Shown: positions 1 to 64,000 of the stretch, in pieces
Layout: every line of letters starts with the position of its first letter
How positions within the stretch are numbered: position 1 is the stretch's first letter
Origin: Endomicrobium sp.
GTDB taxonomy: Bacteria; Elusimicrobiota; Endomicrobiia; Endomicrobiales; Endomicrobiaceae
NCBI GenBank assembly: GCA_031262585.1
Contig: JAISHK010000007.1
Location: 1 to 64,000, forward strand
Direction: 5' to 3'
Length of the DNA stretch: 64,000 nucleotides
Program-made: the position numbers and the translations under genes
The notes under the pieces: generated by a model
Told to the model about the DNA's origin: nothing
What the model saw: the letters and a program-made list of their open reading frames with translations, nothing else
The model's database searches: none

Positions 1-17
1 AATTTTAAATCTTAACA

Positions 18-160
18 TTAAATATCTAATACGATATAAGATAATATAATTGACATATAATTATCTAATTATTATATTACGGTATGGTAAAAAGTTATAT
101 TATAATTGTAAAATATCAAATACATATTGTGTAATATCTCACAATGTATTAGATATTTAA
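18..160. repeat. 15-bp inverted repeat flanking a promoter
   Basis: The 15 bases at 18-32 recur as a perfect inverted copy at 146-160, enclosing the promoter at 50-78. The arm reads TTAAATATCTAATAC. Similar DNA to 21-106 occurs again near 28823-28917. The repeat could be an operator pair, a recombination scar or the ends of a small element; the sequence does not decide between these. Confidence 0.5.
50..78 (+). promoter_or_regulatory. sigma-70-like promoter for the lipoprotein gene
   Basis: A perfect -35 (TTGACA, 50-55) is followed by a 17-base spacer and TATATT (73-78). This is the expected layout for the housekeeping sigma factor. The next gene starts at 270, so the transcript would have a leader of about 185 bases containing the hairpin at 194-220. 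Confidence 0.6.
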
Positions 161-193
161 AGAATAATTATATATAATGTATGAAAATAACTT

Positions 194-220
194 TTGTTGA
201 CAAGAGTTTTGTGTCAACAA
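194..220 (+). promoter_or_regulatory. leader hairpin / operator-like inverted repeat
   Basis: TTGTTGACA (194-202) and TGTCAACAA (212-220) form a perfect 9-bp inverted repeat around a 9-base loop, 50 bases before the start codon at 270. No T-run follows, so it does not look like a terminator. It may be a protein-binding operator or an mRNA-stabilising stem. Confidence 0.45.
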
Positions 221-269
221 CAGGTTGGATTTTATTATTGTCTAAAAAGAAAATGAAAAGGAAGATGAA

Positions 270-1994
270 ATGAAGAGAGTGTTAAGTGTGGTGGTATCGT
301 TAAGTTTAATTTTGTGTAGCTGTGGTAAAAGCAATGAGCCAATTATGCAAAGAGAGACAATAGAATTCGAAGAAAGAACTATACTGGTAAGACGGTATGG
401 GAAAGATAACAAACCTCTTGGCAACAACTTTGGCATTAAGGTAAAAGGTATTGTAGGCAAGACTGGAATAAGTCTTGCTTCTCTCAAAAAGTTGGTAACA
501 GAAGACCAATGCAATATAACGAAAGCTTTCTATTATGATAAATATGATAAAATTGGAGTATTTAAAGAAGAGCCGGTGAAAGTGGGAGAAATTGAGAGAA
601 TTAGGCTTATCTGCGATAATGAAAGTCCAAAGCCAATGTTTACGCCAAAGCCAAGTCTCACACCTACCCCGGCGCCTACGGCAACAACAGACCCTGTAGG
701 TAGAGAAATACGGATAAGTTATATTAATGAAAAGCAAGAAGTAATCGAACATATGACTCTTCCGGTAAGAGCAGGTGAAGGTAAGACTATAGTAAATATT
801 AATACTTTCAAGTCGGTAATTCCTAAAGATAAGTGCAATAATATAACAGAAGTTTTCTATATATCGGAAGGCACTCGCAAAGTATTGACTGGTGAAGATG
901 TAACTCTAGACGAGGTAGAGAGTGTTGATCTTGTTTGTTGGAATCAAGAAGCCAGTCCTAGTCACGTTCCTACTCCAACGCCCAGACCCACGCCAACGGC
1001 AAGTCTCGAACCAACTCATGCACCAACAAGAACCACAGAGCCTACCCCAACTCCAGAAAAGAAAAGTAACAAGTATGCATATTTTAAAATTGTTGGTATA
1101 GTTGTCGCTGTTTTCACAGCGTGTATCCTAATAACTTATGTTATAAGAAGGTGTAAAGGTGGGCAAACAAATACCAAAGTCACTAATACTAATGCTAATA
1201 TAAGGTACCCAATTCATACGGTTCAACTTTCTGAAAGAGCTTTACTAGAGATAGGCACTGCAATTTGTGACAACAATTATCCAATACTTATACGTGCGAC
1301 TACTAATTATTATAGAATGCATTCAATTGTCAGCATACCTGAAGAGTTGCGTTATAAGATTTACAATTGTCTAAAAGGCAGACTTCATGCATTAGCGGAA
1401 CTAGACGAATGGAAGAACAATGAAAAAGAGGTATTTAGAACTATGTTGAGAGCGGTGAAAAGACTTGGTCTATACGATAAATTGATGACAGAACAAAGAG
1501 ATTTTTATAATGGTTTAGTTGAAGAAGAGGTTTTTAATTTAGATACTTTAACTGATGATTTTAACGATGTAACAGATGTGACAGAAAAGAGGAGTAAAGA
1601 AGAGGAAGATCAAGGCGAAGGTAAGGAAAAAGAGTCAGCTCAAAAAAAAGAGCTAGCCCCAGCTCAAGAACCAGACCCAGATGTTGCTAAGTTACGAGAT
1701 ATGCTGTCTAGTCCTTCCTGCAATGTGTCAGAGCTTGCAATCTCAACTATCAGACTTGCACGTCAAAATAAATTAAATCTAGTGTCAAGTGATATCCAAA
1801 AGCAATTATATACGACTATTTTTAATCATACAATCGCATTTGGCAATGATACTAAAATTTTTAAGCTGGGTGTGCATGTAATAAATGCTTTAGGTCGGTT
1901 GGGAGCTATACAGAAATTAATAGAAGTACGTTGTGGTCAAATGGGACTAGTCCTTAACACAATTTTAGCAGAAGACGTATTAGACCAACATTAA
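270..1994 (+). CDS. Lipoprotein-like membrane protein with duplicated outer and inner domains
   Basis: No family is recognised for this 574-residue protein. The N-terminus is a signal peptide with a lipobox-like end (Leu-Cys-Ser-Cys18). Two related domains follow, about 34-117 and 145-225. Each carries a Cys pair with the same spacing (C81/C115 and C189/C223, both 34 apart) and a matching 'C-N-(N)-I-T-x-x-F-Y' segment. Pro/Thr-rich stalks lie at 118-143 and 229-263, then a membrane helix at about 271-293 ending in Arg-Arg. The remaining 280 residues are helical. They contain two weakly similar halves (about 355-415 and 505-555, sharing F-x4-A-V/I-x2-LG-x2-x-KL) joined by a Glu/Lys-rich linker at 440-460. 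An AGGAAG site six bases before ATG 270 supports the start. Codon use is more GC-rich than in its neighbours, and the gene is intact in a decaying region. A surface receptor or adhesin facing the host is an inference only. Confidence 0.7.
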   Translation: MKRVLSVVVSLSLILCSCGKSNEPIMQRETIEFEERTILVRRYGKDNKPLGNNFGIKVKGIVGKTGISLASLKKLVTEDQCNITKAFYYDKYDKIGVFKEEPVKVGEIERIRLICDNESPKPMFTPKPSLTPTPAPTATTDPVGREIRISYINEKQEVIEHMTLPVRAGEGKTIVNINTFKSVIPKDKCNNITEVFYISEGTRKVLTGEDVTLDEVESVDLVCWNQEASPSHVPTPTPRPTPTASLEPTHAPTRTTEPTPTPEKKSNKYAYFKIVGIVVAVFTACILITYVIRRCKGGQTNTKVTNTNANIRYPIHTVQLSERALLEIGTAICDNNYPILIRATTNYYRMHSIVSIPEELRYKIYNCLKGRLHALAELDEWKNNEKEVFRTMLRAVKRLGLYDKLMTEQRDFYNGLVEEEVFNLDTLTDDFNDVTDVTEKRSKEEEDQGEGKEKESAQKKELAPAQEPDPDVAKLRDMLSSPSCNVSELAISTIRLARQNKLNLVSSDIQKQLYTTIFNHTIAFGNDTKIFKLGVHVINALGRLGAIQKLIEVRCGQMGLVLNTILAEDVLDQH

Positions 1995-2117
1995 CAAGCC
2001 CCTCGCAAAAACAAAAAAGAAGACTTTCCTTGTAAATATGGCGAATTAGGGATATATGGACTAGTAGAAGACGATTACTGTCCTAAACGAAAACGACAAA
2101 GTCAAATAAGACAAGAA

Positions 2118-2392
2118 ATGGTTTGAACTAATGTACATAATATCATAACTTTATTAAAAAAACGTTTTGGACTGGATGAAGATTTTTTTACAATACAAAA
2201 AGTTTGGAAAGATAAAGTAGGAATGAATGATGCTGAAATAACAGGTTACAAAAATGGAGTTATCTTTGCTAAGACCGTAAGTTCTGTAGTAAGTTACGAA
2301 CTTATGCTTCGCAAAAAAGAAATAATTAAAAAACTAAATCAATATATTGGAATAGCAAAAATAAAAAACATAAAGATAAAAATAGAAGAATA
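2118..2392 (+). pseudogene. dciA: dciA-like (DUF721) remnant
   Basis: Codons 2127-2392 read as a DUF721/DciA domain: a Gly-Leu-Asp helix, then 'VWKDKVG' (the family's conserved W-x-x-x-V-G), an 'Y-K-N-G-V-I-F' strand, 'SYELMLRKKEIIKKLN' and a final 'I-K-N-I-K-I' strand. DciA is known as a replicative-helicase loader or partner and often sits between recF and gyrB. The only plausible ATG (2118) is followed two codons later by an in-frame TGA (2124-2126), and no usable start lies downstream before the conserved Trp. The same frame is open back to 1995, directly after the stop of the preceding gene. I call it disabled; a sequencing error or an unusual start would be the alternative. Confidence 0.65.
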
Positions 2393-3790
2393 AAGTTTAT
2401 TTAAAATTTAACAGATGAAGCCAAAACATCAATTTTCAAAAAATTTAATATAAATCCCAAACTTCGCATTTTTCTTTTTTATTATTTTTTAGAATCCAAA
2501 TAAATTTTTAAAATGCCAAATCATATTCTTACTACAAGATTTTCATTATACATACTAAAATATATCTTTTTTATAATTATTTTAAACATGTGCACATACT
2601 TTTGTCATCTGCCACCAATACTTCACTTCTTTTCCAGTTCATCCATATCTTATAATTTCCATTTCCTCAATCAAATTTTTTATTATAATTTATTTTCATC
2701 ACTAGTTCTATTTTTCATCTTCTTTCATCTTTACTAAATATCTTATCGTTATCACGGTTTTCCAATTATAGTAATTTGTTACATTTTAACTTTCATTTAT
2801 TTCATAAAACATTTGTCGTTTTCCATCTATCCACTCTTCATATACATAATCTCTATCTTTGACTTAATTTTTATTTTCTCTTTTCTTACTATGAACATTT
2901 TACTATTTCTAAACTCATTGTCACTACATTTCACTTATCTAATTCTTTGCTATTTACTCTATTTCTACAAAAAATTTCTCACAACTAAATCTATAAATGT
3001 CTTGTCTTGTCATTTATATAACTACCATTGCTTGTATAGTCACTTCATTCCATTTTAACTTTTAATCGTTCATTTTGGCATCTATATTATTATTAATATA
3101 TACCATTCCACATTCCAACATATATTTTACTTTTTTCCTTACTTACTAAAAATCATAGTCCACTTATACTACCATTAAACTTACTTCTATCAGTTCTTTT
3201 ACATTTTTTTCTTTCAATATATCTTTACCCTTTCTACATTCTTTCTTCATATTCATTAAAACTTCTCAAACCATCAATCTTTTCTCTAAAAATTTACATC
3301 AGTTCTTACCATTTCTCAACTAATAATATACACATTTAACATTCCTTAATACAATCAAACATATCCATTTTATTAACTCAAACACTTTTATCTTTTATTT
3401 ATTTCCACAAATAAATAACTATATACACCATGTCAATTTTATTATTCACTTCATTCATTATGTTAAACTCTATCGTGTCTTATTTAGTAAAATTATTTGC
3501 ATTTATTAATTCTATTTATTAAATTCATAATTTTAATAATTATTGTTTCACCAGTTGTTATATTACTCTTCAATATTAATTTATCTACTTTTACATCTTT
3601 ATTCTCTTCTAATTTCATATTTAAAACCATTATCTAATTATCGTTTTATAACTATTTATCTTTAAATTATTTCATTGATAATTCCTTGCTTATATGCAAT
3701 GCAATGCACTACGGATACCATTTATAAATACCAACTATTGCTTCATTTTCTATCCATATTTATATAACCATCTAAAATTTATTTTTGTTT

Positions 3791-4054
3791 CTATTGTGTT
3801 TTATATACCACCATTAGTACATTTTGAGTTCCATTGACTAAATGATAAACGTTCACCACTACTATCGTCTTTCTGCCACGCATTAGAAAAAACTTATATA
3901 AAAACTGATCTTGACTCTTTCTATTGGCGGAAAATCTCTTGAAAAAAATATTTATAAATATCACTAAACCACCAGATGATATATTATGATAAACACTGCC
4001 AGAATATAAAATGAAATTATCTGCTACTATATTTTTTAGAAAAAAGCATTCCAA
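3791..4054 (-). pseudogene. Possible relic open frame, unrecognised
   Basis: An 87-codon minus-strand frame has a less biased amino-acid make-up than the surrounding noise (e.g. FFLMRGRKTIVVVNVYHLVN near its end). Upstream minus-strand DNA to about 4450 also gives short protein-like stretches interrupted by stops. It may be a fragment of a decayed gene; I do not recognise the family and see no good ribosome-binding site. Confidence 0.2.
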
Positions 4055-4628
4055 ATTCCATTAGTACTTGTTATTTTGTATCTTATCTCATTTGAAATTT
4101 TATGATTTATGCATCTCGACATTCTTTTGAATAGAGTACTTTTATTACAAGTTATCGTTGGGATAACATTAGGCCACACTACATAAACTTATTTCTGCGT
4201 TTATCAATTGACAGTCTGATTTTTTGTACTGTGCACGTTTTTAAGATATTCATAAATTAAAAATAGTTATATCACTTACTACGCCTTCGTAACCCAATAC
4301 TTAACCAATATAATAAAAAGATAGTTTTATTTATTGTCATTCCAAGCATTGTCAAATTAACTGCCACATTTACATATTTTTTTTGTACTATATCGTACGT
4401 ACCTTTATATTTTAACTTGATAACCGTAAATATCTGATTACATTGGCAAACTCATAAGCTATATTTCTAAATCCCATATATAATCAAGTTTTCTATTGCT
4501 GTGATCCTCATTCATTCATTCACATCTTATATTCCTTGTTAAGCAATACTCTCATTTTTTGCTATTTCATATAAATTCATATTTTCTTATTCTCCATTTA
4601 CAATAAATTCACTTGTACAACAAAAGAA

Positions 4629-4651
4629 TCATCACTTAGAAGAAGTGATGA
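4629..4651. repeat. 9-bp hairpin
   Basis: TCATCACTT (4629-4637) and AAGTGATGA (4643-4651) pair perfectly around a 5-base loop. No T-run follows on either side, and no gene is adjacent. It is one of few strong stems in this stretch; function unknown. Confidence 0.4.
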
Positions 4652-5524
4652 GGTAAATGCTCAAACAGGCTGCAAAATTGTTACATTTAACACTACAACT
4701 ATCATGCTTATTATTACTTTTATTCATATGTTCATTACTTTTTCGACTACTTTCTGATAAAAATTTTTCATGAACAAAACTTGAAATACACAGTTTGTAT
4801 TATATAAAACATCAAATTAAAACTGTTACAAGAGGAGTAAACTGACACTATATTATTCTTATCTTCACAAAAACTCATTTCTTTTTCATTATCTAGTATT
4901 TCGATTCCACATAAAATACAATCGATTCAATAAAGATAAATAGAGTAATATAACACAACATTACACATTAGTAACTTAAAATAAATTTTAAACTATTACC
5001 AAAACCGTAACGTAAAAAACTAATTGTATTCATTATCTAAATTTTGCAGTCATCTAACTCTCTACATGTTAAATCAATAAAAATAATTATTTATAAAATT
5101 TTTTTAACCTTACTCTTTATTCATTAATAGATATGCTTAATACAAATATTGGGAAAATAAATAATTAAAACATTTCTAAAAAATTTATGATTTGAAAATT
5201 CTACTCTTTCATTAATTGTTTCTGTTCCCATCACACTTATATTATATTTAATTTGAAAACAAAAACTCTTAATTACTTTACATCTATAGTGCTATAATCA
5301 ACAAAATTAACAAGATTTCATTTTACACTAATTTCTATACATTTTACAAACATAAAACAAAATTCTCATAATACTTAATTAAAAATAAGTATAACCAAAA
5401 ATTACTAAAATAAAACAGTTCTGAATATAAAAAACTTCATTTTGCACTTTAAAAAATACTAAAATATTTTATATATATCAAAAAACTTTTTTAAATGCAA
5501 TTTTCAATTCCACTTTCAAAGTTT

Positions 5525-5755
5525 ATAGCTTGTGCATAAATCCTGAAAAATTTGTATAATAACTCTGTTTGTTATTAATATGGATAACTTTGTCATTTTA
5601 TTAACGATTATAGATGTTAACTTAAATATTTTTTTTCTTGATAAATATACTTTTTTGATTTTTTTTCAACTTATCAACAATATACAAAGCCTTATAGTTA
5701 TTAAATATAATTTATGTATTATAAGAAAATAAATAATAACTTGTGAAAAAAAATT
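5525..5755. other. Probable replication origin (oriC) upstream of gyrB
   Basis: Four DnaA-box-like 9-mers cluster here. There is an exact TTATGCACA (minus strand, 5531-5539; consensus TTATNCACA), TTATCCATA (minus, 5579-5587), TTATCAACA (plus, 5671-5679) and TTTTTCACA (minus, 5742-5750), the last three one base off. A T-rich tract at about 5628-5668 could be the unwinding element. To the left the + strand is C-rich over G; to the right it is G-rich over C, so the GC skew changes sign here. gyrB next to oriC is a common arrangement. dnaA and dnaN are not visible in the window. Confidence 0.65.
5555..5560 (+). promoter_or_regulatory. Possible -10 box of the gyrB promoter
   Basis: A perfect TATAAT lies inside the origin-like region, 232 bases before gyrB. 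The best -35 candidate (TTGTGC, about 19 bases upstream) is weak and overlaps the first DnaA box, so the promoter call is tentative. Such an overlap would let initiator binding affect gyrB transcription. Confidence 0.3.
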
Positions 5756-5762
5756 ACATTAA

Positions 5763-8282
<2,520 letters not shown>

Positions 8283-10531
8283 ATAGTTGGAAAGTAAGAA
8301 TTATTAATAAAATAACTTGTCTGTAGTTATAGTAATATAATATAAAGTGCTTGGTTGTAAAATATTATAATTTATAGCGCACTAAATGTAAAATATAATG
8401 TATAAAAATATACTTTAAGATAGAAAAATGTAATCATTTACCCTAGATGAATTATCTATAAAGAACTTTGGAAAATTTTTAGAGTGTATATTATAGGAAT
8501 AAATAAAGTAGAGAAAATTTAAAAAATCAAAATTTTATAGGTCACTATGATTGTTAAGTAGGAAAAAGTGAGTTATATTTCACCTGTTTCTGAGGATGTA
8601 TTATAATTTTTATTCAAATTGGAAGGTAATATTAAATAACGAGTAAAATTTAGTTCAATTAACTGTAATGTATGTACAATTTAGTGTAGTTTATCTATTT
8701 GTGTTAGTGGTAATTGCTAAACGTAAAGAGCTCTAATATTTATCTTTTTATTTTAAAAAAATATTTTAAAGATCTACCATATATTTTACTAAATGACTGA
8801 ATGAATATTTAGAAGTAAATAGAAACATGTATTATAGTAATTTAAGTAATGTGTGTATCTAAAAAAAAATTAACTAAGTTAAATTAAATTTTCTCAAAAT
8901 TATTATATACCAATCTGAAAAGAATGTAAAAAAAGTGAAAAAAGAATTTTATAAAACGCTGAAAAAAGTTTCGTTGTTGTCATAAAATTGCATTATCCTA
9001 TAAATATTTTTTAGCGATTTTGAAATTTATAATAGAAAAACAGAAACTGTAATATTGAGTAAATTAGTAGGCAAAAACTATATATAAGTTTTAAAAATTG
9101 AAGCGGAACGAATTTAAAGTCTTTGTATTTACTGGATTTGTAGCATAGTAATAAAACTAGAAAATTTCACTTTGATGTAAAACATTAGAAAATATATAAA
9201 TGGAATAAAAATGATGAAAATAATGTTAAAAAATTCGAAAAGAATTTTATTAGTAGAAAGGGAAACAATAGATAAGTATTATATTAGATTTTATAATTAG
9301 TATATTAAAAGTATATTAAAAAATGGTATTAATGAAGCATATAGTTAAAAAAATAAAAGCATAATGCGTATTATTGTCGTTAAAAAGGTTTTATTAAATA
9401 TTTATACTTCTTTTGTTTTTTTTGTATTTTAAAGAAGTAAGTTGTTGCTGTGTATTTTATTTAATTTTGTATTTTTTTCATTTTTTAATACTTTAGCTGA
9501 TTTGGTAGTATTGTCTTATCCATTATTTTCTTCGACTTGTCTTTTTTGTTTTTATATAATATTAAAGTATTCAATCAATTCGTTTTGTTTTAAATATATA
9601 TTCAAAGTTCACAAACGCATTTGTAGTGCAATAAAAATACAATAACTGATTTTAAGACTTGTTGATATAATGATAAATTAGGATAAGGTTTCTATATTTA
9701 GTAGAGTATTATTTCTTAACATTTTTGTTCACAAAAAATGATGTGAATCTATAATAAGATAAATACTTCTAAGCTGTATATATTTACTTTTTTTATTAAT
9801 TTCAACATTTCTCTATAAAAGAATTATGAAGTTTGAAAAAAAATAAGAATACAATATTAAAGGTTGTAAAGATTGCAAGTTAATCATATTTTTTATACTA
9901 TAATAGTAAAGTGAAGAATGATTATTGTTTTATAAATGTGATATTTTAAGTTTGGGAATGGACTAAAAGTGTAGGTATATAAATTAATGTAAATGGAAAC
10001 TTTATGAAAGAATGATAGGCGATTAAAAAAATGTTATTTTTTGTGTGGGTTTTGTTAATTGATACTTATAAAATTGTTAAACCTAAAGTTGAGAGTGTGT
10101 TCTTGATATTATCGTGAAGGTTATTGTTAAGGTAGTTGGTGAAACTGCCGAAAACTATTGATAAAAAAATGATGCATGATGGTATGTAGACTTTATCCAA
10201 AAAGTTATAAAGTTTAATTTATATTTATATTGTTAAGTTATTTGGAATGAAAATAAATATATTGGAATTAGGTGTGTGTTTAGCAAATGTTGCTGGTAAA
10301 GTAAAAATGGAATAGTCTTTAAATTTTTTTTTCGCGATAACGAAGTTACATTGCAATATATAAGTATAAAGATAAAAATGATTTAATGATGTTTGTCTTG
10401 GAGTTTATTCGTAAAGATTATGAATAATTGTATAGAAACGAGAGTTTGATATAAGTCTAAAGATTGGTAAGTTAGAATGTGAGAAGTATATGTTTAATAA
10501 ATAACTTAAATAATAAGAGGCATTAGCAGAA
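8283..10531. other. Gene-free DNA between gyrB and gyrA
   Basis: No gene could be supported on either strand in 2.2 kb. The + strand is now G-rich over C (e.g. 9061-9120 has 10 G and 4 C), in contrast to the region left of the origin. A T-rich open frame at 9442-9645 is low complexity. An imperfect inverted repeat (ACTTCTTTT ... AAAGAAGT, about 9410-9438) is the only clear stem. The stretch is probably decayed sequence. Confidence 0.55.
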
Positions 10532-13060
10532 ATGATAAAAGATAAAGAGAGTGATAAACATGAAAGGTCGTTGAATTCAGGGAGCATTTCTCCAATTGTT
10601 ATTGCGCGAAATATTGAAGACGAAATGAAGACTTCTTATATTGATTATGCTATGAGTGTGATTGTTGGAAGAGCTTTGCCGGATGTTCGCGATGGGTTAA
10701 AACCTGTACACAGAAGAATACTTTATGCAATGAAAGAAATGAATTTAAGATATAATACTGCATATAAGAAATCTGCTAGAATAGTTGGAGATGTACTTGG
10801 AAAATATCATCCTCATGGTGATTCTGCTGTTTACAGTGCAATGGTAAGAATGGTACAGGATTTTTCTTTAAGATATCCCATGATTGATGGACAAGGTAAC
10901 TTTGGAAGTATAGATGGCGATTTTGCTGCAGCTATGCGTTATACTGAAGTAAGAATGAATACAATTACTGATGAAATGCTTGTGGATTTAGATAAAAATA
11001 CGGTTGATTTTATACCGAATTATGATGGTTCTTTAAAAGAGCCTTCAGTGTTACCTACAAAACTTCCAAGTCTTTTAATTAATGGATCATCTGGCATAGC
11101 AGTAGGAATGGCTACAAATATTCCTACGCATAATCTTAGTGAAACTTGTAATGCGTTGATAGCACTGATAGATAATCCCGAATTGTTTATATATGATCTC
11201 GTAAAGTTTATTAAAGGTCCAGATTTTCCTACAGGTGCAATAATTTTAGGTAAAAGTGGCATTAAAGATTACATGGAAAAAGGTAGAGGTTCTGTAAAGA
11301 TTAGAGCTAAAGTTAAAATAGAAGAAGTAAAAGGTGGTAGAGAAGCGATTATAGTTAATGAAATTCCATATCAAGTAAATAAAGCAAATCTTATAACTTC
11401 TATTGCTGATCTTGTGAAAAACAAAAGAATTGATGGTATTTCTGATTTACGTGATGAATCTGATCGCAATGGTATAAGAATAGTTATCGAGATTAAAAAA
11501 GATGTAAATGCACAAATTGTTTTAAATCAGTTGTATAAACATACACAAATGCAATCTTCTTTTGCTGTTATAATGCTTGCTCTTGTAAATAATAAGCCGA
11601 AGGTAATGAGCATAAAAGAAATTTTAATGCATCATATTGAACACAGAAAAACCATCGTTACAAGAAGAACTAGGTTTGACTTGCAAAAAGCAGAATTTCG
11701 TGCACATATTTTAGAAGGATTAAAAATAGCCATAGATAACATTGACGCCATTATTAAGATTATAAAGGAATCTTCTGATGATAATGTAGCTCGTTTAAAT
11801 TTAATGTCTAAATTTAGTTTAATAAAAGTGCAGGCAGAAGCTATTTTAGATATGAAGATTCGTCAATTAACAGGACTCAAAAGAAAGGAAATAGACAATG
11901 AGTATTCGGAATTAATAAAACTTATAGAAAAGCTTAGTTCTGTATTAGAAGATCCGAGAAAAATTTTAGCGATAATTAAAGATGAAATTATAGAAATAAA
12001 GGAAAAATATGGTGATAAGAGAAGAACGTATATTCAAACAGCCGAAGCTGATTTTAATATTGAAGATTTGATACAAGAAGAGGAAGTTGCAATTACAATG
12101 TCACATGCGGGTTACATTAAACGTGTTTCTTTAGATACTTATAAAGCGCAACGTAGAGGTGGACGTGGAATTACTGCAATGAATACAAAGGAAGAAGATT
12201 TTGTTGAAAATTTATTTATTACAAGTTCTCATTCATATATGTTGTTTTTTACTACTCGCGGAAGATTGTATTGGATAAGAGCGTATGAAATTCCTGAAGG
12301 TTCTAGAACGTCGAAAGGGAAAGCCATAGTCAATTTATTGCAATTGCAAGGTATAGAAGAAAAAATTACAGCAGCAATTCCAATAAGATCATTTACACTT
12401 AAAGATATTAAAAATGAATATTTGCTTATGTGTACGAGAAAAGGCACTATCAAGAAAATTGCACTTGAAAAATTTAATAATCCCAGAAAAGGAGGTATAA
12501 TAGCTATTAAGTTGGAAGACGGTGACATTTTAACCGAAGTAAAGGTAATAAGTAAAAATCCTGAAGTAGTAATTGCCACAAAAAAGGGTATTGCTATAAG
12601 ATTTAAAGAAACTGATGTGCGTTCTATAGGTCGCAGTGGTATAGGTGTAAGGGGAATTTTTCTTGAAAGTGATGATGAAGTTATAGGTATGGAAGTTTTT
12701 TCTCCGAATGATGTTTTTCTTTCAGTGTCGGAAAACGGTTATGGAAAAAGAACAGAAGTAGGAAAATATCGCTTACAAAAAAGAGCAGGACGTGGTGTTA
12801 TTAATATGCAAGCAACAGAAAGAAATGGCAATGTTGTTGGTATTAAGAAGGCAAATGATGGTGAAGAAGTAATGATAATGACTCAAAATGGAGTAACAAT
12901 AAGATTAAAGGTAAATGGTATTTCTATTATAGGCAGAAATACTCAAGGGGTGAGACTTGTGCGTCTTGACAGTGGCAACAAAGTTGTTGCGATTGCTAGC
13001 GTTGTAAAAGAAGAAAGCGAGCATTGCCACACTAGTAAATCAAAAGAGCAAAAATTGTGA
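10532..13060 (+). CDS. gyrA: DNA gyrase subunit A
   Basis: This is the DNA breakage-reunion subunit of gyrase. The catalytic tyrosine lies in '[10 protein letters not shown]' at about residue 136. The C-terminal beta-pinwheel carries the gyrase-specific box 'QRRGGRG' at about 538-544, which distinguishes it from ParC. Length (842) fits the family. The start at 10532 follows a GAGG site about 11 bases upstream; the first 22 residues are a non-conserved polar extension. A stem-loop follows the stop. Confidence 0.97.
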
Positions 13061-13080
13061 TTAATATAAATTTTTGTGAT

Positions 13081-13135
13081 TGAATTTATCAAAAAAAGAA
13101 TCTTTTATCTGTTTTTTTTCTTTCTTTTGAAATTC
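13081..13135 (+). terminator. Stem-loop after gyrA
   Basis: Bases 13081-13098 pair imperfectly with 13119-13135, just downstream of the gyrA stop at 13060. The loop holds a further AAAAGA-A-TCTTTT palindrome and a run of eight T. Position and T-run suggest a rho-independent terminator, perhaps serving the convergent rseP from the other side as well. Confidence 0.5.
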
Positions 13136-13283
13136 AGAAGTTTATTTCTTCAATAGTTGATATTGTGTGATTTTATTTGTTGTTGAATATTGTTAAAGTT
13201 GTAACATATATTTCTTATATTTGTGTTGAGATATTCAAATTAAAATATTAGCTAAATAACAATTTAAAAATTCTTTAGTTTTT

Positions 13284-14345
13284 TTATAAGTTGAAAAAAA
13301 ATTTAATTTTGTTAATTATACCTAACTTTACTAAATCATTGAGTGTAACTAGAAAAAAAATACATATAATAAAAATAAGTCCTGTAATATTATAGACTTG
13401 GATAGTCTTTATACTTATACGTTTTTTAATTAATCCTTCGATAAGAAATAATATTATCATACCGCCGTCAACCATAGGAATAGGGAAAAGATTAAACAAT
13501 CCTAAAGCTATTGATATAACTGCTATAAGTTTTAAATAATTTTGTGCTCCTGCCTTTGTAGCATTTCCCATAATTTGTATAATGCCGAGAGGACCTGATA
13601 TTTCTGGTTTTTCTAAAGTTCTAATTTTATTCACAAGATATTTAACTGATGATACTGTTTGAAATATTGATGTTTTAATTGCAAAATAAATAGCTTTATG
13701 AATTTTTGGTTTGGTTTTTAAAGGATTTATTCCTATTGTTCCCATATCTGTTATTGGATTTTTTGCTACAACCATATTTAAATTAAATGAATAATTGTCT
13801 CTTTCTATTACAAAAGAAGTTGTTTTATTTATTTTATTTTTTAAATTATTGTTTAAGTCGTCCCATGTATTTATCTCAACGGAATCTATTGATTTTATTT
13901 TGTCTCCATGTTTAAGACCAGAAATAGCAGCAGGATAATTTGCGACAATCTCTCCAATAATAGGTTCTATTGCTGGCGTTACAACTCCCCATATGCTAAA
14001 AATTAGAGTAAAAAGCAAAATCGCTAAAATATAATTTGAAAATGGTCCAGCGAAAGAAATCAAAACTTTTTTATACCATTCAAGTGATAAGTATTCTCCT
14101 TTTAAACCTGTAGCATTTTCATGGTTTTCGCCTGCCATAGCGACAAAGCCTCCAAATGGTAAAAGATTTATACTATATTTTGTCCCTTTATAAGAGCATT
14201 TTAGTAAGCTTGGACCAAAGCCGAAAGCAAATGTTAATATTTTAACTTTACATATTTTAGCCGCAATAAAATGACCTAATTCATGCGTGAAAATTAAAAA
14301 TCCAAATCCAAATGCAACACAGAATGCTTGAAGAAACAATGTCAT
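13284..14345 (-). CDS. rseP: Site-2 protease RseP (membrane zinc metalloprotease)
   Basis: This intramembrane protease normally cleaves anti-sigma factors and leftover signal peptides in the inner membrane. The zinc motif H21-E-L-G-H25 sits in the first membrane helix. A single PDZ domain spans roughly residues 125-190 ('AAISGLKHGDKIKSID'). The third metal ligand motif 'NLFPIPMVDGG' lies near 287. It has 353 residues, like one-PDZ homologues and shorter than the two-PDZ E. coli enzyme. GGAGGA lies five bases before the ATG at 14345. No anti-sigma gene is adjacent, so its substrate is unknown here. Confidence 0.92.
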   Translation of the reverse strand: MTLFLQAFCVAFGFGFLIFTHELGHFIAAKICKVKILTFAFGFGPSLLKCSYKGTKYSINLLPFGGFVAMAGENHENATGLKGEYLSLEWYKKVLISFAGPFSNYILAILLFTLIFSIWGVVTPAIEPIIGEIVANYPAAISGLKHGDKIKSIDSVEINTWDDLNNNLKNKINKTTSFVIERDNYSFNLNMVVAKNPITDMGTIGINPLKTKPKIHKAIYFAIKTSIFQTVSSVKYLVNKIRTLEKPEISGPLGIIQIMGNATKAGAQNYLKLIAVISIALGLFNLFPIPMVDGGMIILFLIEGLIKKRISIKTIQVYNITGLIFIICIFFLVTLNDLVKLGIINKIKFFFNL

Positions 14346-16187
14346 TTTTATCCTCCAATAATTTGCTATAACTAACTACTTATTATAGCATGTTTGTATG
14401 ATTGTGTGTAGATAATAATAAGTTAAGGGAACTTTTTTAAATTTTGTTAAATATAGTTGTAAAAAAACTGATAATTGCGATGAATAATCAAAAAAAATAG
14501 AAATAGAAAATTGATCAAATTATATGTAAGAGTTATAAATATAGGAAGAGGTAATAAAGTGAAATAAAGAAAATTTATGAAATAGTGGATTATAATATTG
14601 GTGTTATAAGTATAGTAGCGATTGTGAAATATTAGAAAAAATTGAAATAAAGATGCAAGTACAAGAACATAGTCTGCTTGTAAAAAGGTTAGGGTTTGGA
14701 TTACATGATTAGGAAAGATAAAATCATAAAAATGGATAGTGTAAGGAGAAATAGGGCTAGATGTAAATCAATGCAAGGTTTTTGATTTTATTTGTTTAGC
14801 GTAAACAATACATGAATACTAACTATATAACAAGTTGGTTAAATATAATCTATAAATTAAATGATAGTCAAAAGATCAATATAATTATTTATGATGTAAA
14901 AATGTAGAAAAATGGGGAAAATTTTTTTACAGATTAAAATAATTGTAAACGTTGTAAATAATGTATAGATGAATATTTTGAATAGTGTTCCAAATATTAA
15001 TGTTTTTGATTCTATTTTGTCAACTGGCGGTTTTTTGGGATAGTTTTATTTTTTTAATGTTTTTTCGAATAGTATTATTTCTATTTGTGTAAGAAGTTTT
15101 ACTATTTTTTTAATACTTATAACATTGACATGTCTCTTTATTACATTCTATTATTTCCATAGTTTTACTTTCAATAGATGATCTTATATGTATGTATTTA
15201 ATTTCAATTATGATTTTTTTAAATTATAAAGTTAATGTTCGTCTCAAATGTTATACTGTATCTAGTTTATTAGATTATGTTTTTCTAATAAAATAATGTT
15301 ATTTCACAGACAGGCTCTATTTTTATAATAGATTGACTGCTATTGTTAGTTCTATTAGCAATAATAAATTGTTTTTAGTTATTTCATATTTTTAATCTGT
15401 TTAATGATCTGAGATTTTTTAGTAGATTCGCTGCTGTTTATGATTGCAATTATTGTTGAGACTTTAATAAATTTAAATTTCTGACTATTTGTATTATAAT
15501 TCTTTTTTAGAATTTTTCAGTTTTTGTTGGTGATAAAATAGTTAATTTTGCGCGAAAGCTTTTTGTTTTTTTACTTTTTTCATTTAATTTTAATACTATT
15601 ATTTTTGGTCAGGTTTTATTTTTATACTGAGACTTTTTCAGTTTTTGCTTTAGTTCTTTTAGTAGTTGAACATTGCCTGTGAATTCTTTGTATTCATCTC
15701 TATTTGATACTATTTGATTTTCTCACAGCCAATATAACAAGTATTTGCTATATTTAACTTATCACAATATACTTTTGCTACTTTTTAATTTTTTACTTTT
15801 TATTTTTGCATTATATCTTAAATATCATTTATTTATTTATATCTTCTCTGTATTTTAATTTATTTACAATTTAATTCCAGTATTTATTGATAGATTATTT
15901 GTGTATCTTTAAAATGCTTTTAATAATTTTGCGTTATATAAGTTAAGTTAAATATTTATCAGGATATGCATAATTTAATTTTCAGTGTTACAACAGTTTT
16001 TTAGAATTTTGATTTTTCTCTATTTTTTTATTATAATCTATTACAGTTGTGTTATTACAAAAACTAAAAGACGAATAATTTGATAGATGTATAATCTTTA
16101 GTTATTATTATGGTTCAGTGGTTTGATGTATTTTGTTTAAAATTTGTGCGAAGAAGAACTGTAATATTGACTGTTTATTAAAGCAGT
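14346..16187. other. Gene-free DNA between rseP and the transporter
   Basis: No intact gene. From about 14400 to 14990 the + strand is purine-rich. From about 15000 to 15950 it is T-rich with more C, as expected for a decayed minus-strand gene. The minus strand of 15540-15760 gives a protein-like stretch with stops (including QIVSNRDEYKEFTGNVQLLK), which I could not assign. Confidence 0.45.
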
Positions 16188-16227
16188 AAAGATGTTGAAA
16201 AATTATCTTCAGCATCTTTGTTTTTTT
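16188..16227 (+). terminator. Rho-independent terminator upstream of the transporter
   Basis: AAAGATGTTGAA (16188-16199) pairs with TTCAGCATCTTT (16208-16219) over 12 positions with one G-U pair. It is followed, after one G, by seven T. It lies 50 bases before the start of the transporter gene on the same strand. It may end a now-decayed upstream transcript or act as an attenuator of the transporter. A short stem (ACTG/CAGT, 16170-16187) precedes it. Confidence 0.7.
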
Positions 16228-16277
16228 GTCAAAAATTAGAACGAAAAAATTTATGAAGATGTTTGGGAGACATAAAA

Positions 16278-17579
16278 ATGAATTTAATTAAAGATTCTTT
16301 TTCATCAAAATGGGGATTAATTTTTGCGTCCGCCGGGTCGGCTATAGGTTTAGGAAATATTTGGCTTTTTCCATATAGATTAGGAGAATTTGGAGGCTCG
16401 GCATTTTTAATACCTTATATCATTTGTCTTATGGTTTTAGGTATTGTTGCAGTAATTGGAGAGGTTACTGTTGGTAGAATAACAGGAGCAGGACCTGTAA
16501 GTGCTTTTCAAAAAGCCGCAGAATTAGGTGGTAAAAATAAGTATGTGGGTGCTTCTTTTGGATGGTTATGTAATTTTATAGCATTAATTCAAGCGGTTGG
16601 TTATATACTTGTGGTATCTTGGGTTATGCGTTTTATGATAGGTTCCTGCACAGGTTCAGCTTTTCGCGCTGCAGACAGTGTGCAATATTTTGGCATTATA
16701 AATACGACACAAGTAATTTTCTGGATTGTAATAAGCATTGTTGTAGTAGGTATTGCTGTGGTAAATGGTATTGAAAAGGGTATAGAAAGATGTTGCAAAT
16801 TTATGATTCCTATGGTTATAATTCTTCTTTTAGTTTTAGCGATAAGAGTTGCATTTCTTCCTAGTGCAGCAGAAGGATATAAGTACCTTTTTACGCCAAG
16901 ATGGGAATATTTATTTGATGCTAAAACTTGGATGGCAGCTTTAGGACAGGTTTTTTACTCTTTGTCGTTGAGAGGTTCTACAATGGTTGTTTATGGAGCT
17001 TATGCTAAGAAATCTCAGGATATAGTTTCTTCTGCAAAATATATTGTTATTTTAGACACAGTAGCTTCTTTAATTTCGGCTTTGCTAATTATTCCGGCTG
17101 TATTTGCTTTTGGAAAAGATCTTCATAGTGGTCCATCTTTATTGTTTATAACAATGCCAGAAATTTTTAAAGGTATTCCTTTAGGGCAAATTTTAATGTT
17201 TATTTTTTTTACGGCAGTATTTTTTGCAGCATTAACTTCGCTTATTGGCATGCTTGAAGTTGTAATTGAAGTATTACAGAATAAATTTAAGATATCGCGA
17301 TGGATATCTGTAACAATTGTTGCTATATTAACAGTTTTACTTTGCAAGTGGTTTGTAATAGGCAATCTTAAAGGTGTAATAGATTTACTTTCTTTGCATT
17401 TAATTCCGTTGTGTGCATTAGGTAGTGGAATATTTGTTTTTTGGATTATTCCAAAACATCTTGTTATTGAGGAAATACAAAATGGATGTCCAAAATCAGT
17501 TAGTAAATGGATAATGCCTATGGGGCGTTATGTGTTTTGTGGGATCACAATTTTAGTTTATATTTTACGTTTAAATTAA
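16278..17579 (+). CDS. Neurotransmitter:sodium symporter (NSS/SNF) family transporter
   Basis: This inner-membrane protein is expected to import an amino acid or related solute with Na+. The NSS signature 'GSAIGLGNIWLFPY' is at residues 20-33. The Arg normally found in 'W-R-F-P' is Leu here, with Arg shifted to just after the motif ('FPYRLGEFGG'), as I recall for some short bacterial members. It has 433 residues and about 11 membrane segments. I chose ATG 16278, with GGGAGA seven bases upstream, over the in-frame TTG at 16263, which overlaps that site. Substrate cannot be read from sequence. It precedes glnA by 200 bases, so a role in nitrogen supply is plausible. Confidence 0.9.
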   Translation: MNLIKDSFSSKWGLIFASAGSAIGLGNIWLFPYRLGEFGGSAFLIPYIICLMVLGIVAVIGEVTVGRITGAGPVSAFQKAAELGGKNKYVGASFGWLCNFIALIQAVGYILVVSWVMRFMIGSCTGSAFRAADSVQYFGIINTTQVIFWIVISIVVVGIAVVNGIEKGIERCCKFMIPMVIILLLVLAIRVAFLPSAAEGYKYLFTPRWEYLFDAKTWMAALGQVFYSLSLRGSTMVVYGAYAKKSQDIVSSAKYIVILDTVASLISALLIIPAVFAFGKDLHSGPSLLFITMPEIFKGIPLGQILMFIFFTAVFFAALTSLIGMLEVVIEVLQNKFKISRWISVTIVAILTVLLCKWFVIGNLKGVIDLLSLHLIPLCALGSGIFVFWIIPKHLVIEEIQNGCPKSVSKWIMPMGRYVFCGITILVYILRLN

Positions 17580-17682
17580 AATGTAAATTTGTATTTTATA
17601 CATAAGGTAGTTTTTTTAGTTAAGAAAAAGCAATGAATTAAAAAAATTAGATATAAAAAGTAAATTTATTAGTATTTTATAG

Positions 17683-17710
17683 TTGACATGTTATAAAATA
17701 AAATGATTAA
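17683..17710 (+). promoter_or_regulatory. Candidate glnA promoter
   Basis: A perfect -35 box TTGACA (17683-17688) lies about 95 bases before glnA. The -10 sequence at the right distance (GATTAA, 17705-17710) matches poorly, so only the -35 part is convincing. Confidence 0.3.
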
Positions 17711-17782
17711 ATCAATGGAGCGTATACAGAGTGAAGTTTGTTATTCCATTTGTTATGTGATTTTGCATAAAAAGGAGACAAG

Positions 17783-19888
17783 ATGCAATCAATTCACAAT
17801 TATTATGGTGAATTAGTTTTCACAAAAAAAGTAATGGAACGAAAATTGAGTAAAAATATTTTCAAGAAGCTTGTTGCTGCTATTGATAATTTAGAGCCCT
17901 TGGATCAATCGATAGCTGGGGAAGTTGCTCATGCGATGAAGGAATGGGCACTTGAAAAAGGTGCTACGCATTTTACGCATTGGTTTCAACCTCAAAGAGG
18001 TGGTACTGCTCAGAAACATGATTCTTTTATAGATTATGGAGAAAGAGGAGAAATAATAGAAAGATTTTCAGCTTTGCAACTTGTTCAATCTGAACCTGAT
18101 GCATCATCTTTTCCATCGGGCGGCATAAGATCAACTTTTGAAGCTAGAGGCTATACAGCGTGGGATCCAACCTCTCCAGTGTTTCTTCTTGAAGCAGGAA
18201 AAACAAAAACATTGGTAATACCTTCTGTTTTTCTCTCTTGGACTGGTGAGGTTTTAGATATAAAAACTCCTCTACTTAGATCTATTGCGATTTTAAATGA
18301 AAAAGCAATAAATCTTCAAAAACTACTCGGCAATAAAAATGCTAAACAGATAAAAATATTCGCGGGTATTGAGCAAGAGTATTTTCTTATTTCGGAAGAA
18401 CTTATAAAATCAAGATCTGATATAATTGTTACAGGGCGTACTTTATTTGGTAGTAAACCTGCAAAAGGTCAGCAAATGGAAGATCACTATTTTGGGAATA
18501 TCCAAAAAAACGTTTTGGAATTTATGGAAGATGTAGATCATGAACTTTATCGCAAAGGTATTCCAATAAAAACGAGGCACAATGAGGTAGCTCCAAATCA
18601 GTTTGAATTAGCGCCTCTTCAACAAGAAATGAATTTAGCTATAGATAATAATTTACAAATAATGGAAATTTTAAAAAGAGTCTCAAATAAGCATAATATG
18701 GTTGCTTTATTGCACGAAAAACCCTTTGCTGGGGTTAACGGTTCGGGTAAGCATTTTAACTGGTCTATAGGCGATAATACTGGAATTAATTATTTTGAAC
18801 CTTCGAAATCTCCTCTTAAAAATGTGTCTTTTCTTTTGGCTATAAGTGCTGTATTGTTCGGCGTAAATAAACTTGGCGGGGTCTTAAGAGCAAGTATTTC
18901 GGATGCAGGGAATGATCACAGACTTGGTGCTAATGAGGCTCCACCAGCAATAATGTCAATTTATTTAGGTGAATATGTGAGTGAACTTTTAGATTCAATA
19001 GAAAAAGCAAGTGTAATCAATGAAAAAAAAGTAAATGAGATAACATTAGGCGTACAGAATCTTCCAAAAGTGAATAAAGATTATTCTGATAGAAATAGAA
19101 CGTCGCCGATTGCATTTACAGGTAATAAATTTGAATTTAGATCATTAGGTTCTGCAGCAAATCCTGCTGAAGCTGGAACTGTGTTAAACATTATTGCCGC
19201 TTATGGATTTGATGAAATATATAAAAGAATTTATAAAAAGAAGAGTAATAGCGACGTGAAAGAGAAGGCTTTAGAAGTTGTAAAAGAAATAATTAAAGAA
19301 ACAAAAGACGTAAGATTTGAAAAAAATGGTTATTCACAAGAATGGTATGTTGAAGCAGAAAGAAGAGGTTTGTCAAATGTAAAAAATACACCAGAGGCTT
19401 TAAAGTTTTTCCTTAAAAAGGATGTAATAGAGATTTTTTCACGTTATCATATATTAACTGAAAGAGAATTAAGATCCAAGGTTGAAATAAAGCTTGAAAA
19501 CTATGTGAAAACCAAGGAAATAGAATATAAATATGCAATAAAGATTGTAAAAACTTTGTTGTTACCAGCGATACTTAAACAAGTAGATTCATTAACAAAG
19601 ATATACAAAAATTTAAATGGGCTTAATATAAAGTCAAAAGAATTATTGAAAGAATTAGAGTTTTTAATGAAGCTTTATGAGGAAATAAAAAGATATTGCG
19701 ATGATTTAGAAGTATTTACCACAATAGAATATAATAATATTTCAAATATTGCTGATAAATTTGCTACTGAAGGCGTAGCAATTCTAGATAAATTAAGAAA
19801 AAAAATTGATATTGCAGAAGATTTAGTTGCAGATGAGTATTGGCCGATGGCAAGTTATCAAGAACTTTTAGTTCCTATTAAAAATTAA
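17783..19888 (+). CDS. glnA: Glutamine synthetase type III
   Basis: This enzyme makes glutamine from glutamate, ammonia and ATP in the cytoplasm. Its length (701) and motifs are those of type III (GSIII/GlnN): 'GIEQEYFLI' near 194, 'TRHNEVAPNQFELAP' near 265-279, 'NGSGKHFNWS' near 319 and 'NRTSPIAFTGNKFEFRS' near 437-453. GSIII enzymes are dodecamers. An AAAGGAGA site precedes ATG 17783. With gltS (56426) importing glutamate, this gives a route to the glutamine used by purine and pyrimidine synthesis. No PII-like gene is adjacent. Confidence 0.96.
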   Translation: MQSIHNYYGELVFTKKVMERKLSKNIFKKLVAAIDNLEPLDQSIAGEVAHAMKEWALEKGATHFTHWFQPQRGGTAQKHDSFIDYGERGEIIERFSALQLVQSEPDASSFPSGGIRSTFEARGYTAWDPTSPVFLLEAGKTKTLVIPSVFLSWTGEVLDIKTPLLRSIAILNEKAINLQKLLGNKNAKQIKIFAGIEQEYFLISEELIKSRSDIIVTGRTLFGSKPAKGQQMEDHYFGNIQKNVLEFMEDVDHELYRKGIPIKTRHNEVAPNQFELAPLQQEMNLAIDNNLQIMEILKRVSNKHNMVALLHEKPFAGVNGSGKHFNWSIGDNTGINYFEPSKSPLKNVSFLLAISAVLFGVNKLGGVLRASISDAGNDHRLGANEAPPAIMSIYLGEYVSELLDSIEKASVINEKKVNEITLGVQNLPKVNKDYSDRNRTSPIAFTGNKFEFRSLGSAANPAEAGTVLNIIAAYGFDEIYKRIYKKKSNSDVKEKALEVVKEIIKETKDVRFEKNGYSQEWYVEAERRGLSNVKNTPEALKFFLKKDVIEIFSRYHILTERELRSKVEIKLENYVKTKEIEYKYAIKIVKTLLLPAILKQVDSLTKIYKNLNGLNIKSKELLKELEFLMKLYEEIKRYCDDLEVFTTIEYNNISNIADKFATEGVAILDKLRKKIDIAEDLVADEYWPMASYQELLVPIKN

Positions 19889-19924
19889 CTCGAGAATTAG
19901 TTTTTAAAATGTTTTAATTAGGTT

Positions 19925-20800
19925 AATTTTCGTTAAAGTTTTTGTAATAATGTGTCATCAATATTATTGCTAAATTTTGTTTGTTTACTATCTTTTCTAA
20001 ATCTTCTAAAGAATGGTAATTGTTTTTTATCCCCTCTTTTTTGCTGTGCCCCTATGATATTAACTTTTACACTGGATTTTCTTTGGATTTCTTCTTTTAA
20101 GAAAGTTAATTCTACTTCTTGGTTTTTAAGTTAGAGACAATCTTTTCTATGCTTTTAATAGAAAGTTTTTTATTTAAATCTGTTTTAGAATAGTTCTGAT
20201 TTCTTTTTCGTCTTCTATTTCTGTAAGAATTCTTAGGTGTCTACTATAATTTCTCCTTGTGTTAATCTGTTGATAAAGATAAGAGTCTTATTGTGTTTGA
20301 TATTACAGTTCTATCTTTTTCAACAATTTCTGGTGTTTCTTCATGGGGTGTCCAAAATCTTCTATAAGTCTTTTAAATGCTTTTGCTTTTTCTATAGGAT
20401 CTAAATTTCTCTTTGAAATTTTTTCGCGATTAACGCTAAATTAAATCGTTGTTTATCGTTAAAGATTGCTTTATTGTGACTTTTATGTTTTTCCCTTCTT
20501 GTGAGTTTTAGAAACTCTGTATCTCTTCTTTCGTCTGCTATGATATGATCTCATACTCTCTCTGGGGAGATATAGAAGCTGTTACTAAAATGGTAGTGCA
20601 GGGTCGTATTTTTTATTGAGTTAGCAAGTTTTGTATTTTTCATCATTAAATTTACTTCTAGACTGAAATTTATTAGGTTTAATTTTGTTTAATGGTTACA
20701 ATATTAGTTTATCATTAGAATTTTTATTTGTTTTTAATCTTGTATTAATGATTTTAATCCTCTGCCTAAAACTTTTTTACATAATGTTTTCTCCATTAAC
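19925..20800 (-). pseudogene. parB: Decayed parB (chromosome-partition protein)
   Basis: The minus strand retains recognisable ParB segments in order, broken by stops and frame changes. The N-terminal 'VLGRGLKSLI' is at about 20745-20775. 'NKFQSRSKFNDEKY' is followed by 'LANSIK' near 20620-20690. 'HIIADERR' lies near 20540, and 'LDPIEKAKAFKRLIEDFG' near 20355-20405. After a frameshift, 'EKDRTVISNTIRLL' is near 20285-20330, then a C-terminal 'LSIKSIEKIVSNLKTKK' near 20130-20170. ParB binds parS and loads condensin near the origin. Gene order (mnmE upstream, parA before parB) matches the usual gid-par locus. Many stops make function impossible. Confidence 0.85.
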
Positions 20801-20813
20801 TTTTTATTTTTAC

Positions 20814-20843
20814 GTTAAATAAACAAGTATTTGTTTATTTAAC
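20814..20843. repeat. 12-bp perfect inverted repeat between parA and parB relics
   Basis: GTTAAATAAACA (20814-20825) and TGTTTATTTAAC (20832-20843) are perfect inverses with a 6-base spacer. It lies just upstream of the decayed parB start. It is not a canonical parS (consensus TGTTTCACGTGAAACA). It is intact although the flanking genes are dead, so it may be a terminator-like stem or a protein site. Confidence 0.5.
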
Positions 20844-21029
20844 TAAATGTACATATGTGCTTTTTGATCGAGTAATTATTAAAAATTGGGTGTTTTGTAT
20901 TTATTATAATACTATAAGTTAATATACAAAAACGCTTTGTAATTCTTTAAAGTTTAATTAGTTTAAACTATGTATATATTAATTGATTATTTTTTTTGTT
21001 TTGAAAGAAAATTCTTTAGCTAAATTCAT

Positions 21030-21240
21030 GTAAGTTTGCGTACCTCTTTACCTAATGGATCGTACATTAATATCGGTTTACTAAAGCTTGGTGCTTTGGA
21101 AAGTTTTATAGTTTTAGGTATTTTTGTTTTGTAAACTTTATTGTTAAAAAAAGTTCTGCTTCTTCAGTTACTTGTTCTGCAAGATTTGTTCTTGAATCAA
21201 ATATTGTAAGAAGAACCCCTGTAACGTTCAATTAAATTTT
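21030..21240 (-). pseudogene. parA: Decayed parA, C-terminal part
   Basis: The minus strand reads 'GVLLTIFDSRTNLAEQVTEEA' (split here: VLLTIFDSRT then NLAEQVTEEA), then after a frameshift 'KVYKTKIPKTIKLSKAPSF' and 'KPILMYDPLGKEVR'. This is the well-conserved C-terminus of the ParA/Soj ATPase that positions ParB-parS complexes. Only 430 bases separate it from mnmE, too few for the N-terminal half, and no Walker A motif is seen there, so most of the gene has been deleted. Confidence 0.85.
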
Positions 21241-21669
21241 TTAATAATTTTATGAATTTATAGATATATAATATTAGATCATCTATACTTTAAAGTATTT
21301 TTTGCAGAGATATATTTTGTTAACTATTTGGACAGTTGAATTTTTAAATTAAAAATTCATTTTATTATATTGTTTTATTTTTTGCTTTTTTAAAAAAAAC
21401 TTTAAAATCAAGAAATAAAATGATATGGCATTAAATCTACTATTACTTTTCATGCATATAAAAAAATACTGTTTTAATTTATTAGTTGTTTCATTTGTCC
21501 ATTTTCTTTTTGATGGAGTTTTCTATAATAATATAATATTAAAAAAATATGAACAAAAAATACTTATTTCATTCTCTAAAGAATAGTATTAAAATAAATA
21601 ATGTAATTATTATTTTTATGTAAAATTTAAAAATAAGTTTATAGAATAAAACTTATAGATAAATTTAAT

Positions 21670-23043
21670 TTATTTGCCTATGCAAAATGTTGAAAATATT
21701 GTATCTAAAATATCTTGATTAGTATTTATTCCTAAAATTTCATTTAGTGCAGTTTGTGCATTTACAATTTCAAAATGTGCGATTTCGTCCGCATCTTTTG
21801 TATCTAGAATTTCTCTTGTTTTTATCAAAGAATTTAAAGCGTTTTGCAATAATATAGAGTGTCGTGAATTTATCATAAAACGATCATTTACAAAGTCTGA
21901 GAAACCAGCGACTTTGGTAATTTCATTTAATAAATTAAAAATACCAGTCTCATTTTTTGTTGAAATTTTTATAATAGTGGAAGTTAATTGATTAATATCC
22001 AAAGCAGAATCAATAGATAATTTTAGAGGTAAGTCAGTCTTATTTAATACAGCTATAATTCGAACAGTTAATTTGGAAGCTTTTAAAAAAGTTGCTATTT
22101 TTAAATCATTTTGATCTAAATTTATTGATCCGTCAAACATCCATAAGAGTATATCTGCGGTTTTAATAGTTTCTTTAGTTTTTTTCTGTCCTAGTAGTTC
22201 TATCAAGTTTTTATTATGTCCCCTGATACCTGCCGTATCAATAATAGTAAGAGGTATTCCTTTGTAATTTATAGTTTCTTCTATAACGTCAGTAGTGGTA
22301 CCAGCAATATTTGTAACAATTGCTTTGTTTTTGCCTATGATGGTATTAAGCAACGAGGATTTGCCTACGTTTGGTTTTCCAATAATAACTACTTTAATTC
22401 CATTTTGTAAGATTTTACTGGTTTTATAGGTTTTTAGAAGATTTTGAATGTCTTTAATATAAGAGTCCAATCTTAAAAGTTTTTCTTCACATGACAAAAA
22501 CACGATATCAGGATGATCTAAATTTGCTTCCATAAATGCAATAAGATTTGTGAGATTATTCTTTATAGTTTTAACTTTTGAAGAAAATAAACCCTCAATA
22601 TTGTTTAAAGCTGCTTTTATAGAAGCATTTGTCTTGCTTGTTATTAGGTCGCAAACTGCTTCTGCTTCTGCAAGATCTTTTTTACCATTCAAAAATGCTC
22701 TGTAAGTGAACTCTCCAGGTTGTGCTGATCTAGCTCCGTTTTTATATAAAAGATTTAAAACTTCATTTATTATTATAGGATTTCCATGTACAGAAATTTC
22801 AACTAAATTTTCGCCAGTATACGTATGAGGCTTTTTGAAAAAACTACAAATGACTTCATCTTTTTTTTCTGTCCCATCAACGATATACCCATATTTAATT
22901 TGTTGACTGGATTTAGAATTTGTTTTAAATATTTTATTTATTATTTGAAATGCATTTTTGCCAGATAAACGTATAACTGCAATTGCAGACTTCCCGGCAG
23001 CAGTTGCTAGTGCAGCAATAGAATCTTCTTTTGAGTAGTTCAT
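21670..23043 (-). CDS. mnmE: tRNA modification GTPase MnmE
   Basis: With MnmG, MnmE adds the carboxymethylaminomethyl group to U34 of certain tRNAs. The N-terminal folate-binding domain is followed by a helical domain with an inserted G domain: P-loop 'GKPNVGKSS' 222-230, 'DTAG' near 266-269, 'NKTD' near 337. The C-terminal 'FCIGK' carries the conserved Cys. Length 457 is normal. It is the upstream neighbour of the parA and parB relics, as in many bacteria; mnmG and rsmG, often next to it, are not in the window. Confidence 0.96.
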   Translation of the reverse strand: MNYSKEDSIAALATAAGKSAIAVIRLSGKNAFQIINKIFKTNSKSSQQIKYGYIVDGTEKKDEVICSFFKKPHTYTGENLVEISVHGNPIIINEVLNLLYKNGARSAQPGEFTYRAFLNGKKDLAEAEAVCDLITSKTNASIKAALNNIEGLFSSKVKTIKNNLTNLIAFMEANLDHPDIVFLSCEEKLLRLDSYIKDIQNLLKTYKTSKILQNGIKVVIIGKPNVGKSSLLNTIIGKNKAIVTNIAGTTTDVIEETINYKGIPLTIIDTAGIRGHNKNLIELLGQKKTKETIKTADILLWMFDGSINLDQNDLKIATFLKASKLTVRIIAVLNKTDLPLKLSIDSALDINQLTSTIIKISTKNETGIFNLLNEITKVAGFSDFVNDRFMINSRHSILLQNALNSLIKTREILDTKDADEIAHFEIVNAQTALNEILGINTNQDILDTIFSTFCIGK

Positions 23044-23058
23044 AATTTAATGTTGTTG

Positions 23059-23418
23059 TTAAACCGTTTTAAATACTATAATTAGTGTAATAATATATAC
23101 AGGAAGTAATCGTAAACCTATTGCTTTAAGAGTTCTCTTGTTAGAAAATTCATAAAGTGTAAAAGGAATAAGTGCTACAATCCCGTAAATTGAAATCAGT
23201 AGGGATAACAAATATAGAGTAGAAGATATGAAGATAAGATAAATGTCTTGGTTACGCTTTAATCCTTGATTATCTCTAAAGGTGTAAATAAATACAGATG
23301 TCAAAGCGATAAACAAGGCAAGCAAACATGAGAAAGAAAATTCAACACAGAAACCACAAATTAAACCTAAAGAAAAAACTATTATTGTTTGTAAGGTAAA
23401 TTTTTGCATATCATCCAT
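23059..23418 (-). CDS. Small membrane protein, unknown
   Basis: 119 residues with about four hydrophobic segments (roughly 9-26, 28-46, 60-82, 100-118) and few charged residues between them. I do not recognise the family. It ends 15 bases before mnmE and is probably co-transcribed with it. The frame is intact and the start is preceded by GGGATG/GGAGGG-like purines (about 23421-23427), so it looks like a real gene. The position before mnmE is often held by yidC or jag, but it resembles neither. Confidence 0.6.
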   Translation of the reverse strand: MDDMQKFTLQTIIVFSLGLICGFCVEFSFSCLLALFIALTSVFIYTFRDNQGLKRNQDIYLIFISSTLYLLSLLISIYGIVALIPFTLYEFSNKRTLKAIGLRLLPVYIITLIIVFKTV

Positions 23419-23477
23419 CCCTCCATCTGATATTAATTATGTTTGTGACTGATTTTTGTGTATTATAATTAATTATT

Positions 23478-23690
23478 CTACTGACAACAACATTTATTAT
23501 TACATTTATGTTCATCTTTTAGTGATGGTTGGCACGATTTGCTTTCTGAACATTTTAATGTTGCAAATTTAGAAAACTGTTTCGTCATATTTGTGCTTTT
23601 ACATTTTGGACACTTTAGTTTTTCATTGTTTGAAACAATAACTTCAAATTTTTCATTGCATTTTTTACATATAAATTCAAATAGTGGCAT
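23478..23690 (-). CDS. FmdB-type zinc-ribbon protein
   Basis: 70 residues. The N-terminus 'MPLFEFICKKCNEKFEV' with CxxC, followed by 'CPKCKS', is the FmdB/CxxC_CxxC putative regulatory zinc ribbon. The tail is rich in Cys (eight in all after residue 30, ending CNNKCCCQ), suggesting extra metal binding. The family's role is poorly defined. It lies 12 bases after the DEAD-box gene on the same strand. Confidence 0.8.
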   Translation of the reverse strand: MPLFEFICKKCNEKFEVIVSNNEKLKCPKCKSTNMTKQFSKFATLKCSESKSCQPSLKDEHKCNNKCCCQ

Positions 23691-23701
23691 AAATTTAATC
23701 C

Positions 23702-25372
23702 TTATTTCTTCGATATTAAAGACTGTCTAAATTTAAAATGTTTTACTTTTTTATTTGAAAGATAACTTGTTTTTTTAGCAATTTGAACAGATACTTTTTT
23801 CCCTTTAATATTACTTGAATGTAAAGCGGTTATTATTGTATTAACGTGTTCTTTTGGAACTTCAATAAATGAAAATGTATCTAGTATTTTAATGTTGCTT
23901 ATGGAATTTCCGCTTATTCCAGTTTCACTTACTATAGCTTCTACAAAATCTCCAGCTTTAACGCTATCTCTTTTTCCGATGTTTATGAATAATCTTACCA
24001 TATTCTGATTTTTTATTTTAATAACAGATTTATTGTTGTACATATTTGCAAAGATATCAACTTTTTGCTTTTGTTCTTTCCTTTCAGACGCAAACATCAT
24101 TTTTAATAAAGCTGCTGCTACATCTAAAGATGTAATTTCGTCTGAAATCAAGGGTTCTACTAGTCTTAAATATTTTTCTAAGTTTTTCTCTTTTAAAACT
24201 TTTTTTACTTTATTAATTATGATGATTGCTTTTGTATTTTCTACATCAACAAGAGAAGGAACGCATTCTCTTGTTATATTTGCTTTTGTATATTTTTGAA
24301 TATCCTTTAATTTATAAATATCTTTTCCTGAAACAAAACTATATGCTTTCCCTGTTTTTCCAGCTCTACCGGTTCTTCCTATTCTATGTACATAATCTTC
24401 ATCGTCTTTGGGAATATCGTAATTAAAAACCATATCTATGTTATCTACATCTATACCTCTCGCAGCGACATCTGTAGCTATAAGTATTTCTATTGAACAA
24501 CTTCTAAACTTCGTCATTACTCTGTCTCTTTGTGTTTGATTCATGTCGCCATGCAAAGAGTCTGCGGTATAGCCTCTTGCTTGTAAAGAGGATGTAACTT
24601 CATCAACTCTTTTTTTTGTATTGCAAAAAACTATAGATAATTTAGGATCATACATGTCTAAACATCTTGTTAATGCTTCTAATTTTTGATATTCTCTTAA
24701 ATCAAAATAATACTGTTCAATCAATGGGACAGTCAATTTTTCGCTTACAACTTTAATTATTTCAGGATTTCGTTGATATTTTTTTGTAAGAAACAAAAAT
24801 TCTTTTGGCATCGTTGCAGAAAAGAAAACAGTTTGTCTCTTTTCTGGCATACTTTTAAGTATTAACTCTATATCGTCCCTAAAACCCATATCAAGCATTT
24901 CGTCGGCTTCATCTAAAACTATAGTAGAAGCTGATGCAATACTTAATGTTTTATGTTTCAAGTGGTCTATAACTCTACCTGGAGTGCCTATCACAATTTG
25001 AGCATTTTTGGCCAAAGCGATAATTTGTCTTTGAATAGGTTGTCCACCATAAACGGGAACTATACTGATACCTTTTTTATATTTTGAGAAAAATTTCAAT
25101 TCTTCCGCAACCTGTATTGCAAGTTCTCTGGTTGGACATAAAATAATTGTTTGTACGATTTTATTTTCTATGTTAATTTTTTCTAAAATAGGAATACCAA
25201 ACGCAGCAGTCTTACCCGTCCCTGTTTGAGATTGGCCTATAATATCTTTGCCGGTCATCATTTTTGGTATTGCAAGACTTTGTATAGGAGTGGCTTTTTC
25301 AAAACCCAAATCTTCAACAGCTTTAACTATTTCTCTGGACAGATTTAATTCTGTAAATTTTAATGTTGTCAC
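23702..25372 (-). CDS. deaD: DEAD-box ATP-dependent RNA helicase (DeaD/CsdA type)
   Basis: Unwinds structured RNA, typically in ribosome assembly and mRNA turnover. The Q motif is near residues 24-31, Walker A 'QTGTGKT' at 49-55, 'DEAD' at 154-157, 'SAT' near 187 and 'HRIGRTGRAGK' near 330. After the two RecA-like domains, a helical segment (about 370-450) leads to a DbpA-type RNA-binding domain (about 457-535), then a basic tail. At 556 residues it resembles DeaD/CsdA rather than short RhlE. It heads the minus-strand run deaD, fmdB-like, membrane protein, mnmE. Confidence 0.93.
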   Translation of the reverse strand: MTTLKFTELNLSREIVKAVEDLGFEKATPIQSLAIPKMMTGKDIIGQSQTGTGKTAAFGIPILEKINIENKIVQTIILCPTRELAIQVAEELKFFSKYKKGISIVPVYGGQPIQRQIIALAKNAQIVIGTPGRVIDHLKHKTLSIASASTIVLDEADEMLDMGFRDDIELILKSMPEKRQTVFFSATMPKEFLFLTKKYQRNPEIIKVVSEKLTVPLIEQYYFDLREYQKLEALTRCLDMYDPKLSIVFCNTKKRVDEVTSSLQARGYTADSLHGDMNQTQRDRVMTKFRSCSIEILIATDVAARGIDVDNIDMVFNYDIPKDDEDYVHRIGRTGRAGKTGKAYSFVSGKDIYKLKDIQKYTKANITRECVPSLVDVENTKAIIIINKVKKVLKEKNLEKYLRLVEPLISDEITSLDVAAALLKMMFASERKEQKQKVDIFANMYNNKSVIKIKNQNMVRLFINIGKRDSVKAGDFVEAIVSETGISGNSISNIKILDTFSFIEVPKEHVNTIITALHSSNIKGKKVSVQIAKKTSYLSNKKVKHFKFRQSLISKK

Positions 25373-25512
25373 TATTTTTAATGTCCTTTTACAATATAAT
25401 GTCTACTTTAGTATCTGTATATAGGTACAACTTAAATTTAAAATAAACTTGTTATTCAGTTAATTTAATGATTGAATTTTTAAAATATTATACGAATGGT
25501 TTATAAAAAAGA

Positions 25513-25989
25513 TTATTCGATGTAATTCAATACATTTTCTACTTTTGTTAAATCTATATCTGTAAATGAACAACCGTCTTTTGTAAGTGGTACGAATTGC
25601 ATAATTATTTTTTTTTCTTCTAACATTTTAAATGCTTGATAACCTTCAAAAAAACAAGCAAGTCCTAATATGGCTTTAGGTTTTTGTTCTTTTATTATTT
25701 TTTCTACTATTCTTCCACCTTTTACAATATATAAGGCTTTATAGTTTAGCTTTTTTACAAGTTTATTTATGTAACTTATTTTACAACTATCACATTTAAC
25801 ACAGATGTAACAACCATCTTTTTCTGTAGCAGTGCAAACACTAGTGTTTCTCATGCAATGAGGAACAAAAACAAGACGCTTACAAAATGGAGTGTTTGCA
25901 AATTTTTTTGCATAAAGCTTATTCTGTTTATGAATAAAGACTTCATATGATTTTTTTTTGCTTTCTCGTAATAATTTACACAATCCCAT
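25513..25989 (-). CDS. DUF116 family protein
   Basis: Matches the DUF116 pattern: 'VFVPHCMRN..VC', then 'CYICVKCDSCKIS' (a Cys cluster probably binding a metal or Fe-S), a Rossmann-like 'KALYIVKGG' and 'KAILGLACFFEG'. Function is unknown; the family is seen near cofactor-synthesis genes in anaerobes. The frame opens at a TTG (26004), but ATG 25989, five codons in, is the likelier start; neither has a strong ribosome-binding site. It is 158 residues from the ATG. Confidence 0.85.
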   Translation of the reverse strand: MGLCKLLRESKKKSYEVFIHKQNKLYAKKFANTPFCKRLVFVPHCMRNTSVCTATEKDGCYICVKCDSCKISYINKLVKKLNYKALYIVKGGRIVEKIIKEQKPKAILGLACFFEGYQAFKMLEEKKIIMQFVPLTKDGCSFTDIDLTKVENVLNYIE

Positions 25990-26004
25990 AACGAATTTTA
26001 TCAA

Positions 26005-26490
26005 AAATTGATAAATAAAGCAAATAAAATGTTATTATTTTTTATTTAAATCTAGAGGGGAATTAATATAAACTGTAATTTGGTGTTACTAGTATAGAAA
26101 AATAAAACGTTTTTCATTAAATTTTAAAATTTGATGTAAAACAAGTTTTTACTTTGAAAAATTTTGACTGAGCAAGTCACAAATTTCTAGAAACTTATAT
26201 TTTATACAAAAAGTGGTAAAGAAAATTATTTTAGTCTATGTATTTATTTAAGATAGCTGTAAAAAGTAGTTTTAAATTTTTTTGAAACGTTTACCATCTA
26301 GTTTTTTAGATTGTTAAAGATTGTTTGAACAAAATTCAATGATTAGAAATGTATAAATAATATAATCAAAGTAATCAAAAGACTAATAGTTAAAAAGATT
26401 TTAACATACCAAAAAAGGATTTTCATTATTATTTATTATTTACATAATTTAAATTATAAAGATTTTATAAAATAAACACTTGATTGTTTT
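26005..26490. other. Gene-free AT-rich DNA
   Basis: No gene or clear relic can be read in these 490 bases. They sit between the divergent DUF116 gene and the relic sugar-gene cluster. Confidence 0.5.
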
Positions 26491-27015
26491 GTTTGTGAAA
26501 AGAGCGACTTTCTTTTTTTGAAGCGATTATGCATGATGATGGCTTTTAGTGACGAACAGTAGATATTATAAATGAATACGAAGAAAAATATTTCCAAAAT
26601 ACAATAATCTGTATACCAAATTTAGAATCAATAAAAAGATAATGTAATTGGAATATTTATATAAAGAGGTTGTTGATTTATCGTAAAATCAAAAGTAAAT
26701 GCTGTTGATTGTGCAAGTGGCAATTATTGAATAAATCATTTAAAACTTCAAAAGTAAGTTAATTTTCTAGAAAAGCATAAAGATTGTTCAATATGTTTTC
26801 ATGTCACAAAAATCTAGTATGAAAATAATGAGAAAGTGTCAAAGATATCTCCAATTGAAAACCAAAAATAATAAAATATATTTTAACATTCAAAGAATTT
26901 TTAAAGATAGATAATATAATAGAAACAAGTTATCCATCATTGGTGCTTCATAAACGAAGATATAGTAAAATTTGATAAAAATTTCCTTTATATAATTGGT
27001 CACAAAAAAACCATT
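26490..27015 (+). pseudogene. Decayed family-2 glycosyltransferase
   Basis: Across shifted frames the + strand keeps the landmarks of a GT-A family-2 enzyme: 'EAIMHDDGF' (from ...IIVHDDxSTD), 'VDIINEYEEKYFQN', a 'VDCASGNY' segment in place of CEGDDYW, 'LKLQK-VNFLEKHKDCSICFH', 'ENNEKVSKISPIEN' and 'PSLVLHKRRYS'. Such enzymes add sugars to surface polysaccharides. At least five stops or frameshifts interrupt it. It is followed by dead rmlA and rmlB, so the whole cluster was probably an O-antigen or capsule locus. Confidence 0.7.
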
Positions 27016-27199
27016 TTTAAAGATATTTTGCAATCTTGTTGTTAATATCAATGAAATAAAATCTTATTAATATTACTTTTTATGATGCTAATTGTGTCGG
27101 AGTAGTAAACTATAATTTATATGTTTTTGTGAAACTCAAAATAATTTGATTAAAGACACAATAGGTTATGTGATTGTGTCAGGTTATAAAAAGAATAGT

Positions 27200-27950
27200 T
27201 TTTGTAGATGGAATAGAAGTCGCTATTTTACTACTTTTTTTGTGTATTACCAACAAACTAATACTTGTTTATGGTGAATCTGTGCTTTGTTATTTATATC
27301 TGTGCTAGTGTGTGGTTAGTAAAGAGGTATAAGTGATATATTTGTAATTTCTACGTTTAGAAATATGCTGTCTTATATTATAAACGTATTTTTGAAAATG
27401 GTTTTAATTTATAACTAAATATGAGTTTTATGGAGTAAGAAGTTCATAGAATAAATAGTTTGAACTTTTGTTTTATATGAAAAATTTGTAGGTAATGATT
27501 CAGTATGTCTTATTTTAGAATACAATATTTTATGACGATAACATGAAGTTGTTATTAAAATCAGTTAAACTTAAAACTGGATTAAAAAATTTACTTATTA
27601 TGTAAAGAATCTACAACACTACGGAATAGTTCAGATGAATGAGTGTAACAAAAGGTATCCTCCTATGGACGCAAAATTAGATTTAGTTGTTATAGATCTG
27701 TGTTTTTAGGATAATACTTGTTATAGAAGTAGTCAAAAATGTGAAGTCTTCTAGAGGAAAACTAAAAAAGTTGATGTTGATTTTCTTACTTACGCAAGAG
27801 AAATTAGTGATAAATATACTTAACGTAACTGTGTGGTTTGAAGTGGAAATATTTGATAGATTTAATCAAAGTTCAATTTTAAGACATAAAGAAAACCTGT
27901 TTAGAGAAAATGCTTTTGGTAATAGTTGGATTACTAAAAATACATTGTAA
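27200..27950 (+). pseudogene. rmlA: Decayed rmlA (glucose-1-phosphate thymidylyltransferase)
   Basis: RmlA makes dTDP-glucose from glucose-1-phosphate and dTTP. Surviving pieces in family order are 'SDIFVISTFRNM' (RDILIISTPRD), 'EKFVGNDSVCLILEYNIL' (EKFIGNDSVCLILGDNIF), 'LLLKSVKLKTG' and 'HYGIVQMNE' (RYGVVEFDE). The 69-codon open piece at 27741-27950 corresponds to the C-terminus (KLVINILNVTVWFEVEIFD for KLNVEVLGRGFAWLDTG; FRENAFGNSWI for CLEEIAYRNGWI). Catalytic residues are lost and frames shift repeatedly. Directly followed by rmlB. Confidence 0.85.
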
Positions 27951-28067
27951 TATCTATAACTGAAAAGATCAAAGATATCGCTTACAGAAGATGTTTGTTT
28001 GATATTGTTTAATTGAATTATGTTATGAATGTGTAAGCAAATTTTTAAATATTAAAAAACTATTTAA

Positions 28068-28745
28068 GTGATAACTGGAGCAGGTTTTGTAGACAATATT
28101 TTATATTGTCTGAAATTGCAAAAATTATTGGCTTAAAGAATCTTTAAATATAAAGAATAATGTAGAATTGTAGATTCACCATGTTTCACGTGATGCAGCA
28201 GTGTACGGATCTTTGGTGTGAAATAAAGCGCTTTTTAAGGAAATTACTTTGTACGTTCTAAACTTTCTATATTTTGGTTAGAAAGCATTAAGTAATTTTC
28301 TTGCTAAAACTTATTTTGTATATATGAACTTAATTTACGACAAGTAATAGTTGCAAATAATTATGATCGTCGTAGTCAGCATATATTATAAGAAAGACGT
28401 TGAATAAAGGATCAATATTTTTATATATGGTGATGAAAAATATAGGTGATTGATTTTATGTTTTAGACCATTGCAAAGATTTAGATTTGATTTTCACAAT
28501 GAAAAACTGAAGAAACTAATAATATAAGTGATGAAAACTAAAAAATATGTAATATGAGATATTTTAGATAAATTAAAAATATTAAAATGCAAAAGTTATA
28601 ATAATTTTATAACCTTGTTAAAGGTAAACACTGTTATGATATGCGTTACGCGATTAATGTAACAAAAATAGAAAGAAAATTTGGTTGAAATGTTCAAAAA
28701 ATGTTTGGTTTAGTATAGAAAAACAGTTAAGTTTTATAAACATAA
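28068..28745 (+). pseudogene. rmlB: Decayed rmlB (dTDP-glucose 4,6-dehydratase)
   Basis: RmlB converts dTDP-glucose to the 4-keto-6-deoxy sugar. Seen in order: the NAD-binding start 'VITGAGFV' (28068), a deletion of roughly 90 codons, 'IHHVSRDAAVYGSL' (family HHVSTDEVYGSL), 'KALSNFLAKTYFVYMNL' (KASSDHLVRAYHRTYGL), 'VANNYDRR' (CSNNYGPRQ), 'IYGDEKYR' then 'DHCKDLDLIF' (YVEDHCRALDLVL), and the C-terminal 'VKGKHCYDMRYAINVTKIE' (VKDRPGHDRRYAIDATKI). Stops and frameshifts are numerous. Together with rmlA this shows a lost dTDP-rhamnose-type pathway. Confidence 0.88.
28182..28197. other. parS-like 16-mer inside the rmlB relic
   Basis: The bases TGTTTCACGTGATGCA match the ParB target TGTTTCACGTGAAACA at 14 of 16 positions, including the central palindrome. 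The site lies about 22.6 kb from the proposed origin, within the usual parS range. It falls in the relic codons for 'HVSRDA', so it may have arisen by chance mutation. With parB dead it would have no local partner. Confidence 0.3.
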
Positions 28746-28822
28746 CTTGTAAAATCTACATATTATTCAATACGATTAATTATATTATTATAATAGTTTA
28801 TTTTATGCTTTTTTAAATACTA

Positions 28823-28917
28823 AATATCCAATATATTGGAAAATAATATAAAATTGACATATGATTATCTATTTGATATTAGTAATATTATAAATATAGT
28901 AAAAGGTTATATTGTAA
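28823..28917 (+). repeat. Diverged copy of the promoter region at 21-106
   Basis: Over the first part, about 38 of 46 aligned bases match 21-66 with one 2-base gap, including 17 of 18 across the TTGACA -35 region. A second block at 28892-28917 matches 81-106 (shared core GTAAAA.GTTATATT.TAAT). The -10 is degraded here (TATTAG). It looks like the remains of a duplicated promoter, perhaps of a lost paralogue of the lipoprotein gene. The short open frame 28836-29075 overlaps it and is not considered a gene. Confidence 0.5.
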
Positions 28918-30420
28918 TATTATATAAAGAAGTAAAATACGATATATTTAATAGAAAACTTTCAGCAAAATTAACTCTAATAAGATTATTGAGGTGTGTT
29001 TTTCGTATATTTAAAATAAACCATGGCAAGCAGTGGGCCGTTTTGTCAAAAATACGAATAAAGGTAGCCCATTAATTTTAGTCTTGATGCGATAACAAAT
29101 TTTTGAAGTTATTATCTAAAAATAGATTAGTATAATAAATGTAGTACAATTAAATCGAATTTATTTCAGTATTTTAAAATATCTGTAATATGAAAATCGT
29201 ATTAATGTTTATAATGCTTGTGGGTATATCTTTTAACGAGGGATGTAAATTATTTACAAGATCGAAATTAGCAAACGCTCTTGTAGGCAGATGATGTCGA
29301 TATTAACATTATTATCTTATTCAGTCTTTGAATATAAACAAACTGATGTAAATTTTATAGAGAAGTTTACACTGGAAGATTGTTTTATAAATATATCAAT
29401 GTTGTGATTTATTATAACTATTGTAAATACCACATATACAGACAGATATTGCATTAAATAAGAAAGTGGAAGTCTTAGTTTGTATAATTGTTTTACAAAT
29501 GGATATTTAAATTTTGAGTAATATTCGCGTGCCTGGATTTTGTATTTATTTTCTTTGTTTTCGCATGTGGTTGGATCTTATCAATAATGTTAATGTAATG
29601 AAAAGGCATTTGAGTTGCTGTTTGTAATCGTTACAAAGCATCTGTTATAAATACTTTTATTGTTTTCGAAATCAAACGTTGAGGAGACAAATAAACTAAA
29701 TGAGTTATTTGTTAAGTCTATGGAATTATATTTGTGATATAAATTTGTATGTCATGTAATAACACATAGAGATATTAAAGATAGTTACAATAATAATCGC
29801 ATAGTCTTTTTGGTGTGTTTTTAAAATTTTATCCAATTGAAATAAAAGCAAAAGATTGATTTTGTGTTGAAAAATGTAAATGAATATATAATGACCTAGA
29901 AGTTAAAGTTGATATTGTTTTGTTTGATAAAGATTTTAAGAATATGCAAAAATTGATCAAAATTGTAGATAATAAATTTAAATAAAGAAGAATAATTATT
30001 TGCGCAAAAGGAAGATATTTGGGCATTTCAGTGTGTTGTTTATAGGATTAAATAATAAAATATATTTAGCTTAAACTATGCTTTAATACAAAATGTAAAA
30101 AGTTAATTATAAATATGCTAATAGAATGTAAAATATTTTTGCTAATTACAACGATCGATATGTTTATAAAACAAACATTTGTTTTATCCTCGTTATCTTT
30201 AAAATTCTATAATATTAATTCCCCTTTTGTGAACTCTATTCCAAATGGTAAAAGTTCAGATATGAAAAGAATGAAGATATAATATTTATACAAAAATTAA
30301 AAAATCAGTTAAGAATATAGGTTACTGTTTAAAATGGTATATAATACGACTCATCCTATTTTAGTTTTGTAATCTATTAAAGAATTAGTTAATGGGATAA
30401 CGTAACGATTAAGATCAAAT
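28918..30420. other. Gene-free DNA upstream of dnaE
   Basis: No intact gene in 1.5 kb. Isolated protein-like stretches with stops occur on the + strand (e.g. 29215-29285), but no family could be assigned. A TATAAT at 30340-30345 lies 90 bases before dnaE and could be its -10 box; no matching -35 is evident. Confidence 0.45.
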
Positions 30421-30434
30421 AACAGGTGTTTTTT

Positions 30435-33400
30435 ATGAGTGCAGAATTTGTACATTTACATAATCATACTGAATATTCACTTCTTGATGGAGCATGTAGA
30501 CTTACAGACGATAAAGGCAATCCAGGTGAATTGTTTAACTTAATAGCTAAAAAATATAAAATGAGTGCTCTTGCTATAACTGATCACGGTAATATGTATG
30601 GTGCTATTGAATTTTATTTAATGGCAAAGCAGGTTAATATAAAACCAATTGTAGGTTGTGAAGTATATGTTGCTCTAAAATCGCGTTTTGATAAAAATAC
30701 AGATAAAGTTGAAAGTTATAAAAATTACAATCATTTAACTTTGTTGGCGAAAGATTTTGAAGGGTATAAAAATCTTATGCGTATAGTAAGTGTAGGATTT
30801 ACTGAAGGGTTTTATTATAAACCACGTGTGGATAAAGATACTTTAAGAAAATACAATAACGGCATAATTGCTCTTTCAGGTTGCCTTGCTGGAGAAGTTG
30901 CGTCTGCTTTAGCTAAGGGTAATACTGAAAAAGCATATAAGGTTGCTGTAGAATATAACGATATTTTTGGCAAGGGCAATTTTTATATAGAAATTATGGA
31001 CAATGGCCTGGAAGCTCAACATAAGATAATTCCTGGTTTTATTAATTTATCAAAAAGAACAGGTATTCCACTTGTGGCAACTAATGATTGTCATTTTTTA
31101 ACAAGAGAAGATTATGCAATTCATGATATTTTACTTTGTATTGGCACTAATAAAATGTTAAATGATCCTAAAAGATTACGTTTTAATTCAGATACTTTTT
31201 ACTATCGTAGTGCAGATGATATGGCACAAACATTTTCTTACGTACCGGAAGCTATAAAAAATACTTTAGAAATTGCTGAAAAGACAAATCTTAAAATAAA
31301 TATGAATAAATTACTTTTGCCACAATTTCCAGTACCAAAGGGATATAAATCTGATTCTGAATATCTTGAAACTCTTTGTCGTCAAGGACTTTTAAATAGA
31401 TATGGACTTGTAAAACAAGAACAAGAGGTAAGGTTAAAGTATGAACTTTCTATTATTGATAGAATGGGATTTGCTTCGTATTTTTTAATAGTGGCGGATT
31501 TTATAAAATATGCCAAGGAACGTGGTATTCCGGTAGGACCTGGTAGAGGTTCGGGTGCTGGCTCTATAGTAGCCTATACTTTAGGAATAACTGACATTTG
31601 TCCTATAAAATATGATTTATTGTTTGAGAGATTTTTGAATCCAGACAGACGTTCAATGCCAGACTTAGACATAGATTTTGCGGATTCTGGTAGAGATGAA
31701 GTTATAAAATATGTGCGTAAAAAATATGGCGAGGAAAAATGTGCTCAAATTATAACGTTTGGCTCAATGCAAGCCAGACTTGTTATAAAAGATGTGGCAA
31801 GGGTTATGGGCTTTACGCCTGTTCAATCAAACAATATTACTAAACTTGTTCCTCAAAATGCAAGTATTGCAGAGGCTTTAAAGACTTCGCATGATTTATC
31901 TAAATTTGTTGAAACTGATGAAAATATAGCAAAACTTATATCTGTTTCACAAAAACTTGAAGGACTGAAAAGACACACAGGTATACACGCAGCAGGTATG
32001 GTTATAGCGAATGAGGAAATTACAAATTTTTCTCCCTTATCAAAAGGTTCAAAAGATATTGTAACAACTCAGTATGATGGCGGGGCATTATCACAGCTTG
32101 GTCTTTTAAAAATTGATTTTTTAGGTTTAAGAACACTTACTATTATTGATGATTGTGTTAAATTTATACGCAAGAATGATCTTGATTTTAATTTGGACAA
32201 GATTCTTTTAAATGATAAAAAAACTTATAAATTTTTAGCGCAAGCAAAAACAATGGGGGTATTCCAGCTTGAAAGCAGAGGAATTCGTGATTTAATAAGA
32301 AAATTACAACCGAGTTCTATAGATGATATAATAGCTTTAATTGCTTTATACCGTCCGGGACCTATGGGATCGGGAATGTTAGATGATTTTGTAGATCGTA
32401 AACATGGTAGAACAAAAATAGTTTATAATCATCCTTTAGAGGAGTCTATATTAAAGAATACTTATGGCGTTATTTTATATCAAGAACAAGTGATGAAAAT
32501 GTCTGTTACTCTTGCAGGTTTTACGCCAGGTGAAGCAGATAGTTTGCGTAAAGCAATGAGCAAAAAGATTCCAGAAGATATTGAAGAGCAAAGAGGGAAA
32601 TTTATAAATGGTGCAATGGAAAAAGGCATTAATAAAATAGTGTCAGAAAAAATATTTAATAATATTGTGGCTTTTGCAGGATATGGTTTTAATAAATCTC
32701 ATTCTGCAGCTTATGGTATGATTTCTTATAAAACAGCATATTTAAAAGCCAATTATCCCTTAGAGTATTTAACAGCATTACTTAATAGTGAAATAGGCCG
32801 TTCAGCAGTAAAGGATAATGAAGAAAGTAAACTTGTAATGTATATGGATGATGCAAATAATTTTGACATTAAGATATTGCCACCTGATGTTCAATATTCT
32901 GATGGAAAATTTAAAATAGAAGGGAATAGTATAAGATTTGGACTTCTTGCTATTAAAAATGTTGGAGAAGGTTTTACTGATTCTATAGAAAATGCAAGAA
33001 GAATGAATGAGGGATTAAAAGAATTTAAAGATTGGGATAATTTTTTACAAATGATTGATTTAAAAAGTACAAATAAAAAAGCAATAGAAAGTCTTGTAAA
33101 AGCTGGAGCGTTTGACTCCTTTGGTGAAAATAAATGTGCGATAAGATCCAAATTGCTTGCAAATATTGACAATTCCGTTGATAAAGCTGTAAAAATAAAA
33201 CAAGACAAATCTTCTGCCCAATGTCTTCTTTTTGATAGTGCTGAAATCATTACGATGAGTTTATCATTGCGAGACGTAGCACCTTTAAAAGAGTTTGAGA
33301 TATTGCAATTTGAAAAAGAAGTTTTAGGTTTTTATTTTTCGGGACATCCTTTAATATCCATAAAAAAAGATCTCGTTGCTTATTCTAATTATAGATTGGA

Positions 33401-33959
33401 TAATTTACCTAAAGTCAAAAAAAATGTTGATTTTAAGACAGCTCAAATTGTTCGTGTAGCTGGTATGATAACATCTATAAAAAAACTTATATCTAAAATG
33501 AAAAAAGAACCTTATGCAAGATTTAAACTGGAAGATTTAAATGCTAGTGTTGATGTTATATTGTTTCCAAAAAAATTTGAAAAGTTTAACAAATATCTTA
33601 CTATTAATAATATTGTTGTAATAAAAGGTGGATTAATATGTCAGCAGGGAGAATCTGAGATAATAGTTGATGAAATTATGACAATAGATGAAGCTAAAAA
33701 GGAATTCCCGACGAATTCTGGTAAAATACACATAAAGTTTCCAACTACGAGATATGACAATAGTTTAGTTGAAAATCTTAAAAAAATTTTTTATAAATAT
33801 AAAGGGAAAAATAGAGTTTATCTTATTTTAGAAGATCCTATACATGGAAATTTTTCTATTGAGACAGAATTTTTATCCGATTATTCAGATAAATTTATAT
33901 ACGATGTTGATGAAGTTGTAGGCTTTAAAGATTCTGTGAAATTACAATACTCAATATGA
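30435..33959 (+). CDS. dnaE: DNA polymerase III alpha subunit
   Basis: This is the replicative polymerase. The N-terminal PHP domain begins '[17 protein letters not shown]'. The palm carries '[14 protein letters not shown]' near 373 and the catalytic 'PDLDIDF' near 409-415. Helix-hairpin-helix and OB-fold regions follow. Length (1,174) matches DnaE1 of E. coli (1,160). I place the start at ATG 30435 after AGGTG; the frame also opens at a GTG nine bases earlier that is part of that site. serS follows 13 bases after the stop, so the two are probably co-transcribed. Confidence 0.97.
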
Positions 33960-33972
33960 TATAGGAGAAAAA

Positions 33973-35247
33973 ATGTTAGATATTAAAGTTATTAGGAAAA
34001 ATGTTGATGTTGTAAAACAAGCGATGATTAATAGAAATAAAAGAAAGGTCGATTTTGATCAACTTTTAAAATGGGACGATGAGCGAAAATTTATAATAAA
34101 TGAAATTGAAAAATTAAGAATTAGAAGAAATAAGGAATCTGAAAAAGTAGGTAGACTTAAGATGGAGGGCAAAGAATATTCATCAGATTTGCTTTCTGCA
34201 ATAAATGAAATGAGAAATACCATTCAAAAGCAAGAAAAACAGTTGCTTATTACAGAAAATAAAATAAGAAACTTTCTTCTTAATCTTCCTAATATTCCGG
34301 ATGAAAGTGTGCCAATTGGCAAAGATGAAAAAAGCAATAAAATTATAAGATTTGTAGGAAATCCCAGAAAGTTTTCTTTTAAGCCTAATCATCATTTTGA
34401 AATAGGAGAAAGATTAGGTATTCTTGATTTTACGATAGCATCAAAAATTTCAGGTTCGCGATTTGTAGTTTTAAAAAACGAAGGATGTGCTCTGGAAAGA
34501 GCCATAATTTCTTTTTTTCTTGATGTTCATAAAGGAAGAGGATATAAAGAAATAATGACGCCTTATCTTGTAAATCGTACTTCAATGGTTGGTACAGGTC
34601 AACTCCCTAAATTTGAAGAAGAAGTTTTTAAATGTGCTAATGATGATTTATATTTGATATCAACTGCTGAAATTCCTATAACAAATATTTATAGAGATAG
34701 TATTTTAGATGAATCTTTACTGCCACAAAAAATAGTTTCTTTTTCAGCTTGTTTTAGAAGAGAAGCTGGTTCTTATGGTAGAGATGCAAAAGGACTTATA
34801 AGAAATCATCAATTTAATAAAATTGAACTTGTAAAATTTGTTGCCCCTAAAACTTCAGATGAAGAATTAGAAGTTTTAATTTTAGAAGTTGGCAGTGTTT
34901 TAGAACTTTTAGAACTTCCTTATAGAGTAGTGCTTTTGTCAACTGGTGATATGGGTTTTTCGTCAGCTAAAACTTATGATCTTGAAGTGTGGTTTAGTGG
35001 AGTTTCTATGTATAAAGAAATTTCATCATGCTCAAACTTTAAAGATTTTCAAGCGAGAAGAATGAACATAAAGGTGAAATATAAGGATAAAAGGAAAGAA
35101 CTTTTGCATACGCTAAATGGTTCAGGATTAGCAGTTGGTAGAACTTTTGCAGCAATACTTGAAAATTACCAACAAGAGGATGGTTCCGTAGTTATTCCAA
35201 AAGTACTGCGTAAATACACAGGATTTGATATTATAAAATCCTGTTAA
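33973..35247 (+). CDS. serS: Seryl-tRNA synthetase
   Basis: Class II synthetase charging tRNA-Ser. A coiled-coil arm fills roughly residues 25-105 (Lys/Glu-rich). The core has motif 2 '[28 protein letters not shown]' (near 258-285, given here only in part: [15 protein letters not shown]) and motif 3 '[18 protein letters not shown]' near 387-404. Length 424 is typical. AGGAG lies six bases before ATG 33973. A stem-loop follows the stop. Confidence 0.97.
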
Positions 35248-35259
35248 TTTATTTTTGAA

Positions 35260-35297
35260 AATAAAAAATGTCTTTTTAAAAGTAAGTGTTTTTTATT
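35260..35297 (+). terminator. Stem-loop after serS
   Basis: AATAAAAAATGT (from 35260) pairs with the T-rich GTGTTTTTTATT (to 35297) through nine A-U pairs and several G-U pairs, 12 bases after the serS stop. Placement suggests the end of the dnaE-serS transcript, though the stem is A-U rich and weak. Confidence 0.4.
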
Positions 35298-36056
35298 AAA
35301 TCAGTTGTTTATTTTGTCTTTTTTAGTATTCTTATTATCTAATTTTTCTTCAGTAACGTTTTTTTGGGTTTTGCATCTATAAGCTATGATCATGTCCTTT
35401 TATGAAGAAGAATGTCGCATTTTGATTTCTGCAAAATGTTAAGAATTTCGTATACAATACTATAAAATGAAAAATCAAATTTGTTTTAAATCACTTGAAA
35501 TCTCGCGAGAGAAAAGTTTGATGTTTTTCATTTTAAATCTTCCTGAAATAATTATATCAATAAAATAAATGCTATAAGTAAGTGTAATGAATTACCCAAA
35601 ATAGTAGTGAAACCTGCAATCATAAACGAAGATGCAAAAAACAACTAGACTTGTTTTAAGGTATTTTAATTTTGATGATATTAAATTTGTAAATGTTTGT
35701 AATTTGATAATTATATTGTCCATATTTTACGTAAGCAACTGTAAGTAATGGAAATCATGTAAGATAAACAACAAGTAGATTAAATGTTTATGTTCTCTTA
35801 AGATGGTAAAATTTTAAAATTTGTTGCCATAATTAATTAAAGCAAAAATATCATAAAAGTTTCTTAACACAATCTGAAAATTTTATTGATTTGAATCCAA
35901 TTCCCCAAATAACATAGAACGAAATTTATTTATACGTTTCACTCTTTAAATGCCATAAAAAATATATTTTGCCTGCTAGAAATATGTAAAAATAAAGTTA
36001 TTATAAAATTAAAATCCATTTTTATTTTTTAATATTAGTGTGTGTATTATGTGAGT
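35298..36056. other. Gene-free DNA between serS and folD
   Basis: No gene supported. A perfect 10-bp palindrome with a CGCG core (TCTCGCGAGA, 35501-35510) stands out in this AT-rich context. A 30-codon minus-strand frame near 35300-35390 has only a badly spaced ribosome-binding site and is not called. Confidence 0.5.
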
Positions 36057-36935
36057 TCATTTTTTCAAACCGTTTTTTTTATTAAATGCTTTAAGAGTAT
36101 TTTCTAGAAGCATTGTTATTGTCATTGGGCCGACTCCGCCAGGTACTGGAGTTATTTTAATATCCAGGTCTTTTACATCATTCAAATCAACATCTCCACA
36201 TAGTCCATTAGGGGTTCTATTAATACCTACGTCTATAATGGTTGTTCTATCTTTAATAAAATCTCGGTTAATAAATCTTGGTTTGCCGATAGCTGTAATC
36301 ACGATATCAGTGTTTCTACACACTTCTTTTAAGTTTTTTGTTTTTGAATGAGTCATTATAACTGTAGCATTATTTGCAAGTAAAAGCATTGCGATAGGCT
36401 TTCCAACAAGGTTTGATCTTCCAATAATAACAGCTGTTTTTCCTTCAATTGTAATCCCTAATTTGTGCAATAAATATATAATCCCTAATGGGGTGCAGGG
36501 AACTAAAATATTTTTTTTAATTATTTCTATCCAACTTTTTGACAAATTGAGAAGTCCGATGTTAATAGGATGAAGTCCGTCGACGTCTTTTGAGGGAGCT
36601 ATCGCATTAACACAATCTTGAACATCATTATTGTTAGGAAGGGGCAGTTGCAATAAGATGCCATCTACTTCAGAATTCTCATTCAATTTTTTTATCAGAT
36701 TAACAATGTCTTTTTTTGATGCATTATTGTCAAGGTTGTGGTGAAAAGTCTTTATTCCTACATTTTCGGATGCTTTAATTTTGGATTTAACGTAAACTTG
36801 ACTTGCTGGATTTTTGCCTACTAAAATTGTCGCTAGACCTGGAATTTTTCCTGTTGTTTGTTTAATTTTGGCAACTCTTTCTTTAATTTCAGCTCTTTTA
36901 TTGTCTGAAATCTTTTTAGCATTGAGTAATTCCAT
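36057..36935 (-). CDS. folD: Bifunctional methylene-THF dehydrogenase/cyclohydrolase FolD
   Basis: Interconverts 5,10-methylene-THF and 10-formyl-THF, supplying the formyl group used by PurN (58705). The catalytic Lys lies in 'YVKSKIKASENVGI' near 48-61. 'LLQLPLP' is near 93-99, 'CTPLGIIYLL' near 146, the NADP-binding 'VIIGRSNLVGKPIA' near 168-181, and 'PVPGGVGPMT' near 264-273. Length 292 is standard. It is the lone minus-strand gene between serS and the TPR gene. Confidence 0.96.
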   Translation of the reverse strand: MELLNAKKISDNKRAEIKERVAKIKQTTGKIPGLATILVGKNPASQVYVKSKIKASENVGIKTFHHNLDNNASKKDIVNLIKKLNENSEVDGILLQLPLPNNNDVQDCVNAIAPSKDVDGLHPINIGLLNLSKSWIEIIKKNILVPCTPLGIIYLLHKLGITIEGKTAVIIGRSNLVGKPIAMLLLANNATVIMTHSKTKNLKEVCRNTDIVITAIGKPRFINRDFIKDRTTIIDVGINRTPNGLCGDVDLNDVKDLDIKITPVPGGVGPMTITMLLENTLKAFNKKNGLKK

Positions 36936-38240
36936 TTTTTTACCTTTACAATATAATATCTATAAAATATTATAACATATCAACAAATACATAAATTAAA
37001 TTTGGATGTTAATTTATGAATTATATATAAAAAATTATCTAAAATCTTTACTTTTCTATTTTTATGCCCTATTTAAAATTAGTTTATCATTTTTTCTTCT
37101 TTTTTCATAATTTTTTGGATTCATAAGTTTTTCTGCACAAAACTTATATCAATTTAAATAAAATAGTAAAATAGTAAATTAACAAATGAGCAAATAAAAA
37201 AAGTTGTGTTATATTAGTTCATTGTTTATTATTTAAATAAAACTTATTTAAGAATAAAATTGCTTTTTTATAATTCAAATTAAAATTATAGTTTTAAAAT
37301 TTTAACATGCGATTATTTAATAGTATTGTTTTAAATGCATTATTAAAATAAAATGTTCCAAAGTAGTAAATGCAAAGTACTTGTTTGCCTGCGATAAAAA
37401 TTATGTTGATTTAACAAAAGATTTTGAGTAAAACAAAGAAAAAGAGAGTTAAAATGAAACTGAAAAAATAAAGAAACTTTGGTAAAAATAAGCTCAGATA
37501 AACTAATAATTCATATTTTTATAATTCGAGTAAAATACGAGAAGTTTTGATAATGATTGATTGTATTAAAATCTTATTCTAGAACAAATTTATATATAAT
37601 AATTGATAAATGGAGAATCTAGATTTATTGTTGAAAATAAATCTAAAGACGATATTTTGAAGATGATTATAATGGTATATTCAAAGATAAATATAATATA
37701 TAGTTGCGAGTGTATTATTTTAAAATGTAGACAGTGTACAAAAATTTTGCAAATATTTTTTAATTTAGAATAATTTAACAAATACATTAAAGTAGATATA
37801 AATTTATTTTTAATAAAAACGTAAGAATATGTTTAAGCGATGTAGAATATGTATTTGCTTACATAGGAACGTTTACGTAAATTTATAAATATTTAATTTT
37901 ATTAAAGGGATGAATTTTCTGAAAGTTATAATTATGTAAGCAGAGTCAAAATTACAATTTTATTGCTTTGCAATTTATTGACTGCTAAGTTTCTCTTTGT
38001 TATAATCACGTTTAATGAGATCAGGTATATAAGAGTCTCTTTTTCTTAGACAGATTAATAGAAATCTATCTGAATTATTTTGTGCTGTAAAATATTCTAT
38101 CATCGAATGATTTTTTTGTTATTGATAAGTCTAATTATAGATGTTTGTGTGTGTTGAAGTTTTAGTAAGGCATCTGTAATTAACTGTAAACATAAAGTGA
38201 AAAAAAGTATAAATATAAGTTGTAAATAGGATTAGTAAAA
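36936..38240. other. Gene-free DNA with a strong promoter near its end
   Basis: 1.3 kb without a supportable gene. Protein-like fragments on the + strand (37340-37560) could not be assigned. The one strong signal is the promoter at 37978-38006, followed by a structured stretch up to about 38100. Confidence 0.5.
37978..38006 (+). promoter_or_regulatory. Near-perfect sigma-70 promoter
   Basis: TTGACT (37978-37983), a 17-base spacer and a perfect TATAAT (38001-38006). It is the best promoter match I saw in the window. The next gene starts 235 bases downstream. The start of the predicted transcript can fold (e.g. CAGATT...AATCT with flanking CTATCTG near 38055-38076), so it may drive either a long-leader mRNA for the TPR gene or a small RNA. 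Confidence 0.6.
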
Positions 38241-38897
38241 ATGAATCTTGCACTTCAAAAAGTTTTGGTTAATGGAAAAGAAAAGCTATTAAGAATTTTT
38301 ACTAAAATAAGTAAAAGTAATAAATTGAAACTTTTTGCAATTGTAGGATTTTTTTTATGTGTAGTTTTAATAGGATTATCTATTTCTACTTTTAAATTTC
38401 AAAAAATGAATAAAATAGCTTCTGAAAAATTATCTGCTGCGTATATAGCTTTTAGTCAAGGAAATCAAGGAGTTGTACTTAATCTTTTAGATGAAATAAT
38501 AGCAAATTTTTCAAAAATGCCTTCAGCATATCAGGCAAGGCTTATTAAAGCTGATATTTTTACAGAACTTCATTTTTATGATGAGGCTTTAAAACTTTTG
38601 TCAGAAACTATAGAGTCGGGTGTCCCTGATACTATAAAGCCTCTTGCAAGTGTAAGAGTTATTTATGTTTATGATTTTAAAAAAGATTATTTTAACGCTA
38701 TTATTGCATCAAAAGATTTTATAGATAAATATCCGAATCATTTTTTGACAAAAGATGTTTATTTAAATTTAGCAGAATATTACGTTTCTTTAGGTTCAAA
38801 TGATGAGGCACTAAAGATATTTAATGAAATATTAATTAATTTTCCGGTTACTCAAGAAGCTGAAAAGGCACGAAACAGAATTAATGAAATAAAATAA
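38241..38897 (+). CDS. Membrane-anchored TPR protein
   Basis: 218 residues. A cytoplasmic N-terminus (1-30) is followed by one membrane helix (about 31-52) and a periplasmic region of tetratricopeptide-like helix pairs (about 58-215, e.g. 'YDEALKLLSETIESG' and 'NDEALKIFNEILINFP'). The arrangement resembles YfgM/BamD-like scaffold proteins, which assist envelope protein handling. That role is an inference. It is followed by the dead hldE-type gene and thiD2 on the same strand. Confidence 0.75.
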   Translation: MNLALQKVLVNGKEKLLRIFTKISKSNKLKLFAIVGFFLCVVLIGLSISTFKFQKMNKIASEKLSAAYIAFSQGNQGVVLNLLDEIIANFSKMPSAYQARLIKADIFTELHFYDEALKLLSETIESGVPDTIKPLASVRVIYVYDFKKDYFNAIIASKDFIDKYPNHFLTKDVYLNLAEYYVSLGSNDEALKIFNEILINFPVTQEAEKARNRINEIK

Positions 38898-38968
38898 TTA
38901 TGCAAAAGTTTTTTAAATAGCGTATTTTTGAAATAAAATGACTAAGAGTTCTAAAAAAGGCGCAGCTG

Positions 38969-39240
38969 ATGAAAGTAGTTTTTGCTAGCGGATGCTTTGA
39001 TTTGCTCCATTTATTTTTTAAAAAGCCAAAAGCATGTGAAATATGTTTTAATTGTTGTAATAAACTTCGATAAATTTTTAAGTTGTCGCAAAAAATTTAG
39101 AAGTCTTTTGTTAAACAAAGAGATAGAACAAAACTATTCTTAAAAGCCGTGGATTATGTTGTTATTTTTAATGAATAAATTCCTAAAGAGATATTTAAAA
39201 AACTTTATCTTGATGTATGTACTAATAAATGACGATAATG
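38969..39240 (+). pseudogene. hldE: Decayed HldE-type ADP-heptose adenylyltransferase
   Basis: The frame opens as 'MKVVFASGCFDLLH', the RfaE/HldE nucleotidyltransferase start, but the HxGH signature and what follows are lost. Later pieces are 'DRTKLFLKAVDYVVIFNE' (DRA..L..L..VDYVVIFNE) and 'IPKEIFKKLYLDV' (TPEELIKKLKPDVLVKGGDY). The domain activates heptose for the LPS inner core. Stops and a deletion disable it. The fragment matches only the C-terminal (nucleotidyltransferase) domain, as in free-standing RfaE2. Confidence 0.82.
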
Positions 39241-39353
39241 ATTAATAAGGTGTCTAAAGTAATCTAGGTAGAATATAGTAAGGCAGGTGTATAGATTTTC
39301 TCTTTTAAAAAAGAAAATCTATTACAAATCCAATAAATTTAATAGTAAAAAGT

Positions 39354-39833
39354 ATGGTTTTTAATAAAAATAAATCTAGTAGTTTTTGTTCTGTTAAACA
39401 TGATAAAATTACATCTTGTAACAGTCCTGTAGATAGCTTCAATGAGAGATTCGTTTTAAGAATTATTGATGCAAATCTAAATCGTTGTCGTGAAGGTCTG
39501 AGGGTTATTGAGGATGGAGTGCGATTTATTTTGAATGATAAGCTTCTTTATGAGAAGATTCGCAATATCCGTCATAATGTTGATAAAATTTTGAGAAGCA
39601 AGTATAAAGAACTTATAAAAGAAAGAAATTCGGTTGATGATGCAGGTAGACAAATACCGGAAGTATCTGTAAAAGAGTTACAAGAAATAATAATGGCAAA
39701 TCTTAAGCGTTCGCAAGAGTCTTTAAGAGTTTTAGAAGAATACTCAAAAGTTTTTATTCCGGAAATATCTGCGGAATTTAAAAAACAAAGATATGAAGTT
39801 TACACTTTGGAAAAAAAAATATTTAAAATGTAG
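39354..39833 (+). CDS. thiD2: Stand-alone ThiD2-type HMP-phosphate kinase
   Basis: The 'RIIDANLNRCREGLRVIED' signature at about 36-54 and the second helical block ('ANLKRSQESLRVLEEYSKV', near 122-140) are those of the ThiD2 domain, usually fused to the N-terminus of ThiE. ThiD2 is described as a monofunctional kinase converting HMP-P to HMP-PP. Here the frame stops after the domain (159 residues) with no ThiE part following. The first ~30 residues are a non-conserved extension, so the true start is uncertain. thiC, whose product is the substrate, lies 970 bases downstream. Confidence 0.7.
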   Translation: MVFNKNKSSSFCSVKHDKITSCNSPVDSFNERFVLRIIDANLNRCREGLRVIEDGVRFILNDKLLYEKIRNIRHNVDKILRSKYKELIKERNSVDDAGRQIPEVSVKELQEIIMANLKRSQESLRVLEEYSKVFIPEISAEFKKQRYEVYTLEKKIFKM

Positions 39834-39929
39834 AATTTTATCAATAAGAAATGAAAAAAATAAAATAATTATTTTCGCAGAGATAAAAGTTAAATACATA
39901 ATTTAAAAAAGTGTAAATACTATAAGTTG

Positions 39930-40370
39930 ATGAGACAGTTTCCTCATTTTTAAGTAGAAAATGTGATAATATTTTACTAGGAATTAAAGATAATAGCGAA
40001 ATTATTGGCATTAATAAAAAGAATATATCTTTAATTAATCAGAAATTTGTTAGTACTATAAATAGCCAGTGAAATTATTGTACTGCTAACATTTAATCTT
40101 TTTGTTAATGAAATTTTAATATAGGAATATAGTGTTTTTCATATTTTTATTTCGTAAAGTTTGTAGGTACATAAATGAGATTATAAAATATTTATTCGTA
40201 ATAATTTGGAAATTTGATATACCAATAAGCAATTAGAAATTTCAAAATTACATATTAGTAAACAAAGTTTTTATTTTGAAAGCAAAATATTTTTTTCCTA
40301 TAAAGTTAGAAGATTTAAGAACAGATTTAAATCTGAAACTATAAAACTTGTAAATATACAATGCAGTGAC
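39930..40370 (+). pseudogene. Decayed AlbA_2/Schlafen-domain protein
   Basis: The + strand reads 'ETVSSFLSRKCDNILLGIKDNSEIIGINKKN', given here in parts: 'NILLGIKDNSEIIGINKK' matches the AlbA_2 (divergent AAA-4/Schlafen) motif 'GG.ILLGVxDxGEIVGI'. A later 'PIKLEDLRTDL' matches the family's 'xxEDLRxDL'. Such proteins are putative ATP-dependent regulators or helicase-like factors. Many stops separate the two pieces. It lies between thiD2 and thiC. Confidence 0.6.
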
Positions 40371-40790
40371 AATTAATAATAGCATATGACTAATATAAAA
40401 TTTTAAAAATTTCTACCTTATATCAAAAGGATTTTATTGCGAGAAGGGTGTTTTTTTATATTAATAGGTATATTTCTTATACTTAGAAAGATTATGTTAT
40501 TGTGTCATTGGTTCTAGGTTTTGGATAGGTTTAATTAAAAGATTTATAGTCCTATAAATATATGATGATAAAGTAGGTTCGTGCAAGATATCATTTAAGA
40601 TAGGAAGGAAAAAATACTGTCATTTTGCAGAGTTTCTAGGACAAAACTAGGAATATAAAAACATGTAAAAATAAAAATACAAATTATTTTAAGAGGTATA
40701 TTTTAAATCTGCTTATTTAGGAATGATAAGTTAGAATTGTCAATATTCTAATAAGTCACGTGATAAAAATCAGAAATATTTTGTAAAAAA
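40371..40790. other. Gene-free DNA upstream of thiC
   Basis: No gene is seen. I looked for a thiamine-pyrophosphate riboswitch before thiC and did not find its conserved CTGAGA and ACCTGATCTGG-like elements. thiC therefore appears to lack this common control, at least in recognisable form. Confidence 0.5.
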
Positions 40791-40800
40791 GGTGTAATAA

Positions 40801-42069
40801 ATGACATTAATGGAAGATGTTTGTAATAAAAATGTAAATAATTTGATAAAAGAGGTTGCATTGGCTGAAAATTTGAGTGAAGACTTTATTGAAAAGAGTA
40901 TCGCTGCTGGGACTATTGTAATACCTAAAAATATCAATAGAAATTTGAAAACAATTGTTGCTGTAGGTGCTGGATTGAAAACCAAAGTTAATGCTAATAT
41001 AGGAACATCGCCTGATAGTATAGACATTGCAACAGAACTTGCAAAGCTTGATGCTGCTGTAAAGGCAGGTGCGGATGCTATTATGGATTTATCAACTGGC
41101 GGTGATTTAACCAAAATAAGAAAGGAAATTCTTGCAGCCTGTCCAGTACAGGTTGGTACAGTGCCTATTTATGAAGCGGCTTGCAGAACAGTTGCAAAAG
41201 GTAAAAAAATATCTCAGATTGATGGAGAACTTTTGTTTGATGTTATAGAGGAGCAAGCTCAGCAAGGTGTGGATTTTATGACAGTTCATTGCGGTATTAA
41301 TAAGTCTACAGTAGAAATATTAAATCGTCAAGGACGACTTATAGGTCCAGTGAGCAGGGGCGGTTCTTTTTTAGTTAAATGCATTAATGCAACAGGGAAA
41401 GAAAATCCTTTATATGAGCAGTATGATAGACTTTTGGAAATAGCTAAAAAATACGACATAACTTTAAGTCTTGGCGATGGTTTTAGATCTGGTTGCATTC
41501 AAGATGGTTCAGATGGTCCTCAAATAGTTGAACTCATGGTTTTGGGAGAGCTTGTTTTAAGAGCAAGAAAAGCTGGTGTTCAATCTATGATAGAAGGTCC
41601 AGGTCATTTGTCTTTAAATCAAGTTGAAGCAAATGTGATTCTTGCAAAAAAATTAGGACATAATGCCCCTCTTTATTTTTTAGGTCCTTTGGTAACAGAT
41701 ATTGCTCCTGGTTATGATCATGTAACTTCAGCTATAGGTGGATCTTTAGCTGCATCTTATGGAGTAGATTTTATTTGCTATGTTACTCCTGCCGAACACC
41801 TAAGACTTCCGAATGTGCAAGATGTGCGCGAAGGAGTTATTTCTGCAAGAATAGCTGGACATGTGGCAGATATTGTTAAGGGCGTTGCTGGGGCCAGAGA
41901 GCGTGATAATGAAATGTCTAAATGGCGTAAGGCAAGAAACTGGGAAAAGCAAAAGGAGTTTTGTATAGATCCAGTTAAATTCGCAGAAGAAAGAGCTAAA
42001 TTACCTTCTAATAATCAAGAAGATGTGTGTACAATGTGTGGAAAATTTTGCTCTATGAGAGATGAATAA
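40801..42069 (+). CDS. thiC: Phosphomethylpyrimidine synthase ThiC
   Basis: Radical-SAM enzyme that rearranges the purine intermediate AIR into HMP-P for thiamine; AIR comes from PurM (57746). Conserved stretches include 'GADAIMDLSTGGDL' near 80-93, 'LGDGFRSGCIQDGSDG' near 223-238, 'MIEGPGHLS' near 264 and 'PLVTDIAPGYDH' near 297. The C-terminal cluster-binding motif is CTMCGKFC (C-x2-C-x3-C), the spacing I recall from short (about 420-430 residue) clostridial and archaeal forms. Length is 422. An AAAGGTG site precedes ATG 40801. Confidence 0.96.
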   Translation: MTLMEDVCNKNVNNLIKEVALAENLSEDFIEKSIAAGTIVIPKNINRNLKTIVAVGAGLKTKVNANIGTSPDSIDIATELAKLDAAVKAGADAIMDLSTGGDLTKIRKEILAACPVQVGTVPIYEAACRTVAKGKKISQIDGELLFDVIEEQAQQGVDFMTVHCGINKSTVEILNRQGRLIGPVSRGGSFLVKCINATGKENPLYEQYDRLLEIAKKYDITLSLGDGFRSGCIQDGSDGPQIVELMVLGELVLRARKAGVQSMIEGPGHLSLNQVEANVILAKKLGHNAPLYFLGPLVTDIAPGYDHVTSAIGGSLAASYGVDFICYVTPAEHLRLPNVQDVREGVISARIAGHVADIVKGVAGARERDNEMSKWRKARNWEKQKEFCIDPVKFAEERAKLPSNNQEDVCTMCGKFCSMRDE

Positions 42070-42243
42070 GACTTAGACTGTTATTGCTAAATGTAATTTG
42101 TTGTAAAGATTAATATAGCAAAATTGAAGTAATGTGATAAACTGTTAGTGCGGATTATGAAATCAAATTTATAAATATTGATAATTGGAACTTGTCCGTA
42201 CTATATTTTGTTACAAGTGCTGCATTTTTTCGTTATTTTGAAT

Positions 42244-42681
42244 TCATTTTTTTGAGTTCTTGTGTTCTTTTTTTAGAAAAGAGATATAATTTGGAAATGG
42301 TACTATAGTTCTTGTTTTGCCAAGCCATACATATGCACCTAGATTTTTTTGAAACTTGATTTTTATGGGATTTTTAGGATCAATGTTGTTGATGTACCAC
42401 GCGGAGCCTATAATATTTTTGTATTTAATTTCTTTTTTAACTACTGTAAATGCTTTTTTGTTTGATATAAGTAATTGTCCGTATTTTTTTAGTTGATTTT
42501 TTACTATTTCTTCAGGATTTGAAACATCGTTTATAAAGTTAACCCGTAATGTTGCTGCCATTTTTGGTGTCTTTTCTTGAAATTCAACAAAGTAATCTAT
42601 TCGCTCTACAAAATTTCTAGAGCAAATAGTGTTGTTTATTGCAAATACTATTATTAAAGTAATTAAAAGATATTTTTTCAT
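42244..42681 (-). CDS. Exported protein, unknown
   Basis: 145 residues beginning with a clear signal peptide (MKKYLLITLIIVFAIN, cleavage near residue 20 after a Cys-Ser). The mature part is polar and basic with no motif I recognise. A good AAGGAAT site precedes the ATG. It is divergent from the DUF4416 gene, so both promoters must lie in the 122 bases between them (with the DUF4416 start at 42804). Confidence 0.6.
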   Translation of the reverse strand: MKKYLLITLIIVFAINNTICSRNFVERIDYFVEFQEKTPKMAATLRVNFINDVSNPEEIVKNQLKKYGQLLISNKKAFTVVKKEIKYKNIIGSAWYINNIDPKNPIKIKFQKNLGAYVWLGKTRTIVPFPNYISFLKKEHKNSKK

Positions 42682-42803
42682 GATAATTCCTTTATTTTAT
42701 TGATGGTCTATTATATCGAAATATCAACTTTAAATTTGTTTTTAATTTTACAATTTTAATGTTTTATAGTAAACTTTATAAAACAAATAAAAGAAGGGGA
42801 AAA

Positions 42804-43331
42804 ATGGGAATTATAGGTGTAGCTAAAAAAGTGAAATTATTTTGTGGCATAATTTTTTCTAATGAAGAAATAAAGCAAAAATCTTTAATAAAACTTAAAG
42901 AAAAGTTTGGCGGAATTGATTTGATAAGCAATATTATACCGTTTGATTTTTCAGATTATTATAATCTTGAAATGGGTGGTAATTTGAAGCGCTTTTGGAT
43001 TTCATTTAAGGATTTGATTTCAGCAGCTGATATTGCTGGAATAAAAGTTTTTACAAATTCTATAGAAATTAATTTTACAATAAATAATAACAGACAAATA
43101 AATATAGATCCAGGCTATGTTACTCCTGCGAATGTCATTTTGACTACAACTAAAAATTATAGTCACAGAATTTATCTTGATAAAGGTATATATGCGGAAG
43201 TTACCACCATATATAAAAAAAGCAGATATATTAAGCTCCCATGGACCTATTCAGACTATCTTTCTAAGTCAGCGATAGATTTTTTTTTAAAAGTACGTGC
43301 AGATGTTATAAATCAATTTAGGCGAAAATAA
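42804..43331 (+). CDS. DUF4416 family protein
   Basis: About 175 residues. Features fitting DUF4416 are the early '[13 protein letters not shown]', '[24 protein letters not shown]', given here as '[12 protein letters not shown]', '[17 protein letters not shown]' and '[18 protein letters not shown]', split as '[12 protein letters not shown]' and 'LPWTYSDY'. The function is unknown. I moved the start to ATG 42804, which follows AGAAGGGG, from the upstream ATG at 42759 in the same frame. The stop shares its last base with the ATG of the next gene, so the pair is translationally coupled. Confidence 0.8.
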
Positions 43332-44419
43332 TGTTTATTATTGTAGCGACATTAATATATTTTATTGGCTATATTTATGTTGCATGGCGTATAAGCTCAG
43401 GATTAAATCTTTGCAAAGTATATAAAAGATACTTATATGTGATGTTTATTATTTTTTGTAGTGTAAGCGTTTTTGCACTTCTTAGTAGTAAGTTTAAAGT
43501 TCATTTTGCAGGCTTTTTTGTTTTTTTAGGTTATACATGCATTGGGTTTTGTGGAATACTTTTTTCATTTCTTTTAATGAACGATATAATAAATATATTT
43601 AATCTTATATTTAAAGTTAAAAAATTTAGGTATTATTCAACCTTAATAATGACAACTTTAGGGGTACTTGCATCAGTTTGTGCATTGTTAAATTTTGCAT
43701 TTGTTTTGAGTATAAAAAGTGTAAAAATAAAAGAACCTAATCTTCCTATAAAATCTCTAAAGGTAGTTATGCTTTCAGATATGCATATAGATCAGTTTAC
43801 TTCTACAAAAGTTATTAATAAAATTTTTGATAAAGTTGTATCTTTAAAACCTGATATAATAGTTATTACCGGTGATATAATAGATGTTGATATTAATAAA
43901 AATGATAAGTATATTGAGTACGGGTTTAATAAGTTGACGGCAAAGTATGGTGTTTTTGCCGTTACGGGAAATCATGAATACTATGCGAGTGTTAATGGAT
44001 ATACTGCAATGTTTGAAAGATTAGGATTTAAAATTCTTAATAATGAAAATATTTTATTAGAAAATTTAATTAATATTAGTGGTATAGATGATACTGCTTA
44101 CAAAAATCGTGAAATTATTGTAAAGTCTTTATCTAATATTAATAAAAATTATCCAGTAATTTTTTTAAGTCATCGTCCTGAATCTTTTGATATAGCTTCA
44201 AATCAAGGTATAAAAATAATTCAACTTTCAGGGCATACACACGCAGGTCAAATTCCACCTATTTCAATAGTAAGAAAATTTTTTATGAAATATAATTATG
44301 GTTTGTATTATAATAATGATTCAGTTATGTATATAACAACTGGTGCTCGTCTATGGGGACCGTCTATGAGGTTATTTAGTTCAAGTGAGATAGCTGTAAT
44401 TACAATAGAAAAAAGATAG
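43331..44419 (+). CDS. Membrane-anchored metallophosphoesterase
   Basis: 362 residues. Four membrane helices (about 2-19, 35-52, 58-88, 103-127) precede a calcineurin-like phosphoesterase domain with its metal motifs: 'LSDMHID' near 149-155, 'GDIIDVD' near 181, 'GNHEYYA' near 213 and '[11 protein letters not shown]' near 298. This layout is that of the YkuE/YaeI group; some members hydrolyse UDP-diacylglucosamine or other envelope phosphoesters. The substrate here is unknown. The start codon overlaps the stop of DUF4416 by one base. Confidence 0.88.
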
Positions 44420-46551
44420 GACTTGTTTCTCTATGGTTTGATAAGTTTTAAAAAATGAAATTTGGCAAGAAAGTAACAAAGACGAAATTGAATAGAAGTA
44501 AAAGGTATAAAGTGGCAGTTTTTTGACCTATAAGAGCGAAGAAATGGAAAACGGTTTCAAAAGCATGGTGAAATAACAAAAAATATAAAGCTATGGTCAA
44601 GGTAGTTGATATAACAACTAGTAATGCCAAGAAGCTAAAAAGTAAAACTTATCTTCATATGTCAGATAAAATAAATGACGTTGATAGAGATGAGAATGGT
44701 AGGCAACAAACTTATTTTTAATGCTTTTAATAAGACTTAAGGATTAGTAGGTTAATAGGCAGAGAAGAATATCGTGGTAAAGACCTTAAATTAATAGTGG
44801 AATTGGTATTAATGAGAAACTTATATTGACGATTATAGTAATTAAAGTAAAACTTGATGGTGTTGTGATATGTGTGGGGGTGATAAGCATAAAATGTAAA
44901 ATAGATTAGTTATAATATTTATTGTTAAGTATAGTGTGCTGTTTTCGAACAATACTCGAGGCAGAAGAAGTAGTAGAAAAATCGGTTTTTGTTTAATATA
45001 GTGAACGTATTTCTGAAGGTCTACCAATGTCTTGATATAAAGAGCTAAAATGCAATATTAAAAGTTTTGTAGAAAGATTAAATGGGTAGATGGGCAAAGA
45101 TAGATAAAAGCGAATATAAAGTAACAAAGGATATAAAGATTTGTGAGAAAAAGAGTAAAAGTAAAATGAAATTATTATGTTTCAAAGCAATAGAGTTTCA
45201 AAATGGTGTTGCAAGAGCCATAGTAGATTAGATGCTAAAAGTTGTAGATGTGTGAAGTAAAATAGGCAATGGAAAATTAAGAGAAGAGATAAAAGAGAAG
45301 ACTTTGGAATGGTAAAATAAAGATGGATATTATTTATATGATGTTAAATTGTACAGTTAAAAACGGTGAAGAAATATTAAGTAAAGTTTTTAAAGTTCTT
45401 GTAAAATTGAATTGGATATAGTAGTTCTCATAGCGAAGGTTAAGATAACAATCAATATTTTAGGAATTAAGAGTTTAAAATATAAAAATGTTGAGCAGAT
45501 TGGTGCAAGATAGCAAATTTTTTATGGTTTAAGATAACTTTTAGAGACTCTTAAACAATAGTTTATGTATAACAAATAGACTTAGAAATATAAGTTTGTG
45601 GCATAATAATATTATATTATAGAAAGAAAATAAAATGGGTGCGGTATCTCTAGTTCGATTAAAATAGATATAGGTTGTAGCTCATATTATTTACGACATT
45701 TGGCGCTTGGAACTCTTTACAGTTTTCAGCAGAATGTGATGATCAAAAATTTAAGGAAAAAAAGAAAAGTTTTTACAGTAGTTTTAGTAGAAGGAGTAAT
45801 ATTTCTTCAAAAAATAATAGCACAAGAGACCATATTGAAGTAGAGTTAAGATTGGAAAAGTTAAGTGTAGATTGTAGATGTTTGTAGATTTGTTTGAAAA
45901 ATTGTGGATTATAAGGATGCTGATAAAAGAGTATAAATTTTTTGAAGATTTTGCGTCACATTAAAATATATTTGTAATTATAATGAGATTAATTAAAATA
46001 TGGATTTTAAGTTTTATTCAATGGTAGAAGAATATATGAAGTAAAGTTATGGTATGGATTTTATTGGAAATTTTTTATCAAATTTGAAGTAATTTGTTTT
46101 TATTCGTATTATTAAGAAGTAGTCAAGTGAAGACATTGTGAATTGTTTATATTTGCTGTTTTTTAGCGTCAAAACTAAATGTATTATAAAATTCCTGAAA
46201 ATTGCCAATATTCTTGTTATTTTGTAAAATTATAGAAATTCATTAGTGCGAAGTTTTATCAAAAGACGATTAAAATGTCTGTTATGTAAGTTATATATTT
46301 CAAGAAGATAATAATCTTGACTGATAGACAAACAACGTGGGTTTGTGGTTTAAAGAAAATGTTTATCAGAAACGGGAGTGAGTGAAAATTTTGCAGATAT
46401 TTTAGTTTTTGTTGTTTTTGTTCTTGCAGCGGGTTTTTTGGACAAATATATGTTTTAGTTGGATTTTTCTTTGATGATTTATTGTAAAGCATTATGAGAA
46501 ATATTAAGCAGTTTATTGTACTTTAAGAGAAGTTATGTGGTGGGAGATTAA
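44420..46551. other. Gene-free purine-rich DNA before purD
   Basis: 2.1 kb without an intact gene. The + strand is rich in A and G from about 44450 to 45950, as expected for decayed + strand coding DNA. Several protein-like stretches with stops are visible (e.g. near 44640-44720 and 45670-45760). I could not assign them. Confidence 0.45.
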
Positions 46552-47826
46552 ATGAAAGTATTAGTTATAGGTTCTGGTGGAAGGGAGCATGCGATATGTT
46601 GGAAATTTTCAAAAAGTTCTAAAATAGAGAAAGTATATTGTGCTCCAGGTAATGGCGGCATATCACAAATGGCTGAAATTGTTAATATTGCAGTTTCCGA
46701 TTTTGAAGGACTTTCTTCTTTTGTCAAGGCAAAAAAAATTGATTTTACTTTTGTAGGTCATGAAATTCCCTTGTCGTTAGGAATAGTTGATTATTTTGCA
46801 TGTAAAGGTTTAAAAATATTGGGTCCATCAAAAGATGCTTCAAAACTCGAAGCAAGTAAAATATATTCAAAAGAATTTATGCGTAAATATAATATTCCAA
46901 CGGCAGAGTACAGAAGTTTTTTTAATGTTAATGATGCTTTAAATTTTTTGGAAAATTGGCAAGAATTTAAAAAAATTGTAGTAAAGGCTGATGGACTTGC
47001 TGCGGGAAAAGGTGTTTATGTGTGTTGTGGTCGAGAAGAAGCTAAAAATGTTGTTAAGCAAATGATGAAGGACAAAATTGTAGGAGATGCTGGAGCAAGT
47101 GTTATTCTAGAAGAATATATAAGTGGAGTAGAATTTTCTTATTTAGTGTTTACTGATGGAATATCTTATTCAATAATGCCTGTCTTACAGGATCATAAAC
47201 GAGTATATGATAATGATAAAGGTCCTAATACAGGTGGTATGGGTGCGTATGCTCCAGCTTATTTTGCAAGGAATGAGATTAATAAAAAAGTAGAAGATAT
47301 AGTTTGTAAAGCTATTGTTGGTATAAATTCAGAGAAGCTTGATTATAAAGGTGTTTTATACGTTGGTATAATTATGAACGGTGATATGCCTTGTGTGTTA
47401 GAATTTAATTGTCGTTTTGGAGATCCTGAAACGCAAGCAATTTTGCCATTACTTAATACGGATTTACTAGATATTTGCGAATCAATTCTGAACAGAAAAC
47501 TTTTAGATATTGAAATTAAGTGGAAAAAAGGAGTTTCTGTATGTGTAGTGCTCGCATCAGGTGGATATCCGGGTAGTTTTAAAAAAGGGTTTGAAATAAA
47601 AGGTCTTAATAATATTGTTGATCCGAATACAATAGTATTTCATGCAGGGACAAAATTTGTAAACGGTAAATTTGTTACTTCTGGTGGTAGGGTATTAGGT
47701 ATTACTTCAGTTTCGGATGATATAAAAAATGCTATTACTGAAGTTTATTCAAATGTTAAACTTGTGCAGTTTGAAAATATGCACTATAGAAGGGATATAG
47801 CGCAGAGATTTTTAAATGAAAAATAA
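46552..47826 (+). CDS. purD: Phosphoribosylamine-glycine ligase
   Basis: Second step of purine synthesis (PRA + glycine + ATP to GAR). An ATP-grasp enzyme with 'GSGGREHAICW' at the N-terminus, 'KADGLAAGKGVYV' near 144-156, 'GPNTGGMGAYAPAY' near 224-237 and 'EFNCRFGDPETQ' near 284-295. Length 424 is standard. A GGGAG site precedes ATG 46552. purE overlaps its end by 11 bases, marking the start of a nucleotide-synthesis operon. Confidence 0.97.
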   Translation: MKVLVIGSGGREHAICWKFSKSSKIEKVYCAPGNGGISQMAEIVNIAVSDFEGLSSFVKAKKIDFTFVGHEIPLSLGIVDYFACKGLKILGPSKDASKLEASKIYSKEFMRKYNIPTAEYRSFFNVNDALNFLENWQEFKKIVVKADGLAAGKGVYVCCGREEAKNVVKQMMKDKIVGDAGASVILEEYISGVEFSYLVFTDGISYSIMPVLQDHKRVYDNDKGPNTGGMGAYAPAYFARNEINKKVEDIVCKAIVGINSEKLDYKGVLYVGIIMNGDMPCVLEFNCRFGDPETQAILPLLNTDLLDICESILNRKLLDIEIKWKKGVSVCVVLASGGYPGSFKKGFEIKGLNNIVDPNTIVFHAGTKFVNGKFVTSGGRVLGITSVSDDIKNAITEVYSNVKLVQFENMHYRRDIAQRFLNEK

Positions 47827-48349
47827 AACAGATGTTGCGATTATTGTTGGTTCAAAGTCTGATTTAGTCTTGATTAGGGAGACTATTAGGATATTAAATG
47901 AGTTTGAATTAGCTTATAATTTAAATATTGCTTCGGCGCACAGGACCGTAGATTATTTAAGACAGTGTATAAAAAGTGTTGAAGCAACAGGTGTAAAAGT
48001 TTTTATTGCTGCTGCAGGAATGTCTGCTGCACTCCCTGGAATTATAGCTGCTGAAACCATTTTTCCGGTTATAGGTATTCCTGTAGCTAGTGATAATCTT
48101 TCTAATTTGGACTCTTTGTTTTCAATAGTTCAGATGCCAAAAGGAGTGCCAGTTGCGACTGTTGCTGTAGGTAAATCTGGTGCTGTAAATGCTGCGCTTT
48201 TAGCAATCAAGATTATGGCAGTTGGTAATGATGATTTAAAAAATAAATTGAAAGCTTATAAAACTAAGATGATGAGGACTGTAATGAAAGAAGATTTAAA
48301 GCTTCAAAAGATTGGGATAGAAAAATATATTAAAGAGATTGATAAATAA
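47816..48349 (+). CDS. purE: N5-CAIR mutase PurE (class I-like), with an altered active-site motif
   Basis: PurE moves the carboxyl group of N5-CAIR to give CAIR. 'VGSKSDL' and 'SAHRTVDYL' (active-site His) are present near 11 and 43, and 'SIVQMPKGVPVATVAVG' near 103. The usual 'A-H-L-P-G' loop reads 'AAGMSAALPG' near 80, with Ala in place of the second conserved His. Length (177) and overall pattern are class I. Whether the change alters activity, or another residue compensates, cannot be told. It overlaps purD and is followed closely by pyrR. Confidence 0.88.
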   Translation: MKNKTDVAIIVGSKSDLVLIRETIRILNEFELAYNLNIASAHRTVDYLRQCIKSVEATGVKVFIAAAGMSAALPGIIAAETIFPVIGIPVASDNLSNLDSLFSIVQMPKGVPVATVAVGKSGAVNAALLAIKIMAVGNDDLKNKLKAYKTKMMRTVMKEDLKLQKIGIEKYIKEIDK

Positions 48350-48350
48350 A

Positions 48351-48890
48351 GTGTCTAAGGTTATACTTGATTCTAAAGCATTTCAAAATACAATAGATAA
48401 AATTTCAAAAGATATTTTTAATGAAAACAAAAATGTTAACAAGCTTGCTGTTGTTGGTGTACAAAAAAAAGGTGTATTTTTGGCTAAAAAAATTCTTGCC
48501 TCTGTTGTAAAACTTGCCAATATTAATGAAACTCAGATTCCATTTGGTACTTTGGATATAACTCTTTATAGAGATGATCTTGATAATTTTGATCAGAATA
48601 TGCCAGTCATAAAAGATACTGTGGTACCTTTTGATATGAATTGTAAAAATATAATTTTAATTGATGACGTTCTTTATACTGGTAGAACTGTAAGAGCAGC
48701 TTTAAATGTTTTAATGAATTTTGGTAGACCTGAATCCATTCAACTTGCAGTTTTAGTTGATAGAGGTTTTCGCGAATTGCCTATAGAGGCAAAATATGTG
48801 GGTGTAAAATATAAAAGCAAAGAGTTTATAAAAGTTGAGTGTGAAGAAATGGATGGTATAGATAAAGTTACGGTCTCATATAAAAAGTAA
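48351..48890 (+). CDS. pyrR: PyrR-type uracil phosphoribosyltransferase / pyr regulator
   Basis: PyrR binds pyr mRNA and attenuates transcription in response to UMP; many also salvage uracil. The PRPP-binding loop 'ILIDDVLYTGRTVRAAL' (near 103-119), 'RPESIQLAVLVDRGFRELPI' in parts ('LAVLVDRGFRELPI') and 'GTLDITLYRDD' are typical. I take GTG 48351 as start (180 residues, the family length); an in-frame TTG at 48339 lies too close to the purine-rich site. It precedes pyrB by 440 bases. I did not find a PyrR-binding loop in that leader. Confidence 0.92.
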   Translation: MSKVILDSKAFQNTIDKISKDIFNENKNVNKLAVVGVQKKGVFLAKKILASVVKLANINETQIPFGTLDITLYRDDLDNFDQNMPVIKDTVVPFDMNCKNIILIDDVLYTGRTVRAALNVLMNFGRPESIQLAVLVDRGFRELPIEAKYVGVKYKSKEFIKVECEEMDGIDKVTVSYKK

Positions 48891-49329
48891 AAAAAGTATT
48901 TTTTAACAAACTTAAATAGAATGGAAGTTTGATGATAATGATAAAACTTTTTGATGACTATTAGGTAAAAATAATGTAAGTAAAAGTCACAAAAATTGTT
49001 GGTGTTAGATTATCTATAAAATTTAGTTTCATATTTTGTACTGTTGCAAAATTACAAGTTTATGTAAAAGAAGTTTTAACAGAAATTATAAAAAGTTATG
49101 CTAAGTATAATAAGAATATAGTAAGTTACTTTAAAAATAAATTTTAATAAATAATACAAGTACGATGAAATTTTTTTGATGCATTTGTTAAATAATTAAA
49201 ACTTTTAACTAGTACATTGGGTAGTATTTCAATTTTTTTGAGACAGTTCTCAGTAAAATAAAGTTAGTTTTGTAATTTTAATATTTGTTAAGTGATAATT
49301 AAAGAATTGTATTATAGGGGAACAAGAAA
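48891..49329. other. Leader region before pyrB
   Basis: 440 bases without a gene. An AAACTT/AAGTTT stem lies just after pyrR (about 48908-48930). No ARUCCNGNGAGGYU-like PyrR site or strong terminator was seen, so pyr attenuation may have been lost. Confidence 0.4.
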
Positions 49330-50268
49330 ATGTCTTTTAATCATAAAGACTTACTTGGTCTTGAGCATTTAGATAAAAAGACTTTGCAAATAATTTTAGA
49401 TACAGCAAAGCCTTTTAAAAGTCTTTTCACAAGATCTGTTAAAAAAACTCCAACCTTGATTGGTAAAACTGTTGCAACTCTTTTTTATGAACCTTCAACG
49501 CGTACAAGAACTTCTTTTGAAATTGCTGCGAAAAGACTTTCTGCGGATGTTGTTAATGTTGCAATAAATACTTCTAGTGTAGTTAAAGGTGAAAGTCTTA
49601 TAGATACTGGTAAAACTCTTGAAGCTATGAAAGCGGACTATATAATTATTAGACATTCTTTAGCAGGAGCGCCAGATATGCTTTCAAGAAATCTTAATGC
49701 ATCTATAATAAATGCTGGTGATGGTTTTCATGAACACCCTACGCAGGGTCTTCTTGATTTATATACTATTTATGAAAAGAAAAAAAAAATTGAGGGTTTA
49801 AAGGTATTGCTTGTTGGTGATATTCTTCATTCAAGGGTTGCAAAGTCAAACATATGGGCATTGACAAAAATGGGTGCAGAAATTGCTGTTTCAGGTCCAC
49901 CCACTTTAATTCCTTCGTGTATTGAAAGTTTAGGCGTAAAGGTGTATTATGATTTAGATAAAGCTGTTAAAAAAGCTGATGTTGTGAATATTTTAAGAAT
50001 ACAGCTTGAACGCCAACAGGAAAATTTATTTCCTTCAGTTCATGAATATGTGGAACTGTATCAACTTACAAAGGAAAGACTTGCAATTGCTAAATCCGGA
50101 GTAATGATTATGCATCCAGGTCCTATGAATAGAGGGATAGAGATATCTTCAGATGTTGCTGATAGCATAAATGCTGTAATTAATGAACAAGTTACTAATG
50201 GTATAGCTGTAAGGATGGCGGTTTTATATCTTTTAAAACCTAAGAGGAAAAATGTGTTTTCAGATTAA
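49330..50268 (+). CDS. pyrB: Aspartate carbamoyltransferase catalytic chain
   Basis: Joins carbamoyl phosphate to aspartate. '[12 protein letters not shown]' near 53-64, '[10 protein letters not shown]' near 136-145 and 'MHPGPMNRG' near 258-266 hold the substrate-binding residues. Length 312 is normal. GGGGAAC precedes ATG 49330. No pyrI regulatory chain is present. Its end overlaps pyrC by 17 bases. Confidence 0.97.
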
Positions 50269-51520
50269 AAATGTTAGAGTGATTGATCCATCACAAAAAA
50301 AAGATTCTATAGATGATATTTTTATTAAAGATGGTAAAATTATTTCAAAATTACCAAAGAAAGCGGATAAAGTTATTGATTGTAAAGGAAAAATTGCTGT
50401 TCCAGGTCTTATTGACATTCATTCTCATTTGAGAGAACCTGGTGAAGAGGGGAAGGAAACAATTTACACAGGTACGCGTTCTGCAGCGAAAGGTGGTATA
50501 ACCACGGTTTTTTGTATGCCAAATACTAAACCTGTAATTGACAATACCCCAACTGTTGAGTTTGTTCTTTTGAAAGCTCAAAAAGAAGGATTGGTGAATG
50601 TTTTTCCGATAGGTTGTGTCACAAAAGGGTTACTTGGTGCAGAACTTTCTGAAATAGGTGTTCTTAAAAAAGCTGGGATTGTTGCTGTAAGCGATGATGG
50701 TTTTCCAATATTAAGTTCACAAATTATGCGTCGTGCTTTGGAGTATACAAAAATGTTTAAACTTCCTGTTATTTCTCACAGTGAAGATAAAGAGTTAAGT
50801 AAAAATGGTTCTATGAATGAAGGGAAAAATTCTACAATTTTAGGATTAAGAGGTATTCCAAAACAAGCAGAAGAAATTATGGTAAGTCGTGATATAATGC
50901 TTGCAGAACTTACAGGCGGTTATTTGCATATTGCTCATGTTTCTACAGCTGGTTCTGTTGATTTGATTAGACGTGCTAAAAAGCGAGGTATTAATGTTAC
51001 TGCAGAGACGTGTCCACACTATTTTACTTTTACAGATGATGCTGTAAAAGTTTACGATGCGAATACAAAAATGAATCCTCCTTTAAGAGAAAAAGAAGAT
51101 GTTGACGCCATAAAACGTGGTCTTACAGATGGAACAATAGACTGTATTGCTACAGATCATGCACCTCACATGCAAGAGGAAAAAAATAAAGAGTTTGATT
51201 TAGCTCCTTTTGGTGTTATAGGTTTTGAAACTGTTTTAAGTTTGGTTTTAAATGAACTTGTTGATAAAAATGTTTTAAGTTTTTCAAATGCTATATCAAA
51301 AATGACTTTAAATCCTGCTAGGATTTTTAATTTAAAACGAAGAGGTTCTCTTAAAGAAGGAAGTATTGCTGATATTACAATAATAGATACGAAATATAGT
51401 TATGAATTCTCGGAGAAATCTATTGTTTCAAAAAGCAAAAACTCTCCTTTTATAGGTAGACGGTTCAAGGGTGGAGCGGTTATGACTATAGTTGCAGGTA
51501 ATGTTGTTTGGCAAAAATAG
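50252..51520 (+). CDS. pyrC: Dihydroorotase
   Basis: Cyclises carbamoyl aspartate to dihydroorotate. An amidohydrolase with zinc ligands H57 and H59 in '[10 protein letters not shown]', 'ATDHAPH' near 299-305, and 'NPARIFNL' near 351. Length 422 places it in the long (type I/III, Bacillus-like) class. ATG 50252 lies inside the 3' end of pyrB after an AAGAGG site, implying translational coupling. Confidence 0.96.
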
Positions 51521-51572
51521 TATTGTTATTGCTTATATTTAATATGTTTTAGAATTGGTGAGGGGGCTATGT

Positions 51573-52331
51573 ATGTGTGTGTCTAAAAGATTTGATGGAA
51601 ATTATATGGTAATTTCAAATAAGGAAATTTGTCCAGGATACTTTGAATTAGAGGTTAAAGCTTGTGACATAGTTAAATATTGTTTGCCAGGTCAATTTTT
51701 TATGATTGTGGTTCCAAATGTTTTTTTGCGTCGTCCTATGAGTGTACATAATGTAAAAAAAGATATTATAAGCTTTATATATAAGGTTGTAGGAAAAGGC
51801 ACAAAAGAACTTTCAAATATTCATGGAGGAGTACTTCAACTTTTAGGACCTCTTGGTAAAGGATATAATTTGGAATGTTATAAAGATTTAAACAATGTTA
51901 TTGTTTCAGGTGGTACGGGAATAGTGTCACTTTGTTTTCTTGCTTCTAAATTAAAGAAAAAAGGAATTTTATATTATGGAGTACGTTCGAAAAATGATTT
52001 AATATGTGTTGATGAGTTTAAAAAAATAGGTTGGAAGGTTATAGTTTCTACAGAAGATGGTACTGAGGGATATAAAGGGTACATTACAGATGTATTAGAG
52101 AAAAAATTAAAAATGGATGATGTATTGTTTGTATGTGGGCCAGTGGATATGATTAGAAAAGTTTCATATATTGCCAAAGAAAAGAGTATAAGAGGATTTG
52201 TATCTCTTGAAGAGAAAATGGCATGCGGAGTTGGGAATTGTCAAGGATGCGCTGTAAAAATAGGAGGGTTAATTAGAATGGTGTGTAAAGACGGTCCGGT
52301 TTTTAAGGTAGAGCAAGTTGAATGGCAGTAA
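51573..52331 (+). CDS. pyrK: Dihydroorotate dehydrogenase electron-transfer subunit PyrK
   Basis: Passes electrons from PyrD (type 1B) to NAD+ through FAD and a 2Fe-2S cluster. FAD-binding 'RRPMSVHN', nucleotide-binding 'GGTGIVSL' and C-terminal cluster ligands in 'MACGVGNCQGCAVK' plus a final Cys in 'MVCKDGP' are all present. ATG 51573 follows GAGGGGG by six bases; an in-frame TTG at 51555 is less likely. Its partner pyrD is 1.26 kb downstream, separated by decayed DNA. Confidence 0.93.
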   Translation: MCVSKRFDGNYMVISNKEICPGYFELEVKACDIVKYCLPGQFFMIVVPNVFLRRPMSVHNVKKDIISFIYKVVGKGTKELSNIHGGVLQLLGPLGKGYNLECYKDLNNVIVSGGTGIVSLCFLASKLKKKGILYYGVRSKNDLICVDEFKKIGWKVIVSTEDGTEGYKGYITDVLEKKLKMDDVLFVCGPVDMIRKVSYIAKEKSIRGFVSLEEKMACGVGNCQGCAVKIGGLIRMVCKDGPVFKVEQVEWQ

Positions 52332-53593
52332 TTGGATAACAAGAAACGAATAATAGAAATGATTTTAATATATATGTAAAAAGTAATTTTGCGTTTAATA
52401 AACTGAAAAGATCTATTGTTAAAAGAACTGATTCAAGTACAAATCTGTATGATATAATTAAAATAGACTATTTGTTTAAGTTATCAGACAATATTATTAA
52501 AGGGAATTGTTTTATAATTTATTTAGAAATGGTAATCACAAATTTGTCAAAGGTATTTAAAAGGTTTTTCAAGTTTTGAAAATATAGGAAATAATGAAAT
52601 TGTTGAATAGCAGTATCGCTCAAATATTTTAAATGATTTTTCAATATCAGAGGCTAGTATTTTGTCTCTTGTGAATAATCATAGGGTTTTCATAATTTCT
52701 TTTGTCAAGATTAAGTTGATGTTGTTACAAGGTGTATAATAGTGAAAGAAAATGGGTAATCCCATTTGAGTATTTTTTTGGCAAGAAAAATTAAAATTTA
52801 AAAAGTTGCGAATATAAGTAGATTTAAATGATGTTGTTTAGTAAATAAAAAATTTGAAAATGAATGATGTTATAAAAGGTGTTTAATAACACTAAAAATA
52901 ATTTCAGTAATTCTTTTGGTATATATATATGTTTATGGTGAGAACTTGATTATGAGATAGTATTAATTATAAAAGTGGAAAATATATTCAGAAATAGAAT
53001 GAATATTTTGCATGGTAATTAGCAGGAAAATGTACGAAAGTTATAAAGTCAGAAGGCAATTTATTTATGATAAACTATTTCAAATGAATGTTTGTCTAAG
53101 AGTGAAATACTTATAGTGTTTTGATTATATTTAGATGTATAACGTGTTAATATTGACCGTTTTAATAAAAAGTTTACGATGGCTCATAGATTTATGTTTA
53201 CGAAATCAAAAAATAATAAATTTTATTAGGATAATTGATAGATTAGATGTAACAATGGTATGATAGCAAAGATTATAAATTAAAGTTTAAGAATATGAGT
53301 TATAATACTAATAATGAAATTTGTTTTTTAGTATAAGAAATATTATTTATAGAAGAAGTTAAAAATTAAAAACAAGAAACATATTGTTTATGTGGATATA
53401 TAAATATGATTAGAGGTATTGAAGTAGGAATTATTTAAAAAAGTAAGATTAGAGTTTTCTATTGATAAAGTTATATATAGTTGTTTTTGCTGTAGGTTCC
53501 TATATGTAATAGTGATAGTACACTGCTGTTAGGACAGTGCATTGTTAAAAAAATAGAGAAATTTATAAGTTATGTAAAATAGAGTTAAAGATT
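52332..53593. other. Gene-free DNA between pyrK and pyrD
   Basis: 1.26 kb with no intact gene. pyrK and pyrD are usually adjacent, so something has been lost or inserted and decayed here. No carA/carB motif was recognised. A short stem (CACTG/CAGTG) lies near 53520-53541, about 55 bases before pyrD. Confidence 0.45.
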
Positions 53594-54514
53594 ATGATAT
53601 TGGATTTAGGTATAAATTTTGCAGGTATTAAATTAAAAAATCCAGTGCTTACCGCATCTGGAACTTTTGGTTATGGTTATGAAGTTGGAGATTTGATTTC
53701 TTTAAAGAAACTTGGTGGAATTATAACAAAAACAATTACTTTAGAGAATCGTTTGGGCAATGTACAACCAAGAATTGCCGAAGTATCATCTGGATTATTG
53801 AATTCTATAGGGTTACAAAATATTGGCATTAAAGCTTTTGTAGAAGGACCTCTTTTTAAACTGAATAAGATTGGAGTCCCTATTATAGTTAGTATTGCTG
53901 GAAATACGACTGAAGAGTATATTAAAATTGTAAAAATATTAACTATGCAAATAGGAATATCGGCGATAGAACTTAATTTATCATGTCCTAATTTAAAGAA
54001 GAAAATAATTTGTCATGATGTGTTTTTGATGCAAGATATAATAAGAAACGTAAAAAAAATATCTAAAGTTCCCATTATTGCTAAACTTTCTCCGCTTGTT
54101 ACCGATATAGCAGAACTTGCCTTATTTGCTCAAGAAGCAGGTAGTGATGGAGTGACGCTTGCAAATACCTATCCTGCGATGGCTATAAATGTTAAAACTT
54201 TTAAGCCTAAACTTTCTAGTGTGAGAGGAGGATTGTCTGGCGCTTGTATAAAACCTATGTCCTTACGTTGCGTTTATGATGCTTATCAAAATATAAATAT
54301 ACCCATCATAGGTTGTGGAGGTATAACAAATGGTGGTGATGCGGTTGAATTTATGTTATCTGGTGCCACAGCGATAAGTGTTGGTAGTGCAAGTTTAATT
54401 TCACCTAAAAATTTAATAAAAATTATTGATGAGATTAAAGATATAATGTATAGAAAAAATATAGTATCTATAAAAGAAATAATAGGTTTTGTTAACACCA
54501 AAAATGCTTGTTAA
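53594..54514 (+). CDS. pyrD: Dihydroorotate dehydrogenase, catalytic subunit (type 1B)
   Basis: Oxidises dihydroorotate to orotate on FMN. 'NPVLTASGTFGYG' near 17-29, 'ELNLSCPNL' near 125-133 with the catalytic Cys, 'AKLSPLVTDI' near 163, and FMN-phosphate 'GCGGITNGGDAVEFMLSGA' near 238. Length 306 and the presence of pyrK indicate the NAD-linked heterotetramer. ATG 53594 has only a weak ribosome-binding site. pyrF follows 28 bases later. Confidence 0.96.
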   Translation: MILDLGINFAGIKLKNPVLTASGTFGYGYEVGDLISLKKLGGIITKTITLENRLGNVQPRIAEVSSGLLNSIGLQNIGIKAFVEGPLFKLNKIGVPIIVSIAGNTTEEYIKIVKILTMQIGISAIELNLSCPNLKKKIICHDVFLMQDIIRNVKKISKVPIIAKLSPLVTDIAELALFAQEAGSDGVTLANTYPAMAINVKTFKPKLSSVRGGLSGACIKPMSLRCVYDAYQNINIPIIGCGGITNGGDAVEFMLSGATAISVGSASLISPKNLIKIIDEIKDIMYRKNIVSIKEIIGFVNTKNAC

Positions 54515-54542
54515 TATTATATTTAACTATGGAAGATAAATA

Positions 54543-55187
54543 ATGAAAAAAATTATACTAGCTCTTGATGTTTATAATTATCAAAAAGCGGAAAGTCTTG
54601 TGAAGGAAACTAGTCTTTATATAGATATTTATAAAGTGGGACCAATATTATTTTTACATGCTGGTAAGAAAATAATGAAAATGATAGAAAAATCTGGCAA
54701 AAAAGTTTTTTTAGATCTGAAATTTCATGATATTCCTTCCACTGTGGCGCGATCAGTTGAGATGGCAAGGGAGCTTGGTGTGTATAGTTTGACCATTCAT
54801 TCAGTTGGGGGTGAAGAAATGGTCAAAGCAGCAGTATCTGTTAAAAACAGACCTAAAATTTGGGTCGTAACTGCTTTGACAAGTCAGATTATAAAATCTT
54901 TTGAGGTTGTAGAAAGAGCAAAATTTGCAAAATTTTGTGGGGTTAATGGCGTAATATCATCTCCGCTTGAAGTATCTCTTATAAAAAAAGAATGTGGGAA
55001 TGATTTTGATGTTATTACACCTGGAATAAGACTTGTAAAATCTGATGATGATCAAAAAAGAATTGCGGATCCAAAAATTGCGGTGAAGAAAGGAGCCGAT
55101 TTTATAGTAGTTGGTAGGCCCATTATTGAGGCTATAAAGCCGTCTGAAGTTGCAAAAAGCATTTATGAGAGTATTCTGACAAAATGA
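54543..55187 (+). CDS. pyrF: Orotidine 5'-phosphate decarboxylase
   Basis: Last step to UMP. The catalytic 'DLKFHDIPSTV' near 59-69 carries the Asp-Lys-Asp array. 'LALDV' opens the barrel and 'TPGIR' and 'VGRPI' (phosphate binding) close it. Length 214 fits the short bacterial class. The stop overlaps the start of the LysE-type gene in an ATGA. Confidence 0.96.
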   Translation: MKKIILALDVYNYQKAESLVKETSLYIDIYKVGPILFLHAGKKIMKMIEKSGKKVFLDLKFHDIPSTVARSVEMARELGVYSLTIHSVGGEEMVKAAVSVKNRPKIWVVTALTSQIIKSFEVVERAKFAKFCGVNGVISSPLEVSLIKKECGNDFDVITPGIRLVKSDDDQKRIADPKIAVKKGADFIVVGRPIIEAIKPSEVAKSIYESILTK

Positions 55188-55828
55188 ATCCTGTAACGAA
55201 TATAAATAAGTTATTTTGGAGCGGTTTAAAGATAGGTCTTCTATTGCAGATTGGTGGTATAGGGCCGATTTGTATGATAGTTTTTCGGCTTTCTTTATCT
55301 TTGCCGGTGAGTAGGTTATTGATAGGCATTATTGGTATAACCCTTGCAGATTTTATATATGTCAGCTTTTCAGTGTTTTCAATATCTGCTATTATGAAAA
55401 AAATGCAACACTATCAACGTGTTTTTGATGTAATTGTGGGTTGTGTGTTAATAATTTTTGGAGTATTATTTATAACCACTGGGCATGTAATAAACTCAGA
55501 TTCCCTGCAAGGACATGATTTGTTTTTGGGGTTGTTTGGATTAACTATTGTAAATCCTATTACCATAATATTTATTATGGGTATTTTTTCTCTTGAATTA
55601 AGTAAAAGAAGTATGAGTTTAAGGGAGTCTAGTGTTTTTGCATTGGGTTTTTTATTAGCAACTCCTTTATTTATGATTTTTATTGTTTTTGTAGGTTGCT
55701 TTATTGGTAAAATTTTGCCAGTTTTAGTTGTTCATACCCTTAATTCTATAATGGGTTTTGTTTTAGTTTTTTTGGGATTGAAAAACATATTTTTAAAAAA
55801 TAAAAATTTAAACTTAATGAAAGGATAA
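55184..55828 (+). CDS. LysE-family amino-acid exporter-like membrane protein
   Basis: 214 residues with six predicted membrane segments. The early 'GLLLQIGGIGPICMIVFRLSL' (in parts 'IGGIGPICM') resembles the 'PGP' loop of LysE/RhtB exporters, and 'NPITIIFIMGIF' matches their 'NPK.ll.f' segment with the Lys replaced by Ile. The substrate is unknown. It is translationally coupled to pyrF (ATGA) and lies five bases before pyrE, an unusual place for a transporter. Confidence 0.75.
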   Translation: MNPVTNINKLFWSGLKIGLLLQIGGIGPICMIVFRLSLSLPVSRLLIGIIGITLADFIYVSFSVFSISAIMKKMQHYQRVFDVIVGCVLIIFGVLFITTGHVINSDSLQGHDLFLGLFGLTIVNPITIIFIMGIFSLELSKRSMSLRESSVFALGFLLATPLFMIFIVFVGCFIGKILPVLVVHTLNSIMGFVLVFLGLKNIFLKNKNLNLMKG

Positions 55829-55832
55829 ATAA

Positions 55833-56408
55833 ATGTGTCAAGAAGAGTTAAAGGAATTATTTAAAAAGAATAAAGCTCTTTTAAATGGACATTTTAAGCT
55901 TTCCAGTGGACTTCATTCAAATACATACTTTCAATCGGCTTTGATTTTACAACATCCTAAAGAATCTTCAAAGCTTGCTTTGAAACTCGCAGATAAAGTT
56001 AGAAAAGATGATATAGCTGTTGAAGTTGTTGTCTCACCTGCAATAGGTGGTATTATTATTGGACATGAAATAGGAAGAGTATTGAATGTGCGTGCAGTAT
56101 TTGCAGAAAGAGTTGATGGTGAGTTGTTATTACGTAGATCTTTTACAATTGACAAGCAAGAAAGAGTTTTAGTTGTGGAAGACGTTATAACAACTGGTCT
56201 TTCTACGCGTGAAGTTATAAATACTATTAAAAGTATAGGAGCTGAAGTTGTTGGTGTTGTTTCTCTTGTTGATAGAAGTGCTGGAAAAGTTGATTTTGGC
56301 GTTCCTAGATTTTCGCTTCTTAATTTTGAAGTAAAAAATTATAAAGAAGAAAATTGTCCTATGTGTAAAGCTGGAAATGCTATAGATAAACCTGGCAGTA
56401 GAAAATAA
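55833..56408 (+). CDS. pyrE: Orotate phosphoribosyltransferase
   Basis: Attaches ribose-5-phosphate from PRPP to orotate. The PRPP loop 'VLVVEDVITTGLS' is near 113-125, and 'SGLHSNTYFQSALI' near 25-38 binds orotate. The C-terminal 'ENCPMCKAG' occurs in the Thermus/clostridial-type PyrE. Length 191. AAAGGA precedes ATG 55833. Confidence 0.95.
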   Translation: MCQEELKELFKKNKALLNGHFKLSSGLHSNTYFQSALILQHPKESSKLALKLADKVRKDDIAVEVVVSPAIGGIIIGHEIGRVLNVRAVFAERVDGELLLRRSFTIDKQERVLVVEDVITTGLSTREVINTIKSIGAEVVGVVSLVDRSAGKVDFGVPRFSLLNFEVKNYKEENCPMCKAGNAIDKPGSRK

Positions 56409-56425
56409 CATAAGAGAGAATCTAA

Positions 56426-57721
56426 ATGGAGACAGAAGTTGTAAATGGTTTACTGACTTTAAAATTTAATATGATACAGACTGTTGCATTGGGTGTTATT
56501 ATGTATTACTTTGGAGTATTTTTTAGAAATAAAGTGCATTTGTTTGTAAAATTGTCAATCCCAGCTTCTGCTATAGGAGGACTAGCTACAGCTTTTTTTA
56601 TAGCTTTTTTACGATATAAAAATATAATTGGTGTACATTTTGACTTAACTTTGCAGAATATGTTAATGATTATGTTTTTTTGTACAGTTGGTATGAATGC
56701 TAGTTATAAATTGTTAATGAAAGGTGGACTGTTAATTATTGCTTTTTGGGTAATTTGTGCTAGTTTAGCTGCTTTGCAAAATATTGTCGGCTTTTTAGTT
56801 ACTAAGGTACTGGGAATGAATACTCTTTTGGGTATTATTAGTGGTTCTGTGTCTATGATGGGCGGATTGGGTACTGTTGGGACTTTTGGGAATTTTTTTG
56901 AAAACGCTTTTAAAGCTAATGGTGCTGTAGAAGCTGGTGTGACTTGTGCTACGTTGGGGATGGTAGCTGGATCTGCTCTTGGAGGTCCATTAGCTGAGTG
57001 GATTATAAGAAAACATAGGTTAACTACTCCGCATACTGAGCTTATTGGACAATCTAAGAGTAGTAAAAGTGATCAATCTTCCGATTACGAGGAAGTTGGT
57101 GCTTTTGTTCAGGAAGAGGGAATGCTTCTCGATCCTTTGGACGAAAAAGAGGATTTTGTTAATGGTCCACATTTAATGAAAAATCTTTCTTTGGTTTTGG
57201 TTGCTATGGGTTTTGGTTCCGTGATTAGTTATTATTTTAACAAAACGGGTATTTTATTGCCAGCATATCTTGTTACTATGTTAGTTGCTGTTTTTTTTCG
57301 CAATATAGGAGATTTTTCTAAATTGATTAAAATAGATACTAAAGCTATAGGTATGATATCAGACGTATCGCTTGCTATTTTTGTTACTATGGTTATAATG
57401 TCTTTAAACTTACCACAGTTACTAGAATTAGTATTTCCTATTTTAATAATAATGGTTATTCAGATTATTTTAGTTTTGATAATAGCTTACTTTGGGGTGT
57501 TTTATTTGCTTGGTAAAGATTATGAAGCAGTAGTTATGTCAGCTGGACTTGTCGGTTTTGGATTAGGTGCTACGCCCAATGCATTAGCAAATATGCAGAC
57601 ATTAATGTTAAAACATGGAAAGACTAGTAAAGCTTTTTTTGTAGTTTCAATAGTAGGTGCTTTTTTAATAGATTTTACTAATGCTATACTTATTATATTT
57701 TTTATAGGTATAGCTAAATAA
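56426..57721 (+). CDS. gltS: Sodium/glutamate symporter
   Basis: Imports glutamate with Na+. 431 residues with about ten membrane helices in two inverted halves. Each half carries a Gly/Asn/Ala-rich re-entrant region: 'SGSVSMMGGLGTVGTFG' near 145-161 and 'VGFGLGATPNALANMQ' near 377-392. A charged cytoplasmic loop of about 45 residues (205-248) joins them. It sits 17 bases after pyrE and 24 before purM, so it is expressed with nucleotide genes that consume glutamine. Glutamine synthetase is encoded at 17783. Confidence 0.92.
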   Translation: METEVVNGLLTLKFNMIQTVALGVIMYYFGVFFRNKVHLFVKLSIPASAIGGLATAFFIAFLRYKNIIGVHFDLTLQNMLMIMFFCTVGMNASYKLLMKGGLLIIAFWVICASLAALQNIVGFLVTKVLGMNTLLGIISGSVSMMGGLGTVGTFGNFFENAFKANGAVEAGVTCATLGMVAGSALGGPLAEWIIRKHRLTTPHTELIGQSKSSKSDQSSDYEEVGAFVQEEGMLLDPLDEKEDFVNGPHLMKNLSLVLVAMGFGSVISYYFNKTGILLPAYLVTMLVAVFFRNIGDFSKLIKIDTKAIGMISDVSLAIFVTMVIMSLNLPQLLELVFPILIIMVIQIILVLIIAYFGVFYLLGKDYEAVVMSAGLVGFGLGATPNALANMQTLMLKHGKTSKAFFVVSIVGAFLIDFTNAILIIFFIGIAK

Positions 57722-57745
57722 TTATTTGATTAAGGAGACAAATAA

Positions 57746-58708
57746 GTGTCTGTTGCATATAAACAAGCTGGTGTGAATGTTGATGTGGGCAATGAACTTG
57801 TAAAAAGATTAAAAAGAAAGTTTTCTAAAATAGGTGGTTTTGGCGGGCTGTTTCCATTAGTTGGAACGAAATATGATCTTGTCAGTTCTACAGACGGAGT
57901 AGGGACGAAGCTTAAGATTGCTTTTCTTACTAATAAACATGATAGTGTTGGAATAGATCTTGTAGCTATGAATGTAAATGATTTAGTATGTACGGGTGCG
58001 AGACCTTTGTTTTTTTTAGATTATTTTGCTTGTGGACAACTTAATATAGGGCAAGCGGAGAGTGTTATTAAGGGAATAGCTGAAGGTTGTAAATTATCTG
58101 GAGTCCAACTTATTGGTGGTGAAACTGCCGAGATGCCTGGATTTTATAAAGACAATGAATATGATTTAGCTGGTTTTTCTGTAGGAATAATTGAAAGAGG
58201 TAAAGAAATTAACGGCAATAAAATAAAGCATGGGGATGTTGTGATAGGATTGCCTTCAAGTGGTCCGCATTCAAATGGTTATTCCCTTATAAGAAAAGTG
58301 TTTTTAGATAGTGAATTAAAAAAATATTCAAAACAATTGCTTATACCTACAAAAATTTATGTTGAGGAAGTATTGTCAGTCATTGAGAAATTTAATTTTA
58401 AAAAACAAAATATAGTAGGGATTGTTCATATAACTGGGGGAAGTTTTTATGATAAGATAGCAAGAATTTTACCTAATAACACAAGAGTTATTATTGAAAA
58501 GAATTCGTGGGAAGTGCCTAAAATATTTAAACTTATTCAAAAGAAAGGAAATGTTTTGCTAAAGGATATGTATAGAATATTTAATATGGGAATAGGTATG
58601 ATTTTAATTGTTTGTCCAGATGTTGCTATGAGAGTAAAGGAATTGTTTAAAGATGCAAAGATAATAGGATATGTTGAAAAAGGTAAAACTGGTGTTGAAC
58701 TTATATGA
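57746..58708 (+). CDS. purM: Phosphoribosylformylglycinamidine cyclo-ligase
   Basis: Makes AIR, the branch point to purines (PurE) and thiamine (ThiC). 'STDGVGTKLKIA' near 51-62, 'GGETAEMPGFY' near 130-140, 'GLPSSGPHSNGYSL' near 169-182 and 'HITGGSFYDKI' near 230-240 are the conserved blocks. Length 320. Start GTG 57746 follows AAGGAGA. purN overlaps the end by four bases. Confidence 0.96.
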   Translation: MSVAYKQAGVNVDVGNELVKRLKRKFSKIGGFGGLFPLVGTKYDLVSSTDGVGTKLKIAFLTNKHDSVGIDLVAMNVNDLVCTGARPLFFLDYFACGQLNIGQAESVIKGIAEGCKLSGVQLIGGETAEMPGFYKDNEYDLAGFSVGIIERGKEINGNKIKHGDVVIGLPSSGPHSNGYSLIRKVFLDSELKKYSKQLLIPTKIYVEEVLSVIEKFNFKKQNIVGIVHITGGSFYDKIARILPNNTRVIIEKNSWEVPKIFKLIQKKGNVLLKDMYRIFNMGIGMILIVCPDVAMRVKELFKDAKIIGYVEKGKTGVELI

Positions 58709-59298
58709 TGTGTCTTGCAGTTTTAGTTTCAGGCAGTGGTTCAAATATGCAAAGTATTGTAGATTCTACCAAAGTCGGTATATTAAGAGGAGTAGCTAAA
58801 GTTGTTTTAGTTATTTCTAATAATCCTGATGCTTACGCTCTTGAAAGAGCCAAAAATGAAAATATAAAAGTAATTTGTTTTAAAAGAGAAAAATATGATG
58901 ATGAAGAATCTTTTAATGATGTAATATTAACAGAATTGCAAATTGCAAAGGTTGATATTATTTGTCTTGCGGGTTATACGCGAATGTTAGGACAGAAAAT
59001 AATAAAAACATATCCTAGAAGAATTCTTAATATACATCCATCTCTTTTGCCTAAATTTGGTGGTAAGGGAATGTATGGACATTATGTTCATGAAGCTGTT
59101 GTAGAAGCTAAGGAAACCAAATCTGGAGCTACTGTGCATTTTGTTGAGGAAGAGTATGATACTGGAAAAAGCATTATACAACGGGAAATTAAGATTTGTA
59201 ACGCTGATACATCACAAGATGTTGCTCAAAAAGTTTTAAGTATCGAGCATCAGATATATCCAGAAGCGATAAAAAAAGTAATAGAAGAACATAGTTAA
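58705..59298 (+). CDS. purN: Phosphoribosylglycinamide formyltransferase
   Basis: Transfers the formyl group of 10-formyl-THF (from FolD) to GAR. 'VSGSGSNMQ' near 8-16, catalytic 'NIHPSLLPKFGGKGMYG' near 109-125 (Asn-x-His) and 'GATVHFVEEEYDTGKSI' near 140-156 with the catalytic Asp. Length 197. It starts at ATGATG 58705 overlapping the purM stop; either ATG is possible. Confidence 0.96.
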   Translation: MMCLAVLVSGSGSNMQSIVDSTKVGILRGVAKVVLVISNNPDAYALERAKNENIKVICFKREKYDDEESFNDVILTELQIAKVDIICLAGYTRMLGQKIIKTYPRRILNIHPSLLPKFGGKGMYGHYVHEAVVEAKETKSGATVHFVEEEYDTGKSIIQREIKICNADTSQDVAQKVLSIEHQIYPEAIKKVIEEHS

Positions 59299-59319
59299 TA
59301 TTTTAAAGAGGTGTTAATA

Positions 59320-60612
59320 ATGATTCCGCGTTATACAAAACCTGAAATGGCTATAATTTGGTCGGATGAGAATAGGTTTCAAAAAATGCTTGAGGTAGAA
59401 ATTTTTGCTGCTGAAGCTATGTCTAAATTAGGAATTGTTCCCAGTAGAGCCATTAAAATAATAAAAGAGAAAGCGAAAATTAATGTTAAAAGGATAAATG
59501 AATTAGAGCTTACAATAAAACATGATGTAATATCTTTTTTAACAGCGGTCGTTGAAACTATAGGATGTGAAGGAAGGTTTTTACATTTAGGGTTGACTTC
59601 TTCTGACATTTTAGACACTGCTACTGGTGCTCAGCTAAGGCAATCTATGAAATTACTTATAGATGAAACAAAAAAACTATCTATTGTAACGGCTAAGCTT
59701 GCTAAAAAGTATAAAATGACTCCTATTATTGGAAGGACACATGGCATTCATGCAGAACCGATGACGTTTGGGTTAAAAGTTGCATCTTGGTATTGTGAGA
59801 TTATGAGGTCATTAGATAGACTTAAATATGCTTTAGAAACTGTAAGTTATGGGAAAGTCTCTGGTGCTGTAGGTTCTATGGCACATTTAGATCCTAGTGT
59901 TGAAAAATATGTTTGTCAAAAAATGGGGCTGAAACCGGAACCTGTTTCAACACAAGTTATCCCGCGTGATAGGCACTCAGTTTATATTTCTAGCCTTGCG
60001 CTTGTAGGATCTACTCTTGAAAGAATTGCTACTGAGATAAGACATCTGCAAAGAACTGAAGTTGCAGAATCTGAAGAACCTTTTACAAAAGGACAAAAAG
60101 GTTCTTCGGCGATGCCTCATAAAAGGAATCCCATAATTTCTGAAAATATATGTGGTCTTGCACGATTGCTAAGAGGATATGCTCAAACAGCTATGGAGAA
60201 TATTTCTCTTTGGCATGAGCGCGATATAAGTCATTCATCAACAGAAAGAATTATGTTCCCAGATGCTTCAATAATTTTACATTATATGCTTGTAAGGATG
60301 AAAAATTTGTTAACTGGTCTTAATGTTTATCCTAATAATATGTTAATAAATTTAGATAAGACTAAAGATGTTGTTTTTTCAGGTACTGTGTTACTTTCTC
60401 TCATTGATAAAGGAATATCCAGAGAAACAGCTTATGCTATAGTTCAAACTGCTGCTTTTAATGCTAGAGATAATAAAATATCTTTTGAAGAATCGTGTCT
60501 AAAGAACTTAGAAATACAAAAATATTTAACTGCGGAAGAAATAAAAAAAAAATGTGATATCAGAATTCATTTTAAAAATATAGATTATATATTTAAGCGG
60601 ACATTTAAATAA
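59320..60612 (+). CDS. purB: Adenylosuccinate lyase
   Basis: Acts twice in purine synthesis (SAICAR to AICAR, adenylosuccinate to AMP). 'TSSDILDTA' near 90, 'GRTHGIHAEPMTFG' near 142-155, and the fumarase/lyase signature 'GSSAMPHKRNPI' near 261-272 with the catalytic Ser. I place the start at ATG 59320, eight bases after AAAGAGG; the GTG at 59311 in frame overlaps that site. Length 430. It is the last gene of the cluster. Confidence 0.96.
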   Translation: MIPRYTKPEMAIIWSDENRFQKMLEVEIFAAEAMSKLGIVPSRAIKIIKEKAKINVKRINELELTIKHDVISFLTAVVETIGCEGRFLHLGLTSSDILDTATGAQLRQSMKLLIDETKKLSIVTAKLAKKYKMTPIIGRTHGIHAEPMTFGLKVASWYCEIMRSLDRLKYALETVSYGKVSGAVGSMAHLDPSVEKYVCQKMGLKPEPVSTQVIPRDRHSVYISSLALVGSTLERIATEIRHLQRTEVAESEEPFTKGQKGSSAMPHKRNPIISENICGLARLLRGYAQTAMENISLWHERDISHSSTERIMFPDASIILHYMLVRMKNLLTGLNVYPNNMLINLDKTKDVVFSGTVLLSLIDKGISRETAYAIVQTAAFNARDNKISFEESCLKNLEIQKYLTAEEIKKKCDIRIHFKNIDYIFKRTFK

Positions 60613-63600
60613 ATTGATTAAATTGGTTTAAAAAATCGAAAACAATTATAAGAAAAAATGTTGTGAATACATATAAAGAATTAGTAATAGAACAAAATAT
60701 AGAGTAATATAGGCGTTGAGTAAAATTTATTATCAAATTGATGATTTTAGTAATAAAACAATTGTATTTTTTAATTCTTAAAATGTATTTACAAAGTTAA
60801 ATTTAAAATGTTAAAATTTTATTTGTATTTTTCAGTAACGCGAAAAGTCTGGTAATTATTTTAAAATATAACAATGCAATATTTAAAGTAAAAACATGTG
60901 TTTTAAAATATTAAATATTAAAAAATTTTAAAGATTAAAATTTAAAAAGAGTATTTAAAAATGTTTATTGTCAATTATTTTTTTTGTGTTATGAGTGTTA
61001 AAATATATAATTAATATAAATCTTTAGAGTGATTATTTAGTTTCCTGTAATATAAAGATTTGCTGGAGATGATGAAAAGCATTTTAAATTTTTTGTTATT
61101 TATAACGGTTCATTTCATGCAAAAAAGAATTCAATTTTAAAAATTTATATACATTTTGCATTTATTATTTATGAGAGTTGTAATCATCAAGAATAGAAAT
61201 AGGAATTTTTTGGTGATTGGGGTTCTGGTGTATTTTCTGTTTTATGCAGTTGTTTTAGAAGTAAAAAAGAATAAACAAGAAAACAACAAATATCGTAATT
61301 AAAATCCAGTTTTTAGCTATTGCTGGAAAATGTAGTGGTGGTAAAAGATTGTATCTAAAAACAATATGGACACATTAAAGAGTTTGTAAATTTGATGCAG
61401 GAAAATGAAAATATTTGATTGGCAAAGAGTCTAAAACACATTTTTAATGGTAATTAAAATATAAGATATGTGTTTTGAGGATTTTTGTTTTAACTTTTAA
61501 AAAATTTATGAGAATATTATAGTTAGTTAAATGTATTTTCAGAAAGACTAAATGAAGAATATTTTAACTTTTGTTATATTGTTAAGTCGTATAAAAAATT
61601 AGCCTTTGTTATTGTGTATGATATGGATGAGCATTAAGTTTCATAACTTTTTTGTGCACTTGCAAATGTTAAAAGTTAAAAGATAGATTTTATTTTAAGG
61701 TTTATCGTGAAAGTGTATCTGTAATTTCAGATTTTCTGGAACTGTTGTTCAGAATTTGCGCTATTCTTTAGAGTTAAATTTTCTATAAATTCAATTATAG
61801 TATTTGAGAATGAGCAATTAGTAGCGAATGTAGATAGGATTGTGATATTTGAATATAAAAAATATATGTTTTAGATTTGCAAATATATTAATTTGGGGAA
61901 AAGTTTAAAAAGAATGTTGCCATTTCCAGATAAGCTCTTAAATCTATTAGCAGTTTCTGAATTTAAAATTATATCTGACAATTCTGAATTTGTGGCCAGT
62001 CGGAAAAATGTGAAAAATTATATCTTAATGAGAGAAACAAAAATAGAGGATATATTTTTAATAAATTAAGGTAGACATTATATATTTGAATATTGTTTAT
62101 TCAAAAAGTAGAAGGTGATATCAAAATTTAAAAGAGTGATGCAATTGATAGTTATTTCAAAAGAGATAAAAATTAGGTTGTTAAAATTGGCCAAATTGTA
62201 TAATGAATATAATCTTAAATGGTTCTTAGTATTTTATATAAATTTAATGACAATTATAATATTTGGTAAAATTTTTTTTAGAAGTAATGGAAGTTATATC
62301 AATTTTTAGTAATTATTTAAGATAGATTTAGATAATTAAGAAAAGCAACTAAATATAGAAATGTACAAGAAATGCTACGTGATGTTTTTTGTAAATATTA
62401 ATATGTAAGCTGAAATTAAATATTGATTAAAAATAATTCAAAATTTAGTGTTACGTTCTTTTTAAGAAGTACGAAAAGAATTATTAACTTCTTAACAACA
62501 TTAAGTGGAATTAATAGAGAAATTGTATCTTCTCAAAATATGTTAAGATTTTACTTAAAATGAATAAGTATAGTGAAAAGTTTTTTCTAATAAATATAAT
62601 CTTAAATTTACCTTAATTTTTAACTTATCCAATGGTGGTATGTAAAAATGAAATTTAAAAGAGAAAAGTTGAATGTTGTCAAAATGCATTGAACTAATTG
62701 TAAAAATATTGAAAAATTCTTTTTTATAAGATCTTTGTCTTTGGAAATTATGTTATTTTTGAAAGTAGTTAATTATACTATTTTAAAAGTTAAGATGTTA
62801 TAGTAATCTCAAAAATATTTTATTTTTATTAACTTTAGTTATCTCATTTTTAGTTAATACAATAAGAGAGTGTGGTGAAACTTAAATGCGATAAAGAAAG
62901 ATATTTTTAAAAGAATAATGTAAATAATGAACTTATTGTGTTTAAAAGACGTATTTAAAAATGATACTAAATTTGTGTTTAGTAATATTTGAGAAAAAGG
63001 AGGTTAGAATAATAACCGAATGAGTAGGAAAAGATTTGAAAAAACAGCAGATAATTGGATAGTTTATAGTATCTTCATGCAAATATAGGTTAATAATAAA
63101 AGTTTTACTAGTTTGGTGAATGATATAAAGTATATAGAGATAAATTAAAAGATTAAAAATGAAAAATTGTGATAAGAAAAAAGTCTGTAAAAAATACCAT
63201 TAAAAGTTTTATATTTTGTAAGATAATTCACAAAAAATCACAAGCAAATATTTGAGGGATGTGTGTATAAGAAGTTAAAAATAGAAATAAATGGAAAAAA
63301 GAGAGTTTGGTTAAAGAGCAAAAATAAAAAGAATAGCAAGTGTTTTGATATGAGTGTGTAATGAGTAAAGAAGAAGTATTAGAAGGTGGGAACGAAGTGA
63401 GTTTGGATTTAGAAAAATGATAATAGAAGATAATTGTGATAATGGACTAAGAGTAAAAGAAGGAGATTAAAGAGATGAAAAGAAATAAGAATAAGAAGAG
63501 GATATGAGTAACAGATAATAGTTTATCTAAGTTAGAAAAAATGTCGGCAATAATAAAATATAAAGGAAATGTTTGCCTAATTACAGTATCAAACGTTGAA

Positions 63601-64000
63601 AATGCTATAACTGTGTAGTTCTAGTGTGTCATAAAGCTGCAGAATTTGAAGTTTTAAAGCAGATTAGTGGTAGGAAGAATTATGAATCTAAAAAAACGTA
63701 AATACTAGTCAGATTGAATTATTAATGAAGTCGTAAGAAAATACATTTTAAATAAAAAATTAGACAATTATGTACCTTTTTGACTGGTGTTATTATATAA
63801 AATATTAATGTTTATAGAAATGTTGGCAAAATATTATATATCTAAAAATAAGATATTAGAAAAATTTAAACAAAATAAGAGAATAAACAGTTACAGAAAA
63901 AGATAAATGGAAATTATGTTTGTAGTTTGATAGTGTAAAATCATAATATTAAGTTTAATATTACACAGTGTGTTGTTATATCTTTTTTTTAGGCTTATTA
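60613..64000. other. Decayed DNA at the right end
   Basis: 3.4 kb without an intact gene. One stretch (about 61080-61900) may be a dead ABC transporter, listed separately. A 64-codon open frame at 62115-62309 and protein-like stretches around 61920-62070 and 63540-63610 could not be assigned. The last 900 bases are purine-rich on the + strand. Confidence 0.45.
61080..61900 (+). pseudogene. Possible decayed ABC transporter
   Basis: A hydrophobic stretch (61170-61300, 'FLVIGVLVYFLFYAVVLEV') is followed by 'LAIAGKCSGGKRLYLKTI', reminiscent of Walker A (GxSGxGKSTLLK). Further on 'VANVDRIVIFEYKKY' resembles the 'VxNADRIIVLExGKI' after the H-loop. The order fits an MsbA-like exporter, but no signature (LSGGQ) or Walker B is visible, so this is a weak call. 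Confidence 0.25.

Follow-up and report, generated by a model that had tools for sequence, protein, structure and literature searches.

How does one bacterial protein come to carry both a lipidation signal at its N-terminus and a membrane helix in its middle, and where in the envelope would it lie? This question is raised by a gene at the beginning of a 64,000-nucleotide stretch of DNA from Endomicrobium sp. (GenBank assembly GCA_031262585.1, contig JAISHK010000007.1, positions 1 to 64,000), below called the window. The gene probably encodes a previously undescribed lipoprotein anchored in two membranes. A preliminary description had presented it as a surface protein, possibly for host contact and perhaps one of a family. 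The anatomy given there is borne out: the lipobox-like Cys18 behind a signal peptide, two ectodomain repeats with equally spaced cysteine pairs, two Pro/Thr stalks, a single membrane helix and an undamaged reading frame are all present (Table 1).

Table 1. Features of the candidate dual-anchored lipoprotein gene and of the region upstream of it (positions in the window)
Feature	Position	Strand	Evidence
Sigma-70-like promoter match, TTGACA-17-TATATT	50..78	+	11/12 matches
Inverted repeat in leader, TTGTTGACA...TGTCAACAA, perfect 9 bp	194..220 (arms 194-202/212-220)	+	sequence
Predicted dual-anchored lipoprotein gene, 574 aa	270..1994	+	ORF intact from its ATG, free of internal stops
Signal peptide, aa 1-17, lipobox L15-C16-S17 ahead of Cys18	270..320	+	sequence; LspA present in genome
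Cys18 plus the conserved tag that follows, CGKSNEPIMQRE, aa 18-29 (possible sorting tag)	321..356	+	common to many sister-species genes
Ectodomain repeat 1, aa 34-118, predicted beta-grasp, Cys81-Cys115	369..623	+	AF2 pLDDT 85.4, pTM 0.73; Foldseek
Pro/Thr stalk 1, aa 119-143	624..698	+	sequence
Ectodomain repeat 2, aa 144-226, Cys189-Cys223	699..947	+	homologous with repeat 1 (z 13.2)
Pro/Thr stalk 2, aa 227-266	948..1067	+	sequence
Membrane helix, aa 274-292, then RRCKGG	1089..1145	+	Kyte-Doolittle hydropathy 2.79
Predicted cytoplasmic helical domain C1, aa 322-414	1233..1511	+	AF2, moderate confidence; homology to C-terminus of L037 498-aa relative, z 9.6
Acidic disordered linker, aa 430-466	1557..1667	+	pLDDT <50
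Predicted cytoplasmic helical domain C2, aa 470-567	1677..1970	+	AF2; homology to C-terminus of L037 426-aa relative, z 25.5

The genome (G000) is of 0.94 Mb, AT-rich (the window has 27.8% GC) and diderm. It encodes BamA, as do 37 of the 42 genomes of the genus, and the signal peptidase II LspA (G000:C4:43168-43587, E 6.1e-35), which is also present in nearly all congeners. Together they point to a diderm cell with lipoprotein processing. An ATP/ADP antiporter is encoded in 9 of the 42 congeners. A small AT-rich diderm genome, with an ATP/ADP antiporter in some lineages, is the description of 'Ca. Endomicrobiellum' (PMC11257099), and the source is most likely such an endosymbiont of a termite-gut flagellate. 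A clostridial host was considered, since the single match in the genome collection came from a MAG labelled Oscillospiraceae (see below), but Clostridia and 'Ca. Improbicoccus' were rejected in view of BamA and the long GyrB (829 aa). The window also contains a 701-aa ORF resembling glutamine synthetase type III (17783-19888). Endomicrobiellum is reported to have no GlnA (PMC11257099); the ORF may belong to another class of enzyme, or else the name of the organism deserves a second look. Elsewhere in the assembly, contig C1 carries a fragment similar to Bacteroidota surface proteins and C11 an archaeal DnaG-like gene, both likely contaminants; contig C3 is all N.

The N-terminus of the protein has a basic start, a hydrophobic stretch and a lipobox ending in cysteine (MKRVLSVVVSLSLILCSC). 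The leucine at position -3 of the lipobox is conserved, and the paralogue described below has the canonical lipobox LGAC. Cys18 is predicted to be lipidated; the lipid end may lie in the outer membrane, and the protein may bind a partner.

The preliminary description saw two duplicated domain pairs. Both pairs are indeed homologous. Repeats 1 and 2 of the ectodomain align with score 88, where shuffled sequences average 25.5 (none of 2000 reached it), and in both the cysteines are exactly 34 residues apart. The C-terminal halves C1 and C2 align with score 43 (z 4.4, one of 2000 shuffles equal) and have the same order of helices in the AF2 model; this duplication is real, though distant. What does not stand is a recent internal doubling. 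Repeat 1 is 33% identical to the ectodomains of each of two relatives from locus L037 (proteins of 498 and 426 aa) and only 22% identical to repeat 2. The helical domains, too, are each nearer to a different relative, C1 to the L037 protein of 498 aa (z 9.6) and C2 to that of 426 aa (z 25.5). The pairs are therefore either old duplicates or the outcome of two paralogues having been combined in one protein.

Sequence searches with the window protein in Pfam, NCBIfam and PDB gave no match above curated cut-offs, and thus no known ordinary family; its relatives likewise had no Pfam match above cut-off. Low complexity or scores below cut-off led to the dismissal of a match to amphiphysin and of weak matches in Pfam and NCBIfam (L27, Trypan_PARP, SslE, beta-lactamase). 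The AF2 model of repeat 1, built with six rows from the window and L037, has the order strand-strand-helix-strand-strand-strand. Most of its top 50 Foldseek matches in PDB are beta-grasp domains. The best, at 9-20% identity, are staphylococcal EAP domains (E 5e-4 to 9e-4, TM about 0.6; for 9ass, E 5e-4 and TM 0.60 by query length), and superantigen-like proteins and a PB1 domain are also among them. Thus repeat 1 is predicted to have the beta-grasp (ubiquitin-like) fold, a statement about the fold of this repeat and not about its function. Staphylococcal EAP/MAP proteins, too, consist of repeated secreted beta-grasp modules. However, the identity to these and to the ubiquitin-like and PB1 modules is 9-13%, and the similarity is one of fold alone; nothing points to a shared ancestry or role. 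The helical C-terminal part was modelled with moderate confidence (pLDDT 72, pTM 0.46), and a structure search of this model against PDB gave no significant match.

The guess that the gene belongs to a family proved right. A second copy lies in the same genome directly after recN and is truncated by the contig end; what remains is the leader, one ectodomain, the stalk and the helix. Among 84,980 species genomes scanned, one further locus was found, L037 (JAISIJ010000276.1), in a 3.1-Mb MAG labelled Oscillospiraceae. From the isolate name, this would be a termite-gut MAG; the contig may be mis-binned or exchanged, and could belong to another termite symbiont. It contains four family genes, the first of which has a stop codon shortly after the lipobox. 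A second contig of the same MAG, L072, contains two more. The MAG has at least five members in addition to the two genes of the source genome. The architecture is common to the window protein, its paralogue and the relatives on both contigs. No ectodomain or C-terminal domain of this type was found in the other 41 genomes of the genus; a match to the ectodomain in one of them (G018, E 0.008) came from unrelated short frames with a stop. As the gene is absent from the sister genomes searched, the possibility that they hold only a frameshifted version does not arise. Searches of phage records, plasmid records and viral contigs yielded no relatives.

The relatives are mosaics. In one L072 gene and its twin on L037, 77 of the 83 ectodomain residues are identical (dN 0.031, dS 0.229), only 18 of 30 in the leader, and the whole part past the stalk is different. 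The twin ectodomains are under purifying selection. Since they are kept while the leader and C-terminal parts differ, modules appear to be swapped at the leader/ectodomain and stalk borders. The other L072 gene (L072:1559 onward) has a C2-like end followed by a C1-like domain in another frame, that is, the order C2-C1 and not C1-C2. The ectodomain cysteines are both present in the two window repeats, P0002, P0004, P0005, L072 and the decayed L037 copy, and both absent in P0003 (Tyr/Arg) and its L072 twin. The loss or retention of both together fits a disulfide, and the ectodomains may be stapled in this way.

A much wider set is defined by the leader. A model of its 30 columns was searched in 120 related genomes. 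Strong multiple matches occur only in the source genome (2) and in five sister species: G009 (30), G012 (36), G020 (11), G032 (43) and G061 (20); five other genomes have single marginal matches. The window protein and the paralogue match with E 1.9e-17 and 3.0e-15, both being rows of the model. Because these genomes supplied the model, its specificity is in part built in, which is not true of the occurrence of the same leader before different bodies. Indeed, 53 sampled bodies fall into 38 clusters (blastp at 1e-3). Two of the tagged bodies match the J-domain and one thioredoxin, an unassigned domain bearing an NSCG motif is common to some, and many are rich in Ser and Pro. The loci concerned (L073-L135 in these five sister genomes) thus hold 11 to 43 shared-leader genes per genome with largely unrelated bodies.

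The conserved part extends past the cysteine, with consensus C-[GD]-K-x-N-x-x-[LI]-[VI]-x-R. The form in sister species is C-[DG]-K-K-N-A-x-L-V-N-R-R, and that found here C-G-K-S-N-E-P-[IL]-[VM]-x-R-[ED]. A tag pattern, written after the tags had been seen, fits 38 of 62 tags against a mean of 0.02 for shuffled ones. In G009 the 60 nt following the Cys codon are 81% identical, compared with 55% in the signal peptide, 38% in the upstream region and 41% in the next 100 nt. This conservation has the look expected of a sorting tag, and the segment may be one. Tagged proteins need not span the envelope: 49 of the 55 from sister species, including most of those from G009, G012 and G032, have no membrane helix by hydropathy, so the tag alone does not imply spanning. 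Position +2 is Gly in the window protein, but several sister species have Asp there, a residue that in E. coli favours retention in the inner membrane. Thus the outer-membrane location of the lipid end is uncertain. A conserved tag after the cysteine marks surface lipoproteins in Bacteroidetes (PMC5080379). However, that signal (LES) reads K-(D/E)2 or Q-A-(D/E)2 right after Cys, which is found neither in the tag G-K-S-N-E nor in D-K-K-N-A of the sister species.

The closest precedent for leader sharing is that of the Elp lipoproteins of Borrelia (PMC12018966). In this two-membraned, host-associated bacterium the Erp/Elp proteins, with OspE/F-like leader peptides encoded on cp32 plasmid-prophages, have a common leader and unrelated mature parts, and are lipoproteins of mobile elements (PMC12018966). 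Here, by contrast, the conserved part continues past the cysteine, and the window protein is further equipped with a membrane helix and domains in the cytoplasm; no sequence relation was seen. Phytoplasmas have no outer membrane or cell wall, and their secreted effectors are soluble. In this they differ from the present case, and there is no sequence relation; the likeness is that of a reduced intracellular bacterium with mosaic gene clusters (sequence-variable mosaics) tied to mobile elements (PMC3743221). The main text of the reference study of Endomicrobia genomes does not mention lipoproteins or effectors (PMC11257099).

The preliminary description overstated the case in calling the combination of a lipobox with an internal helix unusual; it is not unique. 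Within the genus such genes form arrays in G024, several with Pro-rich stalks, and occur singly or in pairs in G061, G020 and G065. The combination is also found in CyoA-type oxidase subunits. Phage u-spanins combine a lipobox with a later helix as well (PMC6139136). The unimolecular spanins, such as T1 gp11, have an N-terminal lipobox, a periplasmic part and a later helix, and are thought to span the envelope (PMC6139136). In anchor layout they are the closest precedent. However, the window protein is much longer, and its helix is followed by about 280 residues with large cytoplasmic domains, whereas in u-spanins the helix is C-terminal. It has periplasmic cysteine pairs, while none of 58 u-spanins has a periplasmic cysteine (PMC6139136), and no lysis cassette was seen. 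It shares the anchors and does not qualify as a u-spanin. RcsF resembles it in another way, being a lipoprotein with a disordered Pro-rich region and a disulfide-bearing domain. Its fold is different, however, it lacks a membrane helix, and no sequence similarity between the two is known. RcsF relays across the outer membrane, with its lipidated domain outside and its C-terminus in the periplasm (PMC4942254).

The gene is more GC-rich than its surroundings, as noted before: 37.1% against 27.8% in the window and 30-33% in nine other genes. GC3 is 0.275 in the gene and 0.316 in the paralogue, compared with 0.15-0.22 in the nine others. This composition is foreign to the genome and suggests recent acquisition. 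The upstream signals are less telling than was first thought. The strong promoter is present as a site; however, the region contains 16 sites of this kind, and its shuffled versions 11.2 +/- 4.7, so that a match is commonplace and counts as weak evidence. Similarly, the leader hairpin exists as a perfect inverted repeat, but folding of the leader region barely beats shuffled sequences (z -1.64, 12 of 200 equal) and is not significant.

The window copy now lies upstream of gyrB, beside chromosomal genes. On L037 the family genes adjoin genes for a DnaB-like helicase, Dcm and Vsr, all of which match PHROGs. Chromosomal dnaB aside, the nearest kin of this DnaB-like protein are on small ParA contigs (G035:C53, G032:C62), on the lipobox-gene contig G032:C65 and on the G024 contigs bearing the lipobox/helix arrays. 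A phage origin of L037 was rejected: no structural genes were seen and the DnaB kin accompany ParA, which makes a plasmid preferable. The relatives probably have a plasmid history, which the window copy may have shared. The gene L037:9711-10592 showed no similarity to candidate replication genes of the plasmid-like contigs. In the G024 arrays (L008:4461-9776, L009, L010), small lipobox genes, often with a Pro-rich stalk and a helix, adjoin yidC and DnaB-like plasmid-type genes. In the source genome, a chromosomal dnaB-like gene (G000:C2:61240-62517) has in-frame TAG and TAA codons, consistent with decay. A 4.4-kb contig (L018, G000:C8) encodes an N6/N4 DNA methylase and a protein of possible replication type, and may be a plasmid or phage of the symbiont.

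Computation thus provides the anatomy, family membership, shared leader, two-membrane envelope, predicted folds and the tie of the relatives to plasmid-type replication genes. New to this analysis are the predicted beta-grasp fold of repeat 1, the paralogue and the termite-MAG relatives, the recurring leader and tag, and the two-membrane envelope. The explanation that we favour, with close to an even chance of being right, is a plasmid-spread, shared-leader lipoprotein spanning the envelope, with the lipid outside and the helix in the inner membrane, which links beta-grasp modules in the envelope to helical domains in the cytoplasm. The gene would have been acquired recently, probably from a plasmid. 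Its product would be exported by Sec and lipidated on Cys18, and the conserved tag would direct it to its position there. A partner located in the outer envelope, or at it, would be bound by one or two beta-grasp modules stapled by disulfides, the Pro/Thr rod would cross the periplasm to the single inner-membrane helix, and the two cytoplasmic helical domains would dock a second partner. With the lipid at the outer end and the helix at the inner end, such a protein could act as a trans-envelope tether or receptor.

Other readings place the anchors differently. Possibly, though we consider it doubtful, both are in the inner membrane, with the lipid in the outer leaflet, and the beta-grasp modules and stalk belong to a periplasmic sensor or wall-binding protein signalling to the cytoplasmic helical domains. 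Insertion of lipid and single helix into one membrane is the simplest, the stalk could loop, and Asp at +2 of the tagged sister proteins favours retention by the E. coli rule. However, the window protein itself has Gly at this position, the stalks, at about 40-110 residues, are longer than such a loop would lead one to expect, and no known sensor or wall-binding domain was found in Pfam, NCBIfam or PDB. The opposite arrangement is a host-contact receptor, in which the lipid end is flipped to the surface together with the beta-grasp modules, the stalk threads the outer membrane as RcsF does through porins, and the modules meet the host cytoplasm. It draws on the RcsF precedent of a lipidated domain outside with a periplasmic C-terminus (PMC4942254), on the Bacteroidetes way of marking surface lipoproteins by a post-Cys tag (PMC5080379), and on the large, mosaic, lineage-specific lipoprotein sets that typify host-facing surface proteins, as in Borrelia (PMC12018966). 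On the other hand, an outer membrane is present, as indicated by BamA, and the tag is unlike the Bacteroidetes export signal. In a diderm cell with the helix in the inner membrane, the ectodomains would stay in the periplasm or reach across to the outer membrane; only flipping of the lipid end to the outside would alter this. Because of this, the host-contact reading does not lead and is unlikely, and the surface protein for host contact of the preliminary description is unsupported as stated.

Two further explanations concern the mobile origin rather than the topology. A plasmid-borne envelope function carried with the replication genes, for instance the exclusion of incoming plasmids or phages, would account for the DnaB-like, Dcm and Vsr neighbours of the relatives and for the DnaB kin on small ParA contigs; but no conjugation genes were seen nearby and the window copy adjoins chromosomal genes, and we regard it as very improbable. 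Hardly any weight is given to a selfish remnant, a recent arrival as yet undecayed and having no present function. Decayed relatives do exist, with the stop in the first L037 copy and a frame break in L072, the GC3 is foreign, and none of the 41 other genomes searched in the genus has the gene. However, the ORF is intact in a gene-poor genome, two copies are kept, and the related ectodomain is under purifying selection.

A bolder extension of the favoured trans-envelope lipoprotein, and a long shot, is a new class of trans-envelope receptors. In each genome the tag would send dozens of mosaic proteins to the outer membrane, or across it, along a lipoprotein export route not yet described, and some of them, like the window protein, would continue via the stalk and the inner membrane to the cytoplasm, coupling protist-facing beta-grasp modules to cytoplasmic domains.

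By itself the window gene is a moderately interesting orphan, and the shared-leader set is more notable. Little is known about the dealings of uncultured symbionts with their hosts, the protists of the termite gut. The tagged proteins, up to 43 in one reduced genome and for the most part unrelated apart from the tag, form a short list of candidates for the envelope and the host interface, and their shared tag is a testable sorting signal. Since the set pairs one N-terminal address tag with different bodies, the protein may help to build the envelope of the symbiont or to deal with the host, and the recurring dual-anchored architecture could couple the outer envelope, or the host side, straight to the cytoplasm.
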